The notes beneath the pieces are model-generated. The model was given only the letters and a program-made list of their open reading frames with translations, was not told the DNA's origin and ran no database searches. Shown here piece by piece: positions 1-64,000 of a DNA stretch of 64,000 nucleotides. Made by a program: the position numbers and the translations under genes. Source of the DNA: Winogradskyella sp. MH6 (lineage in GTDB: Bacteria; Bacteroidota; Bacteroidia; Flavobacteriales; Flavobacteriaceae); the NCBI RefSeq assembly GCF_022810765.1, contig NZ_CP094494.1:2976001-3040000 (forward strand), given 5' to 3'. Each line of letters starts with the position of its first letter. The first letter of the stretch is position 1.

Positions 1-339
1 TTTTTTTCCATCTAAATCTAATACTACTTTATTGACTATTGAAATGTTGCCAATCTCAGTATCGGTAAACTTTCTTAGCATTTCATCATGGTTTCCAGTA
101 ATATAAATCACTTCAGTACCATTGGCAGCAAAGTCCATTATTTTTTTGATGACGCTGAGATGTGATTTTGGAAAGTACCGTTTCTTAAATTGCCAAATAT
201 CTATAATATCACCATTTAGAATAAGCTTCTTTGGTTCTATGCTGTTTAAATAGGTCAATAGCTGTTTTGCATGGCATCCGAATGTGCCAAGATGAACATC
301 TGATATAACTGCTATTTCAACTTTTCGTTTTAAATTCAA
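1..339 (-). CDS. Metallophosphoesterase, LpxH-like (partial, C-terminus outside window)
   Basis: The first 113 residues of a calcineurin-like metallophosphoesterase are present. Metal-binding motifs are visible in order: DVHLG near residue 14, NGDIID near residue 42 and GNHDE near residue 83. This arrangement is typical of the UDP-2,3-diacylglucosamine pyrophosphatase (LpxH) type enzymes of Bacteroidota, which act in lipid A synthesis. No ATG exists between the upstream in-frame stop and the first motif, so a TTG at 339 is the best start, giving LNLKRKVEIAV; this start is an inference. The gene is divergent from aroC, and the 208 bp between them should hold both promoters. The C-terminal half is cut off by the window edge, so the substrate cannot be judged beyond the family level. 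Confidence 0.8.
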   Translation of the reverse strand, partial: MNLKRKVEIAVISDVHLGTFGCHAKQLLTYLNSIEPKKLILNGDIIDIWQFKKRYFPKSHLSVIKKIMDFAANGTEVIYITGNHDEMLRKFTDTEIGNISIVNKVVLDLDGKK

Positions 340-547
340 GACAAAATTTTAACTATACAAATAACATACTAATGTATTAACTCATTGTAACCTCAGAATT
401 AATAATTTATAATGAGAATGTTACCATATTGTTACTAACATTTCTGTTTATAAAACTAACAGGATTTGAATATTAGAAGCCATAAAAGAAAATAGTGTAT
501 TTTGGTTTCTGTAATAATACGTTTACATTAGCGTAAAATAAGAATTA

Positions 548-1621
548 ATGGCAGGAAATTCTTTCGGAAAACTATTTAAACTTACCACATTTGGGGAGTC
601 TCATGGTGTTGCAATTGGTGGAATTATTGATGGTTGTTCTTCGGGTTTAGAGTTAGATTTTGATGCAATTCAGAATGAATTAGATCGTCGCAAACCAGGA
701 CAATCTAAAATTGTAACACAACGCAAAGAACCAGATACTGTAGAGTTTCTTTCAGGTATTTTTGAAGGTGTAACCACAGGAACTCCAATTGGTTTTGTTA
801 TAAAAAACACCAATCAAAAGTCTAAGGATTATTCGCATATCAAAGATGTATATCGACCAAGTCATGCTGATTATACCTATGATAAGAAATACGGAGTAAG
901 AGATTACAGAGGAGGAGGAAGGAGTTCTGCACGCGAAACAGCAAGTAGAGTAGTAGCAGGAGCTATTGCTAAGCAAATGTTGTCTTCTATTAAAATTAAT
1001 GCCTTCACATCTTCGGTTGGAGATATTTTTATAGATAAACCTTATCAGGATTTAGATTTTAGTAAAATTGAATCTAATATCATCCGTTGTCCTGATGAAG
1101 CTTCTGCAGAAAAAATGATTGCCAAAGTGCAAGAAGTAAAGAAACAAGGTGATACTATTGGCGGAACCATTACTTGTGTATTGCAAAATGTACCTGTTGG
1201 TTTAGGTGAACCTGTTTTTGATAAACTTCATGCTGAGTTAGGTAAAGCTATGCTATCTATAAACGCAGTAAAAGGCTTCGAGTACGGAAGCGGCTTTTGC
1301 GGAGCAAAAATGAAAGGTAGTGAACACAACGATAAGTTTAATGAAGACGGAACCACACAAACTAACCTGTCTGGTGGCATACAAGGTGGTATAAGTAATG
1401 GGATGGATATTTACTTCAGAGTTGCTTTTAAGCCTGTTGCTACAACATTACAAAAACAAGAAACCATAAATAGTAAAGGAGAAACGGTTGAAATGCAAGG
1501 CAAAGGTCGACACGATCCTTGTGTGGTACCGAGAGCTGTTCCTATTGTAGAAGCTATGGCTGCTTTGGTTTTGGCGGATTACATACTCCTGCGAAGGCAG
1601 GAGTCTAACGATTGGAAATAA
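548..1621 (+). CDS. aroC: Chorismate synthase
   Basis: AroC converts 5-enolpyruvylshikimate-3-phosphate to chorismate, the last step of the shikimate pathway, using reduced FMN. The signature GESHG (residues 16-20) follows the usual MAGNSFG start. [15 protein letters not shown] near residue 118 and the C-terminal [13 protein letters not shown] block are also intact, so the enzyme should be functional. At 357 residues it has the normal length. The last dozen residues are unusual: after the conserved LADY the reading frame runs through a 20-bp palindromic repeat (1585-1604), so the natural C-terminus has been replaced by a repeat-derived tail ([12 protein letters not shown]). The gene stands alone ahead of a transporter, with 40 bp between them. 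Confidence 0.97.
1585..1604. repeat. Short palindromic repeat inside the 3' end of aroC
   Basis: The sequence ACTCCTGC-gaag-GCAGGAGT is a perfect 8-bp stem with a 4-nt loop. It belongs to the same 'cctgcgaag' type of flavobacterial palindrome as the pair at 9784-9852. Here it lies within the coding region and supplies the C-terminal residues of AroC. Confidence 0.8.
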
Positions 1622-1635
1622 AGAATTAATTTAAG

Positions 1636-1656
1636 AGATTACCGCTTTCGCGGCAA
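1636..1656. repeat. Degenerate palindromic repeat after aroC
   Basis: A small CCGC-tttc-GCGG hairpin (1642-1653) is preceded by gagatta. It resembles the 'gagattN...ccgctttcgcgg' family of dispersed repeats but has lost the usual downstream part. It may also act as a weak hairpin between aroC and the transporter gene. The assignment is tentative. Confidence 0.4.
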
Positions 1657-1661
1657 ATATT

Positions 1662-2984
1662 ATGAAGAAACTCGCATTACATTGGAAGATTATTATAGGA
1701 ATGGTTCTCGGAATTATTTTCGGGTTTATTATGAATGCTGTAAGTGGTCAGCAATTCGTAACCGATTGGATTGCACCATTCGGAACGATATTTATTAATC
1801 TTTTAAAGTTAATTGCAGTTCCATTAATACTAGCATCTCTAATTAAAGGAATTTCAGATTTAAAGGATATTTCTAAAATTAGAGATATGGGTTTACGAAC
1901 TATCTCAATCTATATTGGTACTACGTTGATAGCAATTATCATAGGGCTTTCAATAGTAAATGTTGTTCAGCCAGGAACTGGCATGCCAGAAGATACAATT
2001 GAAAAAATTAAACAGAAGTATGAAAATGATGCTGGTGTTACAGATAAACTAGCAAAGGCAAGTGCTCAAAAAGATGCTGGTCCTCTTCAGCCTTTAGTTG
2101 ATATTTTTCCGAGTAACATTTTTCAGGCTATGGGTGAAGCTAAAATGCTTCAAGTTATATTTTTCGCATTGTTTGTGGGAATTAGTTTGCTTTTAATTGG
2201 TGAAAAGAAGGCCAAACCCATGATAGATATTTTTGATTCGCTCAATGAAGTCGTAATGAAGATGGTTGATCTAATAATGTTGTTTGCCCCTTATGCTGTT
2301 TTTGCACTTATGGCAAATGTCATTATAGCTTTTGATGATACCGAAATTTTATTAAAACTGCTTCAATACGCATTATGTGTGGTGGTTGGTTTAATATTAA
2401 TGATAGGTTTCTATTTGTTGTTGATTAAAGTTTTTACAAAAAAATCACCAATGTGGTTTCTTAATAGAATAAGTCCTGCGCAATTATTAGCATTTTCAAC
2501 CAGTAGTAGTGCTGCTACATTACCTGTAACTATGGAACGTGTAGAAGAACATCTAGGTGTAGATAAAGAAGTTTCTGGGTTTGTATTACCAGTAGGAGCA
2601 ACAGTTAATATGGATGGAACAAGCTTATATCAAGGGATTGCTGCTGTATTTATTATGCAGGTGATTTGGCCAGAAGGTTTAACCTTTACCAACCAATTGG
2701 TTATTGTATTAACGGCTCTTTTGGCATCAATAGGAAGTGCTGCTGTACCAAGTGCTGGTATGGTAATGTTGGTAATTGTTTTAGAATCTATTGGGTTCCC
2801 TGCCGAATTATTACCTATTGGATTAGCCTTAATTTTTGCAGTAGACAGACCTTTGGATATGTGTAGAACGGTTGTAAACGTAACTGGTGATGCTACAGTT
2901 TCTATGATGGTAGCTAAATCTTTAGATAAACTTCATGAACCTAAGCCTAAAGAATGGGATGATAATTACGAGGCCGTAAAATAG
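1662..2984 (+). CDS. Dicarboxylate/amino acid:cation symporter (DAACS family)
   Basis: This inner-membrane symporter of 440 residues belongs to the glutamate/aspartate/C4-dicarboxylate family (GltP, DctA). Family landmarks are visible: a serine-rich hairpin (STSSSAATLP) near residue 283, the NMDGTSLYQG segment near residue 310, and the substrate-site block DRPLDMCRTVVNVTGD near residue 398. Hydrophobic helices run throughout, starting with a transmembrane segment at residues 8-28. An insertion after the third helix (residues about 110-150, charged) is usual for the Bacteroidota members. The exact substrate (glutamate, aspartate or succinate) cannot be read from the sequence. Confidence 0.92.
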   Translation: MKKLALHWKIIIGMVLGIIFGFIMNAVSGQQFVTDWIAPFGTIFINLLKLIAVPLILASLIKGISDLKDISKIRDMGLRTISIYIGTTLIAIIIGLSIVNVVQPGTGMPEDTIEKIKQKYENDAGVTDKLAKASAQKDAGPLQPLVDIFPSNIFQAMGEAKMLQVIFFALFVGISLLLIGEKKAKPMIDIFDSLNEVVMKMVDLIMLFAPYAVFALMANVIIAFDDTEILLKLLQYALCVVVGLILMIGFYLLLIKVFTKKSPMWFLNRISPAQLLAFSTSSSAATLPVTMERVEEHLGVDKEVSGFVLPVGATVNMDGTSLYQGIAAVFIMQVIWPEGLTFTNQLVIVLTALLASIGSAAVPSAGMVMLVIVLESIGFPAELLPIGLALIFAVDRPLDMCRTVVNVTGDATVSMMVAKSLDKLHEPKPKEWDDNYEAVK

Positions 2985-3047
2985 TTTTTTGTAAGAATAA
3001 TTTCCTTAAATTAGATTATTCATTAACCAACAAAACCATTGATATAG

Positions 3048-4085
3048 ATGAATATTTGCTTTATAATGTATCCTTGGGATAAAATAGATCCTGAAAATGA
3101 TACGAGTCTGGCCTTAATAAAAGAATGTTCTAAAAGAGGTCATGGTGTAGCTATGTGTACACCAGCCAATTTAACCATTAGAGATAGTGTTACCAATGCG
3201 TTTTGTAATGTCATTGGTAGAATGGATAAAGTGCCTTCTACACTTAAATCATTTTATAATAAAGTAAAATTAAGAGAGGAAATGCTTCCTCTTGCTGGGT
3301 TTGATGCTATTTTCTTTAGAGCAAATCCGCCCTTGGATCCAATAATGCTTAATTTTTTAGACTCAGTAAAGGATGATGTATTCATTATAAATTCTTTAGA
3401 AGGCATGCGTGAGGCTAATAACAAGCTATATACAGCTGCTTTTGGAGATGCACACAGTAATATCATTCCAAATACACATGTTTCAAAAAATAAAAAATAT
3501 TTAGTTAGACAGATTAAAGAATCTAAGGCAGATAAGATGATAATTAAACCACTCAATGGTTTTGGTGGTTCTGGTGTTATTTTGATTGAAAAATCAGCCA
3601 TGAGTAATATTAATTCACTTTTAGATTTCTATATCTCTAATTCTGATGGTACTTCTAACTATGTTATTCTACAAGACTACATAGAAGGTGCTGATCAAGG
3701 AGATGTAAGGATTTTAATGCTTAATGGAGAGCCCGTTGGAGCTATGAAACGTATTCCTGGTTCAGATGACCATCGTTCTAACGTTTCTGCTGGAGGAAGT
3801 ATAGCCAAGCATAGTTTAACCAAAGAAGAAAAAGCCTTATGCAAACAAATAGGACCAAAATTAGTAAAGGATGGCTTATACTTTGTTGGTATCGATGTTA
3901 TAGGTGGAAAATTAGTTGAAGTTAATGTAATGTCACCTGGTGGAATCACATACATCAATAAAGTTTACAAAAATAAAACTAAGGTTGAGGAAAAAGTGAT
4001 TGACTTTTTAGAAAGCAAAGTCTTAGACCAGTTACAAGCTTTTGATAGACGTACTAGGCTTCGTAAAACGGTTGATGAGGCATAA
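3048..4085 (+). CDS. Glutathione-synthetase-like ATP-grasp ligase
   Basis: This 345-residue protein has the shape of GshB/RimK-type ATP-grasp ligases. It has an N-terminal pre-ATP-grasp domain (MNICFIMYPWDKIDPENDTS), a glycine-rich ATP loop with IIKPLNGFGGSGV near residue 165, and metal- and phosphate-binding residues at VEVNVMSPGG near residue 285. Such enzymes join a carboxylate to an amine through an acyl phosphate. It starts a close run of plus-strand genes through 7265 that also encodes a sulfurtransferase, an N-formylglutamate-amidohydrolase-like protein and a QEGLA peptidase. No gamma-glutamylcysteine ligase gene is seen nearby, so true glutathione synthesis is doubtful. A peptide or amide ligase with an unknown substrate is equally likely. 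Confidence 0.8.
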   Translation: MNICFIMYPWDKIDPENDTSLALIKECSKRGHGVAMCTPANLTIRDSVTNAFCNVIGRMDKVPSTLKSFYNKVKLREEMLPLAGFDAIFFRANPPLDPIMLNFLDSVKDDVFIINSLEGMREANNKLYTAAFGDAHSNIIPNTHVSKNKKYLVRQIKESKADKMIIKPLNGFGGSGVILIEKSAMSNINSLLDFYISNSDGTSNYVILQDYIEGADQGDVRILMLNGEPVGAMKRIPGSDDHRSNVSAGGSIAKHSLTKEEKALCKQIGPKLVKDGLYFVGIDVIGGKLVEVNVMSPGGITYINKVYKNKTKVEEKVIDFLESKVLDQLQAFDRRTRLRKTVDEA

Positions 4086-4118
4086 AATTTTAGTGTTTGC
4101 TGTATCAGATTTTTGTAA

Positions 4119-4931
4119 ATGAATATATTAAAAGCTAGTACATCGTTAGTTTCGGTGAAATGGTTAAACACTAACTTAAACACTGAGAACTTAATAATCC
4201 TTGATGCTACAATAAACAAACAGATAGAAAATAATTCTGAAAGAATTCCTAAAGCTCGTTTTTTTGATATAAAGCAAAAGTTTAGTGATACCAATGCAAG
4301 GTTTCCAAGTACTTTACCAAGCATGGAGCAATTTAAAACTGAGGCAAGAGCTTTGGGTATTAATAATGATTCTTTCATCGTCGTTTATGATGATAAAGGT
4401 ATTTACTCAAGCGCAAGAGCTTGGTGGCTTTTAAAAACTTTTGGTTTTAAAAATGTAGCAGTTTTAGATGGTGGCTTGCCAGAATGGAAAGAGCAAAATT
4501 TTCCTATTGAAACATATAAGAAAGAACCTATTGAAAAAGGAAACTTTAAAGCTAGTTTTCTACCAGAATTAATGACCGATTTTAAAGGAGTTAATCAATT
4601 TTCAAAAGACACTAAAACTTTAATTTTAGATGCTCGTTCAGAAGCTAGATTTAATTGCTTAGTCGATGAGCCAAGACAAGGCTTAAGACGCGGTACTATC
4701 CCTAACTCCAAAAACTTACCATACACAGAATTATTTAATGGTAATATTTTAAAATCTAAAGAAGAACTTTTAAAAATCTTTGATAACTTAGTAGAAGAAA
4801 CAACAAGGATGGTGTTTAGTTGTGGTTCAGGTATTACAGCTTGTATTTTAGCTTTAGCTGCAACGCAATGCGGTTATGAAAATTTAGTTGTTTATGATGG
4901 CTCATGGACAGAATATGGAACTTTAACCTAA
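4119..4931 (+). CDS. sseA: 3-mercaptopyruvate/thiosulfate sulfurtransferase (tandem rhodanese)
   Basis: The protein has two rhodanese domains, residues about 10-130 and 155-270. The catalytic loop in the second domain reads CGSGITAC (residues 235-242), with Cys235 as the persulfide carrier. A loop of this CGSG(V/I)TAC form is characteristic of mercaptopyruvate sulfurtransferases. The length of 270 residues is normal. The first domain lacks a cysteine loop, as expected. It sits 33 bp after the ATP-grasp gene and 8 bp before a TerB-like gene. The preference for mercaptopyruvate over thiosulfate is inferred from the loop only. Confidence 0.9.
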   Translation: MNILKASTSLVSVKWLNTNLNTENLIILDATINKQIENNSERIPKARFFDIKQKFSDTNARFPSTLPSMEQFKTEARALGINNDSFIVVYDDKGIYSSARAWWLLKTFGFKNVAVLDGGLPEWKEQNFPIETYKKEPIEKGNFKASFLPELMTDFKGVNQFSKDTKTLILDARSEARFNCLVDEPRQGLRRGTIPNSKNLPYTELFNGNILKSKEELLKIFDNLVEETTRMVFSCGSGITACILALAATQCGYENLVVYDGSWTEYGTLT

Positions 4932-4939
4932 AAAAATAA

Positions 4940-5275
4940 ATGAAAACAATCGACTGGACCAGAGATGAACTCGTTGCCTACATATTGCTGTTTGCGGCAA
5001 ATTCAGACTTTAAAGAGGACAATAAAGAACGTAATATCATTATTTCTAAGGTAGACATGAAAACCTTTTCAGAAATTCATGAAGAATTTGACAAGGATAA
5101 CGACTATCAAAGCATTCAGAAAATTATGACCAGTCTTCGTCAGCATAATTACGATAGAGACGATGTTGAGGTGCTATTGGCGGATATTAAGACTTTATTC
5201 TTTTCTGATGGTAAGTTTAATATCAATGAACGAAATATGTTAAAATCTCTAGAACGACTGTTTAAGACTTTATAA
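4940..5275 (+). CDS. TerB-like small helical protein
   Basis: This is a 111-residue, all-helical, acidic cytoplasmic protein with no signal peptide. Its helix pattern and the motif around FFSDGKFNINERN (residues 88-100) resemble TerB/DjlA-N domains, which have paired acidic residues and bind metal. Its stop codon overlaps the next start (ATAATGG at 5273), so it is translationally coupled to the amidohydrolase-like gene. Its role is unknown. A regulatory or scaffolding part in the surrounding ligase/peptidase operon is inferred from gene position alone. Confidence 0.6.
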   Translation: MKTIDWTRDELVAYILLFAANSDFKEDNKERNIIISKVDMKTFSEIHEEFDKDNDYQSIQKIMTSLRQHNYDRDDVEVLLADIKTLFFSDGKFNINERNMLKSLERLFKTL

Positions 5276-6105
5276 TGGAGCGACTTTCAATAAAAGCTAT
5301 TGTAGCAAAAATAGAAGCAGAAGAAACCTTTCATGCAGTTTCTGATGATTATTCATTTACACTAAAAATAGATGAATATGTACCTTATGTCTGTGGTGCT
5401 GTACATGATGGACATCAATTTAGAAAAGACCTTTGGGATAATTGCCTGCACTCTGAATATGATAGATGGTACGAGGAAGATCCTGAAACTAAAAATATGG
5501 TTATTTCCCATCCAATTTTAATATCTGGTTGTGATTCTCGTTTTGAATACGATCTTAATCGCGATCCCGAAAATGCAGTTTTTGATACCGCTTGGGGAAA
5601 ACAACTATGGAAGAATCCATTACCAGAAGCAGAAAAAGCAAAAAGTTTGCAAAAACATGCTAATTTTTACAAAGTCGTAAAGGTTCTAATCTCTAAAATT
5701 GAAGAAAAGTTTGGTGTATGTGTAGTTTATGATATGCATAGCTATAATTGGCAACGTTGGGATAGGGAAGTACCAACTTGGAATTTAGGAACATCAAATA
5801 TTGATAATAATCGTTTTGGAGAGCAAGTAGAATCCTGGAGACAAATGCTTGCTAGTATTGAATTGCCAAATAACATTAAACAGACTGCGAAAATTAACGA
5901 CACCTTCCAAGGAAATGGATATTTCTTAAAATTCATTACCAATACTTTTGAAAATACTTTAGTTTTGGCAACCGAAATAGCAAAGGTGTATTGCGATGAG
6001 TATAAGCAGGTTATTTACCCTGAAGTTGTTGCAGCAGTAGAGCAGCAATTAAAAACACTCATACCAAAGCATGCAGAAGAATTTCACAGAAAGTTTAAAG
6101 CCTAA
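5275..6105 (+). CDS. N-formylglutamate amidohydrolase-like zinc hydrolase
   Basis: This 276-residue protein matches the N-formylglutamate amidohydrolase (HutG-type) fold family. Visible landmarks are SHPILISGCDSRFEYDLNRD near residue 78, a form of the family's substrate-arginine and 'DLNR' motif, and YDMHSY near residue 150, which holds the Asp-X-His-Ser zinc-site residues. No histidine-degradation (hut) genes are nearby, so a role in histidine catabolism is unlikely. It overlaps both neighbours by a base or so, which implies one transcript with the TerB-like and QEGLA genes. Inference: it hydrolyses an acylated amino acid or peptide produced or used by the operon. Confidence 0.82.
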   Translation: MERLSIKAIVAKIEAEETFHAVSDDYSFTLKIDEYVPYVCGAVHDGHQFRKDLWDNCLHSEYDRWYEEDPETKNMVISHPILISGCDSRFEYDLNRDPENAVFDTAWGKQLWKNPLPEAEKAKSLQKHANFYKVVKVLISKIEEKFGVCVVYDMHSYNWQRWDREVPTWNLGTSNIDNNRFGEQVESWRQMLASIELPNNIKQTAKINDTFQGNGYFLKFITNTFENTLVLATEIAKVYCDEYKQVIYPEVVAAVEQQLKTLIPKHAEEFHRKFKA

Positions 6106-7265
6106 TGTCCCAAATTAAGACAACAGAAGAATTTCAAGATTTATTTGATATTGATGCCAATCTCAATCGGTTGGTAAAGAATATTGAATTACTCAATTAT
6201 ATAAATCCTCAGAACATTGCCGCCGAAAAGAAAAAGTTTTTTTCTGCAAAATATAACTACGAGCCAGAGTTTAATTACCCAAAGATGCGATTTAATGGCT
6301 ATAAGTTACATCGCCTATTTTTCTCTCAACGCTTAGAGCGTATAGATGATGACGATATTAGACAGCTATACGAAGATATTATTTACGAATATTCTGGTTT
6401 GATAGAATGTATTGAAACTATTGGTCAAGGACGTAAGTTTTACTTCAATAGTCTTAAAAGCTTTGGTACACCCACGGAGAAAGACTTAGAGAATGCAAAA
6501 TTTATTCTTCGTTTTGATGATTCTGAATTTGATGAAGAGATGCTACCGCTGTACAATGCAAGCGAAGCAAAAGATTACTTTGCTGAATTTTCTAAGCGTT
6601 ACGACTTTAAGTACAACATAAAGATTTCTAATCATCTTTCTGCAGCTGCTATGGTGTTGAATAATACGCAAACTTTAGTATTACGAAAAAGCCATAAATA
6701 CAGTTTAAATCAACTTAAAGTATTAACCAATCATGAGATTGGTGTCCATATGGTAACTACCTTTAATGGTCTAGAACAACCATTAAAAGTGTTTTCTAAT
6801 GGTTTACCAAATAATGTTGAAACACAAGAAGGTTTAGCAGTATTTTCTGAGTTTATGAGTGACTGTCTTACTATAGATCGTTTAAAAGAGTTAGCATTTA
6901 GGGTCATAGCTGTAGATAGTCTTAATAAAGGCTACAATTTCTCAGATACATTTCATTTGTTGCATAACCAGCATAAATTAAATAGAGACAAAGCTTTTGC
7001 AATAACTCTAAGAGTGCATAGAGGAGGTGGATTCACAAAGGACCATTTATACCTTAGAGGTATTAGAAACATTTACAAATATGCTAAAGCTGGAAATGAT
7101 TTAGGAATTTTGTTAACAGGTAAGGTAAGTCAAGAATATATACCAACAATGAATAAATTAATAGATTTAGGTTTGGCAGTAAAACCTAAATATTTCACGG
7201 ATGCCTATGCGGTAAATGACAATTCTAATCCCAACTTAGATTTTATTTTAAAGAGCCTGAAGTAA
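6105..7265 (+). CDS. QEGLA-motif metallocarboxypeptidase-like protein (DUF1704)
   Basis: This 386-residue protein carries the name-giving TQEGLAVF motif near residue 244 and an upstream HEIGVH metalloprotease motif (HExxH) near residue 206. This is the family once called 'flavohaemoglobin expression modulating' and now linked to tyrosine/MATCAP-type carboxypeptidases. The zinc ligands are the two histidines of HExxH plus, by family analogy, the Glu of QEGLA. It has no signal peptide. It overlaps the amidohydrolase-like gene at its start and is probably the last enzyme of the operon. The family's native bacterial substrate is not known. The C-terminal removal of a residue from a peptide is the likely reaction. 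Confidence 0.85.
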   Translation: MSQIKTTEEFQDLFDIDANLNRLVKNIELLNYINPQNIAAEKKKFFSAKYNYEPEFNYPKMRFNGYKLHRLFFSQRLERIDDDDIRQLYEDIIYEYSGLIECIETIGQGRKFYFNSLKSFGTPTEKDLENAKFILRFDDSEFDEEMLPLYNASEAKDYFAEFSKRYDFKYNIKISNHLSAAAMVLNNTQTLVLRKSHKYSLNQLKVLTNHEIGVHMVTTFNGLEQPLKVFSNGLPNNVETQEGLAVFSEFMSDCLTIDRLKELAFRVIAVDSLNKGYNFSDTFHLLHNQHKLNRDKAFAITLRVHRGGGFTKDHLYLRGIRNIYKYAKAGNDLGILLTGKVSQEYIPTMNKLIDLGLAVKPKYFTDAYAVNDNSNPNLDFILKSLK

Positions 7266-7277
7266 AAAAAACTTAAT

Positions 7278-8033
7278 ATGAAAACCTTTTTTATCGTATT
7301 TCTATCGCTATTTATTCTTACTAGTTGTGTTGAAAAAAATCCTCAATTAGATGAAGCTGATTATAAAAAAGAACAACAAGAATACGAATTGCTAAAAGCT
7401 AAATTGGAAGGAGGTAATAAGTCATTTTTCATAGAGAATAAAGATGAGATTTTTAGCAAAATAAATTTATTTAAAAAACTAAAAGATACAGCAACTGTTT
7501 TTGAAGATGTTAATGATGCAGAAGACTTTTATTTAAATGATGTTAAACTACAATCCATTAATTATAATATCGGAAATAAAGAAGGCCTTAAAGTTGTTTT
7601 TATAGAGAAAGAAAAAGAAGGAAAACCTTCCTTTTACCACAAATTAGAAGAACCTTACGATGCGTTGTACTTTTGTGAAACAAATGATGAAGAAAAATGC
7701 AGTAGTCTTGATTCAGACGTAATACAGGAATTTTTAGATATAAGATATGTATTTATTATTGATGGTTATAGACTCATGGAACCAAAAAAGATGGGCATGA
7801 AATCCTTTGAACCCGGTTTATTTGCTGCAGATATTGTAGTTTACGATATAGATGAAGATAAACCAATTTATAACTACTCAATAAGCGCTACAAATAATGA
7901 TGAAATATCTGTTGTAAATATGGGAGGAAGAGCATATGACCTTACTGATCATTATCTAATAAATGATTTTAACAAAAACATAAATGAAAATATGCGAGTA
8001 GAAACTGAAAAATATTTTAATTTCTCTAAATAA
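7278..8033 (+). CDS. Lipoprotein of unknown function
   Basis: The N-terminus is a lipoprotein signal: hydrophobic FFIVFLSLFIL followed by the lipobox LTSC, with the cysteine at residue 17. The mature part is acidic and rich in Lys/Glu, with a short coiled stretch (residues 25-45) and a beta-rich C-terminal half. No domain is recognised. It lies only 12 bp after the QEGLA peptidase gene, so it may be co-transcribed as the last gene of that run. Its 3' end is 1 bp from the convergent gene at 8035. Confidence 0.75.
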   Translation: MKTFFIVFLSLFILTSCVEKNPQLDEADYKKEQQEYELLKAKLEGGNKSFFIENKDEIFSKINLFKKLKDTATVFEDVNDAEDFYLNDVKLQSINYNIGNKEGLKVVFIEKEKEGKPSFYHKLEEPYDALYFCETNDEEKCSSLDSDVIQEFLDIRYVFIIDGYRLMEPKKMGMKSFEPGLFAADIVVYDIDEDKPIYNYSISATNNDEISVVNMGGRAYDLTDHYLINDFNKNINENMRVETEKYFNFSK

Positions 8034-8034
8034 A

Positions 8035-8781
8035 TTACTCCTCTTTTTCTAATTTTTGCCTCTCAATTTTATTAAAGCTAAATTTTCTATTGTAAAATTC
8101 TGGTACTTCAACTTTGTTTGCAGCAGAGGTAAAAGAATATTTAGAGTATTCAGTATTTAGCATTTTGAGTAAATCTTCTTTTTTAATTTTAAAAGGAGAA
8201 TAAATATAATTATAGGCATTCGTCATTTCGTCGTTTATATTATGTTCGTAGCGTTCTTGAGCCAATAAATCTTCATAACCAGCAACAAATTCTATACTAT
8301 TATCATCATAGCTTTTAACCTTTAATATAACAGGTGTATAACCATAATCATCGTCCTCATCGTGTATATTAAAAGAATAAAAGTCTCCTGTTGTAGGATA
8401 TTTAATTTGCATTTTATTTTCTGCTAACTCTAAATAGTAATCACTTTCCCACTTAGCTTCACGTATTGCCTCTGAAGCCATAAACCATGAAACTCCTATA
8501 AATATTAATATTAAAAGAGAAAAACTATACCATGGTGTTTTTATGGAGTGGCGTTGCTTTATTTTCAATTTTATATCATCCGGTAACTCATAGAGATCTT
8601 TACTGCCTTCATATTTAATGCCCCAGATTTTTCCTATTGGAAAAAATGGAATCCAGAATATATGCGCATATCTTTGTCTAATTTGAATTTCTGCACCTTT
8701 AAGACTATCATCAGGTGGTAAATTCAACTCTCTAGGCGTAAAAGTCTTTATCTTAAAATTATTGTGACCAAATACTATCAT
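8035..8781 (-). CDS. Single-pass membrane protein of unknown function
   Basis: The protein has 248 residues. An N-terminal domain of about 90 residues contains the aromatic motif RYAHIFWIPFFPIG. It is followed by one strong transmembrane helix at residues about 98-120 and then a soluble C-terminal domain of about 125 residues. The 'FFPIGKIWGI' stretch is reminiscent of the membrane-proximal part of some zinc-ribbon proteins, but no cysteine pairs are present. No function can be assigned. It ends 1 bp from the convergent lipoprotein gene. Confidence 0.7.
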   Translation of the reverse strand: MIVFGHNNFKIKTFTPRELNLPPDDSLKGAEIQIRQRYAHIFWIPFFPIGKIWGIKYEGSKDLYELPDDIKLKIKQRHSIKTPWYSFSLLILIFIGVSWFMASEAIREAKWESDYYLELAENKMQIKYPTTGDFYSFNIHDEDDDYGYTPVILKVKSYDDNSIEFVAGYEDLLAQERYEHNINDEMTNAYNYIYSPFKIKKEDLLKMLNTEYSKYSFTSAANKVEVPEFYNRKFSFNKIERQKLEKEE

Positions 8782-9324
8782 GTAATTCTGAAGTAAAAAT
8801 GAAAGCTTAAATATAGAGAATCTAAACTATACACAAAACTTAAAATAAAAACCTCAAAGCTAAATACTTTCTAACCTTATTTTAAGGCACCTAAAAGAAG
8901 TTAGACATGTTTCTTTTAGGAATTTAACTCATTCCTAACTAACAGAAGCTAGGGTTAAACTGAATATTATCTCGCTTTGAGGCTTAAAAATTACTAAGCT
9001 TAAAACCATTAACTTAAAAAGCTTGTACTCAAAAGTATTTCATGTATGTTATTATGAAAACTAAAATTTAGTGAGGTTTGGTTCTCGGTACGTGAAGTTA
9101 TATACTCAATGAGTAAACACACATTTCATGGAATATTTTTGCGTTTTTATCATTTAGAACAATAATTATGGGCTTATATCGAGTTTTTTAACTCAAGCAG
9201 AGAGGTTTGCTTTATTTTTGAAGAAACAAAATTTGTGCTATTAACCAATTCGAAATTTTTCCCTCAAAACGAATTGAATTTTGTTTAAGTTAAATTAGTT
9301 TTAAGTAAGTTGTTAATTTTTAAG
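8782..9324. other. Gene-free interval containing a structured element
   Basis: About 540 bp carry no convincing reading frame on either strand. The left part (8852-8982) has nested inverted repeats, described separately. The right part is AT-rich. The stretch from 9068 (ggttctcggtacgtgaag) faintly resembles the start of the 'ggttctcgatac' repeat unit of the 51- and 61-kb repeat fields. Confidence 0.5.
8852..8982. ncRNA. Candidate structured RNA or regulatory element
   Basis: A 9-bp outer inverted repeat (CCTCAAAGC at 8852-8860 with GCTTTGAGG at 8974-8982) encloses a CCTTA-ttt-TAAGG hairpin (8875-8887) and a perfect 10-bp hairpin (CCTAAAAGAA at 8890-8899 with TTCTTTTAGG at 8911-8920, 11-nt loop). 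An alternative pairing is AGGAAT (8918-8923) with ATTCCT (8931-8936). The loop of the second hairpin (GTTAG) can pair with CTAAC at 8935. Nested and alternative stems suggest a folded RNA, but no known class was recognised and the strand cannot be decided. Confidence 0.25.
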
Positions 9325-9359
9325 AAAGCCTTTTAGTATATATGCTAAGAGGCTTTTTT
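9325..9359. terminator. Bidirectional-looking terminator at the end of the DCC-family gene
   Basis: The stem AAAGCCT/AGGCTTT is extended by TTAG/CTAA with an 8-nt loop (9325-9356) and is followed by a T-run on the plus strand. T-rich sequence also follows on the minus strand. It lies at the stop codon of the minus-strand gene that starts at 9777. Confidence 0.75.
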
Positions 9360-9777
9360 ACATAAGAAATTTAGCTTTTAATTCTGGTGTTGGTATCATA
9401 CAGGCCTCTTTTTTACCATACCATTTATATCGGTTTTTAGCAACATAATCATACACCCAATTTCTTATAAAAGGAGGTACAATAAAAAAAACAGTCATTA
9501 AACTGGTAGGAAGGTTAAGCTGTTTGGCAACATGTAAAGCAGCAGTAGATTTTGAATAGACTTTTTCCTTAACAGGATTGTAAAGAAGAATAGAGTCTAT
9601 TTTGTTTGTATCTATTTTAAATTGATCAGTTATAGATTTACCAACATTACTTTGAAGTGGTGCGAATAAAAATTTATTCTCTTTATCTCGTTTAATAACG
9701 TACAAAACACTACTGTTGCAAAGATTGCATACACCATCAAAGAGTATGAGTTGTTTGTCTTTTAGAATGTTCTCCAT
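9358..9777 (-). CDS. DCC-family thiol-disulfide oxidoreductase-like protein (DUF393)
   Basis: This protein of 139 residues begins with the family motif: LILFDGVCNLCN (residues 10-21) contains the DxxCxxC signature of DCC1/DUF393 proteins, predicted to have a thioredoxin-like fold with a CxxC redox site. A hydrophobic stretch near residues 92-106 is typical of the family. The physiological partner is unknown. It is monocistronic and ends in a terminator. A pair of inverted palindromic repeats lies just upstream (9784-9852), between this gene and the TPR regulator. Confidence 0.85.
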   Translation of the reverse strand: MENILKDKQLILFDGVCNLCNSSVLYVIKRDKENKFLFAPLQSNVGKSITDQFKIDTNKIDSILLYNPVKEKVYSKSTAALHVAKQLNLPTSLMTVFFIVPPFIRNWVYDYVAKNRYKWYGKKEACMIPTPELKAKFLM

Positions 9778-9783
9778 AGTTTC

Positions 9784-9852
9784 TCATTCCTGCGAAAACA
9801 GGAATCTATTTTAAAACAATTTTAACTTGAGGATTCCTGCTTCGCAGGAATG
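9784..9852. repeat. Inverted pair of 'attcctgcgaa' palindromic repeats
   Basis: The first copy (9786-9806, ATTCCTG-cgaaaa-CAGGAAT) and the second (9832-9850, GATTCCTGC-ttc-GCAGGAATG) are near reverse complements of one another. Each is itself a hairpin, and together they form a BIME-like unit. They are related to the palindrome at the aroC 3' end. Confidence 0.85.
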
Positions 9853-9879
9853 ACAATAATACAAAGATATTATGCCTTA

Positions 9880-11745
9880 CTACAAAGTATTTAAAAATTG
9901 CGTTAAATCATCTTCTTTGCTTAGCTCAAGTTTTTTCTTTAAACGGTATTTTGATTTTAGCACACTATCTGGTAACACGTTTAACATAGATGCGATTTCC
10001 TTAGTTGATAAGTTCATTCGTAGAAACGATGCTAAGCGTATCTCTTTTTCCGTAATATCCTTAGCAATGGCTTTAATTTTATTGTCAAAATTATTGTGTA
10101 CTTCTGAGAAATAAGATTTAAAAACCTCCCAATCTTTATCTTCTGCACTTTCCTTTTTAAGGAGCATGACAAGCCTTCTGAATTCTACTTTAAACAGTTC
10201 TGGTGATTTTTTAATCTTCTCTAAGTTTTCTTTGAGTTCTTGTATAAACGTGTTTTTTTGAACAAGATGAAGCGTTTGAGAGGCTAACTCCTTCTTTTTA
10301 AAAGCAATTTCCTTTTTATACATTTCTTCTTGTTTTTCGCGTTCTATTTTATTCTTTTTTATACGTTGTTTAAACCCAAAATAGAGTAGAGCTGCAATAG
10401 ATAAAAAAGAGAACATACCAATACCGTATAGTGTTTTGGTAAGTTTGTCGTTTTCTGCTTGAACGTTTAAAGTCTTAATTTCCTTTTCTTGTAAGGTTAT
10501 TTCAGCTTCTTTTTTTTCGGTTTCGTAAATAGTTTGCAATTCGGAAAAACGATTATTTATCTCAGTACTAGAGATATTATCTTCTAATTTTTTATAGATT
10601 TTGTAATGTTTCAAGCCATTTTCAAAATTACCTATTGCTTGATAGGCTAGTGACATTAGTTTGTGAATTTTTGGTTTTAGAGCATCAAGATTATTTTTAT
10701 CAGCTTCAATTTTTGATGTATTTAAATGCTCTAAGGCATTAGTATAGTCTTTAAGTAAAATCAATGTCTCGCCTAAATACATATTTACATATGCTAATGA
10801 ATAACTATCATTTTTTTGTAGTAGCGATTCAAAAATAGTTTTAGCTTCATTTACGTTCCCGTTTATCAACATAAATTGTGCTTTTTTTTCTTGCGCATCA
10901 CCAATAAGACTTTCATCTTTTAAGGAACTACTAATTTCTACAAGCTCATCTATAAGCTTTTTGTTTTCATCATTTTTTTCTTTGTTAGGTAATTGTAAGG
11001 CTAAAATTAAATTTAGCGTACTCGCATACTGTCTTTTCTGACTTTCGTTTTCAAAGAATTTTAGTGTTTTTTTATGATAGTCTATGGCGTTTACAGTATC
11101 CTTCATTTCCCCATACACACTAGCAATAACCAATCTATTTTGATTTAGATCCATAGATAATTTTTTGTCAGTGTATATTTTTTCGGCTTTTAGTGCATTT
11201 TCCAAGGCTAAATTATAATAGCCTTTCATTAAATAAACAATAGATTTGGAATTGTATATATCTGCAATGCCGACCATATCACTTGCTTTTGAATAATTTT
11301 TTTCTGCCAAATCATAATAGTAGTATGCACTGTCTAAATTTCCAATCATGTTATGATCCTGTCCTAGATTACGTTCTATTCCTGCTATTTTTTTGTAGTC
11401 ATTGAGTTGTTTGTAAATTTTCAAAGCTTTGTTAAAGTAAACATTAGAGCTGTCAAATTTGTTCATGTAAGAATAAGTTACAGCTTTCCTTTCCAGACCA
11501 AATCCTATAATAGTGTCAATTTTAAGAACCTCACCAAGGTTTATCATATCCTCTGAAAATGATAGAGACTCTTCAATTCTGTTATTGATATTTTCATTCC
11601 ATAAGTGATTAAGAATATGAAATCGCTGCATATTCATTTTAGATTTTGAAAGTTCCTTTTTAAGGCTATCAATTTTTGCTTGTCTTTGTGCAAATAGCGA
11701 TGACGAAAAGCAGAGAACAATAAGTACTATAATGCGAAAAATCAT
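9880..11745 (-). CDS. Membrane-bound TPR regulator with C-terminal LuxR-like HTH
   Basis: The order of parts in this 621-residue protein is as follows. A signal peptide (residues 1-20, ending SSSLFAQ) comes first, then a long tetratricopeptide-repeat region (about 40-400) rich in paired helices such as AYYYYDLAEKNYSKA. A coiled stretch is followed by one transmembrane helix near 440-460 (MFSFLSIAALLYFGF) and a second coiled coil. The C-terminal helix-turn-helix of about 50 residues includes TEKEIRLASFLRMNLSTKEI. This topology puts the TPR sensor in the periplasm and the DNA-binding domain in the cytoplasm; the class is common in Flavobacteriia. It is divergent from the cytolysin-family lipoprotein gene across 382 bp of repeat-bearing DNA, so that gene is a plausible target. 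Ligand and regulon are unknown. Confidence 0.85.
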   Translation of the reverse strand: MIFRIIVLIVLCFSSSLFAQRQAKIDSLKKELSKSKMNMQRFHILNHLWNENINNRIEESLSFSEDMINLGEVLKIDTIIGFGLERKAVTYSYMNKFDSSNVYFNKALKIYKQLNDYKKIAGIERNLGQDHNMIGNLDSAYYYYDLAEKNYSKASDMVGIADIYNSKSIVYLMKGYYNLALENALKAEKIYTDKKLSMDLNQNRLVIASVYGEMKDTVNAIDYHKKTLKFFENESQKRQYASTLNLILALQLPNKEKNDENKKLIDELVEISSSLKDESLIGDAQEKKAQFMLINGNVNEAKTIFESLLQKNDSYSLAYVNMYLGETLILLKDYTNALEHLNTSKIEADKNNLDALKPKIHKLMSLAYQAIGNFENGLKHYKIYKKLEDNISSTEINNRFSELQTIYETEKKEAEITLQEKEIKTLNVQAENDKLTKTLYGIGMFSFLSIAALLYFGFKQRIKKNKIEREKQEEMYKKEIAFKKKELASQTLHLVQKNTFIQELKENLEKIKKSPELFKVEFRRLVMLLKKESAEDKDWEVFKSYFSEVHNNFDNKIKAIAKDITEKEIRLASFLRMNLSTKEIASMLNVLPDSVLKSKYRLKKKLELSKEDDLTQFLNTL

Positions 11746-12127
11746 AACAAAATAATTTTGTAATTAGTTGTAACGAAGTTAGTTAAATTTAAAATGGCAT
11801 GGACAGTTGTAAGTTTAGCTTAAGAAATAATATATAACTAATGTCTATAACTTGTCCATAGATTAGCTTTCGATAGACGTGTTTAATTAGTTGAAATACA
11901 GTTATTTAAAATATTTTTTGGTTTTCAATTTTTATGAAGAATATATAAAATTTATAAACTCTTGTCCATACTTTGTCCATGCCAAAAATTAGATTTCAGC
12001 AATTTTCATAGATAGATTTGAATTGTCGAAAAGCGACAAAACAATTTTGTGGTGTCTTAATTTGGATAAGGCTGCAGACTTGCCAATTTAAGATCACTAC
12101 AAATACTAACCACAAAATTCTATTATT
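11746..12127. promoter_or_regulatory. Divergent promoter region with repeated TTGTCCAT boxes
   Basis: This 382-bp spacer separates the TPR-HTH regulator and the cytolysin-family gene. TGGCATGGACA (11795-11805) is repeated as its exact reverse complement TGTCCATGCCA (11974-11984), and CTTGTCCATA occurs twice more (11851-11860, 11961-11970). That makes four copies of a TTGTCCAT-like core. The cytolysin leader adds a TTGTCG-aaaag-CGACAA hairpin (12023-12039). A larger nested stem sits at 12044-12118 (ATTTTGTGG with CCACAAAAT outside, CTTAATTTGG with CCAATTTAAG inside, one mismatch). Operator function is inferred; no promoter hexamers are claimed. Confidence 0.5.
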
Positions 12128-13711
12128 ATGAAAGCAAATTATGTATTAACTGTATTACTTATTCTAGCTCTATTCAGTTGTAATAAGGATGAAAATTTTA
12201 GTGACCCAATAAATCCAGATGCCGAGAGTATTAACGAGTATATTTTTGGATTAAACTATGACCCAGAAGCCATGCTTAATGTACAAGATACAGGCGGAAG
12301 TGCATCACAAAGAACATTAAACAGCCAAAATACAGACAATACTGTATATGAAGGTAATATTGTAAATTGTGTAACAAAAGATTATACTCTAGAATCTAAC
12401 TTTGATGACGTGGCTATTCTTAGACCAGTTGCAGGAGTTATTTATCCAGGTGCTCTGGTAGTAGGCAATCAAGATATGTTAGACGGTGCACCAAATCCGA
12501 TTTCAATTGATAGAGCACCTATGACATTAACCGTAGACTTACCAGGTATAGGATCTAATGGTGTTATAGAAATTGATGACCCAAATAATGCCACGGTACA
12601 AGTGGGTATTGACGACGCTTTAAACTGGTGGAACAATAATGCCTACCAAGATGGTTATGTTAATGCATCTAATTCTTCTTACCAAGCAGCAACATCGTAT
12701 TCTTCTACACAATTGAGTTTAGATATAGGATTAAATTCAGCTTGGGCAACAGGTTCTATAGCATCTCAAATGGAACTTGAAAGCAATTCAGAACGACGAG
12801 TAGCTTCAATGGTTTTTAAACAAGTGTTTTATACAGTTACCATGAATACACCACAGAGCATTAATCCTGCGGGTGTTTTTGGACCAAACGTTAGTTTAGA
12901 AAATGTGCAAACGATAATAAATGAAGAAAATCCAGCGGCTTATGTAAGCTCTGTAAACTATGGACGTATTATAATGTTGCGAATGGAGACGACCAATATG
13001 AATACTGATATAAGCTTAGAATCGGTTTTGCAATATACCACAGGTGTTAATGAAGGAGAAATAGATATTAATTCAACTTATGAAGAGGTTCTTGAAGAAT
13101 CGTCAATTAATATTATAACGATAGGTGGTAATGCAGAAGTAAGTTCTAGTGCAGTAGATGCTGCAAATATGTCTGAAGGTCCAGGGGCTTTAAATTATAT
13201 TATTACAGGTGAAAATGCAGTTTACAGTGCTACAAATCCAGGTGTTCCTATTGCATATACCATAAGATACTTAAATGACAATTCTATTGCAAAAATGGGT
13301 TATACAACAGATTACACAGTTGAAGAATGTGGTAGTAATCCATACGAACACGAACAAATAAAAGTTTATAATGATTTTGAAGTGCGTAATTTGCGATTTA
13401 GATATTATTATAGCTATAACGAGGCTGATGAAGAAATGTATTTTGATTCTGGATGGACAACTATTACAGATGAAAGTCAACAAACCTTTAATATACCAGA
13501 TGGTGCATGGAATGTAGAGTACGATCTAGAGTACTTTGGCACTTTAGGCATTGGCGGATGGGAACCATTTACAGCTGGTGCGCCTGGTTATGTGAGCTCA
13601 AATATTTGTCTTAGAGGTTATAATCCTACAGGTTGGGGAAATGGAGATATAGCACTCTGTACAAGTTGCTCAACAAACCCAGCTAGTGCATGCGATAATT
13701 ACCCTAATTAA
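12128..13711 (+). CDS. Cholesterol-dependent-cytolysin-family (thiol-activated cytolysin-like) lipoprotein
   Basis: A lipoprotein signal (LILALFSC, Cys18) is followed by an unstructured Asn/Asp-rich linker and then a full thiol-activated-cytolysin fold. Blocks conserved in the pneumolysin/perfringolysin family appear in order: VIYPGAL (104-110), FKQVFYTV (230-237), AYVSSVNYGR (271-280), the membrane-insertion diglycine at GG333-334, and NPGVPIAYTIRY (370-381). A C-terminal domain-4-like region follows from about 405. The tryptophan-rich undecapeptide of classical toxins is replaced by EYFGTLGIGGWEPF (468-481), so cholesterol binding in the usual way is doubtful. The tail is cysteine-rich (CTSC...AC). 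A pore-forming CDC-like protein anchored as a lipoprotein is the best reading. No adjacent short partner gene is seen. A strong bidirectional terminator follows. Confidence 0.85.
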   Translation: MKANYVLTVLLILALFSCNKDENFSDPINPDAESINEYIFGLNYDPEAMLNVQDTGGSASQRTLNSQNTDNTVYEGNIVNCVTKDYTLESNFDDVAILRPVAGVIYPGALVVGNQDMLDGAPNPISIDRAPMTLTVDLPGIGSNGVIEIDDPNNATVQVGIDDALNWWNNNAYQDGYVNASNSSYQAATSYSSTQLSLDIGLNSAWATGSIASQMELESNSERRVASMVFKQVFYTVTMNTPQSINPAGVFGPNVSLENVQTIINEENPAAYVSSVNYGRIIMLRMETTNMNTDISLESVLQYTTGVNEGEIDINSTYEEVLEESSINIITIGGNAEVSSSAVDAANMSEGPGALNYIITGENAVYSATNPGVPIAYTIRYLNDNSIAKMGYTTDYTVEECGSNPYEHEQIKVYNDFEVRNLRFRYYYSYNEADEEMYFDSGWTTITDESQQTFNIPDGAWNVEYDLEYFGTLGIGGWEPFTAGAPGYVSSNICLRGYNPTGWGNGDIALCTSCSTNPASACDNYPN

Positions 13712-13722
13712 AAATTAATTTT

Positions 13723-13764
13723 AAAACCAAGGTTTTTTTGAAGTTAAAGCCTTGGTTTTTATTT
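13723..13764. terminator. Bidirectional terminator between the cytolysin gene and mutS2
   Basis: A 10-bp stem, AAAACCAAGG (13723-13732) with CCTTGGTTTT (13750-13759), is followed by a T-run. It lies between the convergent ends of the two genes and slightly overlaps the mutS2 stop codon. Confidence 0.8.
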
Positions 13765-15924
13765 TTTAGCTTCAACCAATTCTAACAAGTCTACACTTAC
13801 ATTAGTTGTAAATAAGCCATAGTTTACTGTAGCTTTTCCTTTTTCGATAGCGTCAATGCTTCCAACAGCTTTTCCATCGTGCATACGTACGCGATCACCA
13901 ACTTTTAATATTGGTTTGGGTTTTTCTACAATAACTTCTTTCTTTTTAGCTGCTTTTTTCTTTTTACGGATAACGTCAACCTTTTTTTCCGCTTCTTGTT
14001 TTATCTGCTTTTCTTTGGCTTTTTCGGCACGCTTTTGTTTTGCAGATATTTTTTTGCGCTTTGCATTTTCAATTTGAACCAACCTGAATAACTCAGACAT
14101 TAATTCACGTTTTCGCTTATTATCAAAAAACTTTTCCGCAAGGTCATTAACTTTTTGACCTAAGTAAATGAGACGTTGATTGCTATCGTACAACTCTTGA
14201 AAGCTCTCTAATTTCTTTTGAATCTTTTCGTTAGTTTCTTCTAACTTTTCAGCCTCAGAGAGTTTCTTTTTTTCGTTTTCTTTTAATGAACGCTCAGTGC
14301 GCTCTAACTTACTTCGTTCTTTCTGTAGCTTAGCAATGGTAGCATCAAATCTTACTTTGCCACGCTCAATCTTCTTTTTAGATTTATTGATTAAACTATA
14401 CGGAATGCCGTTTTTCTGTGCAACTTCAAACGTAAAAGAACTTCCAGCTTGTCCTGTAACCAATTTGTACATAGGTTCCAGACTCTTTTCGTTAAAAAGC
14501 ATGTTAGCGTTTTGCATGTTTGGTAACTCGTTGGCTAATAACTTTAGGTTAGAGTAATGTGTGGTTATAATTCCGAAGGCTTCACGCTCATAAAAGACCT
14601 CTAAAAAAGTTTCTGCTAAAGCACCACCAAGTTCAGGGTCGCTACCTGTACCAAATTCATCTATTAAAAAAAGTGTTTTGTTATTGACTTTCTTTAAAAA
14701 ATAATTCATCTGTTTTAAGCGATAACTATAAGTACTTAGATGATTTTCTATAGATTGGTTATCTCCTATATCGCTAACTACACGATCAAAAAGACATGCC
14801 ACACTGCGTTCGTGCACAGGAATAAGCATACCACTTTGTAGCATAGCTTGTAATAATCCAACAGTTTTTAGTGTAATACTTTTTCCGCCAGCATTAGGAC
14901 CAGAAATAACAATAATTCTATTTTCGGTACTTAATTCAATGGTTTGTGGAAATGTCTTTTCACCTTTTTCTTTATTGGTTAAATAGAGTAGTGGGTGATA
15001 GGCGTCCTTTAAAAATAATTTGCGTTCATTGGTTAATTCTGGCAATATAGCATCCATGCTTCTGGCATATTTTGCCTTAGCAGAGATAACGTCTATCTTG
15101 GTTAAAAAGGTTTGGCAATCATTAAGAAGCGGTAGAAAAAGTCTAATATAATCCGTTAACTCTTTTAAAATTTTGATGATTTCCTCTTTCTCTTCATATT
15201 CAAGATTATTAAGCTCTCTGGTATGCTGTAAGGTGGTTTCTGGTTCTATGTATACAATACTACCCGTTTTACTACCTCCCATTATAGCACCTTTTACTTT
15301 TCTTCGGTACATAGCTTTAACAGCAAGAACACGTCTGTTATCTACAACAGACTCTCTTATATCGTCAAGGTAATCTAAGCCATGATATCTCGTTAAGGCT
15401 GAGGAAAAACTACTGTTTATTTTCCCTTTTAATTTACCAATTTCTTGTCGTAATTCTGAAAGCTTAGGTGATGCATCGTCCTTAATATCTCCAAAACGAT
15501 CTACTACTGCATCTACTTGTTCTATGATGGTAGTTGTAACTTCAATATGACTACTATACTGTTGAAGTTTTGGGTAGTATTCTTTAAATTTTTCTAAAAA
15601 CTTAACAATAGCATTAGAAGTTAGAGACATGCTTACTAGCTTTTGCAGACTCGAAATCTCTAAATAGGTGTTTTCTATATTTAGAAGTTTAATCTCTTTT
15701 GAAATCGACTCGAAACCATGATTTGGAATGCGGTTATCATTATCAAAGGAAGATAGGTACTCATTTACATAATCTAACTCACGAACCAATTGTGTCTCGA
15801 CCTCAATAGGTCGAACACTCAATACAGCTTCTTTACCTAAAGCAGTAATTGTTTGTTCTGAAATTTGTTCTAAAACCGTAAAAAACTCGAGGTCTTTTAA
15901 GGTTTTTTCATGAATACGTATCAT
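13759..15924 (-). CDS. MutS2-type ATPase lacking the Smr nuclease domain
   Basis: This 721-residue MutS-family protein has a core helical domain, a Walker A GPNAGGKS at 342-349, a Walker B with LFLIDEFGTGSDPELGGA near 421, and a following helix-turn-helix dimer segment (ITTHYSNLKLL). A very long Lys/Glu-rich coiled coil follows (about 510-670). The C-terminus is a small KOW-like beta domain (VGDRVRMHDGKAVGSI), and the usual Smr endonuclease domain is absent. It has no MutS-I mismatch-recognition domain, so it belongs to MutS2, not MutS. MutS2 proteins act on recombination intermediates or stalled ribosomes; without Smr, any cleavage activity would have to come from elsewhere. Confidence 0.85.
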   Translation of the reverse strand: MIRIHEKTLKDLEFFTVLEQISEQTITALGKEAVLSVRPIEVETQLVRELDYVNEYLSSFDNDNRIPNHGFESISKEIKLLNIENTYLEISSLQKLVSMSLTSNAIVKFLEKFKEYYPKLQQYSSHIEVTTTIIEQVDAVVDRFGDIKDDASPKLSELRQEIGKLKGKINSSFSSALTRYHGLDYLDDIRESVVDNRRVLAVKAMYRRKVKGAIMGGSKTGSIVYIEPETTLQHTRELNNLEYEEKEEIIKILKELTDYIRLFLPLLNDCQTFLTKIDVISAKAKYARSMDAILPELTNERKLFLKDAYHPLLYLTNKEKGEKTFPQTIELSTENRIIVISGPNAGGKSITLKTVGLLQAMLQSGMLIPVHERSVACLFDRVVSDIGDNQSIENHLSTYSYRLKQMNYFLKKVNNKTLFLIDEFGTGSDPELGGALAETFLEVFYEREAFGIITTHYSNLKLLANELPNMQNANMLFNEKSLEPMYKLVTGQAGSSFTFEVAQKNGIPYSLINKSKKKIERGKVRFDATIAKLQKERSKLERTERSLKENEKKKLSEAEKLEETNEKIQKKLESFQELYDSNQRLIYLGQKVNDLAEKFFDNKRKRELMSELFRLVQIENAKRKKISAKQKRAEKAKEKQIKQEAEKKVDVIRKKKKAAKKKEVIVEKPKPILKVGDRVRMHDGKAVGSIDAIEKGKATVNYGLFTTNVSVDLLELVEAKK

Positions 15925-16024
15925 GAGTTTTAAATTTTTAAGCGTTGCAAATTTAGGGTAAATGTTGTGATATACCCAACACTATAATTAAGTGCTAATT
16001 CTTATTTTTGGGAAAATAATATTT

Positions 16025-16699
16025 ATGAATATTGATATACATCCAAGTTGGAAACCATATTTACAAACTGAGTTTGACAAACCATATTTTAAGAGTTTAA
16101 CCGATTTTGTAAAAACTGAATATAAAAACCATAAATGCTTTCCTAAAGGTTCAGATATATTTAATGCATTTAACCATTGTTCATTCGAAGATACTAAAGT
16201 AGTTATTATAGGTCAAGACCCTTATCATGGTGATGGACAAGCAAATGGCTTGTGTTTTTCTGTTAACGATGGTATACCGCATCCTCCTTCATTGATTAAT
16301 ATTTTTAAAGAAATTGAAACAGATCTTGGTATTTCATATCCCAAAAGTGGCAATCTTATGCCTTGGGCAGATCAAGGTGTACTGTTGCTAAATGCTACGC
16401 TTACGGTCAGAGCTCATCAAGCAGGAAGCCATCAAAACAAAGGCTGGGAGCAATTTACAGATGCTGTTATACAAGTGATAAGTGAGAAAAAACAAAATGT
16501 GGTATTCTTACTTTGGGGAGGTTTTGCAAAAAAGAAAAAGAAATTAATTAATGCAGCTTCACATTCAATTTTAGAAACAGGACATCCATCTCCTTTAAGC
16601 GCTAATAGAGGGTATTGGTTTGGCAATAAACACTTCAGTAAGACTAACTCCCTGTTGGAGCAAGTTGACCTGACTGTAATTGATTGGAAACTAGAGTAG
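16025..16699 (+). CDS. ung: Uracil-DNA glycosylase
   Basis: Ung removes uracil from DNA in base excision repair. The active-site motif GQDPYHGDGQANGLCFSV holds the catalytic Asp and water-activating residues, and the DNA-intercalation loop GHPSPLS lies near the C-terminus. An ATG exists 33 bp upstream in the same frame, but it would add an untypical hydrophobic tail. The start at 16025 (MNIDIHPSWKPYL) gives the normal length of 224 residues. The gene diverges from mutS2, and its 3' end overlaps a small convergent gene by 56 bp. Confidence 0.95.
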   Translation: MNIDIHPSWKPYLQTEFDKPYFKSLTDFVKTEYKNHKCFPKGSDIFNAFNHCSFEDTKVVIIGQDPYHGDGQANGLCFSVNDGIPHPPSLINIFKEIETDLGISYPKSGNLMPWADQGVLLLNATLTVRAHQAGSHQNKGWEQFTDAVIQVISEKKQNVVFLLWGGFAKKKKKLINAASHSILETGHPSPLSANRGYWFGNKHFSKTNSLLEQVDLTVIDWKLE

Positions 16700-16835
16700 A
16701 TGTAGGTTTTTTAGCACGAATAACACGTGGCTTTTTGTTTTCAACTTTCTTAGAAGTTTTGTTACAACTAAATATTAATAATAAAAAGTTAACAGCGACT
16801 AAAAAGGATAGAATCAGAGTAATTGTTATAATCAT
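16644..16835 (-). CDS. Small membrane-anchored or lipoprotein peptide
   Basis: This 63-residue frame has a strong N-terminal hydrophobic helix (LILSFLVAVNFLLLIFSC) ending in a lipobox-like cysteine at residue 24. A very basic stretch (KKVENKKPRVIRAKKP) and the tail LAPTGS follow. The hydrophobic-then-basic layout is that of a real small envelope protein, not of a random frame. It overlaps the end of ung by 56 bp on the other strand. No function is known. Confidence 0.5.
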   Translation of the reverse strand: MIITITLILSFLVAVNFLLLIFSCNKTSKKVENKKPRVIRAKKPTSTLVSNQLQSGQLAPTGS

Positions 16836-17049
16836 ATTAATCTTTTTCTTGTGTTAATAGCTTTGATTTGGTTAAACAAATGTAACTAAAAATTTGAAAT
16901 ACTGAAAGTTATGAACAAAAAGTGTAAGATTTAACTTTAAAATCTTTAACAAAAATTAACATCTTTTGTCGATGTATACTAGTGTTTCAACGATTTTTAG
17001 TACCAAATCATTTTTGGTCTAATTCCATTGATTTGTATGTATTTAAGTA

Positions 17050-17904
17050 CTAAATCTTGTGAACTAGATCAGAATAATCAACTTTTTTAGGAATAATATC
17101 TAGGCTAAAAAGTTGTTCTTGTATATTGTTAATGGTCTTTTTATCTATTAATTCTTGTGACCACTCAGTTAAAGACAACCATTCTTGTACATCTTCAATT
17201 TCTTGGTCGTAACGATTGGCTATAGTTCTATCGATACTTGGTATGGATTTAAAATCTGATGTTGTTGTATTGATAATATCTAAAATCGTCTTAAGCTCTT
17301 CTTCGTTATTCTCAATAAATTCATTTCGTACAGCGATGACAAAACATGGCCATGGAGTAGGGCATTCTCCAACACGTCTAAAAACACCATCGTCTACCAA
17401 TGGTTTTGTTGTGAATTTTTCCCACATAAAGTAATCTGCATCTCCGTTGGTTAATCCTTCAACAGCACCATTTAAATTTTTAATAACTTCAAAATTTAGA
17501 TCAGTATCCAAATTCCAATTGTTGTTTTGAGCATTTATGTAAGCCATTAAATGAGAACCTGAACCATATCTGCTTATAGCTGCCCTTGTGCCTTTAATAT
17601 CTTCGATAGTATAAAAGTTAGATTTGTCTGCTACATGAATTCCCCAAATTAAAGGAGTTTCTACAAAGGTTTGCACAATGCTAGAAGGGTTACCATCTAT
17701 GATGTCTTTTATAATACCTTCGGTTAAAATTACTGCAATATCAATATCTCCTGATCGAAGCGCTTTGTTCATAGCACCAGTTCCTCCGTAATAATCGTGC
17801 CAGCGTAAGTTAATGTCTTCTGCTTTGTATTCGCCGTTTTTAAGGGTTAAATACCAAGCCAAATTAAAATGTTCTGGAACTCCGCCTATGTTTACTTTTT
17901 TCAT
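17050..17904 (-). CDS. Periplasmic-binding-protein-like protein without signal peptide (NMT1/Ca3427-like)
   Basis: This 284-residue protein has the two-lobed fold pattern of type 2 substrate-binding proteins of the NMT1/THI5 group. It opens directly with VNIGGVPEHFNLAWYLTL, and GDIDIAVILTEG and YGSGSHLMAYINA mark ligand-site loops. No signal peptide or lipobox is present, so it is cytoplasmic. Homologues of this layout (the Ca3427 type) have been proposed to take part in thiamine-related metabolism. No ABC transporter genes are adjacent. It lies 33 bp after the phosphorylase gene in the same orientation and is probably the last gene of a five-gene operon. Confidence 0.7.
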   Translation of the reverse strand: MKKVNIGGVPEHFNLAWYLTLKNGEYKAEDINLRWHDYYGGTGAMNKALRSGDIDIAVILTEGIIKDIIDGNPSSIVQTFVETPLIWGIHVADKSNFYTIEDIKGTRAAISRYGSGSHLMAYINAQNNNWNLDTDLNFEVIKNLNGAVEGLTNGDADYFMWEKFTTKPLVDDGVFRRVGECPTPWPCFVIAVRNEFIENNEEELKTILDIINTTTSDFKSIPSIDRTIANRYDQEIEDVQEWLSLTEWSQELIDKKTINNIQEQLFSLDIIPKKVDYSDLVHKI

Positions 17905-17937
17905 TTAATCAGAATTTGTATCAATATTTAAGTGATA

Positions 17938-18810
17938 TTAAATATTTACTATGCGCTCTAAAGCGTATACAATTAATTTTTCAACAGTACCTTTAGGGTC
18001 TTTACTAAAATCTCCTGTAGCTCTATTAGCGATTATTGCATTTAAAGATAATGCTTCATGACCTAATAGTTTTGATAACCCATATATGACTGAAGTTTCC
18101 ATTTCAAAATTTGTGATACGGAATTCTTTATAGTTAAAGTTATCTAATTTGGCATTTAAACCTGCATCATGTAAAGGTAAACGTAACACTCTACCTTGTG
18201 GGCCATAAAACCCACCAGCAGTACCTGTCATGCCTTTAAACATTTTGTCGCTTTCAAAATACTTTTCTAGGTACTTACTATTGTTAATAATTATTGGTCG
18301 CGCTTTGTTTATATCCCAGTTGGTGTGCTCTATAAAAGCGTCTTCAATTTCTGGATTACTAATGCCATCTATTTGATAAAAATGAAGCATACCATTAAGG
18401 TCTAAACCATGTGTGCTCATAACAAAAGCATCAACAGGTATATCGGCTTGTAATGAACCTGAAGTACCAATTCTTATAATATTGAGACTCGTTAATTGTG
18501 TTTTTGGTTTACGGGTTTTAAGATCAATATTTACCAAAGCATCTAGTTCGTTGAGAACAATATCAATGTTATCTGGACCAATACCAGTGGATATTACAGT
18601 GATTCTTCGGTCTTTGTAATAGCCTGTCTGTGTTTTAAACTCCCTTTTTTGAGTACTGAATTCAATACTATCAAAATGTTTTGTGATTTTTTCTACACGA
18701 TCTTGGTCACCAACAAATATGATGGTATCTGAAATATTTTCTGGCTTTAAATTTAAATGATAAACACTACCATCTGGATTTAAAATAAGTTCTGAATCTT
18801 TAATTGACAT
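17938..18810 (-). CDS. Nucleoside phosphorylase (uridine phosphorylase-like)
   Basis: This 290-residue member of the NP-I phosphorylase family carries the phosphate-site motif IRIGTSGSLQADIPVDA near residue 123 and a nucleoside-site motif NFEMETSVIYGL near residue 230, where MET is the ribose-binding Met-Glu pair of the family. It splits nucleosides to base and ribose 1-phosphate. The substrate could be uridine or a purine nucleoside. Its start overlaps the end of the upstream DUF1835 gene by 11 bp, so the two are coupled. Confidence 0.88.
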   Translation of the reverse strand: MSIKDSELILNPDGSVYHLNLKPENISDTIIFVGDQDRVEKITKHFDSIEFSTQKREFKTQTGYYKDRRITVISTGIGPDNIDIVLNELDALVNIDLKTRKPKTQLTSLNIIRIGTSGSLQADIPVDAFVMSTHGLDLNGMLHFYQIDGISNPEIEDAFIEHTNWDINKARPIIINNSKYLEKYFESDKMFKGMTGTAGGFYGPQGRVLRLPLHDAGLNAKLDNFNYKEFRITNFEMETSVIYGLSKLLGHEALSLNAIIANRATGDFSKDPKGTVEKLIVYALERIVNI

Positions 18811-19741
18811 GTAATATGGTCTTTACAAGTTTGTTTTGGTCTATACTAAATTGAAATTCTAAACGATTTACGCCTCCGTAGGTCATATTGTTATTAACCT
18901 CAGTTGCAAAATTATGTTGTCTTAGCAATGCTTCGTGGCCTTCTCTATTAAGTTTTAGGCTACTTTCATTTTCTTCAAAAAAGATGCTCAATTTTTCAAT
19001 TAGGCGAATATGCTGAGAGTCTCCAAAACCATAATAACCTTGGTAATTTAGGCTGTAGCCTAATAAATGATGTTTAGATTTAATGTCATTATCTCTAACT
19101 AAACGAAGTATATTGTCTTCTAATACACTAAGTCCGCTTTTTTGATGCGGGAAACGTTTTAAATGTGCTTTTAGACAACTGCTCATATATTTAAAACTAG
19201 ACTCTTTTACTATATATGGCTTTAGAATATTATGGTCTTTGCCACAATAAGTTCTCCATAAGGTAATGGCTAGTTCTTTGTCTTCATTAGTTAATCTTAC
19301 ACGTTTGTTATAATGATCTAATAATTGAGATTGTGTAAGTTCTCCTAATCCTTTCAGGTTTTTTTCACCTTCAACACGACCACTACAAATAAGGTAAAGC
19401 GGTTTTTTTATTTCTTTTTGATGTAAAAGATTTAATACACCTAAGAGATTAATATGGCAAAACAAATCATATTCAAACCACAAGTGAATTTCGTCATACT
19501 TATCTGCATTATTTAGCTTTGAAAGCTCTTGTTGAAGCTCTTTGTTATCTACTTCAATATCGTAGTATTCTTTTAAAAATTGGCTTCTTATTTTAAAAAA
19601 CTCTTCAGAATCTATCTTTGGAATGGTAGGTCCTTCGCAAAGCATTTCTTGCCAGGTTAAAATATCATCTTTAAAATCGAGCTCTTTTAAATACTCGGTA
19701 AGCACACTACCATTAGTAATATGAAGGATTTTCTTAGTCAT
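18800..19741 (-). CDS. DUF1835-domain protein
   Basis: The N-terminus (ILHITNGSVLTEYL, then WQEMLCEGPT) is the typical opening of DUF1835 proteins, and the helical C-terminal half fits the accompanying DUF3658-type region. The protein has 313 residues and is cytoplasmic. The biochemical function of the family is unknown. It is 4 bp from the upstream SUI1-like gene and overlaps the phosphorylase gene. Confidence 0.82.
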   Translation of the reverse strand: MTKKILHITNGSVLTEYLKELDFKDDILTWQEMLCEGPTIPKIDSEEFFKIRSQFLKEYYDIEVDNKELQQELSKLNNADKYDEIHLWFEYDLFCHINLLGVLNLLHQKEIKKPLYLICSGRVEGEKNLKGLGELTQSQLLDHYNKRVRLTNEDKELAITLWRTYCGKDHNILKPYIVKESSFKYMSSCLKAHLKRFPHQKSGLSVLEDNILRLVRDNDIKSKHHLLGYSLNYQGYYGFGDSQHIRLIEKLSIFFEENESSLKLNREGHEALLRQHNFATEVNNNMTYGGVNRLEFQFSIDQNKLVKTILHVN

Positions 19742-19745
19742 AAAA

Positions 19746-20075
19746 TTAGCCTCCTACGCGTTTTACGTTAAACCCTTTTTCTTTAAGAATAGTCATTATT
19801 TTATCGCGATAATCTCCTTGAATGATAATTTTATCATCCTTAAAACTACCACCAACACTAAGTTTGGTTTTTAGTTCTTTAGCAAGTATTTTGAAATCTT
19901 CAGAAGCACCTGTGTAGCCTTCTAAAATAGTAATTGGCTTTCCTTTACGCTTTTCATACTTACAAATAATAGGATCATCTTGTAGCCAAATGTCGCTTTT
20001 ATCATCATTTTCGTCTTGTGATGGCTCAGGGACGTGATCTGGAAAGAGATTTTTTAATTGGTCTTGTAGGTCCAT
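19746..20075 (-). CDS. SUI1/eIF1-like translation factor (YciH type)
   Basis: This 109-residue protein consists of a short acidic N-terminal extension and an SUI1 domain: KRKGKPITILEGYTG, KELKTKLSVGGSFKDD and IIQGDYRDKI follow the eIF1/YciH pattern of basic loop and glycine turn. Bacterial YciH proteins influence start-site fidelity on the 30S subunit. Its start overlaps the stop of the upstream oxygenase gene by 1 bp. Confidence 0.9.
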   Translation of the reverse strand: MDLQDQLKNLFPDHVPEPSQDENDDKSDIWLQDDPIICKYEKRKGKPITILEGYTGASEDFKILAKELKTKLSVGGSFKDDKIIIQGDYRDKIMTILKEKGFNVKRVGG

Positions 20076-21025
20076 TATTTTTTAATCAATCCAAGTTCTA
20101 CTAAACGCTCATTTAAAAATTCGCCTGCAGTAATATCTTCATATAATTTGGGGTTGTCTTCATCTACACAACTGTCTAAAACATCTAATTTCATTTCGCT
20201 AATTGGATGCATAAAGAAAGGAATAGAGTAGCGCGATGTTCCCCATAGTTCTCTAGGTGGATTAACAACACGATGGATAGTTGATTTTAGTTTGTTGTTA
20301 GAATGTCTAGATAACATATCACCAACGTTTATCATTAATTCGTCTGGTTCTGCAATAGCATCTAACCATTCGCCATCGTGGCGTTGTACTTGCAAGCCTC
20401 TACCTTGAGCTCCCATTAAAAGTGTAATCAGGTTGATATCACCATGAGCAGCAGCTCTTACCGCATTTTTAGGTTCTTGTGTAATTGGAGGATAATGTAT
20501 TGGTCTTAATATAGAATTACCATTGTGAATATAATTATCAAAATAAGTTTCTTCTAAGCCAAGATGTAAAGCTAAAGCACGCAGTACGTACTTTGCTGTT
20601 TTTTCTAACATTTGGTAGGTCTCTTTTCCTACTTTATTAAACTCAGGTAATTCTTTTACTTCAACATTTTCAGGGTATTCTTTTTTGCGCTCTTCATCAT
20701 CTTCAACATACTGTCCAAAATGCCAAAACTCTTTTAAATCTCCTTCTTTTTTACCCTTTGCACTTTCTTTTCCAAAAGACACATAACCTCTTTGACCACC
20801 AATACCAGGTATTTCGTAACTTTCCTTAACCTCAAGCGGTAAATCGAAAAAGTTTTTCACTTCAGCATATAGTCTATCAACTAATTCATCATCTAAAAAA
20901 TGCCCTTTTAAAGCAACAAAACCTATGTCTTGGTATGCTTTACCAATTTCATCAATAAATTTTTGTTTTCTATTTGGGTCTTCTGAAAGGAAATCCTTTA
21001 AATCTACACTAGGTATTCTATCCAT
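20075..21025 (-). CDS. 2-oxoglutarate/Fe(II)-dependent oxygenase, isopenicillin-N-synthase-like
   Basis: The fold family is shown by an N-terminal DIOX_N domain (IPSVDLKDFL, then GFVALKGH) and a C-terminal jelly roll. The iron ligands are visible as HGD in AAHGDINLITLL (about residue 189) and the distal histidine in STIHRVVNPP (about 247). The RYSIPFF (R-x-S) co-substrate motif follows. At 316 residues the length is typical. The reaction is unknown: bacterial members of this group are not generally penicillin synthases. It is the first gene of the minus-strand operon that runs to 17050. Confidence 0.88.
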   Translation of the reverse strand: MDRIPSVDLKDFLSEDPNRKQKFIDEIGKAYQDIGFVALKGHFLDDELVDRLYAEVKNFFDLPLEVKESYEIPGIGGQRGYVSFGKESAKGKKEGDLKEFWHFGQYVEDDEERKKEYPENVEVKELPEFNKVGKETYQMLEKTAKYVLRALALHLGLEETYFDNYIHNGNSILRPIHYPPITQEPKNAVRAAAHGDINLITLLMGAQGRGLQVQRHDGEWLDAIAEPDELMINVGDMLSRHSNNKLKSTIHRVVNPPRELWGTSRYSIPFFMHPISEMKLDVLDSCVDEDNPKLYEDITAGEFLNERLVELGLIKK

Positions 21026-21169
21026 TGGAATTTTATTTAAAAATTAAGTCAATATACAAAAGTAACGAATTAGTAATAAAATATGTATATGCGGTAAATA
21101 CATTTATAAGGTGAATTCTGTAATATTAATGCATTTTATTTACATTTGGTGCATTAGAATTTATAATGT

Positions 21170-23170
21170 ATGCCGACTATAACCAAAAGTAATATAGAGT
21201 ACGATAAGCGCAACCTAAGTGATAAAGTATTATTAAAACTTTATTACAACATGCTAAGACCTCGATTAATAGAGGAAAAGATGCTTATTTTACTACGACA
21301 GGGAAAAATATCTAAATGGTTTTCTGGTATTGGGCAAGAAGCTATTTCTGTTGGTGTTACAATGGCTCTAAAATCAGATGAATATATTTTGCCAATGCAT
21401 AGAAATCTTGGTGTATTTACTACTAGAGAAATTCCTCTGCATCGTTTATTTTGCCAATGGCAAGGTAAAGCGAGTGGTTTTACTAAAGGAAGAGACCGTT
21501 CGTTTCATTTTGGCACACAAGAGTACAATATAGTTGGGATGATCTCTCATTTAGGACCTCAACTTGGTGTTGCAGATGGTATTGCATTAGCTAATCTTTT
21601 AAAAAATAATGGACAGGTTACTGCTGTTTTTACAGGTGAAGGGGGAACAAGCGAAGGTGATTTTCACGAAGCACTAAATGTAGCTTCAGTTTGGCAACTA
21701 CCAGTAATTTTCTGTATTGAGAATAATGGTTACGGATTATCAACACCTACAAATGAGCAGTATTACTGTAAGCACCTGGCAGATAGAGGTAAGGGTTATG
21801 GTATTGAATCTTTTATTCTAGACGGAAATAACATTATTGAAACATATTCTAAGGTTAAAAAACTTGCTGAGAGCATAAGAAAACGTCCGAGACCAATTTT
21901 AATAGAATTTAAAACCTTCAGACGACGTGGTCATGAAGAAGCAAGTGGTACAAAATATGTTCCTAAGGAATTAATGGAAGAGTGGGAAGCCAAAGACCCA
22001 ATAGAGAATTTTAGAAGCTATTTGTTTAGCAAAAAAATATTATCTGCTGAAATTGACGACAAATACGTCACTGAAATTAAGGCTGAAATTGATGCTTCTT
22101 TGGATTCTGCGTATGCAGAAGCTGAAATAAGTCCTAATGAAAGTACTGAGTTAAATGATGTGTATAAATCGTTTGATTATGAAGATTTTAAACCTAATTC
22201 GAGTTTGAAGGAATTGCGTCTTATTGATGCCATTTCAGAGGGTTTAAAACAATCTATGGAAAAGCATAAGGACTTAGTAATTATGGGACAAGACATTGCC
22301 GAGTATGGAGGTGTTTTTAAAATTACTGAAGGCTTTGTAGATCAGTTTGGCAAAGATAGGGTTAGAAACACACCAATATGCGAATCTGCGATTGTAGAAG
22401 CTGGAATGGGTCTATCCATTGCAGGTATGAAAGCTGTTGTTGAAATGCAATTCTCTGACTTTGTAACCTCTGGCTTTAATCCTATTGTGAATTATCTAGC
22501 AAAATCACATTACCGTTGGAAACAAAATGCAGACGTTGTAGTACGTATGCCTTGTGGAGCAGGTGTTGCAGCAGGTCCCTTTCATTCCCAAACTAATGAG
22601 GCTTGGTTTACAAAAACACCTGGATTAAAGGTAGTATATCCTGCCTTTCCTTATGATGCCAAAGGCTTGTTAGCCACTGCAATAAATGATCCTAACCCAA
22701 TACTATTTTTTGAGCACAAAGCACTATACAGAAGTATAAGACAAGATGTGCCAACCGATTATTACACGTTACCTTTTGGTAAAGCAGCATTATTAAAAGA
22801 AGGTGAAGCAGTTACCATTATTACTTATGGTGCTGGTGTGCATTGGGCTCTAGAGACATTAGAAAACAATGTTGATATTTCAGCAGACTTAATTGATTTA
22901 AGAACACTACAACCTTTAGACAAAGAAGCGATATTAAGTTCTGTAAAGAAGACTGGAAAAGCTATAATTCTTCAAGAAGATAGCATGTTTGGAGGTATTG
23001 CAAGTGATATTTCTGCAATGCTAATGGAAGAATGTTTTGAGTATTTAGATGCGCCTGTAAAACGTGTCGCAAGTATGGAAACTCCTATACCATTTGCACC
23101 ACAGCTAGAGCAACAATATCTTGCCAAAGGAAAATTTGAGGATGCTATAAAAGATTTATTAAATTACTAA
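21170..23170 (+). CDS. 2-oxoacid dehydrogenase E1, fused alpha and beta subunits
   Basis: This 666-residue thiamine-diphosphate enzyme joins both halves of the heterotetrameric E1 component in one chain. Residues about 15-320 are the alpha part, with the ThDP/Mg motif GEGGTSEGDFHEALN and ENNGYGLS. Residues about 345-666 are the beta part, with MGQDIAEYGGVFKIT, TPICESAIV and an E1 C-terminal transketolase domain. The form fits branched-chain 2-oxoacid (2-oxoisovalerate) dehydrogenase in Bacteroidota, which feeds iso-branched fatty acid synthesis. It works with E2 and E3 subunits encoded elsewhere. It is monocistronic here. Confidence 0.92.
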   Translation: MPTITKSNIEYDKRNLSDKVLLKLYYNMLRPRLIEEKMLILLRQGKISKWFSGIGQEAISVGVTMALKSDEYILPMHRNLGVFTTREIPLHRLFCQWQGKASGFTKGRDRSFHFGTQEYNIVGMISHLGPQLGVADGIALANLLKNNGQVTAVFTGEGGTSEGDFHEALNVASVWQLPVIFCIENNGYGLSTPTNEQYYCKHLADRGKGYGIESFILDGNNIIETYSKVKKLAESIRKRPRPILIEFKTFRRRGHEEASGTKYVPKELMEEWEAKDPIENFRSYLFSKKILSAEIDDKYVTEIKAEIDASLDSAYAEAEISPNESTELNDVYKSFDYEDFKPNSSLKELRLIDAISEGLKQSMEKHKDLVIMGQDIAEYGGVFKITEGFVDQFGKDRVRNTPICESAIVEAGMGLSIAGMKAVVEMQFSDFVTSGFNPIVNYLAKSHYRWKQNADVVVRMPCGAGVAAGPFHSQTNEAWFTKTPGLKVVYPAFPYDAKGLLATAINDPNPILFFEHKALYRSIRQDVPTDYYTLPFGKAALLKEGEAVTIITYGAGVHWALETLENNVDISADLIDLRTLQPLDKEAILSSVKKTGKAIILQEDSMFGGIASDISAMLMEECFEYLDAPVKRVASMETPIPFAPQLEQQYLAKGKFEDAIKDLLNY

Positions 23171-23323
23171 TTAAGCAACAAAGACATTTTTGTTTGTTCT
23201 TACCCACTTAAACTTTTTACCGAAAGAAATTACCGTTAGTCGATTGTTTAGTAAATGGTAGTTGTATTATGATGTAAATAGAATTTTAACTTTATTTTTA
23301 CATATTCTTAATTAAAACTTCAA

Positions 23324-25636
23324 ATGAAAACAAAATTACTTCTTATTACATTTGTTATGACTTCAATATTTTCTTTTGCGCAAGTCATACCAGAAGATGT
23401 TAAACCACCAAGTTGGTCAATGGCAAACCTGCCTGCTGTAAAAGCTTTTAAAGTTCCTACTTTTGACTTAAAAGCGCTTCAAGATGAGGATATCATCAAT
23501 GATAAAGACAAATCAAAACCATGGAGATTTGGTCATGATATATATGTAGATCATGATTTTAATGAGGTAGGTAAATGGACAACTTTAAGCAATGGAGATA
23601 GAATTTGGAGAATGGCATATTATTCTGAGAATGCCACATCTTTAAACTTTATGTTTGATGTATTTAAATTACCTGTAGGTGCTAAACTTTATGTTTACAA
23701 TAATGAGAAAGATGATCTTTTAAGACCTTTTACTCACAATAATAACAACCCTGAAGAAGTACTTGGTACTTGGCTAGTTACTGGTGATAAAGCATGGATT
23801 GAATACTATGAACCAGCTAATGCAGTTGGTGAAGCAAAATTAACAATAGGCTCTGTAATTCATGGATACAGAACCACTGAAACTTATCAAAAAGCTCTTA
23901 ACGACTCTGGTGACTGTAACCAAGACGTTGATTGCGATATTACTCCATCTGGTGCTGACCCATATGCAATAGATAATGTAAAAGAAAACGTTAAGCGAGC
24001 AGCAGCTATGATTACTGTTGGAGGTGGAACAGGCATATGTTCTGGTACACTTATTAATAACACAAGTAATGATGGTACACCATATTTTATAACCGCAAAT
24101 CACTGTAGTGGTGGAGAAGGAGGCTGGGCTTTTAGGTTCAATTGGAGAAGTCCTAACCCATCTTGCTCTACAGCTACACCGAGCACTAATGGTTCATATA
24201 ATCAAACAGTGAGTGGATCTATAGTAAGAGCAAGTAGTTCTCAGTCTGATATGGAATTAGTTGAAATTACCGATGCTAGTTTCTTCAACAATAACCCAGA
24301 CGTTGTATGGGCTGGATGGAATAGATCAACATCTCAAGAGCCTGTTCTTAACTTTGGCATTCATCATCCTAGTGGAGATATACAAAAAGTTTGTAGAGAT
24401 GACGATGGAGCAACCAGACAAGCTATAGCTTTTAATGGTAATGCAAACACTCAAATGTGGTATATAACGGAGTGGGAATTAGGTGTAACTGAGCCTGGTT
24501 CTTCTGGTTCTGGATTATTTAATCAAGAAGGGCAGCTAATCGGTATGCTATCAGGTGGTGGTGCCGCTTGTACAGGTACAGGCAATAATGGTCAACCTGA
24601 TTTCTATGGAAGATTTGGCGTTGCTTGGGGCTATGGTAGTTCAGCATCTACTAGACTTAGTGATTGGCTAGATCCAACTAATACAGGAGCAGTTACTTTA
24701 GAACAATATCCTGTTTATGATAATGATGCTACTGTGGTTTTAGCTTCTGGTGGTAATAACTCATGTTACACAGATTTTATGCCAGAGGTGGCTTTAGTAA
24801 ATAGAGGAAGTTTAACTCTGACTTCTGCAATAATTACATATTCTTTAGATGGGGAAGCTGATACTGTTATTAACTGGTCTGGCTCTCTTACTAATGATAA
24901 TCAAGTTGTTGTTGCCACACCTTCTTACACTGATTTAGCTACTGGAGCTCATACATTTAATGTTTCTGTGGCTAGTCCAAATGGAGTGGCAGATGAAAAC
25001 ATGGCTAATGATACTTATACTTTAAATTTTGATATAGCGCCATCATACACAACAACACAAGTAGTGTTTAACGTTACCACAGATAACTATGGTGATGAAA
25101 CAACATGGCAATTAGTAGACAGTTCAAGTAATGTTGTTGCTAGTGGTCCTGCCGTAGATTATGCAGATAATACAACATATCAAGAAATAATCTCTATCCC
25201 AAGTTTAGACGAATGCTATAGTTTTTCAATTTTTGATTCTTATGGAGATGGAATATGCTGTAGTTGGGGAAATGGATCTTATAATTTAGAAGATGAAAAC
25301 GGAAATGTTATCATTTCTGGTGGAAATTTCAGTAACTCAGAATCAGTCGTATTTACAGCGAAAGATGCATTAAGTATTAATGATTACAGCTTAGAACACT
25401 TGGTTGATTTCTATCCAAACCCTGTAAATAATAATCTTAATATCGTTTTTAACAATTTAAGTGAAGATGTAAATTTTGAAATGTACAATGCATTAGGACA
25501 ACAGATGTCTAAGGGAAGCTTTAATGCTAATACAACTTCACATGTTTTAAACATGTCTCAGTATCAAAGTGGCATTTACTTTATAAAACTTACTTCAGGA
25601 TCTAGAAGCTTAACGCAAAAAATTGTGAAGGATTAA
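23324..25636 (+). CDS. Secreted trypsin-like serine protease with T9SS type A sorting domain
   Basis: The order is a signal peptide (1-19, ending SIFSFA), an N-terminal prodomain (to about 220), and a lysyl-endopeptidase-type serine protease domain. The catalytic triad can be read as His260 in FITANHCSGG, Asp309 in SQSDMELVEI, and Ser394 in PGSSGSGLF. Adhesion-like beta domains follow, and then a T9SS type A C-terminal signal (VDFYPNPVNNNLNI ... GIYFIKL) of about 75 residues. The protein is therefore exported by Sec and then released or attached by the T9SS. Cysteine pairs around the active site fit the Achromobacter protease I group. A strong terminator follows. Confidence 0.9.
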   Translation: MKTKLLLITFVMTSIFSFAQVIPEDVKPPSWSMANLPAVKAFKVPTFDLKALQDEDIINDKDKSKPWRFGHDIYVDHDFNEVGKWTTLSNGDRIWRMAYYSENATSLNFMFDVFKLPVGAKLYVYNNEKDDLLRPFTHNNNNPEEVLGTWLVTGDKAWIEYYEPANAVGEAKLTIGSVIHGYRTTETYQKALNDSGDCNQDVDCDITPSGADPYAIDNVKENVKRAAAMITVGGGTGICSGTLINNTSNDGTPYFITANHCSGGEGGWAFRFNWRSPNPSCSTATPSTNGSYNQTVSGSIVRASSSQSDMELVEITDASFFNNNPDVVWAGWNRSTSQEPVLNFGIHHPSGDIQKVCRDDDGATRQAIAFNGNANTQMWYITEWELGVTEPGSSGSGLFNQEGQLIGMLSGGGAACTGTGNNGQPDFYGRFGVAWGYGSSASTRLSDWLDPTNTGAVTLEQYPVYDNDATVVLASGGNNSCYTDFMPEVALVNRGSLTLTSAIITYSLDGEADTVINWSGSLTNDNQVVVATPSYTDLATGAHTFNVSVASPNGVADENMANDTYTLNFDIAPSYTTTQVVFNVTTDNYGDETTWQLVDSSSNVVASGPAVDYADNTTYQEIISIPSLDECYSFSIFDSYGDGICCSWGNGSYNLEDENGNVIISGGNFSNSESVVFTAKDALSINDYSLEHLVDFYPNPVNNNLNIVFNNLSEDVNFEMYNALGQQMSKGSFNANTTSHVLNMSQYQSGIYFIKLTSGSRSLTQKIVKD

Positions 25637-25659
25637 TCAAAACAATTTTAATAGAACTA

Positions 25660-25692
25660 AAAAACCAACACAATTAAAGTGTTGGTTTTTTA
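25660..25692 (+). terminator. Rho-independent terminator after the T9SS protease
   Basis: The stem AAAAACCAACAC with GTGTTGGTTTTT (loop aattaaa) is followed by a T-run. It lies 24 bp after the protease stop codon. Confidence 0.9.
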
Positions 25693-25721
25693 GTTTAATG
25701 TTATTGGGTGATTAGACCAAT

Positions 25722-25914
25722 TCATAATTTAATGTTTTCTAAGTCATCATCTAAACTGTGAGATGTATTGACAATTTTTGATAAGGCTTTCATGATTGAT
25801 AGATTTAATGATTGATGAATTACGTTATTATCTGTAACGTCTTTTACTGTTCCAAGAATAGCTTCTTGTTTCTGTTGTTGTACTTGTTAACTGATTGTTG
25901 TTTAAAGTTCTCAT
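25722..25914 (-). pseudogene. Small frameshifted reading frame
   Basis: Reading leftward from an ATG at 25914 gives MRTLNNNQL. In a neighbouring frame the sequence then continues as QVQQQKQEAILGTVKDVTDN and on to a stop at 25722, ending HSLDDDLENIKL. Both parts look protein-like (polar, helical, good codon use) but are separated by a stop or frame change near 25888. This suggests a roughly 60-residue gene with one frameshift, or less likely a recoded or misread site. No family is recognised. It lies in an otherwise gene-free interval between the protease terminator and the ExbD-like gene. The remainder (25915-26121) shows nothing. Confidence 0.35.
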
Positions 25915-26121
25915 AATTTCTTCGTTTTTTAATTGATTACACTAAATAGACGACCATAAATTAAAAATGTTACACTCTTGTATGCTAGAGTGTTACAGTT
26001 TAACAATTTTTAACTTTTTAACGTATCGTTATTTTGTGACAATAAAAGCCTTTATAGGTTTAGTTTTTAATAGAGCAAAAAAGGTGAACATAGAATTTTG
26101 CATTTTACTAAAGATTCTTTT

Positions 26122-26688
26122 TTAATCTCGTTTCACTATGACTTCAGATACTATAAACGGATATGCTTTCTTTACTGCTGTTAACTCTTCATCCGTTATT
26201 TGATTTGGTGTTTTATTGAATTTATCTTCAATATATCTCGCTCTTAAATCGTAGTAAGCTTTCGTAATCTCATCTTGTACCGAAATAAATAATTGATATT
26301 TTGTTAAAGCATCGTGACTTAGAGAAATTACGGCTTCTCTAGGATGATCTGATGATATTGACAGTTTTTCACCTGCACAATAATCACATTCAGACGTACC
26401 ATTATTATCTACAAAAGCGCTAACAATGTTTTTAACGTCTTCAAGTTTTACCACTTTGTCTTCAATAAAAATTTCCTGTTTATGATTTAAACTAATTCTT
26501 AAAAGGTTTCGTTCATTTATGTCTTTAATACAATCTTCAATATTAGGGCAATCGCTTGGTAATTGTCTTAACAAGCCTTTATCAGCTGAAATGGTCGTTG
26601 TTATCAAAAAGAAAATGAGTAACAAAAAGGCAATGTCTGCCATTGATCCTGCGTTGACCGTCGCAGAATGTCTTCGAAATGATTTCAT
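26122..26688 (-). CDS. ExbD/TolR-family biopolymer transport protein
   Basis: Of 188 residues, the N-terminus has the family pattern: a short basic cytoplasmic stretch, then VNAGSMADIAFLLLIFFLIT with the conserved transmembrane aspartate (Asp18), and a periplasmic domain of about 150 residues. ExbD/TolR proteins work with an ExbB/TolQ proton channel to energise outer-membrane processes. No ExbB homologue lies next to it, so its partner is encoded elsewhere. The periplasmic part is longer than in E. coli ExbD (141 residues) and includes a Cys pair (CDYC). Confidence 0.85.
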   Translation of the reverse strand: MKSFRRHSATVNAGSMADIAFLLLIFFLITTTISADKGLLRQLPSDCPNIEDCIKDINERNLLRISLNHKQEIFIEDKVVKLEDVKNIVSAFVDNNGTSECDYCAGEKLSISSDHPREAVISLSHDALTKYQLFISVQDEITKAYYDLRARYIEDKFNKTPNQITDEELTAVKKAYPFIVSEVIVKRD

Positions 26689-26825
26689 AATATAAATATT
26701 TAAAATGTTAATATTTTCTTAAGCACAAGAACAGTACCAATCTTGTTAAAGGTTATTAACAATTCGTATCAAAAACACTTACAATATGTTATTTTTGCAA
26801 AATTAACTTTCTAGGAAAGAGCAAT

Positions 26826-28334
26826 ATGTCCACAGGCACCGTTAAGGATACCACATCAGAAAAACGATTATACGATTATCAAATCAAGGATTTGTATCGC
26901 ATTTTTGATGTTATGGCGGAAGAAGCAGATAACTTCAATCTGCTTTATCAATTACCTACGGGTGGTGGTAAAACGGTTATCTTTTCTGAAATCGTTAGAC
27001 GTTACATAGAAAAGCACAACAAAAAAGTAGTGATACTAACACACAGAATAGAGTTGTGCAAGCAAACCTCTAATGTGCTTTCTGGTTTTAACGTTAAGAA
27101 CAAGGTTATAAACAGTAAAGTAAAAACGCTGCCAGACCAAGACGAATACCAATGTTTTGTTGCTATGGTAGAGACGTTGAATAATCGTTTGTCTGACAAT
27201 GATTTTCAATTAAAGAATGTTGGTCTTGTTATCATTGACGAAGCACATTATAATTCCTTTAGAAAGCTTTTTAAATTCTTTGAGCATTGTTTTATTCTTG
27301 GTGTTACAGCAACACCATTGAGTAGTAATATAAAGTTACCAATGAAGGATAACTACAATAGACTCATTGTTGGAGAAGATATTTCTACTTTAATAAATAA
27401 TGGGTTTTTAGCTAGCGCAGAAGTATACCATTATGATGTTGGTTTAACTTCATTAAAAATTGGTATTAATGGTGATTATACTGTAAAATCTTCTGAAGCT
27501 TTATATACCAATTCTTTAATGCAAACTAAACTGCTTTCTGCTTATGAAGAATTAGCTAAAGGCAAAAAGACCTTAATTTTTAATAATGGTATATACACCT
27601 CAAAAGAAGTATACTATACCTTTAAGAAAGCTGGATACAATGTTAGACACCTGGATAACACAGCTAACAAACAAGAGCGTAAAGATGTTTTAAAGTGGTT
27701 TAAACATACACCAGATGCTGTTTTAACCTCTGTAAGTATCTTGACTACTGGTTTTGATGAGCCTTCTGTAGAATCTATTATTTTAAATAGAGCTACACGT
27801 TCATTAACCTTATATTTTCAGATGATTGGTCGTGGAAGTCGTATTTATAAGGATAGAAAAACGTTTCAAGTTATAGATTTAGGTAATAATATATCTCGTT
27901 TTGGTCCTTGGAGTCAGCCAGTAGATTGGCAACATATCTTTAAATATCCAGATTTATATCTTGAAAACATCATAGATGACGAAGCTTTAGAACGCGATTT
28001 TGTCTATGTAATGCCAGACACATTAAAAGAGAAATTTAAAAACTCAAATAATCTTGAATTTGACGTAAAGTCTGAATATAAGGATGTTATTGGATCTGGT
28101 AAAAAATCGTTTACGGTTATAGAACGTTCTATAGAACAACACTCGCAAATCTGTATTGAGAATAGCGATGATGTGTACGATGCAAGGGATTTGGTAAAGT
28201 TATTGCAAGATGAAATTGCGTACCGCATAAAACAATATTGCTATTGTATTATGAACAGTACAGATAACTATAAAGATTGGTTATTTGAAGAGTACAACCG
28301 TAAGCTGCGTATTAGCTTTAATGGTAAGTTTTAA
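26826..28334 (+). CDS. Superfamily 2 DEAD/DEAH helicase
   Basis: In this 502-residue protein both RecA-like domains are intact. The Walker A is QLPTGGGKT (about residue 48), the DEAH box is VIIDEAHYN (about 137), and motif III is GVTATP. In the second domain a TTGFDEPSVESIIL motif precedes the motif VI arginine-finger segment MIGRGSRIY. The C-terminal extension of about 130 residues has no recognised domain. This is the Ssl2/RadD-like group of SF2 enzymes; a DNA repair or RNA role cannot be separated by sequence alone. It is monocistronic. Confidence 0.88.
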   Translation: MSTGTVKDTTSEKRLYDYQIKDLYRIFDVMAEEADNFNLLYQLPTGGGKTVIFSEIVRRYIEKHNKKVVILTHRIELCKQTSNVLSGFNVKNKVINSKVKTLPDQDEYQCFVAMVETLNNRLSDNDFQLKNVGLVIIDEAHYNSFRKLFKFFEHCFILGVTATPLSSNIKLPMKDNYNRLIVGEDISTLINNGFLASAEVYHYDVGLTSLKIGINGDYTVKSSEALYTNSLMQTKLLSAYEELAKGKKTLIFNNGIYTSKEVYYTFKKAGYNVRHLDNTANKQERKDVLKWFKHTPDAVLTSVSILTTGFDEPSVESIILNRATRSLTLYFQMIGRGSRIYKDRKTFQVIDLGNNISRFGPWSQPVDWQHIFKYPDLYLENIIDDEALERDFVYVMPDTLKEKFKNSNNLEFDVKSEYKDVIGSGKKSFTVIERSIEQHSQICIENSDDVYDARDLVKLLQDEIAYRIKQYCYCIMNSTDNYKDWLFEEYNRKLRISFNGKF

Positions 28335-28431
28335 CGTTTTTTTGTAAGGAAATATACTTTTATACGTTTATTTTGAAATGGGTATAGTTTTTGTACCACA
28401 AGTTTAGAACCAATAACACATCTAAATTTTA

Positions 28432-29166
28432 GTGAAAACTTTAAAGCACATATTACTTTTATTTAGCTTATTCACATGTACAGCTGTTTTTTCTCAAGTA
28501 CCAGATAAGGAGAATAAAACTATACGTATTCCTGCAGAACCTTCTGAAACAAAAAAAGATACATTACCTACTAAAATAAAAGTAGCACCAAAACTAGACA
28601 AGAAAGAAGATAAATCTAGTGGTGAAGATGAAAAGAAATTTATAATCAAAAAATCGGATAAACCTTTTTCAATGACTGAGGAAGATGGATTAAAAAGTCC
28701 TGCGGAAATCTTCGAAAAGCGATGGAGTAAAGATTTAGAAAAAGGTGGTGTTATAAAAACGATGTCAGATCAATTTTTAGGTGAGCATCGTGTAGATACC
28801 AAGTTTGTAAATATCATTTGTAGAGACCATGAATATCCAGACGGTGACCGTGTAAGTATTTCTATAAATGGTGCTGTTATAAAACAAAACTTGTTATTAA
28901 CAAGCAGCTACAGAAGGGTAGAAGTGCATTTAATTCAAGGCAAAAATACAGTTGAAATAACAGCCTTAAACCAAGGGGAATCTGGCCCTAATACAGCTGA
29001 GTTTATTGTATATGATGATTTAGGGAATCAAATTTCTTCTAAAGAATGGAATCTCCTTACTGGTGTAAAAGCTATCATTGTGTTTAACAACGAAAAAACA
29101 GTCATAAAAGAAAAAACTGAAGAAGAAAAAGCAGCCGAAAAAGAAGAAACGGCTTCTAATAACTAA
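28432..29166 (+). CDS. Secreted or periplasmic protein of unknown function
   Basis: It starts at a GTG (28432) that gives an immediate Sec signal peptide (HILLLFSLFTCTAVFSQ, cleavage near residue 22). The mature N-terminal part is Lys/Glu/Thr-rich and probably disordered. Residues about 95-215 form a compact beta-rich domain containing NIICRDHEYPDGDRVSISI. The tail is highly charged (Glu/Lys/Ala). No family function is known. The 3' end overlaps the convergent pseudouridine synthase gene by 11 bp. Confidence 0.75.
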   Translation: MKTLKHILLLFSLFTCTAVFSQVPDKENKTIRIPAEPSETKKDTLPTKIKVAPKLDKKEDKSSGEDEKKFIIKKSDKPFSMTEEDGLKSPAEIFEKRWSKDLEKGGVIKTMSDQFLGEHRVDTKFVNIICRDHEYPDGDRVSISINGAVIKQNLLLTSSYRRVEVHLIQGKNTVEITALNQGESGPNTAEFIVYDDLGNQISSKEWNLLTGVKAIIVFNNEKTVIKEKTEEEKAAEKEETASNN

Positions 29167-29722
29167 TCGCTTTAACATCTCCTGGTTTCATCATTTCTAG
29201 TCTATAATCTCCAATTCTAACTCTTACCAAGCGCAAGGTTGGAAAACCCAATTTAGCTGTCATTTTACGAACTTGTCTAAATTTACCTTCGGTTAAAACT
29301 ATTTTTAGCCAAGATGTTGGCCCATGCTTTTCGTCTCTTACAAAACGCTCAACAATGTGAGACGTGTCTTTCAAAAGTTCAGCTAGGCAAGGTTTGGTTA
29401 GATAAAGCTTTCCGTTAACAGAAATTTCTACACCTGTTTTTAAAGCTTCAATTTGCTCTTCAGTAATTGTACCATCAACCATTATGTGATATTCCTTTTC
29501 AATTTTAGAACTTGTAATGTAATTGCTAAATTTTCCATCGGTTGTTAGTAGCAATAAACCTTCAGATTTTTCGTCTAATCGACCAACAGCCATTACATTT
29601 TCAGGAAGATCAAACAACTCAGACAACAACTTTTTATTCCTTCGTTTATTTTGATTATTGATAAACTGACTTAAATAACCATAAGGTTTATAAATTTTGT
29701 AATAGCTATTATTTGTAGTCAT
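29156..29722 (-). CDS. rRNA pseudouridine synthase (RsuA/RluB/E/F family)
   Basis: This short enzyme of 188 residues has no S4 domain. It is catalytic-domain only, like RluE. The catalytic aspartate lies in VGRLDEKSEGLLLLT (near residue 45), and KEYHIMV and GKFRQVRKM complete the family motifs. RluE-type enzymes modify 23S rRNA. The exact target uridine is inferred, not shown. Confidence 0.87.
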   Translation of the reverse strand: MTTNNSYYKIYKPYGYLSQFINNQNKRRNKKLLSELFDLPENVMAVGRLDEKSEGLLLLTTDGKFSNYITSSKIEKEYHIMVDGTITEEQIEALKTGVEISVNGKLYLTKPCLAELLKDTSHIVERFVRDEKHGPTSWLKIVLTEGKFRQVRKMTAKLGFPTLRLVRVRIGDYRLEMMKPGDVKAISY

Positions 29723-29866
29723 TTCTGAAGTAGGTTCTATAATTTCCGTCTTTTAAAATTCAAAAATATTGAAAAACTAACTTATATCATGTTTTTTCAT
29801 TTTTATGAAGATTACCTTTAAGGGTATAATTTTCAAGGAGTTTTAATATTCAAAATCTTATGACAT

Positions 29867-31987
29867 ATGAAAGTATTCGATAACAAACACATTAAAAATG
29901 TGGTATTTGTAGGGGCTCATCGCTCTGGCAAAACCACGCTATCTGAGACCATGCTTTTTGAGGCTGGTTTAATAAATAGAAGAGGTACAGTAGAGCAACA
30001 AAATACAGTTTCGGATTACCATGAATTTGAGCACCGCAGAGGTGCTTCTGTTTTTGCAACCCCTTTGCATACTGAGTGGCGCAATTACAAAATAAATATT
30101 ATTGACACCCCAGGATTAGACGATTTTATTGGTGAAATAATGTCATCCATTAGAGTTGCAGATACTATTGTTACAGTAATAAATGCAAAACATGGAGCCG
30201 ATATTGGCACAGAAATTATATGGAACTATGTAGATAAATACCATAAGCCTACATTATTTGTTATCAATAAAATTGATAGCGAAAAGGCGAATTTTGAAAT
30301 GAGCTATAATAGTTTGAAAGAACTCGTTGGTAACAATGCTGTTTTAGTTCAGTATCCTATTAAAATTGATGGAGCGCAATGCATCATAGATGTTTTAAAA
30401 ATGAAATGCTACAAGTTTGGTCCAGAAGGTGGTAAGCCAGAAAAATTACCAATTCCTGAAGATCAATTAGATTATGCCAATCAGCTTCACAATGAGCTGG
30501 TAGAAAAAGCAGCTGAGAACGATGAAGAATTAATGGAACTCTATTTTGATAAAGGAACACTAAATGAAGATGAACTTCGTAAAGGCATTAAGTTAGGTAT
30601 GCTTAATCACGACTTTTTCCCTGTGTTCTGTGTGTCTGCCTTAAATGATATGGGAACAGGCAGACTTATGGGCTTTATAGATAATGTAGCACCTGCTGCT
30701 GCAGATTTAAAACCAGAACAGACTTTAGAAGGTGATTTAGTAAAACCAGACGTTAATGCAGATACATCCTTGTTTGTTTTTAAAACCATTTATCAACCAA
30801 ATTTAGGGCAGATTACGTTTTTTAAAGTGAAATCTGGAGAGGTTAATGTCAACGACAAGTTGTTTAATACAAGAACAGGTGAAAGTGAAACCTTGAACCA
30901 ATTGTACATTATGGACGGTAAAGAAAAACATACTGTACAAAAACTGACTACAGGTGATATTGGTGCAACTACAAAACTAAAATACACCGAAACCAACGAC
31001 ACTTTGGCTTCTAAAGCCGAAGCAGGAACTATTAAGCCAATTAAATTCCCACAACCACGATTAGTAAAAGCTGTTTTTGCTGAAAATAGTAGTGATGAAG
31101 AGAAGTTAAGTGAAGCTTTAAAGCGTATTCATAGCCAGGATTTAACTGTAGATTTAAGTTATAATAACGAAACACATCAGACTTTAGTTGGTACACAAGG
31201 CGAATTGCATTTGGCTACAATAACTTGGATTTTAGAAAACATCTATGATGTTAAAGCAAGATTTGAAGCACCAAAGATTTCATATCGAGAAACCATTCAG
31301 AGAAGTGCTACTGCAAATTACAGACACAAAAAGCAAAGTGGTGGTTCTGGACAATTTGGTCAAGTTCACTTAAAAATTGAACCATATTACGAAGGAATGC
31401 CTGAACCTGAAGGTTTTTCAATTAGAGGTAGAGAAGAAGTAGATTTACCTTGGGATGGCAAATTGGTATTTTACAACTGTATTGTTGGTGGAGTTATAGA
31501 CCAACGCTATTTACCATCAATAATGAAAGGTATCTTAGAAGTTATGGAATCTGGTCCTCTAACCAAATCTTTTATTAGAGATGTAAGAGTTATGGTATAT
31601 GATGGCAAAATGCATGCTGTAGATTCTAATGACATCTCATTTAAAATAGCAGGATCTCATGCATTTAGAGAAGCCTTTTTAAATGCCAATCCTAAGCTTT
31701 TAGAACCAATAGATCAAATGACATTGCGTGTGCCAGAACAAATGGTCGGTAATGTTATGACCGAACTACAAAGTAGAAGAGCTATTATTCAAGGTATAGA
31801 TACGGAAGTTAACTATCAGATTCTTAAATGTACAATTCCTTCAGCAGAGTTAACAGATTTTTCTACTCAGCTGCGTTCACTAACACAAGGTAGAGCAACC
31901 TATTCAACAAAGTTTGAAGGTTATGTATCCGTACCAACTCACATACAAAAAGAATTAGTAAAAGAGCAAGAATTAATAACCACATAA
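29867..31987 (+). CDS. Elongation factor G-like GTPase
   Basis: This 706-residue translational GTPase has five EF-G-like domains. The G motifs are GAHRSGKTT (P-loop, residues 16-24), NIIDTPGLDDF (G3) and VINKIDS (G4). Domain IV follows with YRHKKQSGGSGQFGQVHLKI. It differs from canonical EF-G in the P-loop and switch regions, as do the EF-G2/EF-G-paralogue proteins of Bacteroidota. It is therefore probably not the main translocase. A role in ribosome recycling or stress is inferred from family resemblance only. A small coiled gene follows 12 bp downstream. Confidence 0.88.
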   Translation: MKVFDNKHIKNVVFVGAHRSGKTTLSETMLFEAGLINRRGTVEQQNTVSDYHEFEHRRGASVFATPLHTEWRNYKINIIDTPGLDDFIGEIMSSIRVADTIVTVINAKHGADIGTEIIWNYVDKYHKPTLFVINKIDSEKANFEMSYNSLKELVGNNAVLVQYPIKIDGAQCIIDVLKMKCYKFGPEGGKPEKLPIPEDQLDYANQLHNELVEKAAENDEELMELYFDKGTLNEDELRKGIKLGMLNHDFFPVFCVSALNDMGTGRLMGFIDNVAPAAADLKPEQTLEGDLVKPDVNADTSLFVFKTIYQPNLGQITFFKVKSGEVNVNDKLFNTRTGESETLNQLYIMDGKEKHTVQKLTTGDIGATTKLKYTETNDTLASKAEAGTIKPIKFPQPRLVKAVFAENSSDEEKLSEALKRIHSQDLTVDLSYNNETHQTLVGTQGELHLATITWILENIYDVKARFEAPKISYRETIQRSATANYRHKKQSGGSGQFGQVHLKIEPYYEGMPEPEGFSIRGREEVDLPWDGKLVFYNCIVGGVIDQRYLPSIMKGILEVMESGPLTKSFIRDVRVMVYDGKMHAVDSNDISFKIAGSHAFREAFLNANPKLLEPIDQMTLRVPEQMVGNVMTELQSRRAIIQGIDTEVNYQILKCTIPSAELTDFSTQLRSLTQGRATYSTKFEGYVSVPTHIQKELVKEQELITT

Positions 31988-31999
31988 AAACATTGAGAT

Positions 32000-32380
32000 A
32001 TGCACAGTAAAGTAATGTATTTAAGCGATTTAAAGTTTAATATAGAAACATGGAAAAGAGAGTTAAGATTTCATTTTAATGAGATGGATACTTTTCAAGA
32101 AAAGTTAGAAGAAGCAGTAGCAAGAATTGATGACCCAATAGCATTGAAAAAGTTAGAAGTTTTTCAAAATAGAATAATGATAGAGAAAGATGCTATTTCT
32201 AAGCTTTTACATAGATGCCGTAACAAAATGGCAAACATTAACAATGTAGATTTTAATGAAAATATAGACGGCAGACTTCAGAATGAACAACATACATTAA
32301 GGGAAGATATGCGTACCTACATTAAACTACATTATGACCTTAAGGAAGAAATGATGGACTACTTTTTAGAAGTTCTTTAG
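32000..32380 (+). CDS. Small coiled-coil protein of unknown function
   Basis: This 126-residue, highly charged, all-helical protein has no signal peptide. Two long amphipathic segments (about 12-60 and 85-125) predict a coiled coil. It starts 12 bp after the EF-G-like gene and ends before a strong terminator, so the two genes share a transcript. Confidence 0.7.
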   Translation: MHSKVMYLSDLKFNIETWKRELRFHFNEMDTFQEKLEEAVARIDDPIALKKLEVFQNRIMIEKDAISKLLHRCRNKMANINNVDFNENIDGRLQNEQHTLREDMRTYIKLHYDLKEEMMDYFLEVL

Positions 32381-32407
32381 TTCTATTCATAGCTTAATTT
32401 TTTGAAT

Positions 32408-32437
32408 AAGCCACGATGATGAATCGTGGCTTTTTTC
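32408..32437 (+). terminator. Rho-independent terminator
   Basis: AAGCCACGAT-gatga-ATCGTGGCTT is a perfect 10-bp stem followed by TTTTTC. It closes the EF-G-like/coiled-coil operon and lies in front of the convergent gliding cluster. Confidence 0.92.
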
Positions 32438-32457
32438 TTTATTTATTAAGTTGAATT

Positions 32458-33447
32458 TTATAATCTATAATAACTCTGACTACTACCTTTAGTACAAGGA
32501 CAATTACTAGCACTTTGCATTAAGTTAAGACCAATGGTCACAACATGAGTTCCCGAATTAAAACCAGATAAATCATTGAATGTTAACTGATAAGAATAAG
32601 CAAAGTAAAGTTTATTATGAAGTATACCAGCCATAGGGCCAAGGTTTAAAGGATCCAAAAACTGATCGTTTAAAAAACGGTAAGAAGCACCAATCCAATA
32701 GTAATCTCCATTTCTGTTAAATTTTCTATACTTAAAATTAAGGTCTGTAGCAGAACGATTATCACTATCAAAAAATTGAAAGAAAACAGAAGGTTCAAAC
32801 TCTACATATTTATTATGTTTTGGTGTAAAAACATAACCCGAATAAACCTGATAGTTCAGTAATAGTCTTGGCTCAATTCCACCAGTAAAGTCTTCGGTAT
32901 CCTTAGATACTAGATTGTTAGCATTAAAACTTAAATAGAAATCTTTCCAACGGTAAAGTAAACCAGCATCAAAGTTGTTATTATTTACAGCTCTGTCTCC
33001 GTTAATTGCAGGATCTAAAATTGGAATTTCATAAGTTGTATTAAAATTTTCAATATCTATTCTAAAGTTATTAATATTATATGATAAACCGAGGGATAAG
33101 TACTGCTTAGATTTCCAATCTAAGATTAAATGATGCGCAAAAGATAGCTTAAGACCTTTTTGACGTGTATTACCATTTTTGTCATTATAGGCTGAAAAAC
33201 CAATTCCCGAGCGATTAGAAATTCTAAAATCTGCATAAATCGATTGATTATCTGGAGCATCTTTAATACCAACCCATTGCGTTAATCCATTAGCCCTAAT
33301 TTTTAAATTGTCACCAATACCTGCATAAGTTGGTGAAATCACAAAATCGTTATCTGCTAAGTATTGCGTCCAAACAGGTAAGTTGAGCTCTTGACTAAAG
33401 CCTTGCGCTACCGTTAGGAAAACTATATATATTAAAATTCTTTTCAT
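32458..33447 (-). CDS. sprF: PorP/SprF-family outer-membrane protein
   Basis: After a signal peptide (residues 1-19, ending AQGFSQ) the 310-residue mature protein has the alternating beta pattern and the motifs of PorP/SprF proteins: LPVWTQYLADNDFVISPTYAG, then GIGFSAYNDKNG. These proteins associate with the type IX secretion system, and SprF is needed for surface delivery of SprB in Flavobacterium johnsoniae. It follows the giant SprB-like gene by 30 bp in the same orientation, as sprF follows sprB in that species. The symbol rests on both homology and gene order. Confidence 0.85.
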   Translation of the reverse strand: MKRILIYIVFLTVAQGFSQELNLPVWTQYLADNDFVISPTYAGIGDNLKIRANGLTQWVGIKDAPDNQSIYADFRISNRSGIGFSAYNDKNGNTRQKGLKLSFAHHLILDWKSKQYLSLGLSYNINNFRIDIENFNTTYEIPILDPAINGDRAVNNNNFDAGLLYRWKDFYLSFNANNLVSKDTEDFTGGIEPRLLLNYQVYSGYVFTPKHNKYVEFEPSVFFQFFDSDNRSATDLNFKYRKFNRNGDYYWIGASYRFLNDQFLDPLNLGPMAGILHNKLYFAYSYQLTFNDLSGFNSGTHVVTIGLNLMQSASNCPCTKGSSQSYYRL

Positions 33448-33477
33448 CTTAGTAGGTTTAGTTCATTAGATTAAGGG

Positions 33478-36400
33478 TTATCTATACAGGGTAAAGTGGC
33501 CAACAAATTCTTTGTTCACATTTGGGTCGTTAGTTTGTACAACAAACCAATAGTCTCCAGTAGGTAATTCGTGACCATTGTATCTGCCATCCCAAACTTC
33601 ACCAACTCTGTAGGTAGCTATTTTACGACCGTAACGGTCAAAAATATCAAAGGTTAGGTTAGGGTAGTTGTCAACACAACCAGGTGCCCAAGTATCGTAT
33701 TCGCCATCACCATTTGGTGTAAACCAATTTGGTATACAAGGACCAACAAATTCTAGTTCAATTTCTGCCTCAGCAGTACAACCAGCACTATCGGTAACTG
33801 TTACGACATATACACCAGTCTCTGTAATATTATAAGTATTTGTACTACCATAGTTTTCATCATTCATTGTGAATGTATAATCTCCTGTTCCACCAGTTGC
33901 ATTGGCAATAATTTCATTAAGTTCACCTTCAGCTAAGGTTAGAGCAACAGGCTCATAACCTTCAATATCAAACAATTCTGTTCTTTGAATACAACCATTA
34001 GTATGTCTTACGTCTATGTAATGTCCTGTTCCTACAGGTACATTTTCAAATACATTGCTTAATTGATAGTCACCACCATCTAACGAGTAATCAAATTCAG
34101 ATAAATCTTCGTTTGAAGCATCGATAGTCACGGTAACCATATTACTTTGTGTATTATTCTCACAGGTGTATTCTAAATTAATTTCAGGATTAATCACGAC
34201 AGGCTCAGGGAATGTGATGTTCCACTCAGACTCACAACCTTGCGCATCTCTAACATAAACGATGTGATCTCCACCTTCAAGATTAGTAAAATCGAAAACC
34301 GTTTGAGTTGCACTTCCAGTTGTATATGGTCCATCATAATTGTCTAGACTCACGCTGTATGGTAAATTTCCACCATCAATTTCAATACTAAATTCACCAT
34401 CTCCCTCACCATCACAAGTTTCTGGGAAGAAAGCATCAGGTAGAATAGTAATGATTACTGGTTCAGGATCTACAATCGTAAAATCGAACGTTAAATAACA
34501 ACCTAATTGATCTTGAACAATTAATGTGTAGTCTCCAGCTGAAAGATTTTCGAACGTATTCGTTTCAAAAAATTGATTTAATTGTGGTGAAATAGCATAC
34601 TGAATTGTTCCCGTTCCACCAGAAGCAGATACGATAACCGAACCATTGTCGCTACCAGCACATGTAATATTGTTTATCTCAATTGTTGCGTCCAACGAAG
34701 TAGAAGGTTCTGTGATTGATATTGGAGCAGAAGTGACCTCACAATCTCCACTTTCTACCATGACCAAATAATCACCCGCTACTAAGTCCGTAAAATAACC
34801 TGGAGTATTCTGAGTGGCGTTTATTGTCGTTCCAGAGGTATCCTGAAGTGTATAACTATAATCTCCTAATCCACCTTGCGCTGTGGCTAAAATTGATCCA
34901 GTATTGTCACCAGCACAATTAATGGTTGGATTAGAAGATTGTAGATTTATAACTAACTCAGGTAATGGATCAACTGTAATATCATTTGATACGTTAGAAA
35001 TACATCCGTTAGTATCTCTTACGTAGTAATTGTAAGTACCTTCGGTAACTGAAAATGTTGTAGAAGAAGCAAAACTTCCTAAAACACTTGTAAAACTACT
35101 TGTATCACTATACTCATAAGGACCTGTTCCACCAGAAGCACTAAGTGTTAATGTAGATTCTGTTAAACAGGTTTGTGTTGTTGTTCTTACTAAATCAACA
35201 TCTAGTGGTGTAGGATTAGCAATTTCAATTTCTAATGAAGTCATTTCACAATCATACCCATCAGTAATGGTTACTGTGTAGGTTCCAGCACCTAAATCGT
35301 TAAATACATTAGATGTTTGTGGACCAGAAGAACTTGCAACTGGCGAAATAGTATTTAAAGTATATACATAGTTACTACCTTGCCCTCCAGAAACCATATC
35401 TACCGTTATACTTGCATTCTGATCACTAAAACAATCTAAAACTGTTGTACTTGGTGTAAATGTAGCTGTTATTGGATTTGGTAAACTAAGTGTTATAGAT
35501 TCTGAAGCAATACAACCTTCAGCATCTCTAACGTTTACAGTATATGTACCAGCTGATAAATTTTCGAATACATTATTTGAAGAAAAAGCAACAGTAGCAT
35601 CACCTGTTAATTCATATTCATAATTGCCCCAACCACCATCAGCGATAGCTGTTATTGTACCTTCACTGTCTGTACACGTTACGTTTGAAGATTCAACTAG
35701 ATTTAAAGTCAAAGCCTCTTGCGGAGAACTTATAACCACACTTCCTGAATTAGAACAATATGGGAAATCTGTTTGAGTTATAACAACATTAAAGCTACCT
35801 GCTTCCATACTTGTTACAGTTAATGGATTTGTAGCTGTGTTTGCATTTACAATGCCCGTAACAGATGTACCAAGACTATTAAATACTTCATAGGTATAAG
35901 CACCAGTAAAGTTTGTGATATTAATATCGAAGGCACCTGTATTGTCACCAAAACACGTTACACTATCAGATGTTAACGTAAACTGTGGTGAAGTAGGCTC
36001 ACTCACTGAAATCGTAGTTTCAGAAGTACAAGATAGTACAGTGTCAGTAATTGTAATTGTATAAATACCTGAAGGCACACCAGTAAAGGTATTACCAGAT
36101 AAACTTACAGAAGCTGGACTAGGTGAAATGCTATATGCGTAAGAACCAGAACCACCATAACCAGTTACTGTAATTTCACCATCATCATTATTACAAGATG
36201 GCATTGCGGTAGCATCTGCAACAACATCGATTGGTTCAGCAACATCAATAGTTACCAAATCAGAACAACCGTTAGCATCTTGGATTTCTATGGTATGTGT
36301 ACCTGCAAATACATTAGAAATCGTGAAAGGTGCAGACTGTGTTTGAAAAGCGCCTCCATCTATACTAAAACTATATGGAGCTGTACTAGGTGTGTCTAAG

Positions 36401-39400
36401 TTGACTACGATTTCATAATTACCATCTTGTAGCTCACAAGTATTAGTAACTGAAGCTGATATTTGAGGTGAAATATCCATATCTACAATAGTAGCAGGAC
36501 TTGTTACAATACATCCATAAGCATCTAAAACATGAATGTAGTAAGTGCCAGCATCGACATTAAATACACTTGTAACATCCCAACCAGTATCAGTAGCTAG
36601 TGGAGCAGTAGCAGTTGTCGTGATTTGATATTGATATGGTGCAGTTCCGTTTTGTCCTATGGCACTAATAACACCAGAGTTTGGATTACAATTAGCATTT
36701 TGATCAACAGAAACAGTTAAATCTAAAGCTACAGGAGATTCCAAAATTTCGAATATTTGTGAAGCTGTTTCACATCCATTAAAAGAACCTGAACCATTTT
36801 CTGTAAACACTAAGTAATATTGACCAGGAGTTAATGTTCCAGGGTTTGGAGTTGTAACCGTTTCAGGAGTACCAAATGTTACCGCAATAGTGTTTGGTCC
36901 ATCTACCAATTGATTATCATAAGCAGAATAGATGGTGTAATCAACAGATGTTGTTGTGCTATCAAAATTATCTATTGTAAAGGTTACACTTCCATCAGCT
37001 GCACCAAGACAAGTAACGTTGTTTGGAGCCACAGTAGAGGTTAGGGTAGAAGCAGGATCTATTGCAAAATCCGCAGCTTTTACAAAGTAACAATCTGTTA
37101 CTAAATCATGAACCACAAAGGTGTAAACCACACCAGGAGTTAAGTTAGAAAAAGTTCTTGTATCTCCACCTGGAGTATCTGGTAGTAAATAACTTGTTGT
37201 ATAAGGAATAGTATTGAATTCTAAAATTCCAAACTCATAACTACCACTACCTACAGCAGATATTGCGGTAACTTCAGCAGTTCCACCAGTTGTACAATCT
37301 GGTACAGAAATATTGACGTTAATCAATAAATCAGATGGAGGAGAAGCCATCGTTATTTGTTGAGACAAACTACACCCATTAGCATCTACAACATTAACAG
37401 TATAATTTCCGTAGTTAATAATATTGAACGTATGATCTTCATTAGAAGTTGCATTATAAGGGTTGCCTGGAATGATATCTCCAAAATTGTTAGAAATGAA
37501 ATAGGTAAATGGAGCTGTACCTCCAGCAATATTTTCAACTGTAATAGAACCTAAAGAAGAACCTCCAGGATTATTACAGGTAATATCAACCTTACTTAAA
37601 TCAAATGTGATAGCATCTGGCTCAGTAAGTGTAATATTTTCAGTAGTTGAACATGAATTAGCATCTGTAATGGTAATCGTATAAGTACCGGCAGTCAAGC
37701 CAGAAGTTTGTGTGCCATAATCAGTTCCTGTTGTATCATTATTAACATTAATAGTAAATGGAGGAGTACCTACTGTATTATCGATAGTTATGCTAATAGA
37801 TCCATTAGCATCTCCACTACAAAGTATTGGCTGGCTTTCAACAACTGCGCTAAAAGCAGGTGGAGAAATAGGATTTACTGTTATAACACTAGATTCAGCT
37901 GTACAACCATTAGCATCCGTAACTTGGAATTGATATGTGCCTGCGGTAGCAGTATTATAAGTAAATGTTGAAGTTGTACTTCCTAAATCACTGTAAGGAG
38001 CACCATTGATAGAAACTTCATAGGTGTAAGGAGCAGTTCCAGTAATGGTTCCTGTTAACTCAGCATCAGGAGTTGCAGTACAATCTAAAGTTTCAGTAAG
38101 TACAACATTTATAGTTGGACTTGGGATAGGATCTATAGTATATGATTCGCTATATGTACAATCATTTTCATCTCTTACTTGAAATGTATACGTACCAGGT
38201 GCAAGACCAGTAAACACATTTGAAGTTTGATACGCTGTAGTAGCAGAAGCAGGTGCTATAATTTGATACTCTAAAGTACCATTTCCGCCAACAACGTTAG
38301 ATATGGTTACATCGCTAGTTAAATCAGGACACGTTACAGGAGTACTTGTAAAATCCATGTCTGTTGGAGGATTTAAAGCATCTATTGTAATAGTGTTTGT
38401 AACAGCTGTACAAATATTAGCATCTCTAATAGTGATGGTATATGTGCCTTGCGTTAAGCCAGTGAACACATTACTTGTTTGAAAATTAACACCATCTATA
38501 CTGTATTCGTATGGTGGATTTCCGCCAGACACACTTGTTACAGTAATTTCTCCTGTACCATTACAAGTGTAAGGTGCAGAAAGCTCTGCTGTACCAGAAA
38601 TGGCTGTATTTTCAATAATAGTTACTGTTTGAGGATTCGTTGTACAAACCGAAGGTCCAGATGTGTATTGTAAAACAACATCGTAATTTCCTGCTGCTAA
38701 TCCTGTGAACAATGATGCATTAGAGAATGTAACTCCGCCATCAATACTGTACTCAATAGCATTTCCATTTTGATTGGTAACATTGATAGTAATTGTGCCT
38801 GTATCACCTGTACCACCACATAATATGTCTGTTGTAGTTACATTATATTCTGGTGCAGGAATTTCATCTACCGAGATTGTAGTTGTCGCTGTACAGTTGT
38901 TTGAATCAACCACAAGAATGTCAAAAGTTCCTGCTGAAGTCACCACAATTTCTGGTACAGTTTGAAAATCTGTAGAACCATTAATAAAGTAGAAGTAAGG
39001 AGGTGTTCCTCCTTCAGGATAAATAGTTATTTCTCCATCAGTACAAGTTAGAGGTACAGTGACAGCTGCAGTTACCGTTAATAAAGGTGGTTCAACAATT
39101 GTAACATCTTCAGAATATAAACAACCGTTTTCAGTTTCTACAGTTGCTGTATAAGTTCCTGGATTTAAATTGTCAAAAACATAGGTGTTTTCAATGATTG
39201 GACCAACTGTATTTACTACAGTGTCATTTTCACTAAGGGTGAAGGTATACTGAGGATCTACATCATTAGCAGCTAATTGTATACTTCCTTTATCACCAAA
39301 ACAAAGTGGCTGAGTAATTGTTGAAGTTACTGTAAAATCACGTTCTCTAATCAATACATCAGGAACACCAAAAATACATGGGTTTGTTGGTACACCAACT

Positions 39401-41700
39401 TGTCTTACATAAACTGAATACGTTCCAGGTGTTGTAACTGTAAATACATTACTCGATTGATAATTAACACCATCTATACTAAACTCATAACCAGAAGGCA
39501 CGTCGTTAACCGTAATACTTCCGTTAGTAGTACAAATAATATCTGTTGAAACAACCGTTGGAACTAATAGATTTTGATAAACATTAAAATAGAACTGATT
39601 GAAACAACCACCAGGATAGTTGATAGTCAATCTGAATTGACCAGCAGTATTTGCTAAAAAGTCAGCACCTGTAACGACTTCATTCCATGTACAACCAGGA
39701 TCTTCATTAGCGCAATCTGGATCTGAAACAGCAGCGCAACTAGATTCATCTAACTGCTCCCAAATAATAGAAATTGAATCAGATATATTGGTTTCAATAA
39801 ATCTTGAGTCATCCGCACCACATAAGAAAATGTTTGGTAGTAATTTACCATCATTAGGACAAGTTACTACTTCATCAGCATAAGGAATTACAGGATTTTC
39901 AATGTCACCACCAAAAAGTTCAACTTCATAAATTTGCTCTATAGATTGACAAGGAGCTACAGCAGTATTAAAAGAATAATAAGTTCCCGTTGCATCAACT
40001 GTAATAGTTTGAGTATTTCCGATAACAGGTGTACCTGTTGGACTTGTAGACCAAGCATAAGAATCATAACCATTGGCTGCTGTAAGTTCTACAGTATCAC
40101 CACAAAGAATAATTTCTTCAACAAATTCACAATCTAAATCTGCTAAGAAGTTAGTTGCTTGAGGTGATAATAAACAGCCTGTATTACTATTCAAACTTGG
40201 ATCGTCTGTAATTTGAAATGTTGGATTATAAAATCCATTATAAGTTGCATAAGCTTGGTTGTTGATAATATTTGAACACGCATCTGCTAAATCACCACAA
40301 CTATTTACAACCTGTACTTCAATTCGTATTTCATAACGAGGATCATTTTCTTCCACGAGTGAATTATCAATATCAAAAACCAACTCTCTAGTTACAGGGT
40401 CATAACTAGCTACAGTTACACCTGGAGGAAGAATTAAATCTGTTGGGTGGTTATAAATAATATTGATTGGTAAAATATCTCTAATTTGAAAATTAGTAGC
40501 GTTATCATTACCTACATTCTGAAAACCAATCACATAGTTTAATTGAGCTCCAAGATCTACTAATTGACCACCAATATCATTACCTGCATCATCTTCTACA
40601 ATTTTAGTAAGTACAATGTCTGGTTCAATAATTTCCACTGCAAAAGCAAAGAAGTAAGGAAAATATGTATCACCACTGGTTTCTAATCTTATTGTACCAG
40701 ATGTTGCATCATTTGCTATTACAGAGTTTCCTGGATTAGGTATTGCAATGGTACCTGTATCAAAACCAAGTGTATTTGTACTATTGGGCACACGGTTAGT
40801 AACTGGTGTAGCATCAAGTCGTGTTACTGAGCTATTAAAAAAGTTAGATACAGGACGATCTGCCGTAGATAAACTAACACCATTTAATCGTAGTCTATCA
40901 CCTAAAATAGGACTATCTCCCTCAAGCGTAGCAAAAGCAAAATTAGCCCTTACTGGCGCAGGAGCAGGAACTGTTCTAAATCCACTCACAGGAATATCTA
41001 AGTTAGGATTCCCACCAGGAACACTTATAGCACTAAATCCATCAAAACTAGTGATAGATTTACCCGGAAGCGTTGGGTCTTCATAAACTATGAATAAAGA
41101 CCATCCTGCTGATTGACCTGTACCATTGTAAGGGTTGAAATTAGCTGTTTCTCCAACACCTGAAGAAACATTGGCAACAGTATAAGTTCCAAGATCTGCA
41201 CCAGAACCAAAGCTGGTTACAAAGTCAGTAACGTCGGCAAAACAAGCATAAGAAAAGCTATCTCCACCATCTATAGTTGAGCCATTAGCATCAAAAATTA
41301 TAGTACCAGTTATGTCAGTATATCCACCTGTAGGTCCTTTTAATCTTACGTCAGTAATAGGTTCATCACCAGGATTTACAGCTCCCCAATATAAGCCAGC
41401 GTAAATAATGCGGTAACAATTTGGATTTGGAATTTCTAAATCTGCACTCGAGGAACTAAATGTTGAAGGGTCACCATCTATATCGATATATTGCATATCG
41501 ACATTATGGTTGTAAACACTTCCATTATTGAAAGGATTATTATCTGGACCCAAAATATTATTCCCAATTAATACAATGTCTCCTTTTAAATCCTCATTAA
41601 ATCTTGGTGTGAATGGCACATAATTTTGTGCATAACTGACTATGCCAAAGCATAGTGCTATTATGACTATTAATGCTCTTGAAAAAGTAGGTTTTTTCAT
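33478..41700 (-). CDS. sprB: Giant SprB-like gliding-motility adhesin
   Basis: The protein has 2740 residues. The order is a signal peptide (1-24), an N-terminal beta region (to about 360), a DUF11-like repeat (about 360-480, VLTKIVEDDAGN), and a Cys-containing spacer. About 23 tandem SprB-type immunoglobulin-like modules of 80-95 residues follow, each ending in a variant of GTYTVTVTDANGC. The C-terminus is a gliding-associated T9SS type B sorting domain (NWFTPNGDGEYDTW ... GDYWFVV). SprB is the mobile cell-surface adhesin that moves along the cell during gliding. Asp/Asn-rich loops suggest calcium binding. It is unusually well preserved and has no frameshift across 8.2 kb. Confidence 0.93.
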   Translation of the reverse strand: MKKPTFSRALIVIIALCFGIVSYAQNYVPFTPRFNEDLKGDIVLIGNNILGPDNNPFNNGSVYNHNVDMQYIDIDGDPSTFSSSSADLEIPNPNCYRIIYAGLYWGAVNPGDEPITDVRLKGPTGGYTDITGTIIFDANGSTIDGGDSFSYACFADVTDFVTSFGSGADLGTYTVANVSSGVGETANFNPYNGTGQSAGWSLFIVYEDPTLPGKSITSFDGFSAISVPGGNPNLDIPVSGFRTVPAPAPVRANFAFATLEGDSPILGDRLRLNGVSLSTADRPVSNFFNSSVTRLDATPVTNRVPNSTNTLGFDTGTIAIPNPGNSVIANDATSGTIRLETSGDTYFPYFFAFAVEIIEPDIVLTKIVEDDAGNDIGGQLVDLGAQLNYVIGFQNVGNDNATNFQIRDILPINIIYNHPTDLILPPGVTVASYDPVTRELVFDIDNSLVEENDPRYEIRIEVQVVNSCGDLADACSNIINNQAYATYNGFYNPTFQITDDPSLNSNTGCLLSPQATNFLADLDCEFVEEIILCGDTVELTAANGYDSYAWSTSPTGTPVIGNTQTITVDATGTYYSFNTAVAPCQSIEQIYEVELFGGDIENPVIPYADEVVTCPNDGKLLPNIFLCGADDSRFIETNISDSISIIWEQLDESSCAAVSDPDCANEDPGCTWNEVVTGADFLANTAGQFRLTINYPGGCFNQFYFNVYQNLLVPTVVSTDIICTTNGSITVNDVPSGYEFSIDGVNYQSSNVFTVTTPGTYSVYVRQVGVPTNPCIFGVPDVLIRERDFTVTSTITQPLCFGDKGSIQLAANDVDPQYTFTLSENDTVVNTVGPIIENTYVFDNLNPGTYTATVETENGCLYSEDVTIVEPPLLTVTAAVTVPLTCTDGEITIYPEGGTPPYFYFINGSTDFQTVPEIVVTSAGTFDILVVDSNNCTATTTISVDEIPAPEYNVTTTDILCGGTGDTGTITINVTNQNGNAIEYSIDGGVTFSNASLFTGLAAGNYDVVLQYTSGPSVCTTNPQTVTIIENTAISGTAELSAPYTCNGTGEITVTSVSGGNPPYEYSIDGVNFQTSNVFTGLTQGTYTITIRDANICTAVTNTITIDALNPPTDMDFTSTPVTCPDLTSDVTISNVVGGNGTLEYQIIAPASATTAYQTSNVFTGLAPGTYTFQVRDENDCTYSESYTIDPIPSPTINVVLTETLDCTATPDAELTGTITGTAPYTYEVSINGAPYSDLGSTTSTFTYNTATAGTYQFQVTDANGCTAESSVITVNPISPPAFSAVVESQPILCSGDANGSISITIDNTVGTPPFTINVNNDTTGTDYGTQTSGLTAGTYTITITDANSCSTTENITLTEPDAITFDLSKVDITCNNPGGSSLGSITVENIAGGTAPFTYFISNNFGDIIPGNPYNATSNEDHTFNIINYGNYTVNVVDANGCSLSQQITMASPPSDLLINVNISVPDCTTGGTAEVTAISAVGSGSYEFGILEFNTIPYTTSYLLPDTPGGDTRTFSNLTPGVVYTFVVHDLVTDCYFVKAADFAIDPASTLTSTVAPNNVTCLGAADGSVTFTIDNFDSTTTSVDYTIYSAYDNQLVDGPNTIAVTFGTPETVTTPNPGTLTPGQYYLVFTENGSGSFNGCETASQIFEILESPVALDLTVSVDQNANCNPNSGVISAIGQNGTAPYQYQITTTATAPLATDTGWDVTSVFNVDAGTYYIHVLDAYGCIVTSPATIVDMDISPQISASVTNTCELQDGNYEIVVNLDTPSTAPYSFSIDGGAFQTQSAPFTISNVFAGTHTIEIQDANGCSDLVTIDVAEPIDVVADATAMPSCNNDDGEITVTGYGGSGSYAYSISPSPASVSLSGNTFTGVPSGIYTITITDTVLSCTSETTISVSEPTSPQFTLTSDSVTCFGDNTGAFDINITNFTGAYTYEVFNSLGTSVTGIVNANTATNPLTVTSMEAGSFNVVITQTDFPYCSNSGSVVISSPQEALTLNLVESSNVTCTDSEGTITAIADGGWGNYEYELTGDATVAFSSNNVFENLSAGTYTVNVRDAEGCIASESITLSLPNPITATFTPSTTVLDCFSDQNASITVDMVSGGQGSNYVYTLNTISPVASSSGPQTSNVFNDLGAGTYTVTITDGYDCEMTSLEIEIANPTPLDVDLVRTTTQTCLTESTLTLSASGGTGPYEYSDTSSFTSVLGSFASSTTFSVTEGTYNYYVRDTNGCISNVSNDITVDPLPELVINLQSSNPTINCAGDNTGSILATAQGGLGDYSYTLQDTSGTTINATQNTPGYFTDLVAGDYLVMVESGDCEVTSAPISITEPSTSLDATIEINNITCAGSDNGSVIVSASGGTGTIQYAISPQLNQFFETNTFENLSAGDYTLIVQDQLGCYLTFDFTIVDPEPVIITILPDAFFPETCDGEGDGEFSIEIDGGNLPYSVSLDNYDGPYTTGSATQTVFDFTNLEGGDHIVYVRDAQGCESEWNITFPEPVVINPEINLEYTCENNTQSNMVTVTIDASNEDLSEFDYSLDGGDYQLSNVFENVPVGTGHYIDVRHTNGCIQRTELFDIEGYEPVALTLAEGELNEIIANATGGTGDYTFTMNDENYGSTNTYNITETGVYVVTVTDSAGCTAEAEIELEFVGPCIPNWFTPNGDGEYDTWAPGCVDNYPNLTFDIFDRYGRKIATYRVGEVWDGRYNGHELPTGDYWFVVQTNDPNVNKEFVGHFTLYR

Positions 41701-41767
41701 GATACTTGTGGTTTTAATTCCTCACATTTACTTGGGGCAAAGCATCTGTAAAGAATGGCTTAACTTA

Positions 41768-44413
41768 TTAATTTTCTATTTTCACGAGGGACATTTTTAC
41801 ATTATATGGTCTGTTTCCTTTGTCTTCCATAGCTTTATTGGCAGCACTAATACTATCAAACTTACTGTAGTAAACATAGTATTTACTTGTGTTGACATCG
41901 TAGAAGAAATCTACGTTAGTACGTCCTGAGGCTACAACTTTAGTTAAAAATTCGTTTCTCTTATTTATATCGCTATGAACAGCAATGATGAGATAATAAC
42001 CACTCTCGGTATTGCTTACATTCTTTAAAATCTGAATATTCTCACTCTGCTCTTGACCAAAATCAAAATCATCAGAAGTGTATGGTGTTTCAGCTAATTT
42101 TGTTGTTCTTTTAATGTTTTGAAGCATTGCTCTATCCTGAGTATATCTGTCTTGTTCATTATCGTAAGCTGCACGCTTAATTCGTCTTCTCTTTTCAAAC
42201 TCAGTTGCTTCTTTAATCAACTCTAATCTATTATTAAGCTGTATTCTTAACGTTTTAGCTTCTGCCTGTTTAAGCTTTAAGTCTTCGATTTTCTTTCTAT
42301 AGAATAAGTTTACTTCATCAAGTTTAGTGGTTTTGTATCGTTCTTCATAAAGTGAATTTAAAGAGTCGATTTTCTTAGATTGTGATTCAATAACTTCATC
42401 TAAATTAGACTTAATAGCATTAAGTTTATTGTTCTCAGCAGTAACACTTTTAAAAGGTTTTGGCTTAACAACTATACCTTGATCACTTAAATCATTTTCT
42501 TCTTTTAAGTCTTTTAAATCTTCGTCTTTTGTATTAACAATCTTTTCATATTCTTCTAAAAGTTTATTCTGTTGCTCATTTGAAGATTCAGCAGCTTTAG
42601 TAAGCGAAGCTATAGTTTTACCAATCTCATCTTTAGGATTTTCTACCAATTCTTCATTGGCCATTTTTTCGGCCTCTTCCTTAGCTTGTTGCTCCGCTAA
42701 TAATCTTGCTTCTTCACGAGCCTTTTGTTCAGCTAATTGTTTTTCTCTGGCTTGTGCTTCGGCTTCCTCTTTAGCTTTTTGTTCTGCCAATGCTTTTGCT
42801 TTCGCTTCAGCCTCTTCTTGAGCTTTTCTTTCGGCATCTTCCTTGGCCTGTTGTTCTGCTAGCAATCTTGCCTTTTCAGCAGCTTCTTCACGAGCCTTTT
42901 GTTCAGCTAATTGTTTTGCTCTGGCTTGTGCTTCGGCTTCTTCTTTAGCTTTTTGTTCTGCCATTGCTTTTGCTTTAGCTTCAGCCTCTTCTTGAGCTTT
43001 TCTTTCGGCATCTTCCTTGGCTTTCTGCTCAGCTAATAATCTTGCTTTTTCAGCGGCTTCTTCACGAGCCTTTTGTTCAGCTAATTGCTTTGCTCTGGCT
43101 TGTGCTTCGGCTTCCTCTTTAGCTTTTTGTTCTGCCAATGCTTTTGCTTTCGCTTCAGCCTCTTCTTGAGCTTTTCTTTCAGCATCTTCCTTGGCTTTTT
43201 GCTCTGCTAATAATCTAGCTTTTTCAGCGGCTTCTTCACGAGCAAGTTTTTCTTTAGCTTCTCGCTCTACTTTTTCTTCAGCAAGTTGTTTTGCTTTCTC
43301 TTGTGCTTCAGCTAATGCGTTGGCTTCTGCATCTTTCTTAGCTTTTTCTTCAGCTTCTCTATCTAATTTGGCTTGCGCTCTACGTTCTGCTGCGCGTTCT
43401 CTTATACCAGCTAATTCTTCTTCTGAAGCTTTTACTATAGGTTTATTACGCTTTTTGGTAAACAATCCACTAACTTCTTCGTCACCGCTGTAATCGTATT
43501 TCTTTTTACTGATGAATCTATATGCTAGTGTAACTTCGTGTGAAGTACCAAACTCTACTAATTCACCTATAGATTTTTCAATGTTATATTCTATAGCAAT
43601 ATTCTTAGTTACATTAAGACCTAAACCACCAGATACACCATAACGATTGTTATAGCCTGCTTGAAACCAAATTCCTTTAGGCACACTTAATGTTACTAAT
43701 CCAGATATTAGTGTTTCGTCTTTTCTGAATTCTGACATTAAGATTCCTGAGAATTTGGCATCCTTAAAAAAGCCGCGTCCATCAAAAAATCCTGTATGCA
43801 TTATATGTGCTTGAATGCCTTGTTTAGGATCGTCTTCTATCATTGAAGACGTTTCAATATTATATAAAACCAAATTGTTTATAGAAACACCAAAATCTAA
43901 AAACTCAGTTCCGAAATTGATACCTGGATTTACGGTTAGTAAAAAGTTTTCTGGAACATTTTGTAATGAAGGATCATCAAAATTTGTTATAATGTTAGAC
44001 GTATTGATACCGCTTTTATAGGCAGCAGCATTAAGTCCGAAGGTTAAATTGTTATTAGTATTTAACTTAACGTTATATGCAAAGTTTAATAAGCCACCAA
44101 AAGTAGTTAAGACACCATAATTTTGTTGAAAGGCTGCAATACCAGCACCAATATTTTCAGAAAAACGACCAGAATAACTTCCTAAGAACATTTCTGGAGC
44201 ATTATCAAATTGAACCCACTGACGCTTGTTGTTAAAACTGATGTATTTGTTTTGTTCTCTAACAAAAGTGAAAGTAGGGTTGATGCTGTAACGATTAAAT
44301 ACCAAAGAGTTTCGTATTGGTAAATCAAAAGAAACCACTCCATCATCTTGCTGAGAAAATGCCATTTGCATAGAAAGGGTCAATATGAATAGTATGAATA
44401 GATGTGTTTTCAT
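41768..44413 (-). CDS. sprD: SprD-like PorP/SprF protein with repeat coiled coil and SPOR-like tail
   Basis: In this 881-residue protein residues 1-20 are a signal peptide (LFILTLSMQMAFSQ). Residues about 20-310 form a PorP/SprF beta-barrel-like domain (VFNRYSINPTFTFV). Residues about 330-600 are an Ala/Lys/Glu coiled coil built from three near-identical 58-residue blocks (each starting EKARLLAEQKAKEDAERKAQ). A second charged helical region follows. The last 80 residues (SGYYLIIAVHSDINKRNEFL) resemble a SPOR domain, which binds denuded peptidoglycan. The architecture would tie an outer-membrane T9SS-linked protein to the cell wall. Its place between the sprC-like and sprB-like genes matches SprD of the sprCDBF operon; the symbol is by gene order and homology. 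Confidence 0.8.
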   Translation of the reverse strand: MKTHLFILFILTLSMQMAFSQQDDGVVSFDLPIRNSLVFNRYSINPTFTFVREQNKYISFNNKRQWVQFDNAPEMFLGSYSGRFSENIGAGIAAFQQNYGVLTTFGGLLNFAYNVKLNTNNNLTFGLNAAAYKSGINTSNIITNFDDPSLQNVPENFLLTVNPGINFGTEFLDFGVSINNLVLYNIETSSMIEDDPKQGIQAHIMHTGFFDGRGFFKDAKFSGILMSEFRKDETLISGLVTLSVPKGIWFQAGYNNRYGVSGGLGLNVTKNIAIEYNIEKSIGELVEFGTSHEVTLAYRFISKKKYDYSGDEEVSGLFTKKRNKPIVKASEEELAGIRERAAERRAQAKLDREAEEKAKKDAEANALAEAQEKAKQLAEEKVEREAKEKLAREEAAEKARLLAEQKAKEDAERKAQEEAEAKAKALAEQKAKEEAEAQARAKQLAEQKAREEAAEKARLLAEQKAKEDAERKAQEEAEAKAKAMAEQKAKEEAEAQARAKQLAEQKAREEAAEKARLLAEQQAKEDAERKAQEEAEAKAKALAEQKAKEEAEAQAREKQLAEQKAREEARLLAEQQAKEEAEKMANEELVENPKDEIGKTIASLTKAAESSNEQQNKLLEEYEKIVNTKDEDLKDLKEENDLSDQGIVVKPKPFKSVTAENNKLNAIKSNLDEVIESQSKKIDSLNSLYEERYKTTKLDEVNLFYRKKIEDLKLKQAEAKTLRIQLNNRLELIKEATEFEKRRRIKRAAYDNEQDRYTQDRAMLQNIKRTTKLAETPYTSDDFDFGQEQSENIQILKNVSNTESGYYLIIAVHSDINKRNEFLTKVVASGRTNVDFFYDVNTSKYYVYYSKFDSISAANKAMEDKGNRPYNVKMSLVKIEN
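42700..43250 (-). repeat. Three tandem 174-bp repeats inside the sprD-like gene
   Basis: Three near-identical 174-bp blocks (58 codons) encode the Ala/Lys/Glu coiled coil. The blocks are most easily seen on the plus strand from the repeated 'cttcttcacgagccttttgt' and 'ttcttgagcttttctttc' phrases. A fourth, shortened block adjoins the left end. Such nearly exact repeats could change copy number by slippage or recombination and so alter the length of the coil. Confidence 0.85.
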
Positions 44414-44414
44414 G

Positions 44415-45884
44415 CTACTTGACTATAGTTATTGATCCTTTTTTTACATCACCTTCTACTGGTGTTATGATATAGTAGAATACTTGATTGACGCTTGTAA
44501 GATTTAAATCATCTTCTGGCCAATTGTTTTGGTAATCTAAGGTATGAAAAACGACTTTTCCTTGTTCGTTTAGTATCATTACCTCAGTATTGGTACCGCT
44601 TGTATATTGTAATGGGATTACCCAAGTATCATTAATTAAATCACCATTTGGACTGATAACATTTGGTATATTAGGTACATCTGGAAAAGGTTCTACACCT
44701 TGCTCTATAACAAAATCGTAGGTTCTAGAGCCATTACAACCAGCAGTTTCAGAAATAACAACACTATAGCTTCCTATTTCCGTAGCATCATAATAATCTT
44801 CAGTGGCACCAACAATGATTTGATTGTTGAAGTACCAAGTAAATTCTGGACTAACAGCATCTGTTGTAACTTCAATAGTTAATGTTTCTCCTTCAAAAAT
44901 CTGATTAACATCATCAACATTTATTTCACTATTAAAGAGTTCGCTTACTAAATCTATAGTACCAAAAGCAGAACATTCTCCTAAATCTACCTGAACGGAA
45001 AACATACCAGACTCATTAGTTTGGTACATTTGATTAGTTGCATCTGGTATTTCTACACCATCTTTAAACCATTGATAACTATTACCTCCAACTGTACTTA
45101 ATGTTGTAAGACCTTGTTCTGGGCAATAAGGATTTCCTAAGCTAGATGATATGGTGACATCTCCTTCACCAGAAGTACTAACTTCTGATATTGTAACTCG
45201 ATTTGAAAATGAGTTAGATGTACATGTACCATAATTAGTTTCTACAAAATAAGTGCCTTCTTCATCAACGAGTAGAGAAGACCCTTCAGCTACAAAAACA
45301 GAAGTTGTAGGGCCAGTTTCCTTATACCAGTTAAAAGTTAAAGAAGGATAATTTAATGGAGAATCGTTATTGCCAGTTCCCGGATTATCTATAGTTAAAA
45401 GATAACTTCCACCTGTACAATAAGCACCTGTTGATACTAAATTATTAATTGTAAAAGGTGAATCTTGAAGCTTGTAATATGCCGCAAAAGGTACAGAAGG
45501 TGTGCTGGTAGCTACTGGAGAGCTACTTTTTATTCTAATTCTATAATTCTCACCAGCTGTAGTTTCAGGAATAGAAAAATCTACAGTTGCTGGCGATGTT
45601 GTAATCCATCCAGGTGAAGATGTATAAATAACTTCAGCATTTGAAAAATCACCATCACCATCAGATAATTCAACTGTAAATTGATTTGAAGCGTTTAAAG
45701 CAGACGTTGGTGAAAATACAAATGTAGCACTATAGGTGTTAAAAGAATCACTAGCACACGCCTGAGTAAAGCCTAAATTAGGCTGACCAATAACTAGCTG
45801 CGCCTGAACTTGTTCTAGTGAAAGAAAAGCTAAAACTAGGCAGAGGGAGATAAGCAGTTTATTTAGTTTAGTAGTTTGAGGCAT
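44415..45884 (-). CDS. sprC: SprC-like secreted protein with T9SS type B sorting domain
   Basis: A signal peptide (about residues 1-28, LISLCLVLAFLSLEQVQAQ) is followed by Ig-like or PKD-like beta modules with paired cysteines. The C-terminus is a gliding-associated T9SS type B sorting domain of about 85 residues (NVISPNGDLINDTWVIPL ... KGSITIVK). The total length is 489 residues. Its stop is 2 bp from the start of the sprD-like gene. Position at the head of the sprD-sprB-sprF series agrees with sprC of Flavobacterium johnsoniae. The symbol is inferred from order and domain content. Confidence 0.78.
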   Translation of the reverse strand: MPQTTKLNKLLISLCLVLAFLSLEQVQAQLVIGQPNLGFTQACASDSFNTYSATFVFSPTSALNASNQFTVELSDGDGDFSNAEVIYTSSPGWITTSPATVDFSIPETTAGENYRIRIKSSSPVATSTPSVPFAAYYKLQDSPFTINNLVSTGAYCTGGSYLLTIDNPGTGNNDSPLNYPSLTFNWYKETGPTTSVFVAEGSSLLVDEEGTYFVETNYGTCTSNSFSNRVTISEVSTSGEGDVTISSSLGNPYCPEQGLTTLSTVGGNSYQWFKDGVEIPDATNQMYQTNESGMFSVQVDLGECSAFGTIDLVSELFNSEINVDDVNQIFEGETLTIEVTTDAVSPEFTWYFNNQIIVGATEDYYDATEIGSYSVVISETAGCNGSRTYDFVIEQGVEPFPDVPNIPNVISPNGDLINDTWVIPLQYTSGTNTEVMILNEQGKVVFHTLDYQNNWPEDDLNLTSVNQVFYYIITPVEGDVKKGSITIVK

Positions 45885-45955
45885 ATGCTTATTGTAATTT
45901 TTATCTATAGGCTTTTGGTGTTAGGGTAGGTTAATCAATAGTTTATTATTGAAAA

Positions 45956-47278
45956 CTAATCGTCATCCTCATCGTCATCTATAAAATCGTTAGAGGCAAT
46001 AATTCTATTTACTTGTAATCTAAAATCAGGAGTTCTGTTATCTGAAGCAGCAATAAAGGTTTCTTTATCCGATCCTTTAGCATATAGATTGCTAAAAGCT
46101 CTACTACCATACCAGCTTTCTAAATCATCATTATTGGTATATCCCTTTCTGTAAATATTTCCTTTACAGTTATTAAAGTAGGTTTTAGTAAACTGAATTT
46201 TTTCAAGGTTTTCGTTGTTAAGTGCAATCTTATCATCTAGAATAACAGCAGGATAAAAGCCAGAAATTACACTTTTATTAATAGCGAAAGATGCATCAGC
46301 ACCAATATAAATAGCCTCTTGCACAAGACCAACCTGTATATCTGACTTGATATTATCAGAAACATTAACCAAGGTTAGGTTTTCTGCATTTACAAATGTT
46401 TGACGTTTAGAAGTATCAGACTCTTCTTTATTGTCATAAGATTTTACAACCATACATCTAGAACCGTTTGCACTAGAAACATAAGGAGATCTAATAGCTA
46501 ATGAATTGATTAACTGACATTGGGTACCAAAATTAAACTCATAGTCATTTGTTTTGGAACGGTAAGACACTAATTTTTCTAGAATTACTGATCCTCCAAG
46601 GATATTAAATGAATTACCAGCACAATAGCTTACCATTACGTTTTCAACAACTGTTTTGTTACCAACACCTGCTAAAGTTAAAGCATTGAAGTAGCCATAA
46701 TTTTTAGTTCTTTTACCAGCAAATTCTATTCTTACATATTTTAAGATACCAGATTCGCTTTCAGTATTATTACCTCCATAAGCAATATGCTCTGTAGAAG
46801 AAGGTTTTAAACCGTAATTAAGAGACGATAATTGTCCGTATGTATTTAAAGGAGCATCACCTAAAAGAAATATGCCGCCCCAATCACCAGCTTTTTTACT
46901 GTCTCTACTCGAGGTAAAAACTATAGGATCTGTCTGAGTACCTTTAGCAACTAGTTTTGCCCCTTTGCTAATAATTAATGAAGCCTTAGAATCAAAATCA
47001 CCAAGGATTTTAGTTCCAGGTTCTATAGTTAATGTAGCACTGTCGGTTACAAACACATCGCCAATAAGAAGATAAACATCTCTCTTTAGTAATTTTGTGT
47101 CTTTAGAAATCTTTCCACTTAAAATCTGGGTTGGTTCACCATACTCAGATTGACTAGGTTTAAACTCTGTCCAGGAATTCAGCCAGTTATCGTAGCCGAT
47201 TATTCCTTTTTCCTGTTGTGCAAAACAGTTGCTTAACACTAATAGAAAAATAAGCGCGGTTTTAATACAATTTTTCAT
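45956..47278 (-). CDS. Secreted parallel-beta-helix protein
   Basis: A signal peptide (residues 1-20, LIFLLVLSNCFA) precedes a 420-residue mature protein with the repeated hydrophobic-polar pattern of a right-handed beta helix. Examples are TLTIEPGTKILGDFDSKASL, then YVRIEFAGKRTKNYGY and NKTVVENVMVSYCAGNSF. The family is common in Bacteroidota as large surface or secreted proteins of unknown role. The C-terminus is strongly acidic (FIDDDEDDD), and no T9SS sorting domain is apparent. It is upstream of and in line with the sprC-like gene (71 bp) and may be part of that transcript. Confidence 0.75.
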   Translation of the reverse strand: MKNCIKTALIFLLVLSNCFAQQEKGIIGYDNWLNSWTEFKPSQSEYGEPTQILSGKISKDTKLLKRDVYLLIGDVFVTDSATLTIEPGTKILGDFDSKASLIISKGAKLVAKGTQTDPIVFTSSRDSKKAGDWGGIFLLGDAPLNTYGQLSSLNYGLKPSSTEHIAYGGNNTESESGILKYVRIEFAGKRTKNYGYFNALTLAGVGNKTVVENVMVSYCAGNSFNILGGSVILEKLVSYRSKTNDYEFNFGTQCQLINSLAIRSPYVSSANGSRCMVVKSYDNKEESDTSKRQTFVNAENLTLVNVSDNIKSDIQVGLVQEAIYIGADASFAINKSVISGFYPAVILDDKIALNNENLEKIQFTKTYFNNCKGNIYRKGYTNNDDLESWYGSRAFSNLYAKGSDKETFIAASDNRTPDFRLQVNRIIASNDFIDDDEDDD

Positions 47279-47496
47279 AGTAGTTAAATTTGTTAATTTG
47301 GGTTTTAAAGTAATTTTTCAACTAATTGCCTCAAACATAGGAATTAATCCTATGAAATACAAGAAATTATCGTTGAAATACATAATTTTAATACATATTT
47401 ATTATTTTTCCTACAAAAATATGATTTTCGTACATAAAAATCCATTGGATATTAACTAATTGATTATCAATAATTTGAATATTATAAAATAGAAAA

Positions 47497-47523
47497 TAAA
47501 AAACCTCGCAGTTTTGCGAGGTT
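47497..47523 (-). terminator. Terminator of the 152-residue secreted-protein gene
   Basis: The stem AACCTCGCA (47502-47510) with TGCGAGGTT (47515-47523), loop gttt, is followed on the minus strand by a T-run (TTTTTTATTTT). It lies 25 bp beyond the stop codon at 47548. Confidence 0.88.
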
Positions 47524-47547
47524 AAAAAACATGAAATTGATTATAGA

Positions 47548-48006
47548 CTAATCCTCTTTGAAATCGTTGTATGTATGTAAAGCTTTTAAAGTAGATTCGT
47601 AAAACAAAATCGCTGCTATAAGATCGTTGGTATCCGAATAGGGTAGGATTTTGGTTTGAAATTCTACAGTACTTTCAAAATATTCATCAGAAGCTTCTTT
47701 ATTATCTTCTAACGCCTTTTTATTTTCTTTTGTTTCTGGTATGCCCAATGATTTCATAGTTACACCAGGCTTAGTAGCAAATGCAATATTTGGTAAAATA
47801 TTTACAATAACTTCTATACGCTCTATATATAAAGTTAATAATTCACCTTTAGACATATCGTCTAGTTGTTCTCTACTGTGATATTTAGATATATTAACCT
47901 TACCACTAATGATACTTTGTGAATCATCATCCTTTGATTTTTGTGCATTTCCAAAACCTATCATAAGGAAAAAAAGAGCACTAAATAAAGTAAGTTTTGT
48001 TTTCAT
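47548..48006 (-). CDS. Small secreted helical protein of unknown function
   Basis: This 152-residue protein has a signal peptide (1-21, LFSALFFLMIGFGNAQ). The mature part is polar and helical. The centre has a HSREQLDDMSKGELLTLYI segment. No family is recognised. It is monocistronic with its own terminator and is divergent from the dioxygenase-like gene across about 400 bp. Confidence 0.75.
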   Translation of the reverse strand: MKTKLTLFSALFFLMIGFGNAQKSKDDDSQSIISGKVNISKYHSREQLDDMSKGELLTLYIERIEVIVNILPNIAFATKPGVTMKSLGIPETKENKKALEDNKEASDEYFESTVEFQTKILPYSDTNDLIAAILFYESTLKALHTYNDFKED

Positions 48007-48431
48007 ATTTATAGTTTTGATTTGGGCTTACTGTGACAAATCTATATAAAATAATCACAAAAACAACTAATTTCACCTATTTTTCTTCAAAAAATTTTAA
48101 CACTTTAAATGCATATTTCTTGGATAAACTGCATAAATAGTGGATTAAGTGCTAATTTTACCGACAAAATACATAGGCGCATTTTAACACTTTTAAACAT
48201 GAATATAGACTTAAAAAAGACAATATTTTTTAACTTTTTTTTGGAAAAAGAGAGAAATAAAAATAAGCTTAAATAAAAAACACATCTATAAATTGCGAAT
48301 TTTTGGATGTATTTCATCGTCAAATTTTGCATCTTTTTACAGTTCATCGCAAAATTATTGCAATCACATGATTTTTAGGGCACTACCATTTTTTTGAACC
48401 AAATTTGACGGAACCCAAATCAGTATTCGTC
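48007..48431. other. AT-rich divergent intergenic region
   Basis: About 425 bp between divergent genes should hold both promoters. It is extremely AT-rich, with A/T runs around 48220-48260. The only long open frame (48105-48347, minus) is low-complexity, lacks a convincing ribosome site and is not called. No repeat or structured element was recognised. Confidence 0.4.
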
Positions 48432-49016
48432 ATGAAAAATTTAATCGCAGCTTTTTGTTTGATTTGTTTTTATAGTGCATTTAATGTTAGTTATGCACAA
48501 GAAAGTCCTATTTACGATAGGGCAGAGGACCAGTTGACTAACACAGATACTATCCCAGATTTTAGATCTAAGACTAATAAATTAAAATTAACAGGTGTTA
48601 TTTACCAGAGTGATGGTGTGACGCCAGCCAAAGACGTTATTCTTTTTATAGAACAACCTGATGAAGATGGTGACTTTGATCTAAGACATACAGATGACAA
48701 ACGTTACGTATTCCATAGAAGTTGGGTAAAAACAGACGCTGATGGTAGATATACATTCTACACATTTGTACCTGGAAATGATAGGCGTTATAACCAAATG
48801 CAACAAATCTTTCCTATTATTAAAGAAACCTCCAAGGAAGAAGTACAATTAGAATCGTTATTGTTTGATGAAGATCCTATGTTAACCAAACGTTGCAGAA
48901 AACGTTTAGAGAAGAAAGGAAATACTGCAAGAATTTTAACCACTAAGAAAGAGGATGGCATTTTAGTTGCCGAAAAAGATATCATATTGTCTGATGATAC
49001 TGAACCTATAAAGTAG
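48432..49016 (+). CDS. Secreted intradiol-dioxygenase-fold protein lacking the metal-site histidines
   Basis: The start at 48432 gives a proper signal peptide (LIAAFCLICFYSAFNVSYAQ). An earlier ATG at 48405 would add nine unneeded residues. The rest follows the protocatechuate/intradiol dioxygenase beta sandwich: GVIYQSDGVTPAKDVILFIE, then SWVKTDADGRYTFYTFVPG and LLFDEDPML. Related proteins carry a PAHIH-type motif for the iron ligands, but here the aligned stretch reads NQMQQIFPII, so both histidines are absent. The fold is recognisable, but ring-cleavage activity is not expected. It may be a binding or structural protein. Confidence 0.7.
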   Translation: MKNLIAAFCLICFYSAFNVSYAQESPIYDRAEDQLTNTDTIPDFRSKTNKLKLTGVIYQSDGVTPAKDVILFIEQPDEDGDFDLRHTDDKRYVFHRSWVKTDADGRYTFYTFVPGNDRRYNQMQQIFPIIKETSKEEVQLESLLFDEDPMLTKRCRKRLEKKGNTARILTTKKEDGILVAEKDIILSDDTEPIK

Positions 49017-49035
49017 TCATACAATTAATAACCGC

Positions 49036-49067
49036 AAAAGCCCTGATTTTATGTTCAGGGCTTTTTT
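49036..49067 (+). terminator. Rho-independent terminator
   Basis: AAAAGCCCTGA and TCAGGGCTTTT form an 11-bp stem with an 8-nt loop, and a T-run follows. It lies between the convergent dioxygenase-fold and deoxyribonucleotidase genes, and its symmetric A/T flanks could serve both directions. Confidence 0.9.
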
Positions 49068-49097
49068 ATTTATATTAATAAGGTGTATCACTATTAA

Positions 49098-49622
49098 TTA
49101 CAACAAACGCTCAGCAACTTCCAACCAATTATATACACGTGTATAGTCTGTTTCGTGTTGGTTGTGTGGGGAATCAAATAACAAGGTATCACCAGCAAAG
49201 CGCTCTAAGTTGTAGCTTCTATCGTCAATTAATAAATCACCATTAAGGATAAACTTATGGCCACACATAATACGATGCTGCCAAGTTATAAAAGGCATAT
49301 GCTCATCTAACCAGTCGCTTTTTTCCTTTAACGAGTTAGGAAACTGGGTTGCAGCAGTAGCAATATATACGTTATGCTTGTTGCACAATGCTTCCATAAC
49401 CTGAATACTATCTTTTATAGGCTCTAAGTCTCTAAAAAAGCCTTCTTTGTGTACATGTTGCCATATACTTTCCTGATGAATTTCTGGGACATTTTGCCAT
49501 ACTTCTCCAGATTCTATATGCGCTAGTGAGAGTTCTTGTTTGTGTTCTTCGTTGTATAATTCTATGTGCTTACCGTAAGTGTCGGCAAGTACGTCATCCA
49601 TATCTACAAATATTGTGAGCAT
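49098..49622 (-). CDS. 5'(3')-deoxyribonucleotidase, NT5C-type HAD phosphatase
   Basis: The HAD motif I is IFVDMDDVLADTYG, with the nucleophile and acid aspartates as DMD. Motif II is in VYIATAAT, and the C-terminal motif III/IV is LLIDDRSYNLERFAG. At 174 residues from the second ATG (49622) it has the normal length. A start seven codons upstream is possible but has a weaker fit. These enzymes dephosphorylate dNMPs and control nucleotide pools. It ends just before the convergent terminator. Confidence 0.88.
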   Translation of the reverse strand: MLTIFVDMDDVLADTYGKHIELYNEEHKQELSLAHIESGEVWQNVPEIHQESIWQHVHKEGFFRDLEPIKDSIQVMEALCNKHNVYIATAATQFPNSLKEKSDWLDEHMPFITWQHRIMCGHKFILNGDLLIDDRSYNLERFAGDTLLFDSPHNQHETDYTRVYNWLEVAERLL

Positions 49623-49803
49623 CGTTCTTTTTTTACAAAGCAAACCATAATATAAAGTGTTGACAAGGTATTTAAGGAAACTTTATAAAGATTTAATGAT
49701 TTCGCAATATGGTGGTGGTGATTTTGAAAAATATGAATCGTTTTTCAGGAGTTTTTATAACTGGGTTGTTTTCTATATATAAACCAAAAAAATATTAATT
49801 ACT

Positions 49804-50469
49804 ATGAAAAACGTTTATCTTATCGTATTTGCATTACTCTTGTTTAACTGTTCTAATGACGACGACAACAGTATAGATCCTACACAGTATAATGCCAATC
49901 TTACTGTATTACAGAATTTAGAAAATGGTGTTGCTGTCCTGGATATCACTGCTGAAGTTGGAGTAGAAGCCTTACATGGAATAGAATATGGTGGTGGATA
50001 TATATATTATGTTGATGAAACTGATGGTTCTTTAATGATAGCTGCTGATTACTCTGAGATTGGTACTAAATCTTGGGGAGACCATTTTGATTTAACTAAT
50101 GGAGAACTTATTGGTGATGGTCAAACTAATACACAGCTTTTAGTAGATGGCAACCTTAACGATAATAGTACTGTACCAAATGGGTTTGAGTTTGGTAGTG
50201 ATGACTATGTTTTTAAGATTGCTACAGATTTAATGTACAGAGATTATGACGATTGGTTTGTACCAAGTAAAGCATCTGTAGAGGCTATATTTAATAATGT
50301 GCATATGCAAGGTATTGGTAACTTTAATGAAAACCTTTTTTACTGGACGTCTACTAAGGTTGGTTATCATCCTTATGTGATGAGTTTTAATCCTAACTTT
50401 GGTGGTAGTGCGTTTTTTGGATCTTGTTTTGATAGTAGCGCTGTAATTCTTGTTAGAAGACATCAATAA
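49804..50469 (+). CDS. Lipoprotein with DUF1566-like domain
   Basis: The lipobox is in FALLLFNC (Cys16), followed by a Ser/Asn/Asp-rich linker (SNDDDNSID). The mature domain has the DUF1566-like sequence GGGYIYYVDETDGSLMIAA ... DDWFVPSKASVEAI ... LFYWTSTKV, a C-type-lectin-like surface domain. The protein has 221 residues. It is monocistronic with a terminator. The function is unknown; surface exposure is inferred from the lipoprotein signal. Confidence 0.78.
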   Translation: MKNVYLIVFALLLFNCSNDDDNSIDPTQYNANLTVLQNLENGVAVLDITAEVGVEALHGIEYGGGYIYYVDETDGSLMIAADYSEIGTKSWGDHFDLTNGELIGDGQTNTQLLVDGNLNDNSTVPNGFEFGSDDYVFKIATDLMYRDYDDWFVPSKASVEAIFNNVHMQGIGNFNENLFYWTSTKVGYHPYVMSFNPNFGGSAFFGSCFDSSAVILVRRHQ

Positions 50470-50497
50470 GTTATTGTTCATAAATTTTGTTATTGAG

Positions 50498-50525
50498 GCC
50501 TGTATGTTATGTACAGGCTTTTTCA
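50498..50525 (+). terminator. Rho-independent terminator
   Basis: GCCTGTA (50498-50504) and TACAGGC (50512-50518) form a stem with a short AT loop followed by TTTTT. It lies 29 bp after the DUF1566-like gene and marks the left edge of the repeat field. Confidence 0.85.
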
Positions 50526-51890
50526 TTTGGTAATATCTAAGTAATAGAGTGTGGTTGTAAAAATACTATTTTACATAATGTAAATTATAGGACAATTATA
50601 TATTTTGGATGTTTAGGGGTTGTACTGGGCATCGCTGTTTTATAATGGTCTGTGTTGTTTGCTGTGCTTTCTACCCGAATGTTATCCGTGGTTTATCCGA
50701 AGGAATGCCGAATTATATCGGGATTAGACCCGAAGTACATACGGGTGAACCTGTTGTTTGGTGTTTATTTTTAATCGCTTTGTTAGTGATTGAAAATACT
50801 CGAACTGACTTGACGGCTTAGATTGTGTTCTATTATTTGAGATTCCTTCGCTGTGCTCGGAATGACATTTGTTTATGTTTTGTTGGTTCTCGATACAAAA
50901 TGCTTGTCGCATTTTACTCGAACTGACGTGATTTGTGGGTTTTCTTTTATAGACTGTTCTGTTTCTTGTGGTGATGGTTTGTGTTTTTCTTATGTACTTT
51001 TTTATTCGTCGATATTCATTGTTTAAGACATCTTGAATTCTTTTTGAGAAATTCTTGTACTTAAATGAGATGCTGAATCAAGTTCAGCATGACAATAATG
51101 GCTTCCAAGGCTTCAGCCATTCTTAACGGATTTTGTTTATATATACTGCTGACAGCAGTTTCCGACGGTGTCGGAATTTGGGTTTGATGCGCTGCAGTGG
51201 GTGTTGTTGATGGGTTCTCGATACATTTTATTCTCATGCTTCGAATAAAATACTCGAACTGACGTGATGTATGAGTTTTCTTTTATGAGACTGTTTTGTA
51301 ATGAGATCCTGAAACAAGTTCAGGATGACAGATCATTTGGTTGTTTTGGGTTTGTTTCAATGCCAGTGTGTGTTGTTGAGGGGTTCTTGATACATTTTAT
51401 TCTCATGCTTCGAATAAAATACTCGAACTGATGTGATGTGTGTGATTTCTTTTATGAGACTGAATACTGAAACAAGTTCAGCACAGGCAAGTTCAGGATG
51501 ACAGATCGTTTGGTTGTTTTGGGTTTGTTTCAATGCCAGTGTGTGTTGTTGAGGGGTTCTCGATACATTTTATTCTCATGCTTCGAATAAAATACTCGAA
51601 CTGACGTGATGTGTGGGTTTTCTTTTTATGAGACTGCTTTGTAATTAGATCCTGAAACGAGTTCAGGATGACAGATCGTTTGGTTGTTTTGGGTTTGTTT
51701 CAATGCCAGTGTGTGTTGTTGAGGGGTTCTCGATACATTTTATTCTCATGCTTCGAATAAAATACTAGAACTGATGTGATGTGTGGGTTTTCTTTTTTGA
51801 GACTGCTTCGTGCCTCGCAGTGACGGTTTGTTATTGTTGTTGGGGTTTTATGAGATGCTGAATCAAGTTCAGCATGACAACATATTATGT
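50526..51890. repeat. Repeat field A: interspersed palindromes and long direct repeats
   Basis: No gene is supported in this 1.36-kb stretch. It is built from several recurring palindromic units. These are 'ggttctcgatac...cgaataaaatactcgaactgacgtga', 'gagatcctgaaacaagttcaggatgaca', 'gagatgctgaatcaagttcagcatgaca', 'gagattccttcgctgtgctcggaatgaca' and 'gagactgcttcg...cgcagtgacgg'. From 51213 a roughly 170-bp composite unit (starting ggttctcgatac) is repeated in tandem at 51213, 51382, 51555 and 51725. The 50943-51195 segment recurs nearly identically at about 60750-61000 and 61215-61430. The plus strand is conspicuously G/T-rich. Confidence 0.9.
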
Positions 51891-52685
51891 TTAGATTATG
51901 GCGATGCATTGCATGGCTTTTGGTGTTTTGTAGGCTGTGTGGGTGTTGTTTTGTTCTTTTAGGTATGTGATGCCTAGCCACACTGTGATGGCTGTTGTAC
52001 CTGGTATGTTGGTACTGTTGGGTATTTGTAGTTGTAGGTTTAGATTTGTTTGGTGTATTTTACATAATATTGGTTGGGTTTGGGTTGTTGTACCGAATGC
52101 GTTTTGCTCTGGGTTTACTGCTGTGTACGTGTTGGTGTTTGGTTGCCACTGGTAGGCTGATACTATGCTTAGTGCTGCTGTGAGCTGGTAATGTGTGGCG
52201 TTTTTTGGGATTTGTTTAAGGTGGTTTTTGCTACTTTTTGGTATGCTAATGGTTATTGTTGTGCGGTTACTATTGGCTGTTACTTTTGTTTTTGCGCTGT
52301 ATATGTAGTGCGATGGTATGTTTTTATTGAGTTGAAAGCCGATGAGTGCTGTTGGTGCATTGTGCAGGTTTGCTTGTCTTTGACCGAGGTTACCTCTCCC
52401 CTTTTGTATAATTTTGCGGCAGGCTCCTGTTAAACGGCTTGCCATATAGGTGTCTTTGAACTGTTTGGCGGTATTGCCTAAGCCTTGCCTTATAGCTTTT
52501 GAGAGTTTTGAGGCTGCTGCAAACTCCTGATTGTTAGATTTTACGTTTGTAAAAGCGGGATCGTTGTTAATGCGTTCTTTTGATGGGCCAGCTGCTTTGC
52601 GTACAATGTATTGCCCATTGAGTACGTAATAACACATACCATTTAATGTGCCTGTGAATTTTATAAGCCCTTTTTGTTTAGGCAT
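51891..52685 (-). CDS. Conserved Bacteroidota protein of unknown function
   Basis: This 264-residue protein begins MPKQKGLIKFTGTLNGMCYY, then has the block RINNDPAFTNVKSNNQEFA, which matches a family of Bacteroidota hypothetical proteins that share '...KGxIKxxGxI...RIKNDPAFxRTREN...EF...'. The N-terminal half (to about 125) is basic. The second half is Thr/Asn/Gln-rich and beta-like. No signal peptide is present. It is located directly against repeat field A, and its G/T-rich complementary strand resembles the repeats more than the AT-rich genes to its right. It could be of phage or mobile origin, but this is unproven. Confidence 0.65.
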   Translation of the reverse strand: MPKQKGLIKFTGTLNGMCYYVLNGQYIVRKAAGPSKERINNDPAFTNVKSNNQEFAAASKLSKAIRQGLGNTAKQFKDTYMASRLTGACRKIIQKGRGNLGQRQANLHNAPTALIGFQLNKNIPSHYIYSAKTKVTANSNRTTITISIPKSSKNHLKQIPKNATHYQLTAALSIVSAYQWQPNTNTYTAVNPEQNAFGTTTQTQPILCKIHQTNLNLQLQIPNSTNIPGTTAITVWLGITYLKEQNNTHTAYKTPKAMQCIAII

Positions 52686-52878
52686 TGGTTTTGAATTGTT
52701 TAACTCTTGTAAGGTAATGAAAAAAGTTAGTAGTTTTATCTCTGATTGTTGATAACAAAAAAATATTACTAAAGATTAATAGAATAAAATGTTTAAATTT
52801 GAGTAGGTATTTATGGTATGCCTGCTCGTTCGTGCAAAGATTTTATCAACCATAATTGATAATATAAACTCTCAAGGC

Positions 52879-52926
52879 TTATTATCCGATAAATGTATAC
52901 GAACGCACAACTCTTTAGGATAATAA
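52879..52926. promoter_or_regulatory. Inverted repeat upstream of the 52949 gene
   Basis: TTATTATCC (52879-52887) and GGATAATAA (52918-52926) are perfect 9-bp inverted copies 30 bp apart, ending 22 bp before an ATG. The region (52686-52948) has no gene. An operator or an end of a mobile unit are both possible. Confidence 0.4.
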
Positions 52927-52948
52927 TCTTTGAACAACGGATTATATT

Positions 52949-53404
52949 ATGAATACTATTGACTTTTTTAAACTTCAATCAAAAAACTTACACAGAGATT
53001 TTAAAACAAGAAAACTAGTCTATAACAACGAATTTGGTGGATTATCGTATGAATATGAACCAAAGCATTTCGATATCGAATTAGTTATTTTCGATTTCAA
53101 TCTTGATAAAGAGAATTTTACTCTAATGAAAGCTCAACATGTTATAGCTAAAATGGCTGGATTTGAAAAGTGGACTGCCTTAATTAAGGCGTCAGAACCT
53201 GATCTTAAAATTGCAAAACTTCTTTACGAAAATCAACATAAAGTTGACGAGTTAATTTGGTTGTTTTACTTAGCGGAAGTTGAAGAAATGAATCAAACTA
53301 AATTTGACTCAGAGACCAAATTAGCAATTTGTGAAGACGCTTTTGAAAGAAAAGTTTTTGATGATAGTGTTTTATTTGATTGTTATCTTTTAGACAAAAA
53401 ATAG
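52949..53404 (+). CDS. Small protein of unknown function
   Basis: This 151-residue cytoplasmic protein has no signal peptide. A central stretch TLMKAQHVIAKMAGFEKWTA (about residues 66-85) resembles the 'AQ-x-x-A-x-x-x-GF-x-x-W-x-x-L' motif seen in short helical regions of some glyoxalase-related toxin-like proteins, but the match is too short to assign function. Codon use is strongly AT-rich, like the genes to its right. It stands alone at the left edge of the accessory block. Confidence 0.6.
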   Translation: MNTIDFFKLQSKNLHRDFKTRKLVYNNEFGGLSYEYEPKHFDIELVIFDFNLDKENFTLMKAQHVIAKMAGFEKWTALIKASEPDLKIAKLLYENQHKVDELIWLFYLAEVEEMNQTKFDSETKLAICEDAFERKVFDDSVLFDCYLLDKK

Positions 53405-53497
53405 AGAATGAAGTGTACTCTAGGCATGAGTTTTAGTTAAAACTAATGCTTTATAAATATTAACAAATAATAAGTTAATACATAATATATTATTGAG

Positions 53498-54310
53498 TTA
53501 TTCTTCCCAAATTATGCTTAAACAGTGTTTGTCATGCATTAAACAATGTTCTTTAAATGGCAAATTTGCTTGATTGTCATATTTAATATCAAACCAATCC
53601 ATAGCATAAACTGGTTCTGTTCTTGAAACTTTCCTTCCTAAATTAAAATATTCACCAGCAACTGTATCTTCTGATAATCTATCCTTGCCATGTTTTAGCC
53701 ATTTGAAACGAAAATCCTCAGAAGACCAAAACCATTTAATATTATTATCATAGGAATAAACAACCATTATTGGATGATTTCCTATTGCACAAAACCTTAA
53801 AGCAGTAGCAGATTTGCTTGTGCCATATTTTTTTGATAATTCATCAATAATTCTAAACTCAAACTTTTTTCTAAAACAATATTTTCTAAAACCATTCTCT
53901 GGCATTAGAAGGCATGACGCAAAATAATCTGCTTGACGCTCTGCCCTATTTCTGCTTTTAAATCCAGTATAAGAGCAATGACTTGGAGATAGCCCATTTA
54001 GTAAGGCATTTCTGTGGTCATCAATAAAATAATGTCCTAATTCGTGACCAAAAGTGAATCTTGATCTTTCAGAATACGCATGCTTAAGTCTAGTCAGATT
54101 CATAAAAATGTGAAATTCATTATTTTCACATTCAAGTAATCCATCAAATGAATCATCATAATCGCCAAAACTATATGATATAGCGTTTCTTTCAGCGATA
54201 AAAATTGGGTCTATTTGACCATTTGGAAAATAATATTCAGAAATCCCACTCGCTAATTCGTTAATTTCAATTACATCGTTTCTCGATAAAAAATCATTTC
54301 TTTCTAGCAT
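53498..54310 (-). CDS. ImmA/IrrE-family metalloprotease
   Basis: In this 270-residue protein the HExxH zinc motif is FTFGHELGHYFIDD (His89, Glu90, His93), and the downstream glutamate ligand lies in RAERQADYFASCLLMP (near residue 137). ImmA/IrrE proteases cleave a partner repressor or antitoxin, often under stress or on mobile-element induction. The gene overlaps by 17 bp an upstream small gene that would be the natural candidate for that partner, and a sigma-like gene lies upstream. No N-terminal HTH is present in the same chain. Base composition matches the accessory block. Confidence 0.87.
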   Translation of the reverse strand: MLERNDFLSRNDVIEINELASGISEYYFPNGQIDPIFIAERNAISYSFGDYDDSFDGLLECENNEFHIFMNLTRLKHAYSERSRFTFGHELGHYFIDDHRNALLNGLSPSHCSYTGFKSRNRAERQADYFASCLLMPENGFRKYCFRKKFEFRIIDELSKKYGTSKSATALRFCAIGNHPIMVVYSYDNNIKWFWSSEDFRFKWLKHGKDRLSEDTVAGEYFNLGRKVSRTEPVYAMDWFDIKYDNQANLPFKEHCLMHDKHCLSIIWEE

Positions 54311-54599
54311 CCTTTTTATCCTTTTTCATTTGCTCAATAGTCTTTTTAGTAATCTCCTTACCTTCTCTTGCCGCCATTGCAAGATTAGAAACAGCCTTAT
54401 TGCTTGGTAAGTTTAATCTGACTACTTTTTTAGAATTGTTATTGTTACAAATGATATCAGATAAATCAGGCCACTTTTTTGGCTCTTCATAACTTTCTTC
54501 AAACTTTTCTTCGAATGAATTAACTTCTTCTTCAGTTTCAGGAAAACCGTAACCATATTTCCTTAAAAGTTCACCTATTTTCTTCTCGCCTGATGCCAT
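54294..54599 (-). CDS. Small charged protein, possible protease partner
   Basis: This 101-residue acidic and lysine-rich protein contains ELLRKYGYGFPETEEE near the N-terminus and a lysine-rich end (MKKDKKDARKK). It has no recognised family. It overlaps the ImmA/IrrE gene by 17 bp and is preceded by a sigma-like gene 4 bp upstream. In ImmA/IrrE systems the neighbour is commonly the cleaved regulator; that role is inferred by position only. Confidence 0.6.
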   Translation of the reverse strand: MASGEKKIGELLRKYGYGFPETEEEVNSFEEKFEESYEEPKKWPDLSDIICNNNNSKKVVRLNLPSNKAVSNLAMAAREGKEITKKTIEQMKKDKKDARKK

Positions 54600-54603
54600 A
54601 TCT

Positions 54604-55248
54604 CTATTTATTGACTGCTTTACTTTGTATTATTTTTTTTAAATCCCTTTTAGCCCTCGAAATAGTTTGTCTAATATTTTGCCAAGTTGTTTCAAACATT
54701 CTCTCTAATAATCTAATATTTTGACTATTCATGTTTTTGTCATCTTCGTATAACAAAAAGTACATTCTTATTATATCTTGTTTCTTAGCAGAAAATTGTG
54801 CTAAACATTCATCTATTAGATTTCTTCTTTTTACTAATTCCTCATTAAGAAAATCAAATTCATCATCTAATAATGACCACTTCCATTCATTATCGTTATC
54901 ATCAATCAAATTTTCTTCATTTTCTCTAGAGTCTTCACTTTTACGTAACTCTTCAAAAAATTTAAATTTAGCAACTACTGATAAATATGATTTATACCCT
55001 CCTTTTTGGGTTTGGTGTATTGTTGGATCAAATTCCCAGTCAAGAGGATTATTCCACACATGCATAAAAACATTAGACATAACAATTAATGCAGTTTCTT
55101 CTTTGTTTAAATTAAAATGAATTTTCTTAAGTATTACATTATAAACAAATCCTTTAAATGCTTCATATAAATAGGCCATAGAAGCTTGAGCATCTTTATT
55201 GTTTTGTTCTTTTTCAGAAATAAATAATAAGTGAGTTTCTATGTCCAT
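54604..55248 (-). CDS. Sigma-70-like (ECF-type) factor
   Basis: This 214-residue protein has a sigma-region-2-like helical segment (AYLYEAFKGFVYNVILKK, then LIVMSNVFMHVWNNP). A C-terminal region-4-like segment (ERMFETTWQNIRQTISRAKR) has the typical last helix of an HTH. The central linker is long and acidic. It opens an operon with the small protein and the ImmA/IrrE protease. Just upstream (55273-55301) lies a perfect inverted repeat that may be its operator. Confidence 0.7.
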   Translation of the reverse strand: MDIETHLLFISEKEQNNKDAQASMAYLYEAFKGFVYNVILKKIHFNLNKEETALIVMSNVFMHVWNNPLDWEFDPTIHQTQKGGYKSYLSVVAKFKFFEELRKSEDSRENEENLIDDNDNEWKWSLLDDEFDFLNEELVKRRNLIDECLAQFSAKKQDIIRMYFLLYEDDKNMNSQNIRLLERMFETTWQNIRQTISRAKRDLKKIIQSKAVNK

Positions 55249-55272
55249 ACTTCATTCAATATTATATGTAAA

Positions 55273-55301
55273 AAGTGTGACTTTTTAAGTTTGTCACACT
55301 T
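55273..55301. promoter_or_regulatory. Palindromic operator candidate in a divergent spacer
   Basis: AAGTGTGAC (55273-55281) and GTCACACTT (55293-55301) are exact 9-bp inverted copies with an 11-bp spacer. They lie between the sigma-like gene (minus) and the 57-residue gene (plus). The geometry fits a dimeric repressor site that could control both directions. Confidence 0.5.
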
Positions 55302-55382
55302 CAGACATATGATATTGTAGATAAATTATAATTGTTAATGATATTAGTATAATTCAATGACAATTTAACAAAATAAATTAAC

Positions 55383-55556
55383 ATGGCAAGAAACAAACCT
55401 GTTGGTGACAACGCGAGAAAAGGTGCAATAAAAAAGCGTTCACAAATATTAAACCCAAAAACAAATCATTTTGTAAAACGGGATACCGAAACTGGTAGAT
55501 TCATGGATGTAAAAACTACCGGAGGAAAATTTAAAGGAGTTAGAAAAGAAAAATAA
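55383..55556 (+). CDS. Small basic conserved protein
   Basis: This 57-residue protein begins MARNKPVGDNARKGAIKKRS and ends KTTGGKFKGVRKEK. The 'KPVGDNARKGAxxKRSQ' start is a recognisable small-protein family in many bacteria, often near mobile or accessory genes. It is strongly basic and cytoplasmic and may bind nucleic acid; no function is established. It precedes a 49-residue membrane peptide by 58 bp. Confidence 0.7.
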   Translation: MARNKPVGDNARKGAIKKRSQILNPKTNHFVKRDTETGRFMDVKTTGGKFKGVRKEK

Positions 55557-55614
55557 GCTCATAGTTCCTCGGGCTTTATGTGAGGAAAATTTTAATAATT
55601 AAAATATTTGAATA

Positions 55615-55764
55615 ATGTATATAAACAAATTTTCAAAAGATGAAGTTAGTATTTGCGAGCAAGATTTATGCTTTACAGCAAAAGGCGAACAGGCAAAAAT
55701 AATAGGAACAGTTGTAACTGTTGCTTTTGCCCTATTTGCATTGTCAGCGTTATTAAAATCATAA
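55615..55764 (+). CDS. Small single-span membrane peptide
   Basis: This 49-residue frame starts MYINKFSKDEVSICEQDLCF and ends in a hydrophobic helix (IIGTVVTVAFALFALSAL). It has a short Lys/Glu linker before the membrane segment and two cysteines. It sits between the 57-residue gene and the 416-residue gene. No family is known. Possible roles as a toxin-like peptide or anchor are speculative. Confidence 0.5.
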   Translation: MYINKFSKDEVSICEQDLCFTAKGEQAKIIGTVVTVAFALFALSALLKS

Positions 55765-55812
55765 TTAAAATGTCCTTAGCAAGACATTAAACTGCTTTTA
55801 AAAAAAAGCAAT

Positions 55813-57063
55813 ATGGAAGAAAAATTTAGACAGAAACAAGTTCAGCTTGATGCAGATAGTAGCACAGGTAAAATTAAAATTGAGAAGCTTTGTTCTCTAA
55901 TCGAAAATCATCCTTATAAAGAGGATGTCTACAAAATGTTTGATATAGATGGTATTCGGAATGAGTATATTTCTATAGATTTCGTTGACTTAATTTACAA
56001 AAAAGTTAATCACTATATAACTAAGTATCGTCGCTATAAAATAATAGCACAAACTAAAGATATTGATGTTTATGAAGAAGTAATTTCTGGAAGTAGCGAC
56101 ACTAATATTGTTTTTAATTTTGAAGAGTATGTAGAGATTGATGAAATTAAAGTAAACTTAAAAACAATAGCCTTATATGATTCTAAGAATACATTTTTAG
56201 ATGAATATGCAATGACAAAATATGCTAACAATTTATTTAAAATTGGGCAAGCATCTCTTGCCAACTATAATGTACAGTACTTTAAAGAGATGGCAAAGAA
56301 TACTGACGGTTATAATAAAGAGAAAAGCTACCGTTTAGTTGAACATGAAAATGTAAATTATCTACGTGGTATAACTTCTACACGTTACTATGAATATGGG
56401 ATTGATTTCACTTTTGTTGTAGGTATGTTAAGCCTTCATAAAAATATGAAAGCTAATCATGGTATAGAGTATAAAATAAAAAATGTAGCAATCAGTGAAT
56501 CAAAATTAGAGATGATTGTCTCAGAAAAGCATATAAAAGATGCAGGTAAATTTGGATATGTATCAACAGCAGTTAAAATTACTACAAATGATTTAGGTAC
56601 TGGTTCTTTAAACTTTGTAAATGTTATTAATGTAATGCAAAAAGATTCAACAGGATTTTACTTGATACCAAAAAAAAATTCAATTGTTGAGAATAGTTCG
56701 TTAGTGATTAATCACAATACCAAGCCGGAAAATGTTTTTACTGCTTTAAAAGATTTAGATGGTATTCTTAACACGGCTGATAGTTTTATAGAAGAACTTA
56801 ATGCTGTTAAAACAATTAAAACTCCAGATGAACTCAGAGTTAAAATTCTAGCTAAAATACAGTCACCTCGCAGTAGCTTTAAATCTATTAAAAAGCTTTC
56901 AGATATTTTCGGTAGAAAAATTGATAACGAAGTTAGTAACTTTAAAAAGCTTTTAGAAATGTGTAACAAAGCAGAAGAACTGAATATAGAATATGATTTA
57001 AAAGATAAATTACGCTATATTATTTCAGATATTATTCTTTACGGCAAGCACAGAGATAATTAA
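55813..57063 (+). CDS. Large protein of unknown function, weakly DUF932-like
   Basis: This 416-residue, cytoplasmic, AT-rich-coded protein contains VNYLRGITSTRYYEYGIDFT near residue 185 and GYVSTAVKITTNDLGTGSLN near residue 256. These are reminiscent of phage/plasmid DUF932 proteins, which share 'YLRGxxSxRY', but the match is weak. The C-terminal third is helical and charged. It lies immediately upstream (38 bp) of the DarT-like gene and may be part of the same transcript. Confidence 0.6.
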   Translation: MEEKFRQKQVQLDADSSTGKIKIEKLCSLIENHPYKEDVYKMFDIDGIRNEYISIDFVDLIYKKVNHYITKYRRYKIIAQTKDIDVYEEVISGSSDTNIVFNFEEYVEIDEIKVNLKTIALYDSKNTFLDEYAMTKYANNLFKIGQASLANYNVQYFKEMAKNTDGYNKEKSYRLVEHENVNYLRGITSTRYYEYGIDFTFVVGMLSLHKNMKANHGIEYKIKNVAISESKLEMIVSEKHIKDAGKFGYVSTAVKITTNDLGTGSLNFVNVINVMQKDSTGFYLIPKKNSIVENSSLVINHNTKPENVFTALKDLDGILNTADSFIEELNAVKTIKTPDELRVKILAKIQSPRSSFKSIKKLSDIFGRKIDNEVSNFKKLLEMCNKAEELNIEYDLKDKLRYIISDIILYGKHRDN

Positions 57064-57078
57064 CATAAAAGAAAGACT

Positions 57079-57099
57079 ATGAAAAAAAAAATACAATAA
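57079..57099 (+). CDS. Possible leader mini-ORF of the DarT-like gene
   Basis: A six-codon frame (MKKKIQ, with a run of ten A residues) follows an AAAGAAAG stretch and ends 2 bases before the toxin start at 57102. The toxin frame is itself open upstream to 57069. Either translational coupling or slippage on the A-run could affect toxin synthesis. It may simply be chance AT-rich sequence. Confidence 0.25.
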   Translation: MKKKIQ

Positions 57100-57101
57100 A
57101 T

Positions 57102-58436
57102 ATGGAAATACCAGATGAATACAAAGGCAAATACTTTTATCATTTTACTCACATTGAAAATCTAGAATCTATTTTAGAAAATGGTTTTTTAAGTACAAAT
57201 CAAAAAGAGGCTTTAAAGTTAAATCATATTAATGTGGCCTCTGAGAATATCCAGACTAGGCGTAGCTCTATGGACGTGACATGCGCACCAAATGGAAAAG
57301 TCCACGACTATGTTCCCTTTTATTTGTCCTCAACTAATCCTATGGTTTTAGCTGTTGTAAATGGAAAGAATGTAGATCAAATAGATTTAATTTTCTTTGC
57401 TATTCCAATTAAAAAATTAACTGAAGAATCAGTTGTATATACGAATGCATCAGCTAATACAATTATTCCGCCAGATTTTTTCAACAACCCAAAAGACCTA
57501 GACCAGCTGAATTGGGAAGCAATCGATTCTAGAAAATGGAGCAATAAAGATGATGATTGGAAGCATGAAAGGATGGCTGAAGTTTTAGTAAATGGTTCAG
57601 TCCCTATTGATTGGATTGAGAAAGTAATTGTATGGAACAAATATAGAAAAGATAGAGTAATCAAAACTTTTGAAAATTATGGATTAAATGCACCTGAGAT
57701 TAAATACTCATTAAATGGTAGACATTTTTATTATACAAAATTTGCAATTGGAAGAGAGAATGAAACTCTTGTTACTGGTCCTAAACATTTGAAAAGTTTA
57801 TTGATTGATGTTATTAAGAAAATTAAATCTAATAGAGAGACTAATCATGAATACTCATATGATAGTCTAAAGGATTTACTATTTGCCATCAAGGAAGATT
57901 TTTGTGTTATTCCTGAACTAAAAGGAATATATGAACTAGAAACTATTAATGATGTTCATGAAAATAATGTCAGTGATCATACATTGAAGGTTGTTAAAAA
58001 CCTCAAAAAAAATCAATACTATAAAGATTTAAATAAAAGGCGAAAAAAGATAGTCAAGTTAGCTGCATATTTGCATGACATAGGCAAAGGTCCCAAGAAG
58101 AAATGGAGAGATGGTAAACAACCAGCATATCCCGATCATCCTGTTGACTCATTATTAATGTTACAACGAATATTATCTGAGGATATAAAGGATATTAAAA
58201 ATTCAGAGATTAAAATAATATGTAAATTAGTTGGCTATCATGATTTGTTAGGTGATATTGTAGGTAAAGGAAGAAGCAAAAGTCAATTATTTAGTATTAT
58301 AGAAAATGAAAAAGAGCTAATGATGCTTATTGCTCTTTCAATGGCAGATGTTCAAGCAATTAATACATTTTGGTATAATGACTTAAAACATGCTATACCA
58401 GATATAATTAAAGAGGTTAAAGAAAATTTAGCGTGA
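57102..58436 (+). CDS. darT: DarT-type DNA ADP-ribosyltransferase with C-terminal HD domain
   Basis: Residues about 8-215 match DarT toxins, which attach ADP-ribose from NAD to thymidine in single-stranded DNA. YHFTHIENLESILENGFLS is the N-terminal substrate/NAD loop, NIQTRRSSMDV carries the conserved arginines (53-54), VHDYVPFYLSSTNPM is a family block, and ERMAEVLV holds the catalytic glutamate (Glu160). Residues about 285-420 are an HD phosphohydrolase-like domain with His293, LHDIGKG (His325-Asp326), PDHP (His346), GYHD (380-381) and the late aspartate in SMADVQA. The metal ligands look intact. Fusion of an HD domain to DarT is unusual. It overlaps the antitoxin gene by 4 bp (GTGA). Confidence 0.85.
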   Translation: MEIPDEYKGKYFYHFTHIENLESILENGFLSTNQKEALKLNHINVASENIQTRRSSMDVTCAPNGKVHDYVPFYLSSTNPMVLAVVNGKNVDQIDLIFFAIPIKKLTEESVVYTNASANTIIPPDFFNNPKDLDQLNWEAIDSRKWSNKDDDWKHERMAEVLVNGSVPIDWIEKVIVWNKYRKDRVIKTFENYGLNAPEIKYSLNGRHFYYTKFAIGRENETLVTGPKHLKSLLIDVIKKIKSNRETNHEYSYDSLKDLLFAIKEDFCVIPELKGIYELETINDVHENNVSDHTLKVVKNLKKNQYYKDLNKRRKKIVKLAAYLHDIGKGPKKKWRDGKQPAYPDHPVDSLLMLQRILSEDIKDIKNSEIKIICKLVGYHDLLGDIVGKGRSKSQLFSIIENEKELMMLIALSMADVQAINTFWYNDLKHAIPDIIKEVKENLA

Positions 58437-59572
58437 TAAAATTTGTAAAAGGAAATTTTTTTGATTTTGATGCAGACATAATGATAAACACCGTTAACTG
58501 CGTTGGTGTAATGGGTGCTGGTGCTGCTTTACAATTCAAAACTAAATTTCCTAAAATGTTTAAAGATTATGCTTTAGCTTGTAGTAAAGGTGAAGTAAAA
58601 ATAGGGAAAGGACATATTTGGAAAGAAGATAATATGTTCAAGTCTTTGACTATTATTAATTTTCCAACAAAAGACCATTGGAAGAATCCATCTGAATATA
58701 TATTTATAGAAAAGGGTTTAACCTGGTTAAAAGAAATTCTTCAGTCATATAATAATTTGACTGTTACTGTTCCTGCATTAGGTTGTGGACATGGCGGATT
58801 AGATTGGTCCATTGTTAAAGAATTGATTAAAAAAGAACTGAGTGATTCTAATAATACAATTTTAGTTTTTGAACCAAAAAGTTCAACTAAAATTAATTTA
58901 TCAAAAGAAATTAATGACCTTTTAATTAAAAATAATATTAATAGAATTTCGCCAAATGATAATATCTATCCTAAAAAAATTAAAGGCCGATCGTCAAAAG
59001 AAATATACTTTAAAGGAAATACAGAATTATTATTAAAGAAAAATATAGCAATTGTAGTAACATCGAAACCAGAAGAAAGAGAGAAAAAGGCACTAGAACT
59101 TTTTATTGATGCTTTGCCCAACAATGACTTTGTCTTTTTGATGGGCTTTAGCAATAGTTATGAAATAGATATAGTGAAAAAAATACTTGATAGAGGATTT
59201 AAAACTATTCTTGTGCTACCCTTTGGAATATTAAATCTGAAAGTACGTAAAGATTTAAAAGAAAGTTGGAGTTTTAAAAATATATTAGTTGCCTCAATTA
59301 CAAATCCTAACGATAGTTGGAAGAGCTATGAAAGTATCAATGCTCTCAAATTTCGAATAAAAATATCTGACATTATTTTAATTAACAGTTTGAATTTTGA
59401 TAAACTGAAGATGTTTAATAATGAGCTTGAATCAAATGATAGTAAAAAATTCTTTTTGAATTATTGGAATAATAACATAGATTTTTATAAGAATATTTCT
59501 GCAGAAAAAATCGGAATCAATCCTAAAACCAATAAACCTAACACGACTAAAGTTCTTGAAGCCTTAAAATAA
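58433..59572 (+). CDS. darG: DarG-type macro-domain antitoxin with C-terminal DprA/SLOG-like domain
   Basis: Residues 1-150 form a macro domain of the DarG/TARG1 type: INTVNCVGVMGAGAALQFK (18-36) is the ADP-ribose loop, INFPTKDHW contains the catalytic lysine (Lys80), and PALGCGHGGLDW (114-125) is the second loop. This domain removes ADP-ribose from DNA. Residues about 203-345 read as a DprA/SLOG-type Rossmann domain: IAIVVTSKPEEREKKALELF, then FVFLMGFSNSYEIDIVKKIL and KTILVLPFGILN, then FRIKISDIILINS. The last 30 residues (NPKTNKPN) are a basic tail. The start is a GTG overlapping the toxin's stop by 4 bp. Confidence 0.82.
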   Translation: MIKFVKGNFFDFDADIMINTVNCVGVMGAGAALQFKTKFPKMFKDYALACSKGEVKIGKGHIWKEDNMFKSLTIINFPTKDHWKNPSEYIFIEKGLTWLKEILQSYNNLTVTVPALGCGHGGLDWSIVKELIKKELSDSNNTILVFEPKSSTKINLSKEINDLLIKNNINRISPNDNIYPKKIKGRSSKEIYFKGNTELLLKKNIAIVVTSKPEEREKKALELFIDALPNNDFVFLMGFSNSYEIDIVKKILDRGFKTILVLPFGILNLKVRKDLKESWSFKNILVASITNPNDSWKSYESINALKFRIKISDIILINSLNFDKLKMFNNELESNDSKKFFLNYWNNNIDFYKNISAEKIGINPKTNKPNTTKVLEALK

Positions 59573-59620
59573 TTTAAACGTTAATAGCTATTCTACACTA
59601 AATTAAACTACACTACTCTC

Positions 59621-60520
59621 TTATCGTTGTTTCGTGTAAAGAGTGTTGATAAACGATGAATTATCCCTAAGCTCTTCAATCACTTGTGCATCTACCCAGA
59701 AGATGTCTACGTTTTCGTAATTGTCTGAGCCCATGTTTCGGGAAAAGAATAGGTATTTGCCATCTGGTGTGACGCTTGCTGAGGCTTCCCATGCTTTGGT
59801 ATTTATCTTATCTCCCAGATTGATGGCGTTTCCCCAAGTGCCATCTGGCTGTTTGAAGCTGATGTAGATGTCTGAGCTGCCGTTGCCTTCTTCCCTTACG
59901 GCATCCCATAAGAGGTAGGACTCGTTTGGTGCTATAAAGGGATGGTTAAAGTTTTTGATGCCTGTGTTGATGGCGGCGCTTAGTGCTTTGGGTGTTTGGT
60001 GCTTGCCGTCTACTTGCTCTGCATAGCGTATGGGGAATTTGGGTTGGTCTTTGTGGTAGGTATCAAAATAATAGTTACCGTTGGCTGCGGATGAGAGGCG
60101 CATAATGCGTTGGTTGCTAAATGGGGCTTTGAGCTGTTTGACTTGCGACCATCCGTTTGGGGTGCGTTCTCTGTATTTGTTGCCGAGATGCATGGTTTTG
60201 CCGTTTGGTGAAATGACGGGTTGCCCTATGTAATTGGATACGATTTCTTGTTGCCATTGGTTGTTTTTGTATATGTACCTTAGCATTTTGGCGTCTTTGT
60301 GGGTTCCTCCTTGTTTGATATAGTAGAACTCTTGCATGTTGGGTGTAAAGACTCCGCTGTATTCGTAATGTTCTGTTGATACCATGCCTGGTGCAAAGGG
60401 TATTGGTGTGTTGCCTGGTGGTTGCTGGCCCAGGTAGGGTTGGGCTATGGTTGTTGTGTTTTTGGTGTTGGTGGTACAGGCTGTTATGGTTAGGGCTAGG
60501 GTTAGTAGTGTTGTTTTCAT
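59621..60520 (-). CDS. Lipoprotein with WD40/PD40-like beta propeller
   Basis: This 299-residue protein carries the lipobox LTITAC (Cys15). The mature part contains propeller repeats: YIKQGGTHKDAKMLRYI, PVISPNGKTMHLGNKY, SVTPDGKYLFFSRNMGSD. The last of these is a classic PD40/TolB-like blade. The GC-richer coding (third positions C and G are common) contrasts with the very AT-rich DarG gene 48 bp away. This break marks the right boundary of the accessory core. Confidence 0.78.
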   Translation of the reverse strand: MKTTLLTLALTITACTTNTKNTTTIAQPYLGQQPPGNTPIPFAPGMVSTEHYEYSGVFTPNMQEFYYIKQGGTHKDAKMLRYIYKNNQWQQEIVSNYIGQPVISPNGKTMHLGNKYRERTPNGWSQVKQLKAPFSNQRIMRLSSAANGNYYFDTYHKDQPKFPIRYAEQVDGKHQTPKALSAAINTGIKNFNHPFIAPNESYLLWDAVREEGNGSSDIYISFKQPDGTWGNAINLGDKINTKAWEASASVTPDGKYLFFSRNMGSDNYENVDIFWVDAQVIEELRDNSSFINTLYTKQR

Positions 60521-61766
60521 GGGTTTGGTTTTTTGGTTCTTGATACGTTTTTAATTGCTTTGGTGGTGATTGAAAATGCTTGGATTGACGTGGTTTGTTT
60601 GTTTTTTTTGAGATTCCTTCGCTATGCTCGGAATGACAATGGTAAGGTCATTGCGAGTGAGGTACGAGCGAAGCAATCTAAGCGTTGGGTATGTTACCTT
60701 TTATGAGACTGCTTCGTTCCTCGCAGTGACAGTTGGGGTTTTGTTTTTTTCTTTTATAGACTGTTCTGTTTCTTGTGTGTTGGTTTGTGTTTTTATTTTT
60801 CTACGTTCATTTTTATTCGTCGATATTCATTGTTTAAGACATCTTGAATTCTTCTTGAGAAATTCTTGTACTTAAATGAGATGCTGAATCAAGTTCAGCA
60901 TGACAATAATGGCTTCCAAGGCTTCAGCCATTCTTAACGGATTTTGTTTATTATACTGCTGACAGCAGGTTCCGACTGTGTCGGAATTGGGTTTGACGGT
61001 CTTTGTGTGTTTTGTTTATGTTCGTTCTCGATACATTTTATTCTCATGCTTCGAATAAAACACTCGAACTGACGTAATGTATGTGTTGTTTTTATGAGAC
61101 TGCTTCGTTTCTTGCAGTGACGGTTTGGGTTTTGTTTTGTTGCTTTGATGAGATCCTGAAACGAGTTCAGGATGACAGATCGTTTGGTTATTTTTTTTGG
61201 ATTATGGTTATTGATATACATGTTTTTCTTACGTTCATTTTTATTCGTCGATATTCATTGTTTAAGACATCTTGAGTTCTTCTTGAGAAATTCTTGTACT
61301 TAAATGAGATGCTGAATCAAGTTCAGCATGACAATAATGGCTTCCAAGGTTTCAGCCATTCTTAACGGATTTTGTTTATATATACTGCTGACAGCGGGTT
61401 CCGACTGTGTCGGAATTTGGGTTTGACGGTCTTTGTGTGTTTTGTTTATGTTGGTTCTCGATACAAAATGCTTTCAGCATTTTACTCGAACTGACGTAAT
61501 GCATGTGTGCTTTTTATGAGACTGCTTCGTTCCTCGCAGTGACGGTTTACTTTTGTTTTGTTGCTTTGATGAGATCCTGAAACGAGTTCAGGATGACAAA
61601 TCGTTTGGTTGTTTTTTCTGGGTTATGGTTCTCGATACGTTTTATTCTCATGCTTCGAATAAAACACTCGAACTGACGTGGTTTGTGTGTTTTCTTTTTG
61701 AGACTGCTTCGTTCCTCGCAGTGACGGTTGGGGTTTTGTTTTATTTTCTGTTTTGAGATTCCTTCG
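60521..61766. repeat. Repeat field B: interspersed palindromes and long direct repeats
   Basis: This gene-free stretch of about 1.25 kb is made of the same units as field A. The composite segment about 60750-61075 contains the 'ttattcgtcgatattcattgtttaagacatcttga' start, the 'gagatgctgaatcaagttcagcatgacaataatggcttccaagg' unit and 'ctgctgacagca...tccgac.gtgtcgga'. It is nearly identical to 50943-51280 and to about 61215-61500. Further 'gagatcctgaaacgagttcaggatgaca' units lie at 61149 and 61570, and a 'gagattccttcgctatgctcggaatgaca' unit at 61756 runs into the next gene. No transposase is encoded. Confidence 0.9.
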
Positions 61767-62189
61767 CTATGCTCGGAATGACATTTGTTTTTGTTTGGTG
61801 TTTAGTGCCAGGCTTATGAGTAATAGGGTGCTGGCGATGCCGAAACCTAGTATGCCTATGTTGATGCCTAGCAGGGTTTTTTCTGAGCCGTCGAGGTATT
61901 TCATTGATCCTCCGTACAGGTGTTTTATGGTGTATGCCAGTAAGAATCCGCCTGTGACCATGATGCTTAGGATGGCGCTTGTTTTAAGTTGTTTTTTGAC
62001 CCAAACCAGGTACAGGCATAGCATGCCTATTGCTGTGTTGGTGATGAGTTGCCATACTTCGTGAATTTTGGCGTGTGGTGTCCAGTCTGGATTGAAGACA
62101 TGGGTTTGGTTGATTTCGAGTATTGGTACTGCCACTGCATAGAGCATTACGGCAAAAGTGATGCTGTATTGTTGTATTTGCTTAGTCAT
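61767..62189 (-). CDS. Small multi-spanning membrane protein of unknown function
   Basis: The protein has 140 residues and four hydrophobic spans (MLYAVAVPIL, TAIGMLCLYLVW, SILSIMVTGGFLLAYTI, IGILGFGIASTLLLISL). The polar C-terminus (QKQMSFRA) is encoded by the 'cggaatgacatttg' repeat unit at the edge of field B, so the natural end may be altered. It overlaps the upstream serine-hydrolase gene by 8 bp. Confidence 0.65.
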   Translation of the reverse strand: MTKQIQQYSITFAVMLYAVAVPILEINQTHVFNPDWTPHAKIHEVWQLITNTAIGMLCLYLVWVKKQLKTSAILSIMVTGGFLLAYTIKHLYGGSMKYLDGSEKTLLGINIGILGFGIASTLLLISLALNTKQKQMSFRA

Positions 62190-63681
62190 TTTTTAGTGCT
62201 TTTAGTTTTGCCTGTGCATTGTTGCACCAGTGGCAATTGTCTTCTTGTCCGAGTTGTAGTGCCTTGGTAAATGCTGTGATGGCATTTTGGTTTTGGTTGT
62301 ACTTAAGGTAGGCTTCGCCAAGGGAATCCCAAAGGTTACCATCGTTAGGGAATAGTTGTGTGTTTAGTTTTAAGAGTTCTAAGCCCCAAGCTGCGGTGGT
62401 TTCTTTATCCATGCGCTTATACCCTATTCTATTTAAGACTGCTTTGTCGCTGAATGCTGTGCCGAGGTTGCTTTCTAAAAATGCTGGCAGTTGCTGGCTG
62501 TCTTCGGGTTTGTTATGGTTGATGAAGTCATAGACCAGCTGGTAAGTGAGTTTAGTGATTGGCTTTGGTGTATAGTCTTTATCGGATACCATTTTGGCTA
62601 TGTACCATGCTGCGTTTTCAGAATCTTGGTTTAGCCTTGTGTTAGACAGGACAATGATGACCATATCTTCTTCTACAAATCTTAGGATATTGGCAAAATA
62701 GATGCCGTTGCTACCGTTGTGGGTTACGATTTTGGTGTTATTACTGCTTGTGAAAATTGCCCAGCCATAACCATAATGGGATTGTGCTTGTTGGTCTTCG
62801 GCTACGTGTGCTGTTTCTATTTGCTTTAGGGATTCGGCTGTTAAGACTTCATTGTTTTTAAGTGCCTGATGCCATCTGAATAAATCTTGTGTTGTAGCGT
62901 GTATATCGCCTTTGCCGATGCTAAACCAGTGGTTGTTGGTGTCTGGCAATTGTTGTTGTGTGGTTCCCCAATCTCTCCATTCGCCATCGGTATAGTTAAA
63001 ATAATAACCATGTGCCAGTTGCTCGGTACTAAAGTTGATGCTTTTGTAGCCTGTGTGGTTCATGTTGAGTGGTTTGAAAAACTGCTCTTCTAAAAAGGTG
63101 CCATAGACTTGGTTGGAGACCTTCTCGATTATGGCTGCCAGTAGTATGTAGTTGGCATTGGCGTATCTGTGATTTTCGCCAGGTTTGGTTAGTAAGTCGG
63201 CCGTAAAACATAGGTCTAAAAACTCTTGTTTGCTGGCTTCATCGTATCTAAAGCCACCTGTTGCAGGCGAAATACCTGAGGTATGGGTGAGCAGTTGATG
63301 GATGGTAATGTCTTTTTTGTCTTTTGGTACGTTGCTAAAGAACTGTGTTAACTTATCTGATACTTTGAGTTTGCCTTGTTCTACCAGTTTCATGATGGCT
63401 GCTGCGGTAAACTGTTTGGTTACCGACCCTATATTGAAGACGGTTGCCGGGCTGTTTGGGATTTTGTATTCTCTATTTGCCCAACCGTAGCCTTTGGATA
63501 GGATGATTTTATCGTTTTTAGCCACCAATACTGAGGCTGCGTATCCGTTTGCAGCACTGTTTGTTAGGTAGGTGTCTATTCTGTCACTTAGGGCGTTAGT
63601 GTCTGGCGTTACTTGTTGTGCTGCTACCAGATTTAATCCAAGTAGCAGCAACAAGCTGAGTATAATTGATTGGTTTTTCAT
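62182..63681 (-). CDS. Serine hydrolase (beta-lactamase class C-like) with C-terminal TPR
   Basis: This 499-residue protein has a signal peptide (1-21, LLLLLGLNLVAAQ). The serine beta-lactamase/DD-peptidase motifs are SVTK (Ser86-Lys89) and YANANY near residue 172, and an HNGSNG segment near residue 319 takes the place of the K-T-G motif. TPR-like helices follow in the last 80 residues (NLWDSLGEAYLKYNQNQNAI). Such EstB-like proteins are esterases or D-amino-peptidases as well as beta-lactamases; the exact substrate is open. The first gene of a two-gene operon with the membrane protein, it is G/C-richer than the core genes. Confidence 0.85.
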   Translation of the reverse strand: MKNQSIILSLLLLLGLNLVAAQQVTPDTNALSDRIDTYLTNSAANGYAASVLVAKNDKIILSKGYGWANREYKIPNSPATVFNIGSVTKQFTAAAIMKLVEQGKLKVSDKLTQFFSNVPKDKKDITIHQLLTHTSGISPATGGFRYDEASKQEFLDLCFTADLLTKPGENHRYANANYILLAAIIEKVSNQVYGTFLEEQFFKPLNMNHTGYKSINFSTEQLAHGYYFNYTDGEWRDWGTTQQQLPDTNNHWFSIGKGDIHATTQDLFRWHQALKNNEVLTAESLKQIETAHVAEDQQAQSHYGYGWAIFTSSNNTKIVTHNGSNGIYFANILRFVEEDMVIIVLSNTRLNQDSENAAWYIAKMVSDKDYTPKPITKLTYQLVYDFINHNKPEDSQQLPAFLESNLGTAFSDKAVLNRIGYKRMDKETTAAWGLELLKLNTQLFPNDGNLWDSLGEAYLKYNQNQNAITAFTKALQLGQEDNCHWCNNAQAKLKALKND

Positions 63682-63726
63682 GATTGTTAGTTATTACCTA
63701 GTGATAAAAGTTACAACAAAAGTTGA

Positions 63727-63999
63727 TTATAGTACGGTTTCAACTTTAGCATTCCATACTCCTGTTTTGGCAGTTTCTTTTACGAAGTCTGAAAAATCGG
63801 TTGGTTTTCTGCCCAATACCAATTCAATATCGTTTGTAATTTCTGAATTGTTTGGGTTGCCCAAAACTTCGGTAAACAGATATTCTATTAACCATACAAA
63901 GTCTGTTGGTACACCGTGTTGCTTTAGCATGTGCGTGTATGCTGATATGGCAATAGGTATAAATGCGATGTCTCTATGGGTAGCCTGAGCAATTTCTTC
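63727..63999 (-). CDS. NmrA-like NAD(P)-binding protein (partial, N-terminus outside window)
   Basis: The C-terminal 90 residues are present. The frame is open to the window edge (EEIAQATHRDIAFIPIAISA at its left end). The final part reads TNDIELVLGRKPTDFSDFVK, the usual end of NmrA/SDR-type NAD(P)H-binding proteins ('...DDVERLLGRPPRSFEDFVR...'). The N-terminal Rossmann fold is outside the window, so substrate and coenzyme cannot be checked. Confidence 0.65.
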   Translation of the reverse strand, partial: EEIAQATHRDIAFIPIAISAYTHMLKQHGVPTDFVWLIEYLFTEVLGNPNNSEITNDIELVLGRKPTDFSDFVKETAKTGVWNAKVETVL

Positions 64000-64000
64000 A

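Follow-up and report, generated by a model that had tools for sequence, protein, structure and literature searches.

A DarTG-type gene pair of Winogradskyella with a changed second domain on both partners

Introduction

Two classes of DarTG are described, DarTG1 and DarTG2, which are defined by the enzyme of the antitoxin (PMC11543638). In other DarG proteins, a single-stranded DNA (ssDNA)-mimic domain blocks DarT (PMC11481870), while in other systems DprA homologues serve as antitoxins (PMC9122126). Concerning genomic context, the DarTG2 of EPEC is nested in a Type I restriction–modification locus (PMC12255303), and SGI1-related islands contain a macro protein together with two DUF4433 proteins (PMC9035990).

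We analysed a stretch of 64,000 nucleotides from Winogradskyella sp. MH6, hereafter the window, which contains a toxin with DarT and HD domains (DarT-HD) and an antitoxin with macro and DprA/SLOG domains (macro-SLOG). The pair shares with DarTG2 (DarT2 and a macro-domain DarG) the DarT fold and a macro domain with Lys80; it differs in that the toxin adds an HD domain, the ssDNA-mimic C-terminus of DarG gives way to a DprA/SLOG domain in the antitoxin, and both partners fall in separate clades. DarTG1 (DarT1 and NADAR) is also a two-gene operon with a DarT-type toxin, but the partner in the window is macro-SLOG and not NADAR. The DprA-like antitoxin domain is common to the pair and to ShosTA and PsyrTA, which have DprA-type antitoxins; however, the window toxin is an ADP-ribosyltransferase (no ShosT or PsyrT model is among its seven PADLOC matches) and the window antitoxin also contains a macro domain. 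A sequence-only reading of the window had held that this four-domain form is not a standard described type. In agreement with this, we found no named DarTG class with HD on DarT or SLOG on DarG in the accessible text of the literature searched, a search with preprints outside its scope and subscription papers barely covered.

The gene pair and its domains

The features of the pair are as follows.
57102..58436, + strand: darT-HD toxin gene, 444 aa
57138..57701, + strand: DarT ADP-ribosyltransferase domain, residues 13-200 (R53, R54, E160)
57840..58430, + strand: HD phosphohydrolase domain, residues 247-443 (H293, H325, D326, H346, H380/D381, D416)
58433..58436, + strand: 4 bases shared by the toxin stop and the antitoxin start
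58433..59572, + strand: macro-SLOG antitoxin gene (DarG-type), 379 aa, GTG start
58433..58897, + strand: DarG-type macro domain, residues 1-155 (K80)
58910..59569, + strand: DprA/SLOG-type Rossmann domain with C-terminal tail, residues 160-379

The overlap of the two genes makes translational coupling likely. In Pfam, the toxin matches DarT (E 4e-46) and HD (E 1.7e-6), and the antitoxin matches Macro (E 3.8e-13) and DNA_processg_A/DprA (E 1.3e-7), all above the curated cut-offs. The four domains named in the sequence-only reading are thereby confirmed, also by confident structure models and solved structures; the predicted HD and Rossmann folds are both present in the C-termini, and two confident models together with the solved structures rule out that either call arose by chance. 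The residues which that reading had pointed out, the arginine pair 53-54 and Glu160 of the toxin and the ADP-ribose loop and Lys80 of the macro domain, are equally borne out. An artefact or frameshift at the pair is ruled out, as both reading frames are open and full-length relatives are numerous. Near full-length families for both proteins exist in PHROGs (phrog_32804 and phrog_30914), neither with a function there.

Distribution of the pair

One genome for each of 84,980 species was scanned, which yielded 78 loci. The search relied on two exact peptide patterns, of which one lies in the HD domain, and retained the best 80 of 118, so that it gives no prevalence. Reading frames from these loci, from the loci of further searches and from the window were scanned with separate profiles for the first and the second half of each alignment. 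Two duplicates of the window locus were dropped, which left 108 loci (numbered with the prefix L): 50 with DarT-HD (window included), 52 with DarT without HD and six with HD-only reading frames.

Macro-SLOG adjoins DarT-HD in 42 of the 50 loci but DarT without HD in only one of the 52 (L050), which is the count of pairs that the sequence-only reading had called for. Among the other DarT-HD loci, the contig of L004 ends inside the macro gene, five (L012, L013, L014, L017 and L018) additionally contain DarT and DarG of the ordinary kind, without SLOG, and two (L026 and L044) lack a macro partner within the stretch examined. Fifty of the loci without HD have a macro gene without SLOG; L060 has no macro gene, and its DarT runs to the contig end. 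In the five loci of the L012 type, DarT-HD lies directly upstream of a complete ordinary DarTG, which gives two toxins and one ordinary antitoxin; the arrangement in SGI1-related islands is possibly the same (PMC9035990). In an Epulopiscium bin (L026:7275-9311), DarT-HD stands behind an N-terminal Sel1/TPR repeat region.

The 49 DarT-HD loci outside the window belong to nine named phyla, of which one is archaeal, and the 41 of them with the complete pair to seven; since 20 of the 49 titles are those of metagenome-assembled genomes, phyla with one locus are provisional. The pair is rarely seen, yet widely spread. In 395 genomes from the phylum of the window, the whole DarT-HD model is covered by a single one of the matches listed, namely the window's own. 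Six distinct IMG/VR contigs contain the pair, and of 37 plasmid records that match DarT, three cover at least 80% of DarT-HD. None of the 425 matching phage records covers at least 80% of macro-SLOG, and the phage matches fall in its residues 1-170 (among the 25 matches listed). Three viral contigs of 160-168 kb (L129, L131 and L132) encode 155-aa proteins that consist of a macro domain only and share 45-50% identity with the window DarG macro domain; a phage counter to DNA ADP-ribosylation is a possible role for these proteins.

Both proteins are called DarT and DarG by PADLOC, and one locus with macro-SLOG (L050) lacks HD, as would be expected if the pair were an ordinary DarTG2 whose extra domains are lineage baggage irrelevant to function. 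We regard this as very improbable: the HD motif is kept across nine named phyla and the pair occurs in seven, and both proteins score under the NCBIfam equivalog cut-offs, the toxin by 0.1 bit (149.9 against 150 for DarT) and the antitoxin clearly (229.1 against 250 for DarG).

The toxin: DarT and HD domains

Pfam, alignment and structure comparison all place a DarT ADP-ribosyltransferase fold with the catalytic Arg and Glu in the toxin, and the HD metal-ligand set (H...HD...H...D) is complete. In the alignment of the 50 DarT-HD rows, E160, H325, D326, K329, H346, R391 and D416 are present in all, H286 and H293 in 49 each and R54 in 48 (the other two being gaps). Position 380 is H in 34 rows and D in 16.

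Concerning the origin of the HD domain, structure and profile comparison, the latter with reading frames from the phylum of the window, indicate the tRNA nucleotidyltransferases as its nearest kin. Across genomes of that phylum, reading frames matched by the HD half of the DarT-HD model are often about 480 aa long; compared with six of this type, the HD half gave an hhalign probability of 98.7% (E 1.5e-16, 158 columns, 27% identity). The best NCBIfam model of three HD-matching reading frames (L104, L107 and L109) is the CCA tRNA nucleotidyltransferase TIGR02692, under its cut-off. A single HD half searched by sequence alone against PDB found no convincing match (best E 0.095). By these comparisons the domain is related to the HD of CCA-adding tRNA nucleotidyltransferases, and it was probably captured from an enzyme of this type. 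This kinship makes nucleic-acid ends no less likely as the substrate than a signal nucleotide.

The same kinship would also suit an HD domain that is no warhead, and which either trims or dephosphorylates damaged ends or merely positions DarT on its substrate as a nucleic-acid-binding scaffold. The second, ordinary DarTG beside DarT-HD in five loci points in that direction as well; metal ligands kept in 50 loci, however, are needless for a mere scaffold, and a protective or scaffolding role appears to be the less probable option, though one to be taken seriously.

The antitoxin: macro and DprA/SLOG domains

The DarG models cover only the N-terminal part of the antitoxin (model positions 1-153 of 329 in PADLOC and 1-155 of 338 in NCBIfam), and the rest matches ShosA (E 6.8e-7) and PsyrA (E 1.2e-4) in PADLOC. 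The canonical C-terminal ssDNA-mimic domain of DarG is absent, and the DprA-like domain stands in its place. This SLOG domain is nearest to DprA and to the ShosA antitoxin; no likeness of the canonical DarG C-terminus to it is among the matches listed. An Acidobacteria bin (L027:2447-4327) has a macro-SLOG protein with an extra C-terminal DUF6988 domain.

DprA proteins bind DNA through two loops, the G-S/T-R phosphate loop and the SGxAxGID loop. In the window antitoxin, the Arg of the former is Ser211; at the adjacent Lys212, 66 of the 77 macro-SLOG rows have K or R, and E217 is kept in 76. The SGxAxGID loop is altered in macro-SLOG, and E244 is kept in 59 of the 77 rows. The loss of the Arg and the changed second loop make ssDNA binding by this domain doubtful. 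The sequence-only reading had suggested that the pair may sense or degrade a nucleotide signal. Worked out for the two domains, SLOG would sense a small molecule derived from NAD or ADP-ribose, in the manner of Thoeris ThsA, and HD would destroy it; beside the likeness of the two domains to DprA-type antitoxins and to tRNA enzymes, respectively, this appears unlikely.

Trees, association and co-evolution

A quick maximum-likelihood tree was made for 103 DarT domains (rows under 140 aa left out; SH-aLRT support only, no bootstrap) and another for 99 macro domains (rows under 120 aa left out). Long branches are flagged in both, and neither the rooting nor gain versus loss is fixed. In the DarT tree, all 48 HD rows and the HD-less L050 form one branch (SH-aLRT 99), and HD needs two changes; in the macro tree, all 43 SLOG rows and the truncated L004 form one branch (SH-aLRT 99). 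Since each fusion makes up one branch in its tree, the two mark the same split of DarTG. For the same reason the Fisher test of HD against SLOG (p 6e-21; 98 loci with a macro partner, excluding L004, L026, L044 and L060) overstates the number of independent events.

Rates were compared across 39 loci (three with a truncated DarT dropped). SLOG evolves fastest of the four domains and macro slowest, with mean tree distances of 4.0 and 1.3. Across the two proteins, the domains with the highest partial correlation are DarT and SLOG (0.34, bootstrap interval 0.12-0.53), followed by DarT and macro (0.25, -0.02 to 0.51), HD and macro (0.18) and HD and SLOG (0.12, -0.11 to 0.35); the test is weak and the intervals overlap. 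The first of these values weakly suggests contact of SLOG with the DarT domain.

DarT-HD in 42 of the 43 macro-SLOG loci, and macro-SLOG in 42 of the 50 DarT-HD loci, is what two toxins with two antidotes would look like, where the macro domain counters DarT and the DprA-like domain is a specific antidote to the HD enzyme. Such a one-to-one relation is weakened by L050, with SLOG and no HD, by the five L012-type loci, where the HD ligands are kept without SLOG (L013 has Asn at position 381), and by the HD–SLOG correlation, whose interval includes zero. Each fusion is also apparently a single clade, which reduces the association to few events. We therefore consider separate antidotes quite improbable.

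Hma operons and other genes beside the pair

Within 6-7 kb of the 50 DarT-HD loci, the only gene families common to a majority are those of the pair; the next ones occur in at most five loci. The commonest neighbour is Hma (helicase, methylase, ATPase), and five loci contain the pair in Hma-type operons.
L030:4568-17183
L019:992-13061
L025:4548-16665
L035:3073-11898
L015:2-6074

Upstream of the pair, L019, L025, L030 and L035 have an HmaA helicase gene (PADLOC E 1e-191 or better), while L015 has only the end of an HmaA-like gene. Macro-SLOG is fused to a methylase in four of the five: in L015, L019 and L035 the antitoxin chain runs on into HmaB (E about 1e-129 to 1e-128), and in L030 the fusion partner is a DUF1156 methylase. 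L015 and L035 stop inside the fused gene. HmaB is a separate gene in L025 (E 6e-114), a complete genome. HmaC follows the pair in L019, L025 and L030. No Hma gene was matched by PADLOC among the six window proteins scanned. The DarTG2 of EPEC likewise lies within a restriction-type operon that contains a small regulator; it differs from the pair in Hma in being canonical and in its host system (PMC12255303).

Neighbourhood of the pair in the window

Upstream of the pair, the window contains the following genes.
53498..54310, - strand: CapP-like M78 metallopeptidase (PADLOC capP E 2.7e-63)
54294..54599, - strand: small CapH-like protein (PADLOC capH E 1.6e-7)
54604..55248, - strand: sigma-70-like protein of the divergent cassette (TIGR02937 E 6.3e-8, under cut-off)
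55813..57063, + strand: 416-aa protein, separated from darT-HD by 38 bases; it precedes the pair in Arenibacter (L002) too

The GC content is 27-31% at about 52.5 to 59.5 kb, compared with 37-44% from 59.5 kb on and 30-41% leftward, and this lower value is in keeping with an acquired island. Pfam, PADLOC, NCBIfam and PHROGs give no match to the 416-aa protein at the chosen thresholds. Its relatives number 217; in a listing of 120 of them, those with a name come from Flavobacteriia or from unassigned Bacteroidota. The gene is present in six of 395 genomes of the class, window included, three of these being weak matches. It is divergent from the CapP cassette in all four loci looked at (the window, L002, L116 and L117), an order which recurs with the DarTG pair in L002 and without DarTG in L116 and L117.

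The sigma-70-like, small CapH-like and CapP-type genes stand in a row at 53498-55248 (- strand), and similar cassettes are found in L002, L007, L116 and L117; in L007 the cassette is directly upstream of DarT-HD. The CapP proteins of the window and L002 are only about 30% identical. Because the small CapH-like protein has no helix-turn-helix match in Pfam, the cassette may be a sigma/anti-sigma/protease version of CapH and CapP, and the sigma-70-like protein may regulate the island. Single-stranded DNA activates CapP, a protease that cleaves the repressor CapH (PMC13373217); by analogy, expression of the island triggered by ssDNA is plausible.

Proposed mechanism and significance

We judge the chances about evenly balanced that the pair is an anti-phage DarTG in which a DprA-like domain neutralises DarT from the place of the ssDNA-mimic domain and HD is a putative active phosphohydrolase. 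The parts of this reading differ in strength. By homology to DarT2, DarT would very probably ADP-ribosylate single-stranded DNA, probably on thymidine, and block replication, and the macro domain would, with equally high probability on grounds of homology, take the mark off DNA. Judged by its conserved ligands, the HD domain is likely to be an active metal phosphohydrolase; that it acts on nucleic-acid ends or nucleotides and thereby adds toxicity is somewhat less certain than an even chance. We infer, with a modest leaning in favour, that the DprA-like domain replaces the ssDNA-mimic domain of DarG, binds DarT and keeps it inactive. Its release of DarT upon ssDNA or another infection ligand, as proposed for DprA-type antitoxins, is speculative and on the unlikely side; a lock of this kind is reasonable given the antitoxin role of DprA homologues elsewhere, while the altered DNA loops urge caution. 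Against the overall reading stand Ser211 and the changed SGxAxGID loop, the five loci in which DarT-HD accompanies an ordinary DarTG, so that SLOG is not always needed, the two DarT-HD loci without a macro partner in the stretch examined (L026 and L044), and the weak partial correlations (0.25 for macro and DarT) with their overlapping intervals.

A bolder proposal, to which we give rather little credence, is a third DarTG class. Its toxin would have two warheads, an ADP-ribosyltransferase and a CCA-adding-enzyme phosphohydrolase, directed at ssDNA bases and at RNA/tRNA 3' ends or modified DNA ends; its macro-DprA antitoxin would be both mark eraser and infection-gated lock, and the module would have merged with the restriction-like Hma as a built-in guard.

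For the family, the pair represents a separate DarTG clade in which the second domain is changed on both partners. Because a DprA-like fold occupies the place of the DarG C-terminus, it provides a natural test of what that C-terminus requires. Macro-SLOG unites two antitoxin themes in one protein, ADP-ribose removal and DprA-type antitoxins, and the toxin has a conserved, probably active HD enzyme that is related to a housekeeping tRNA enzyme. The pair also gives an example of DarTG merged into Hma.
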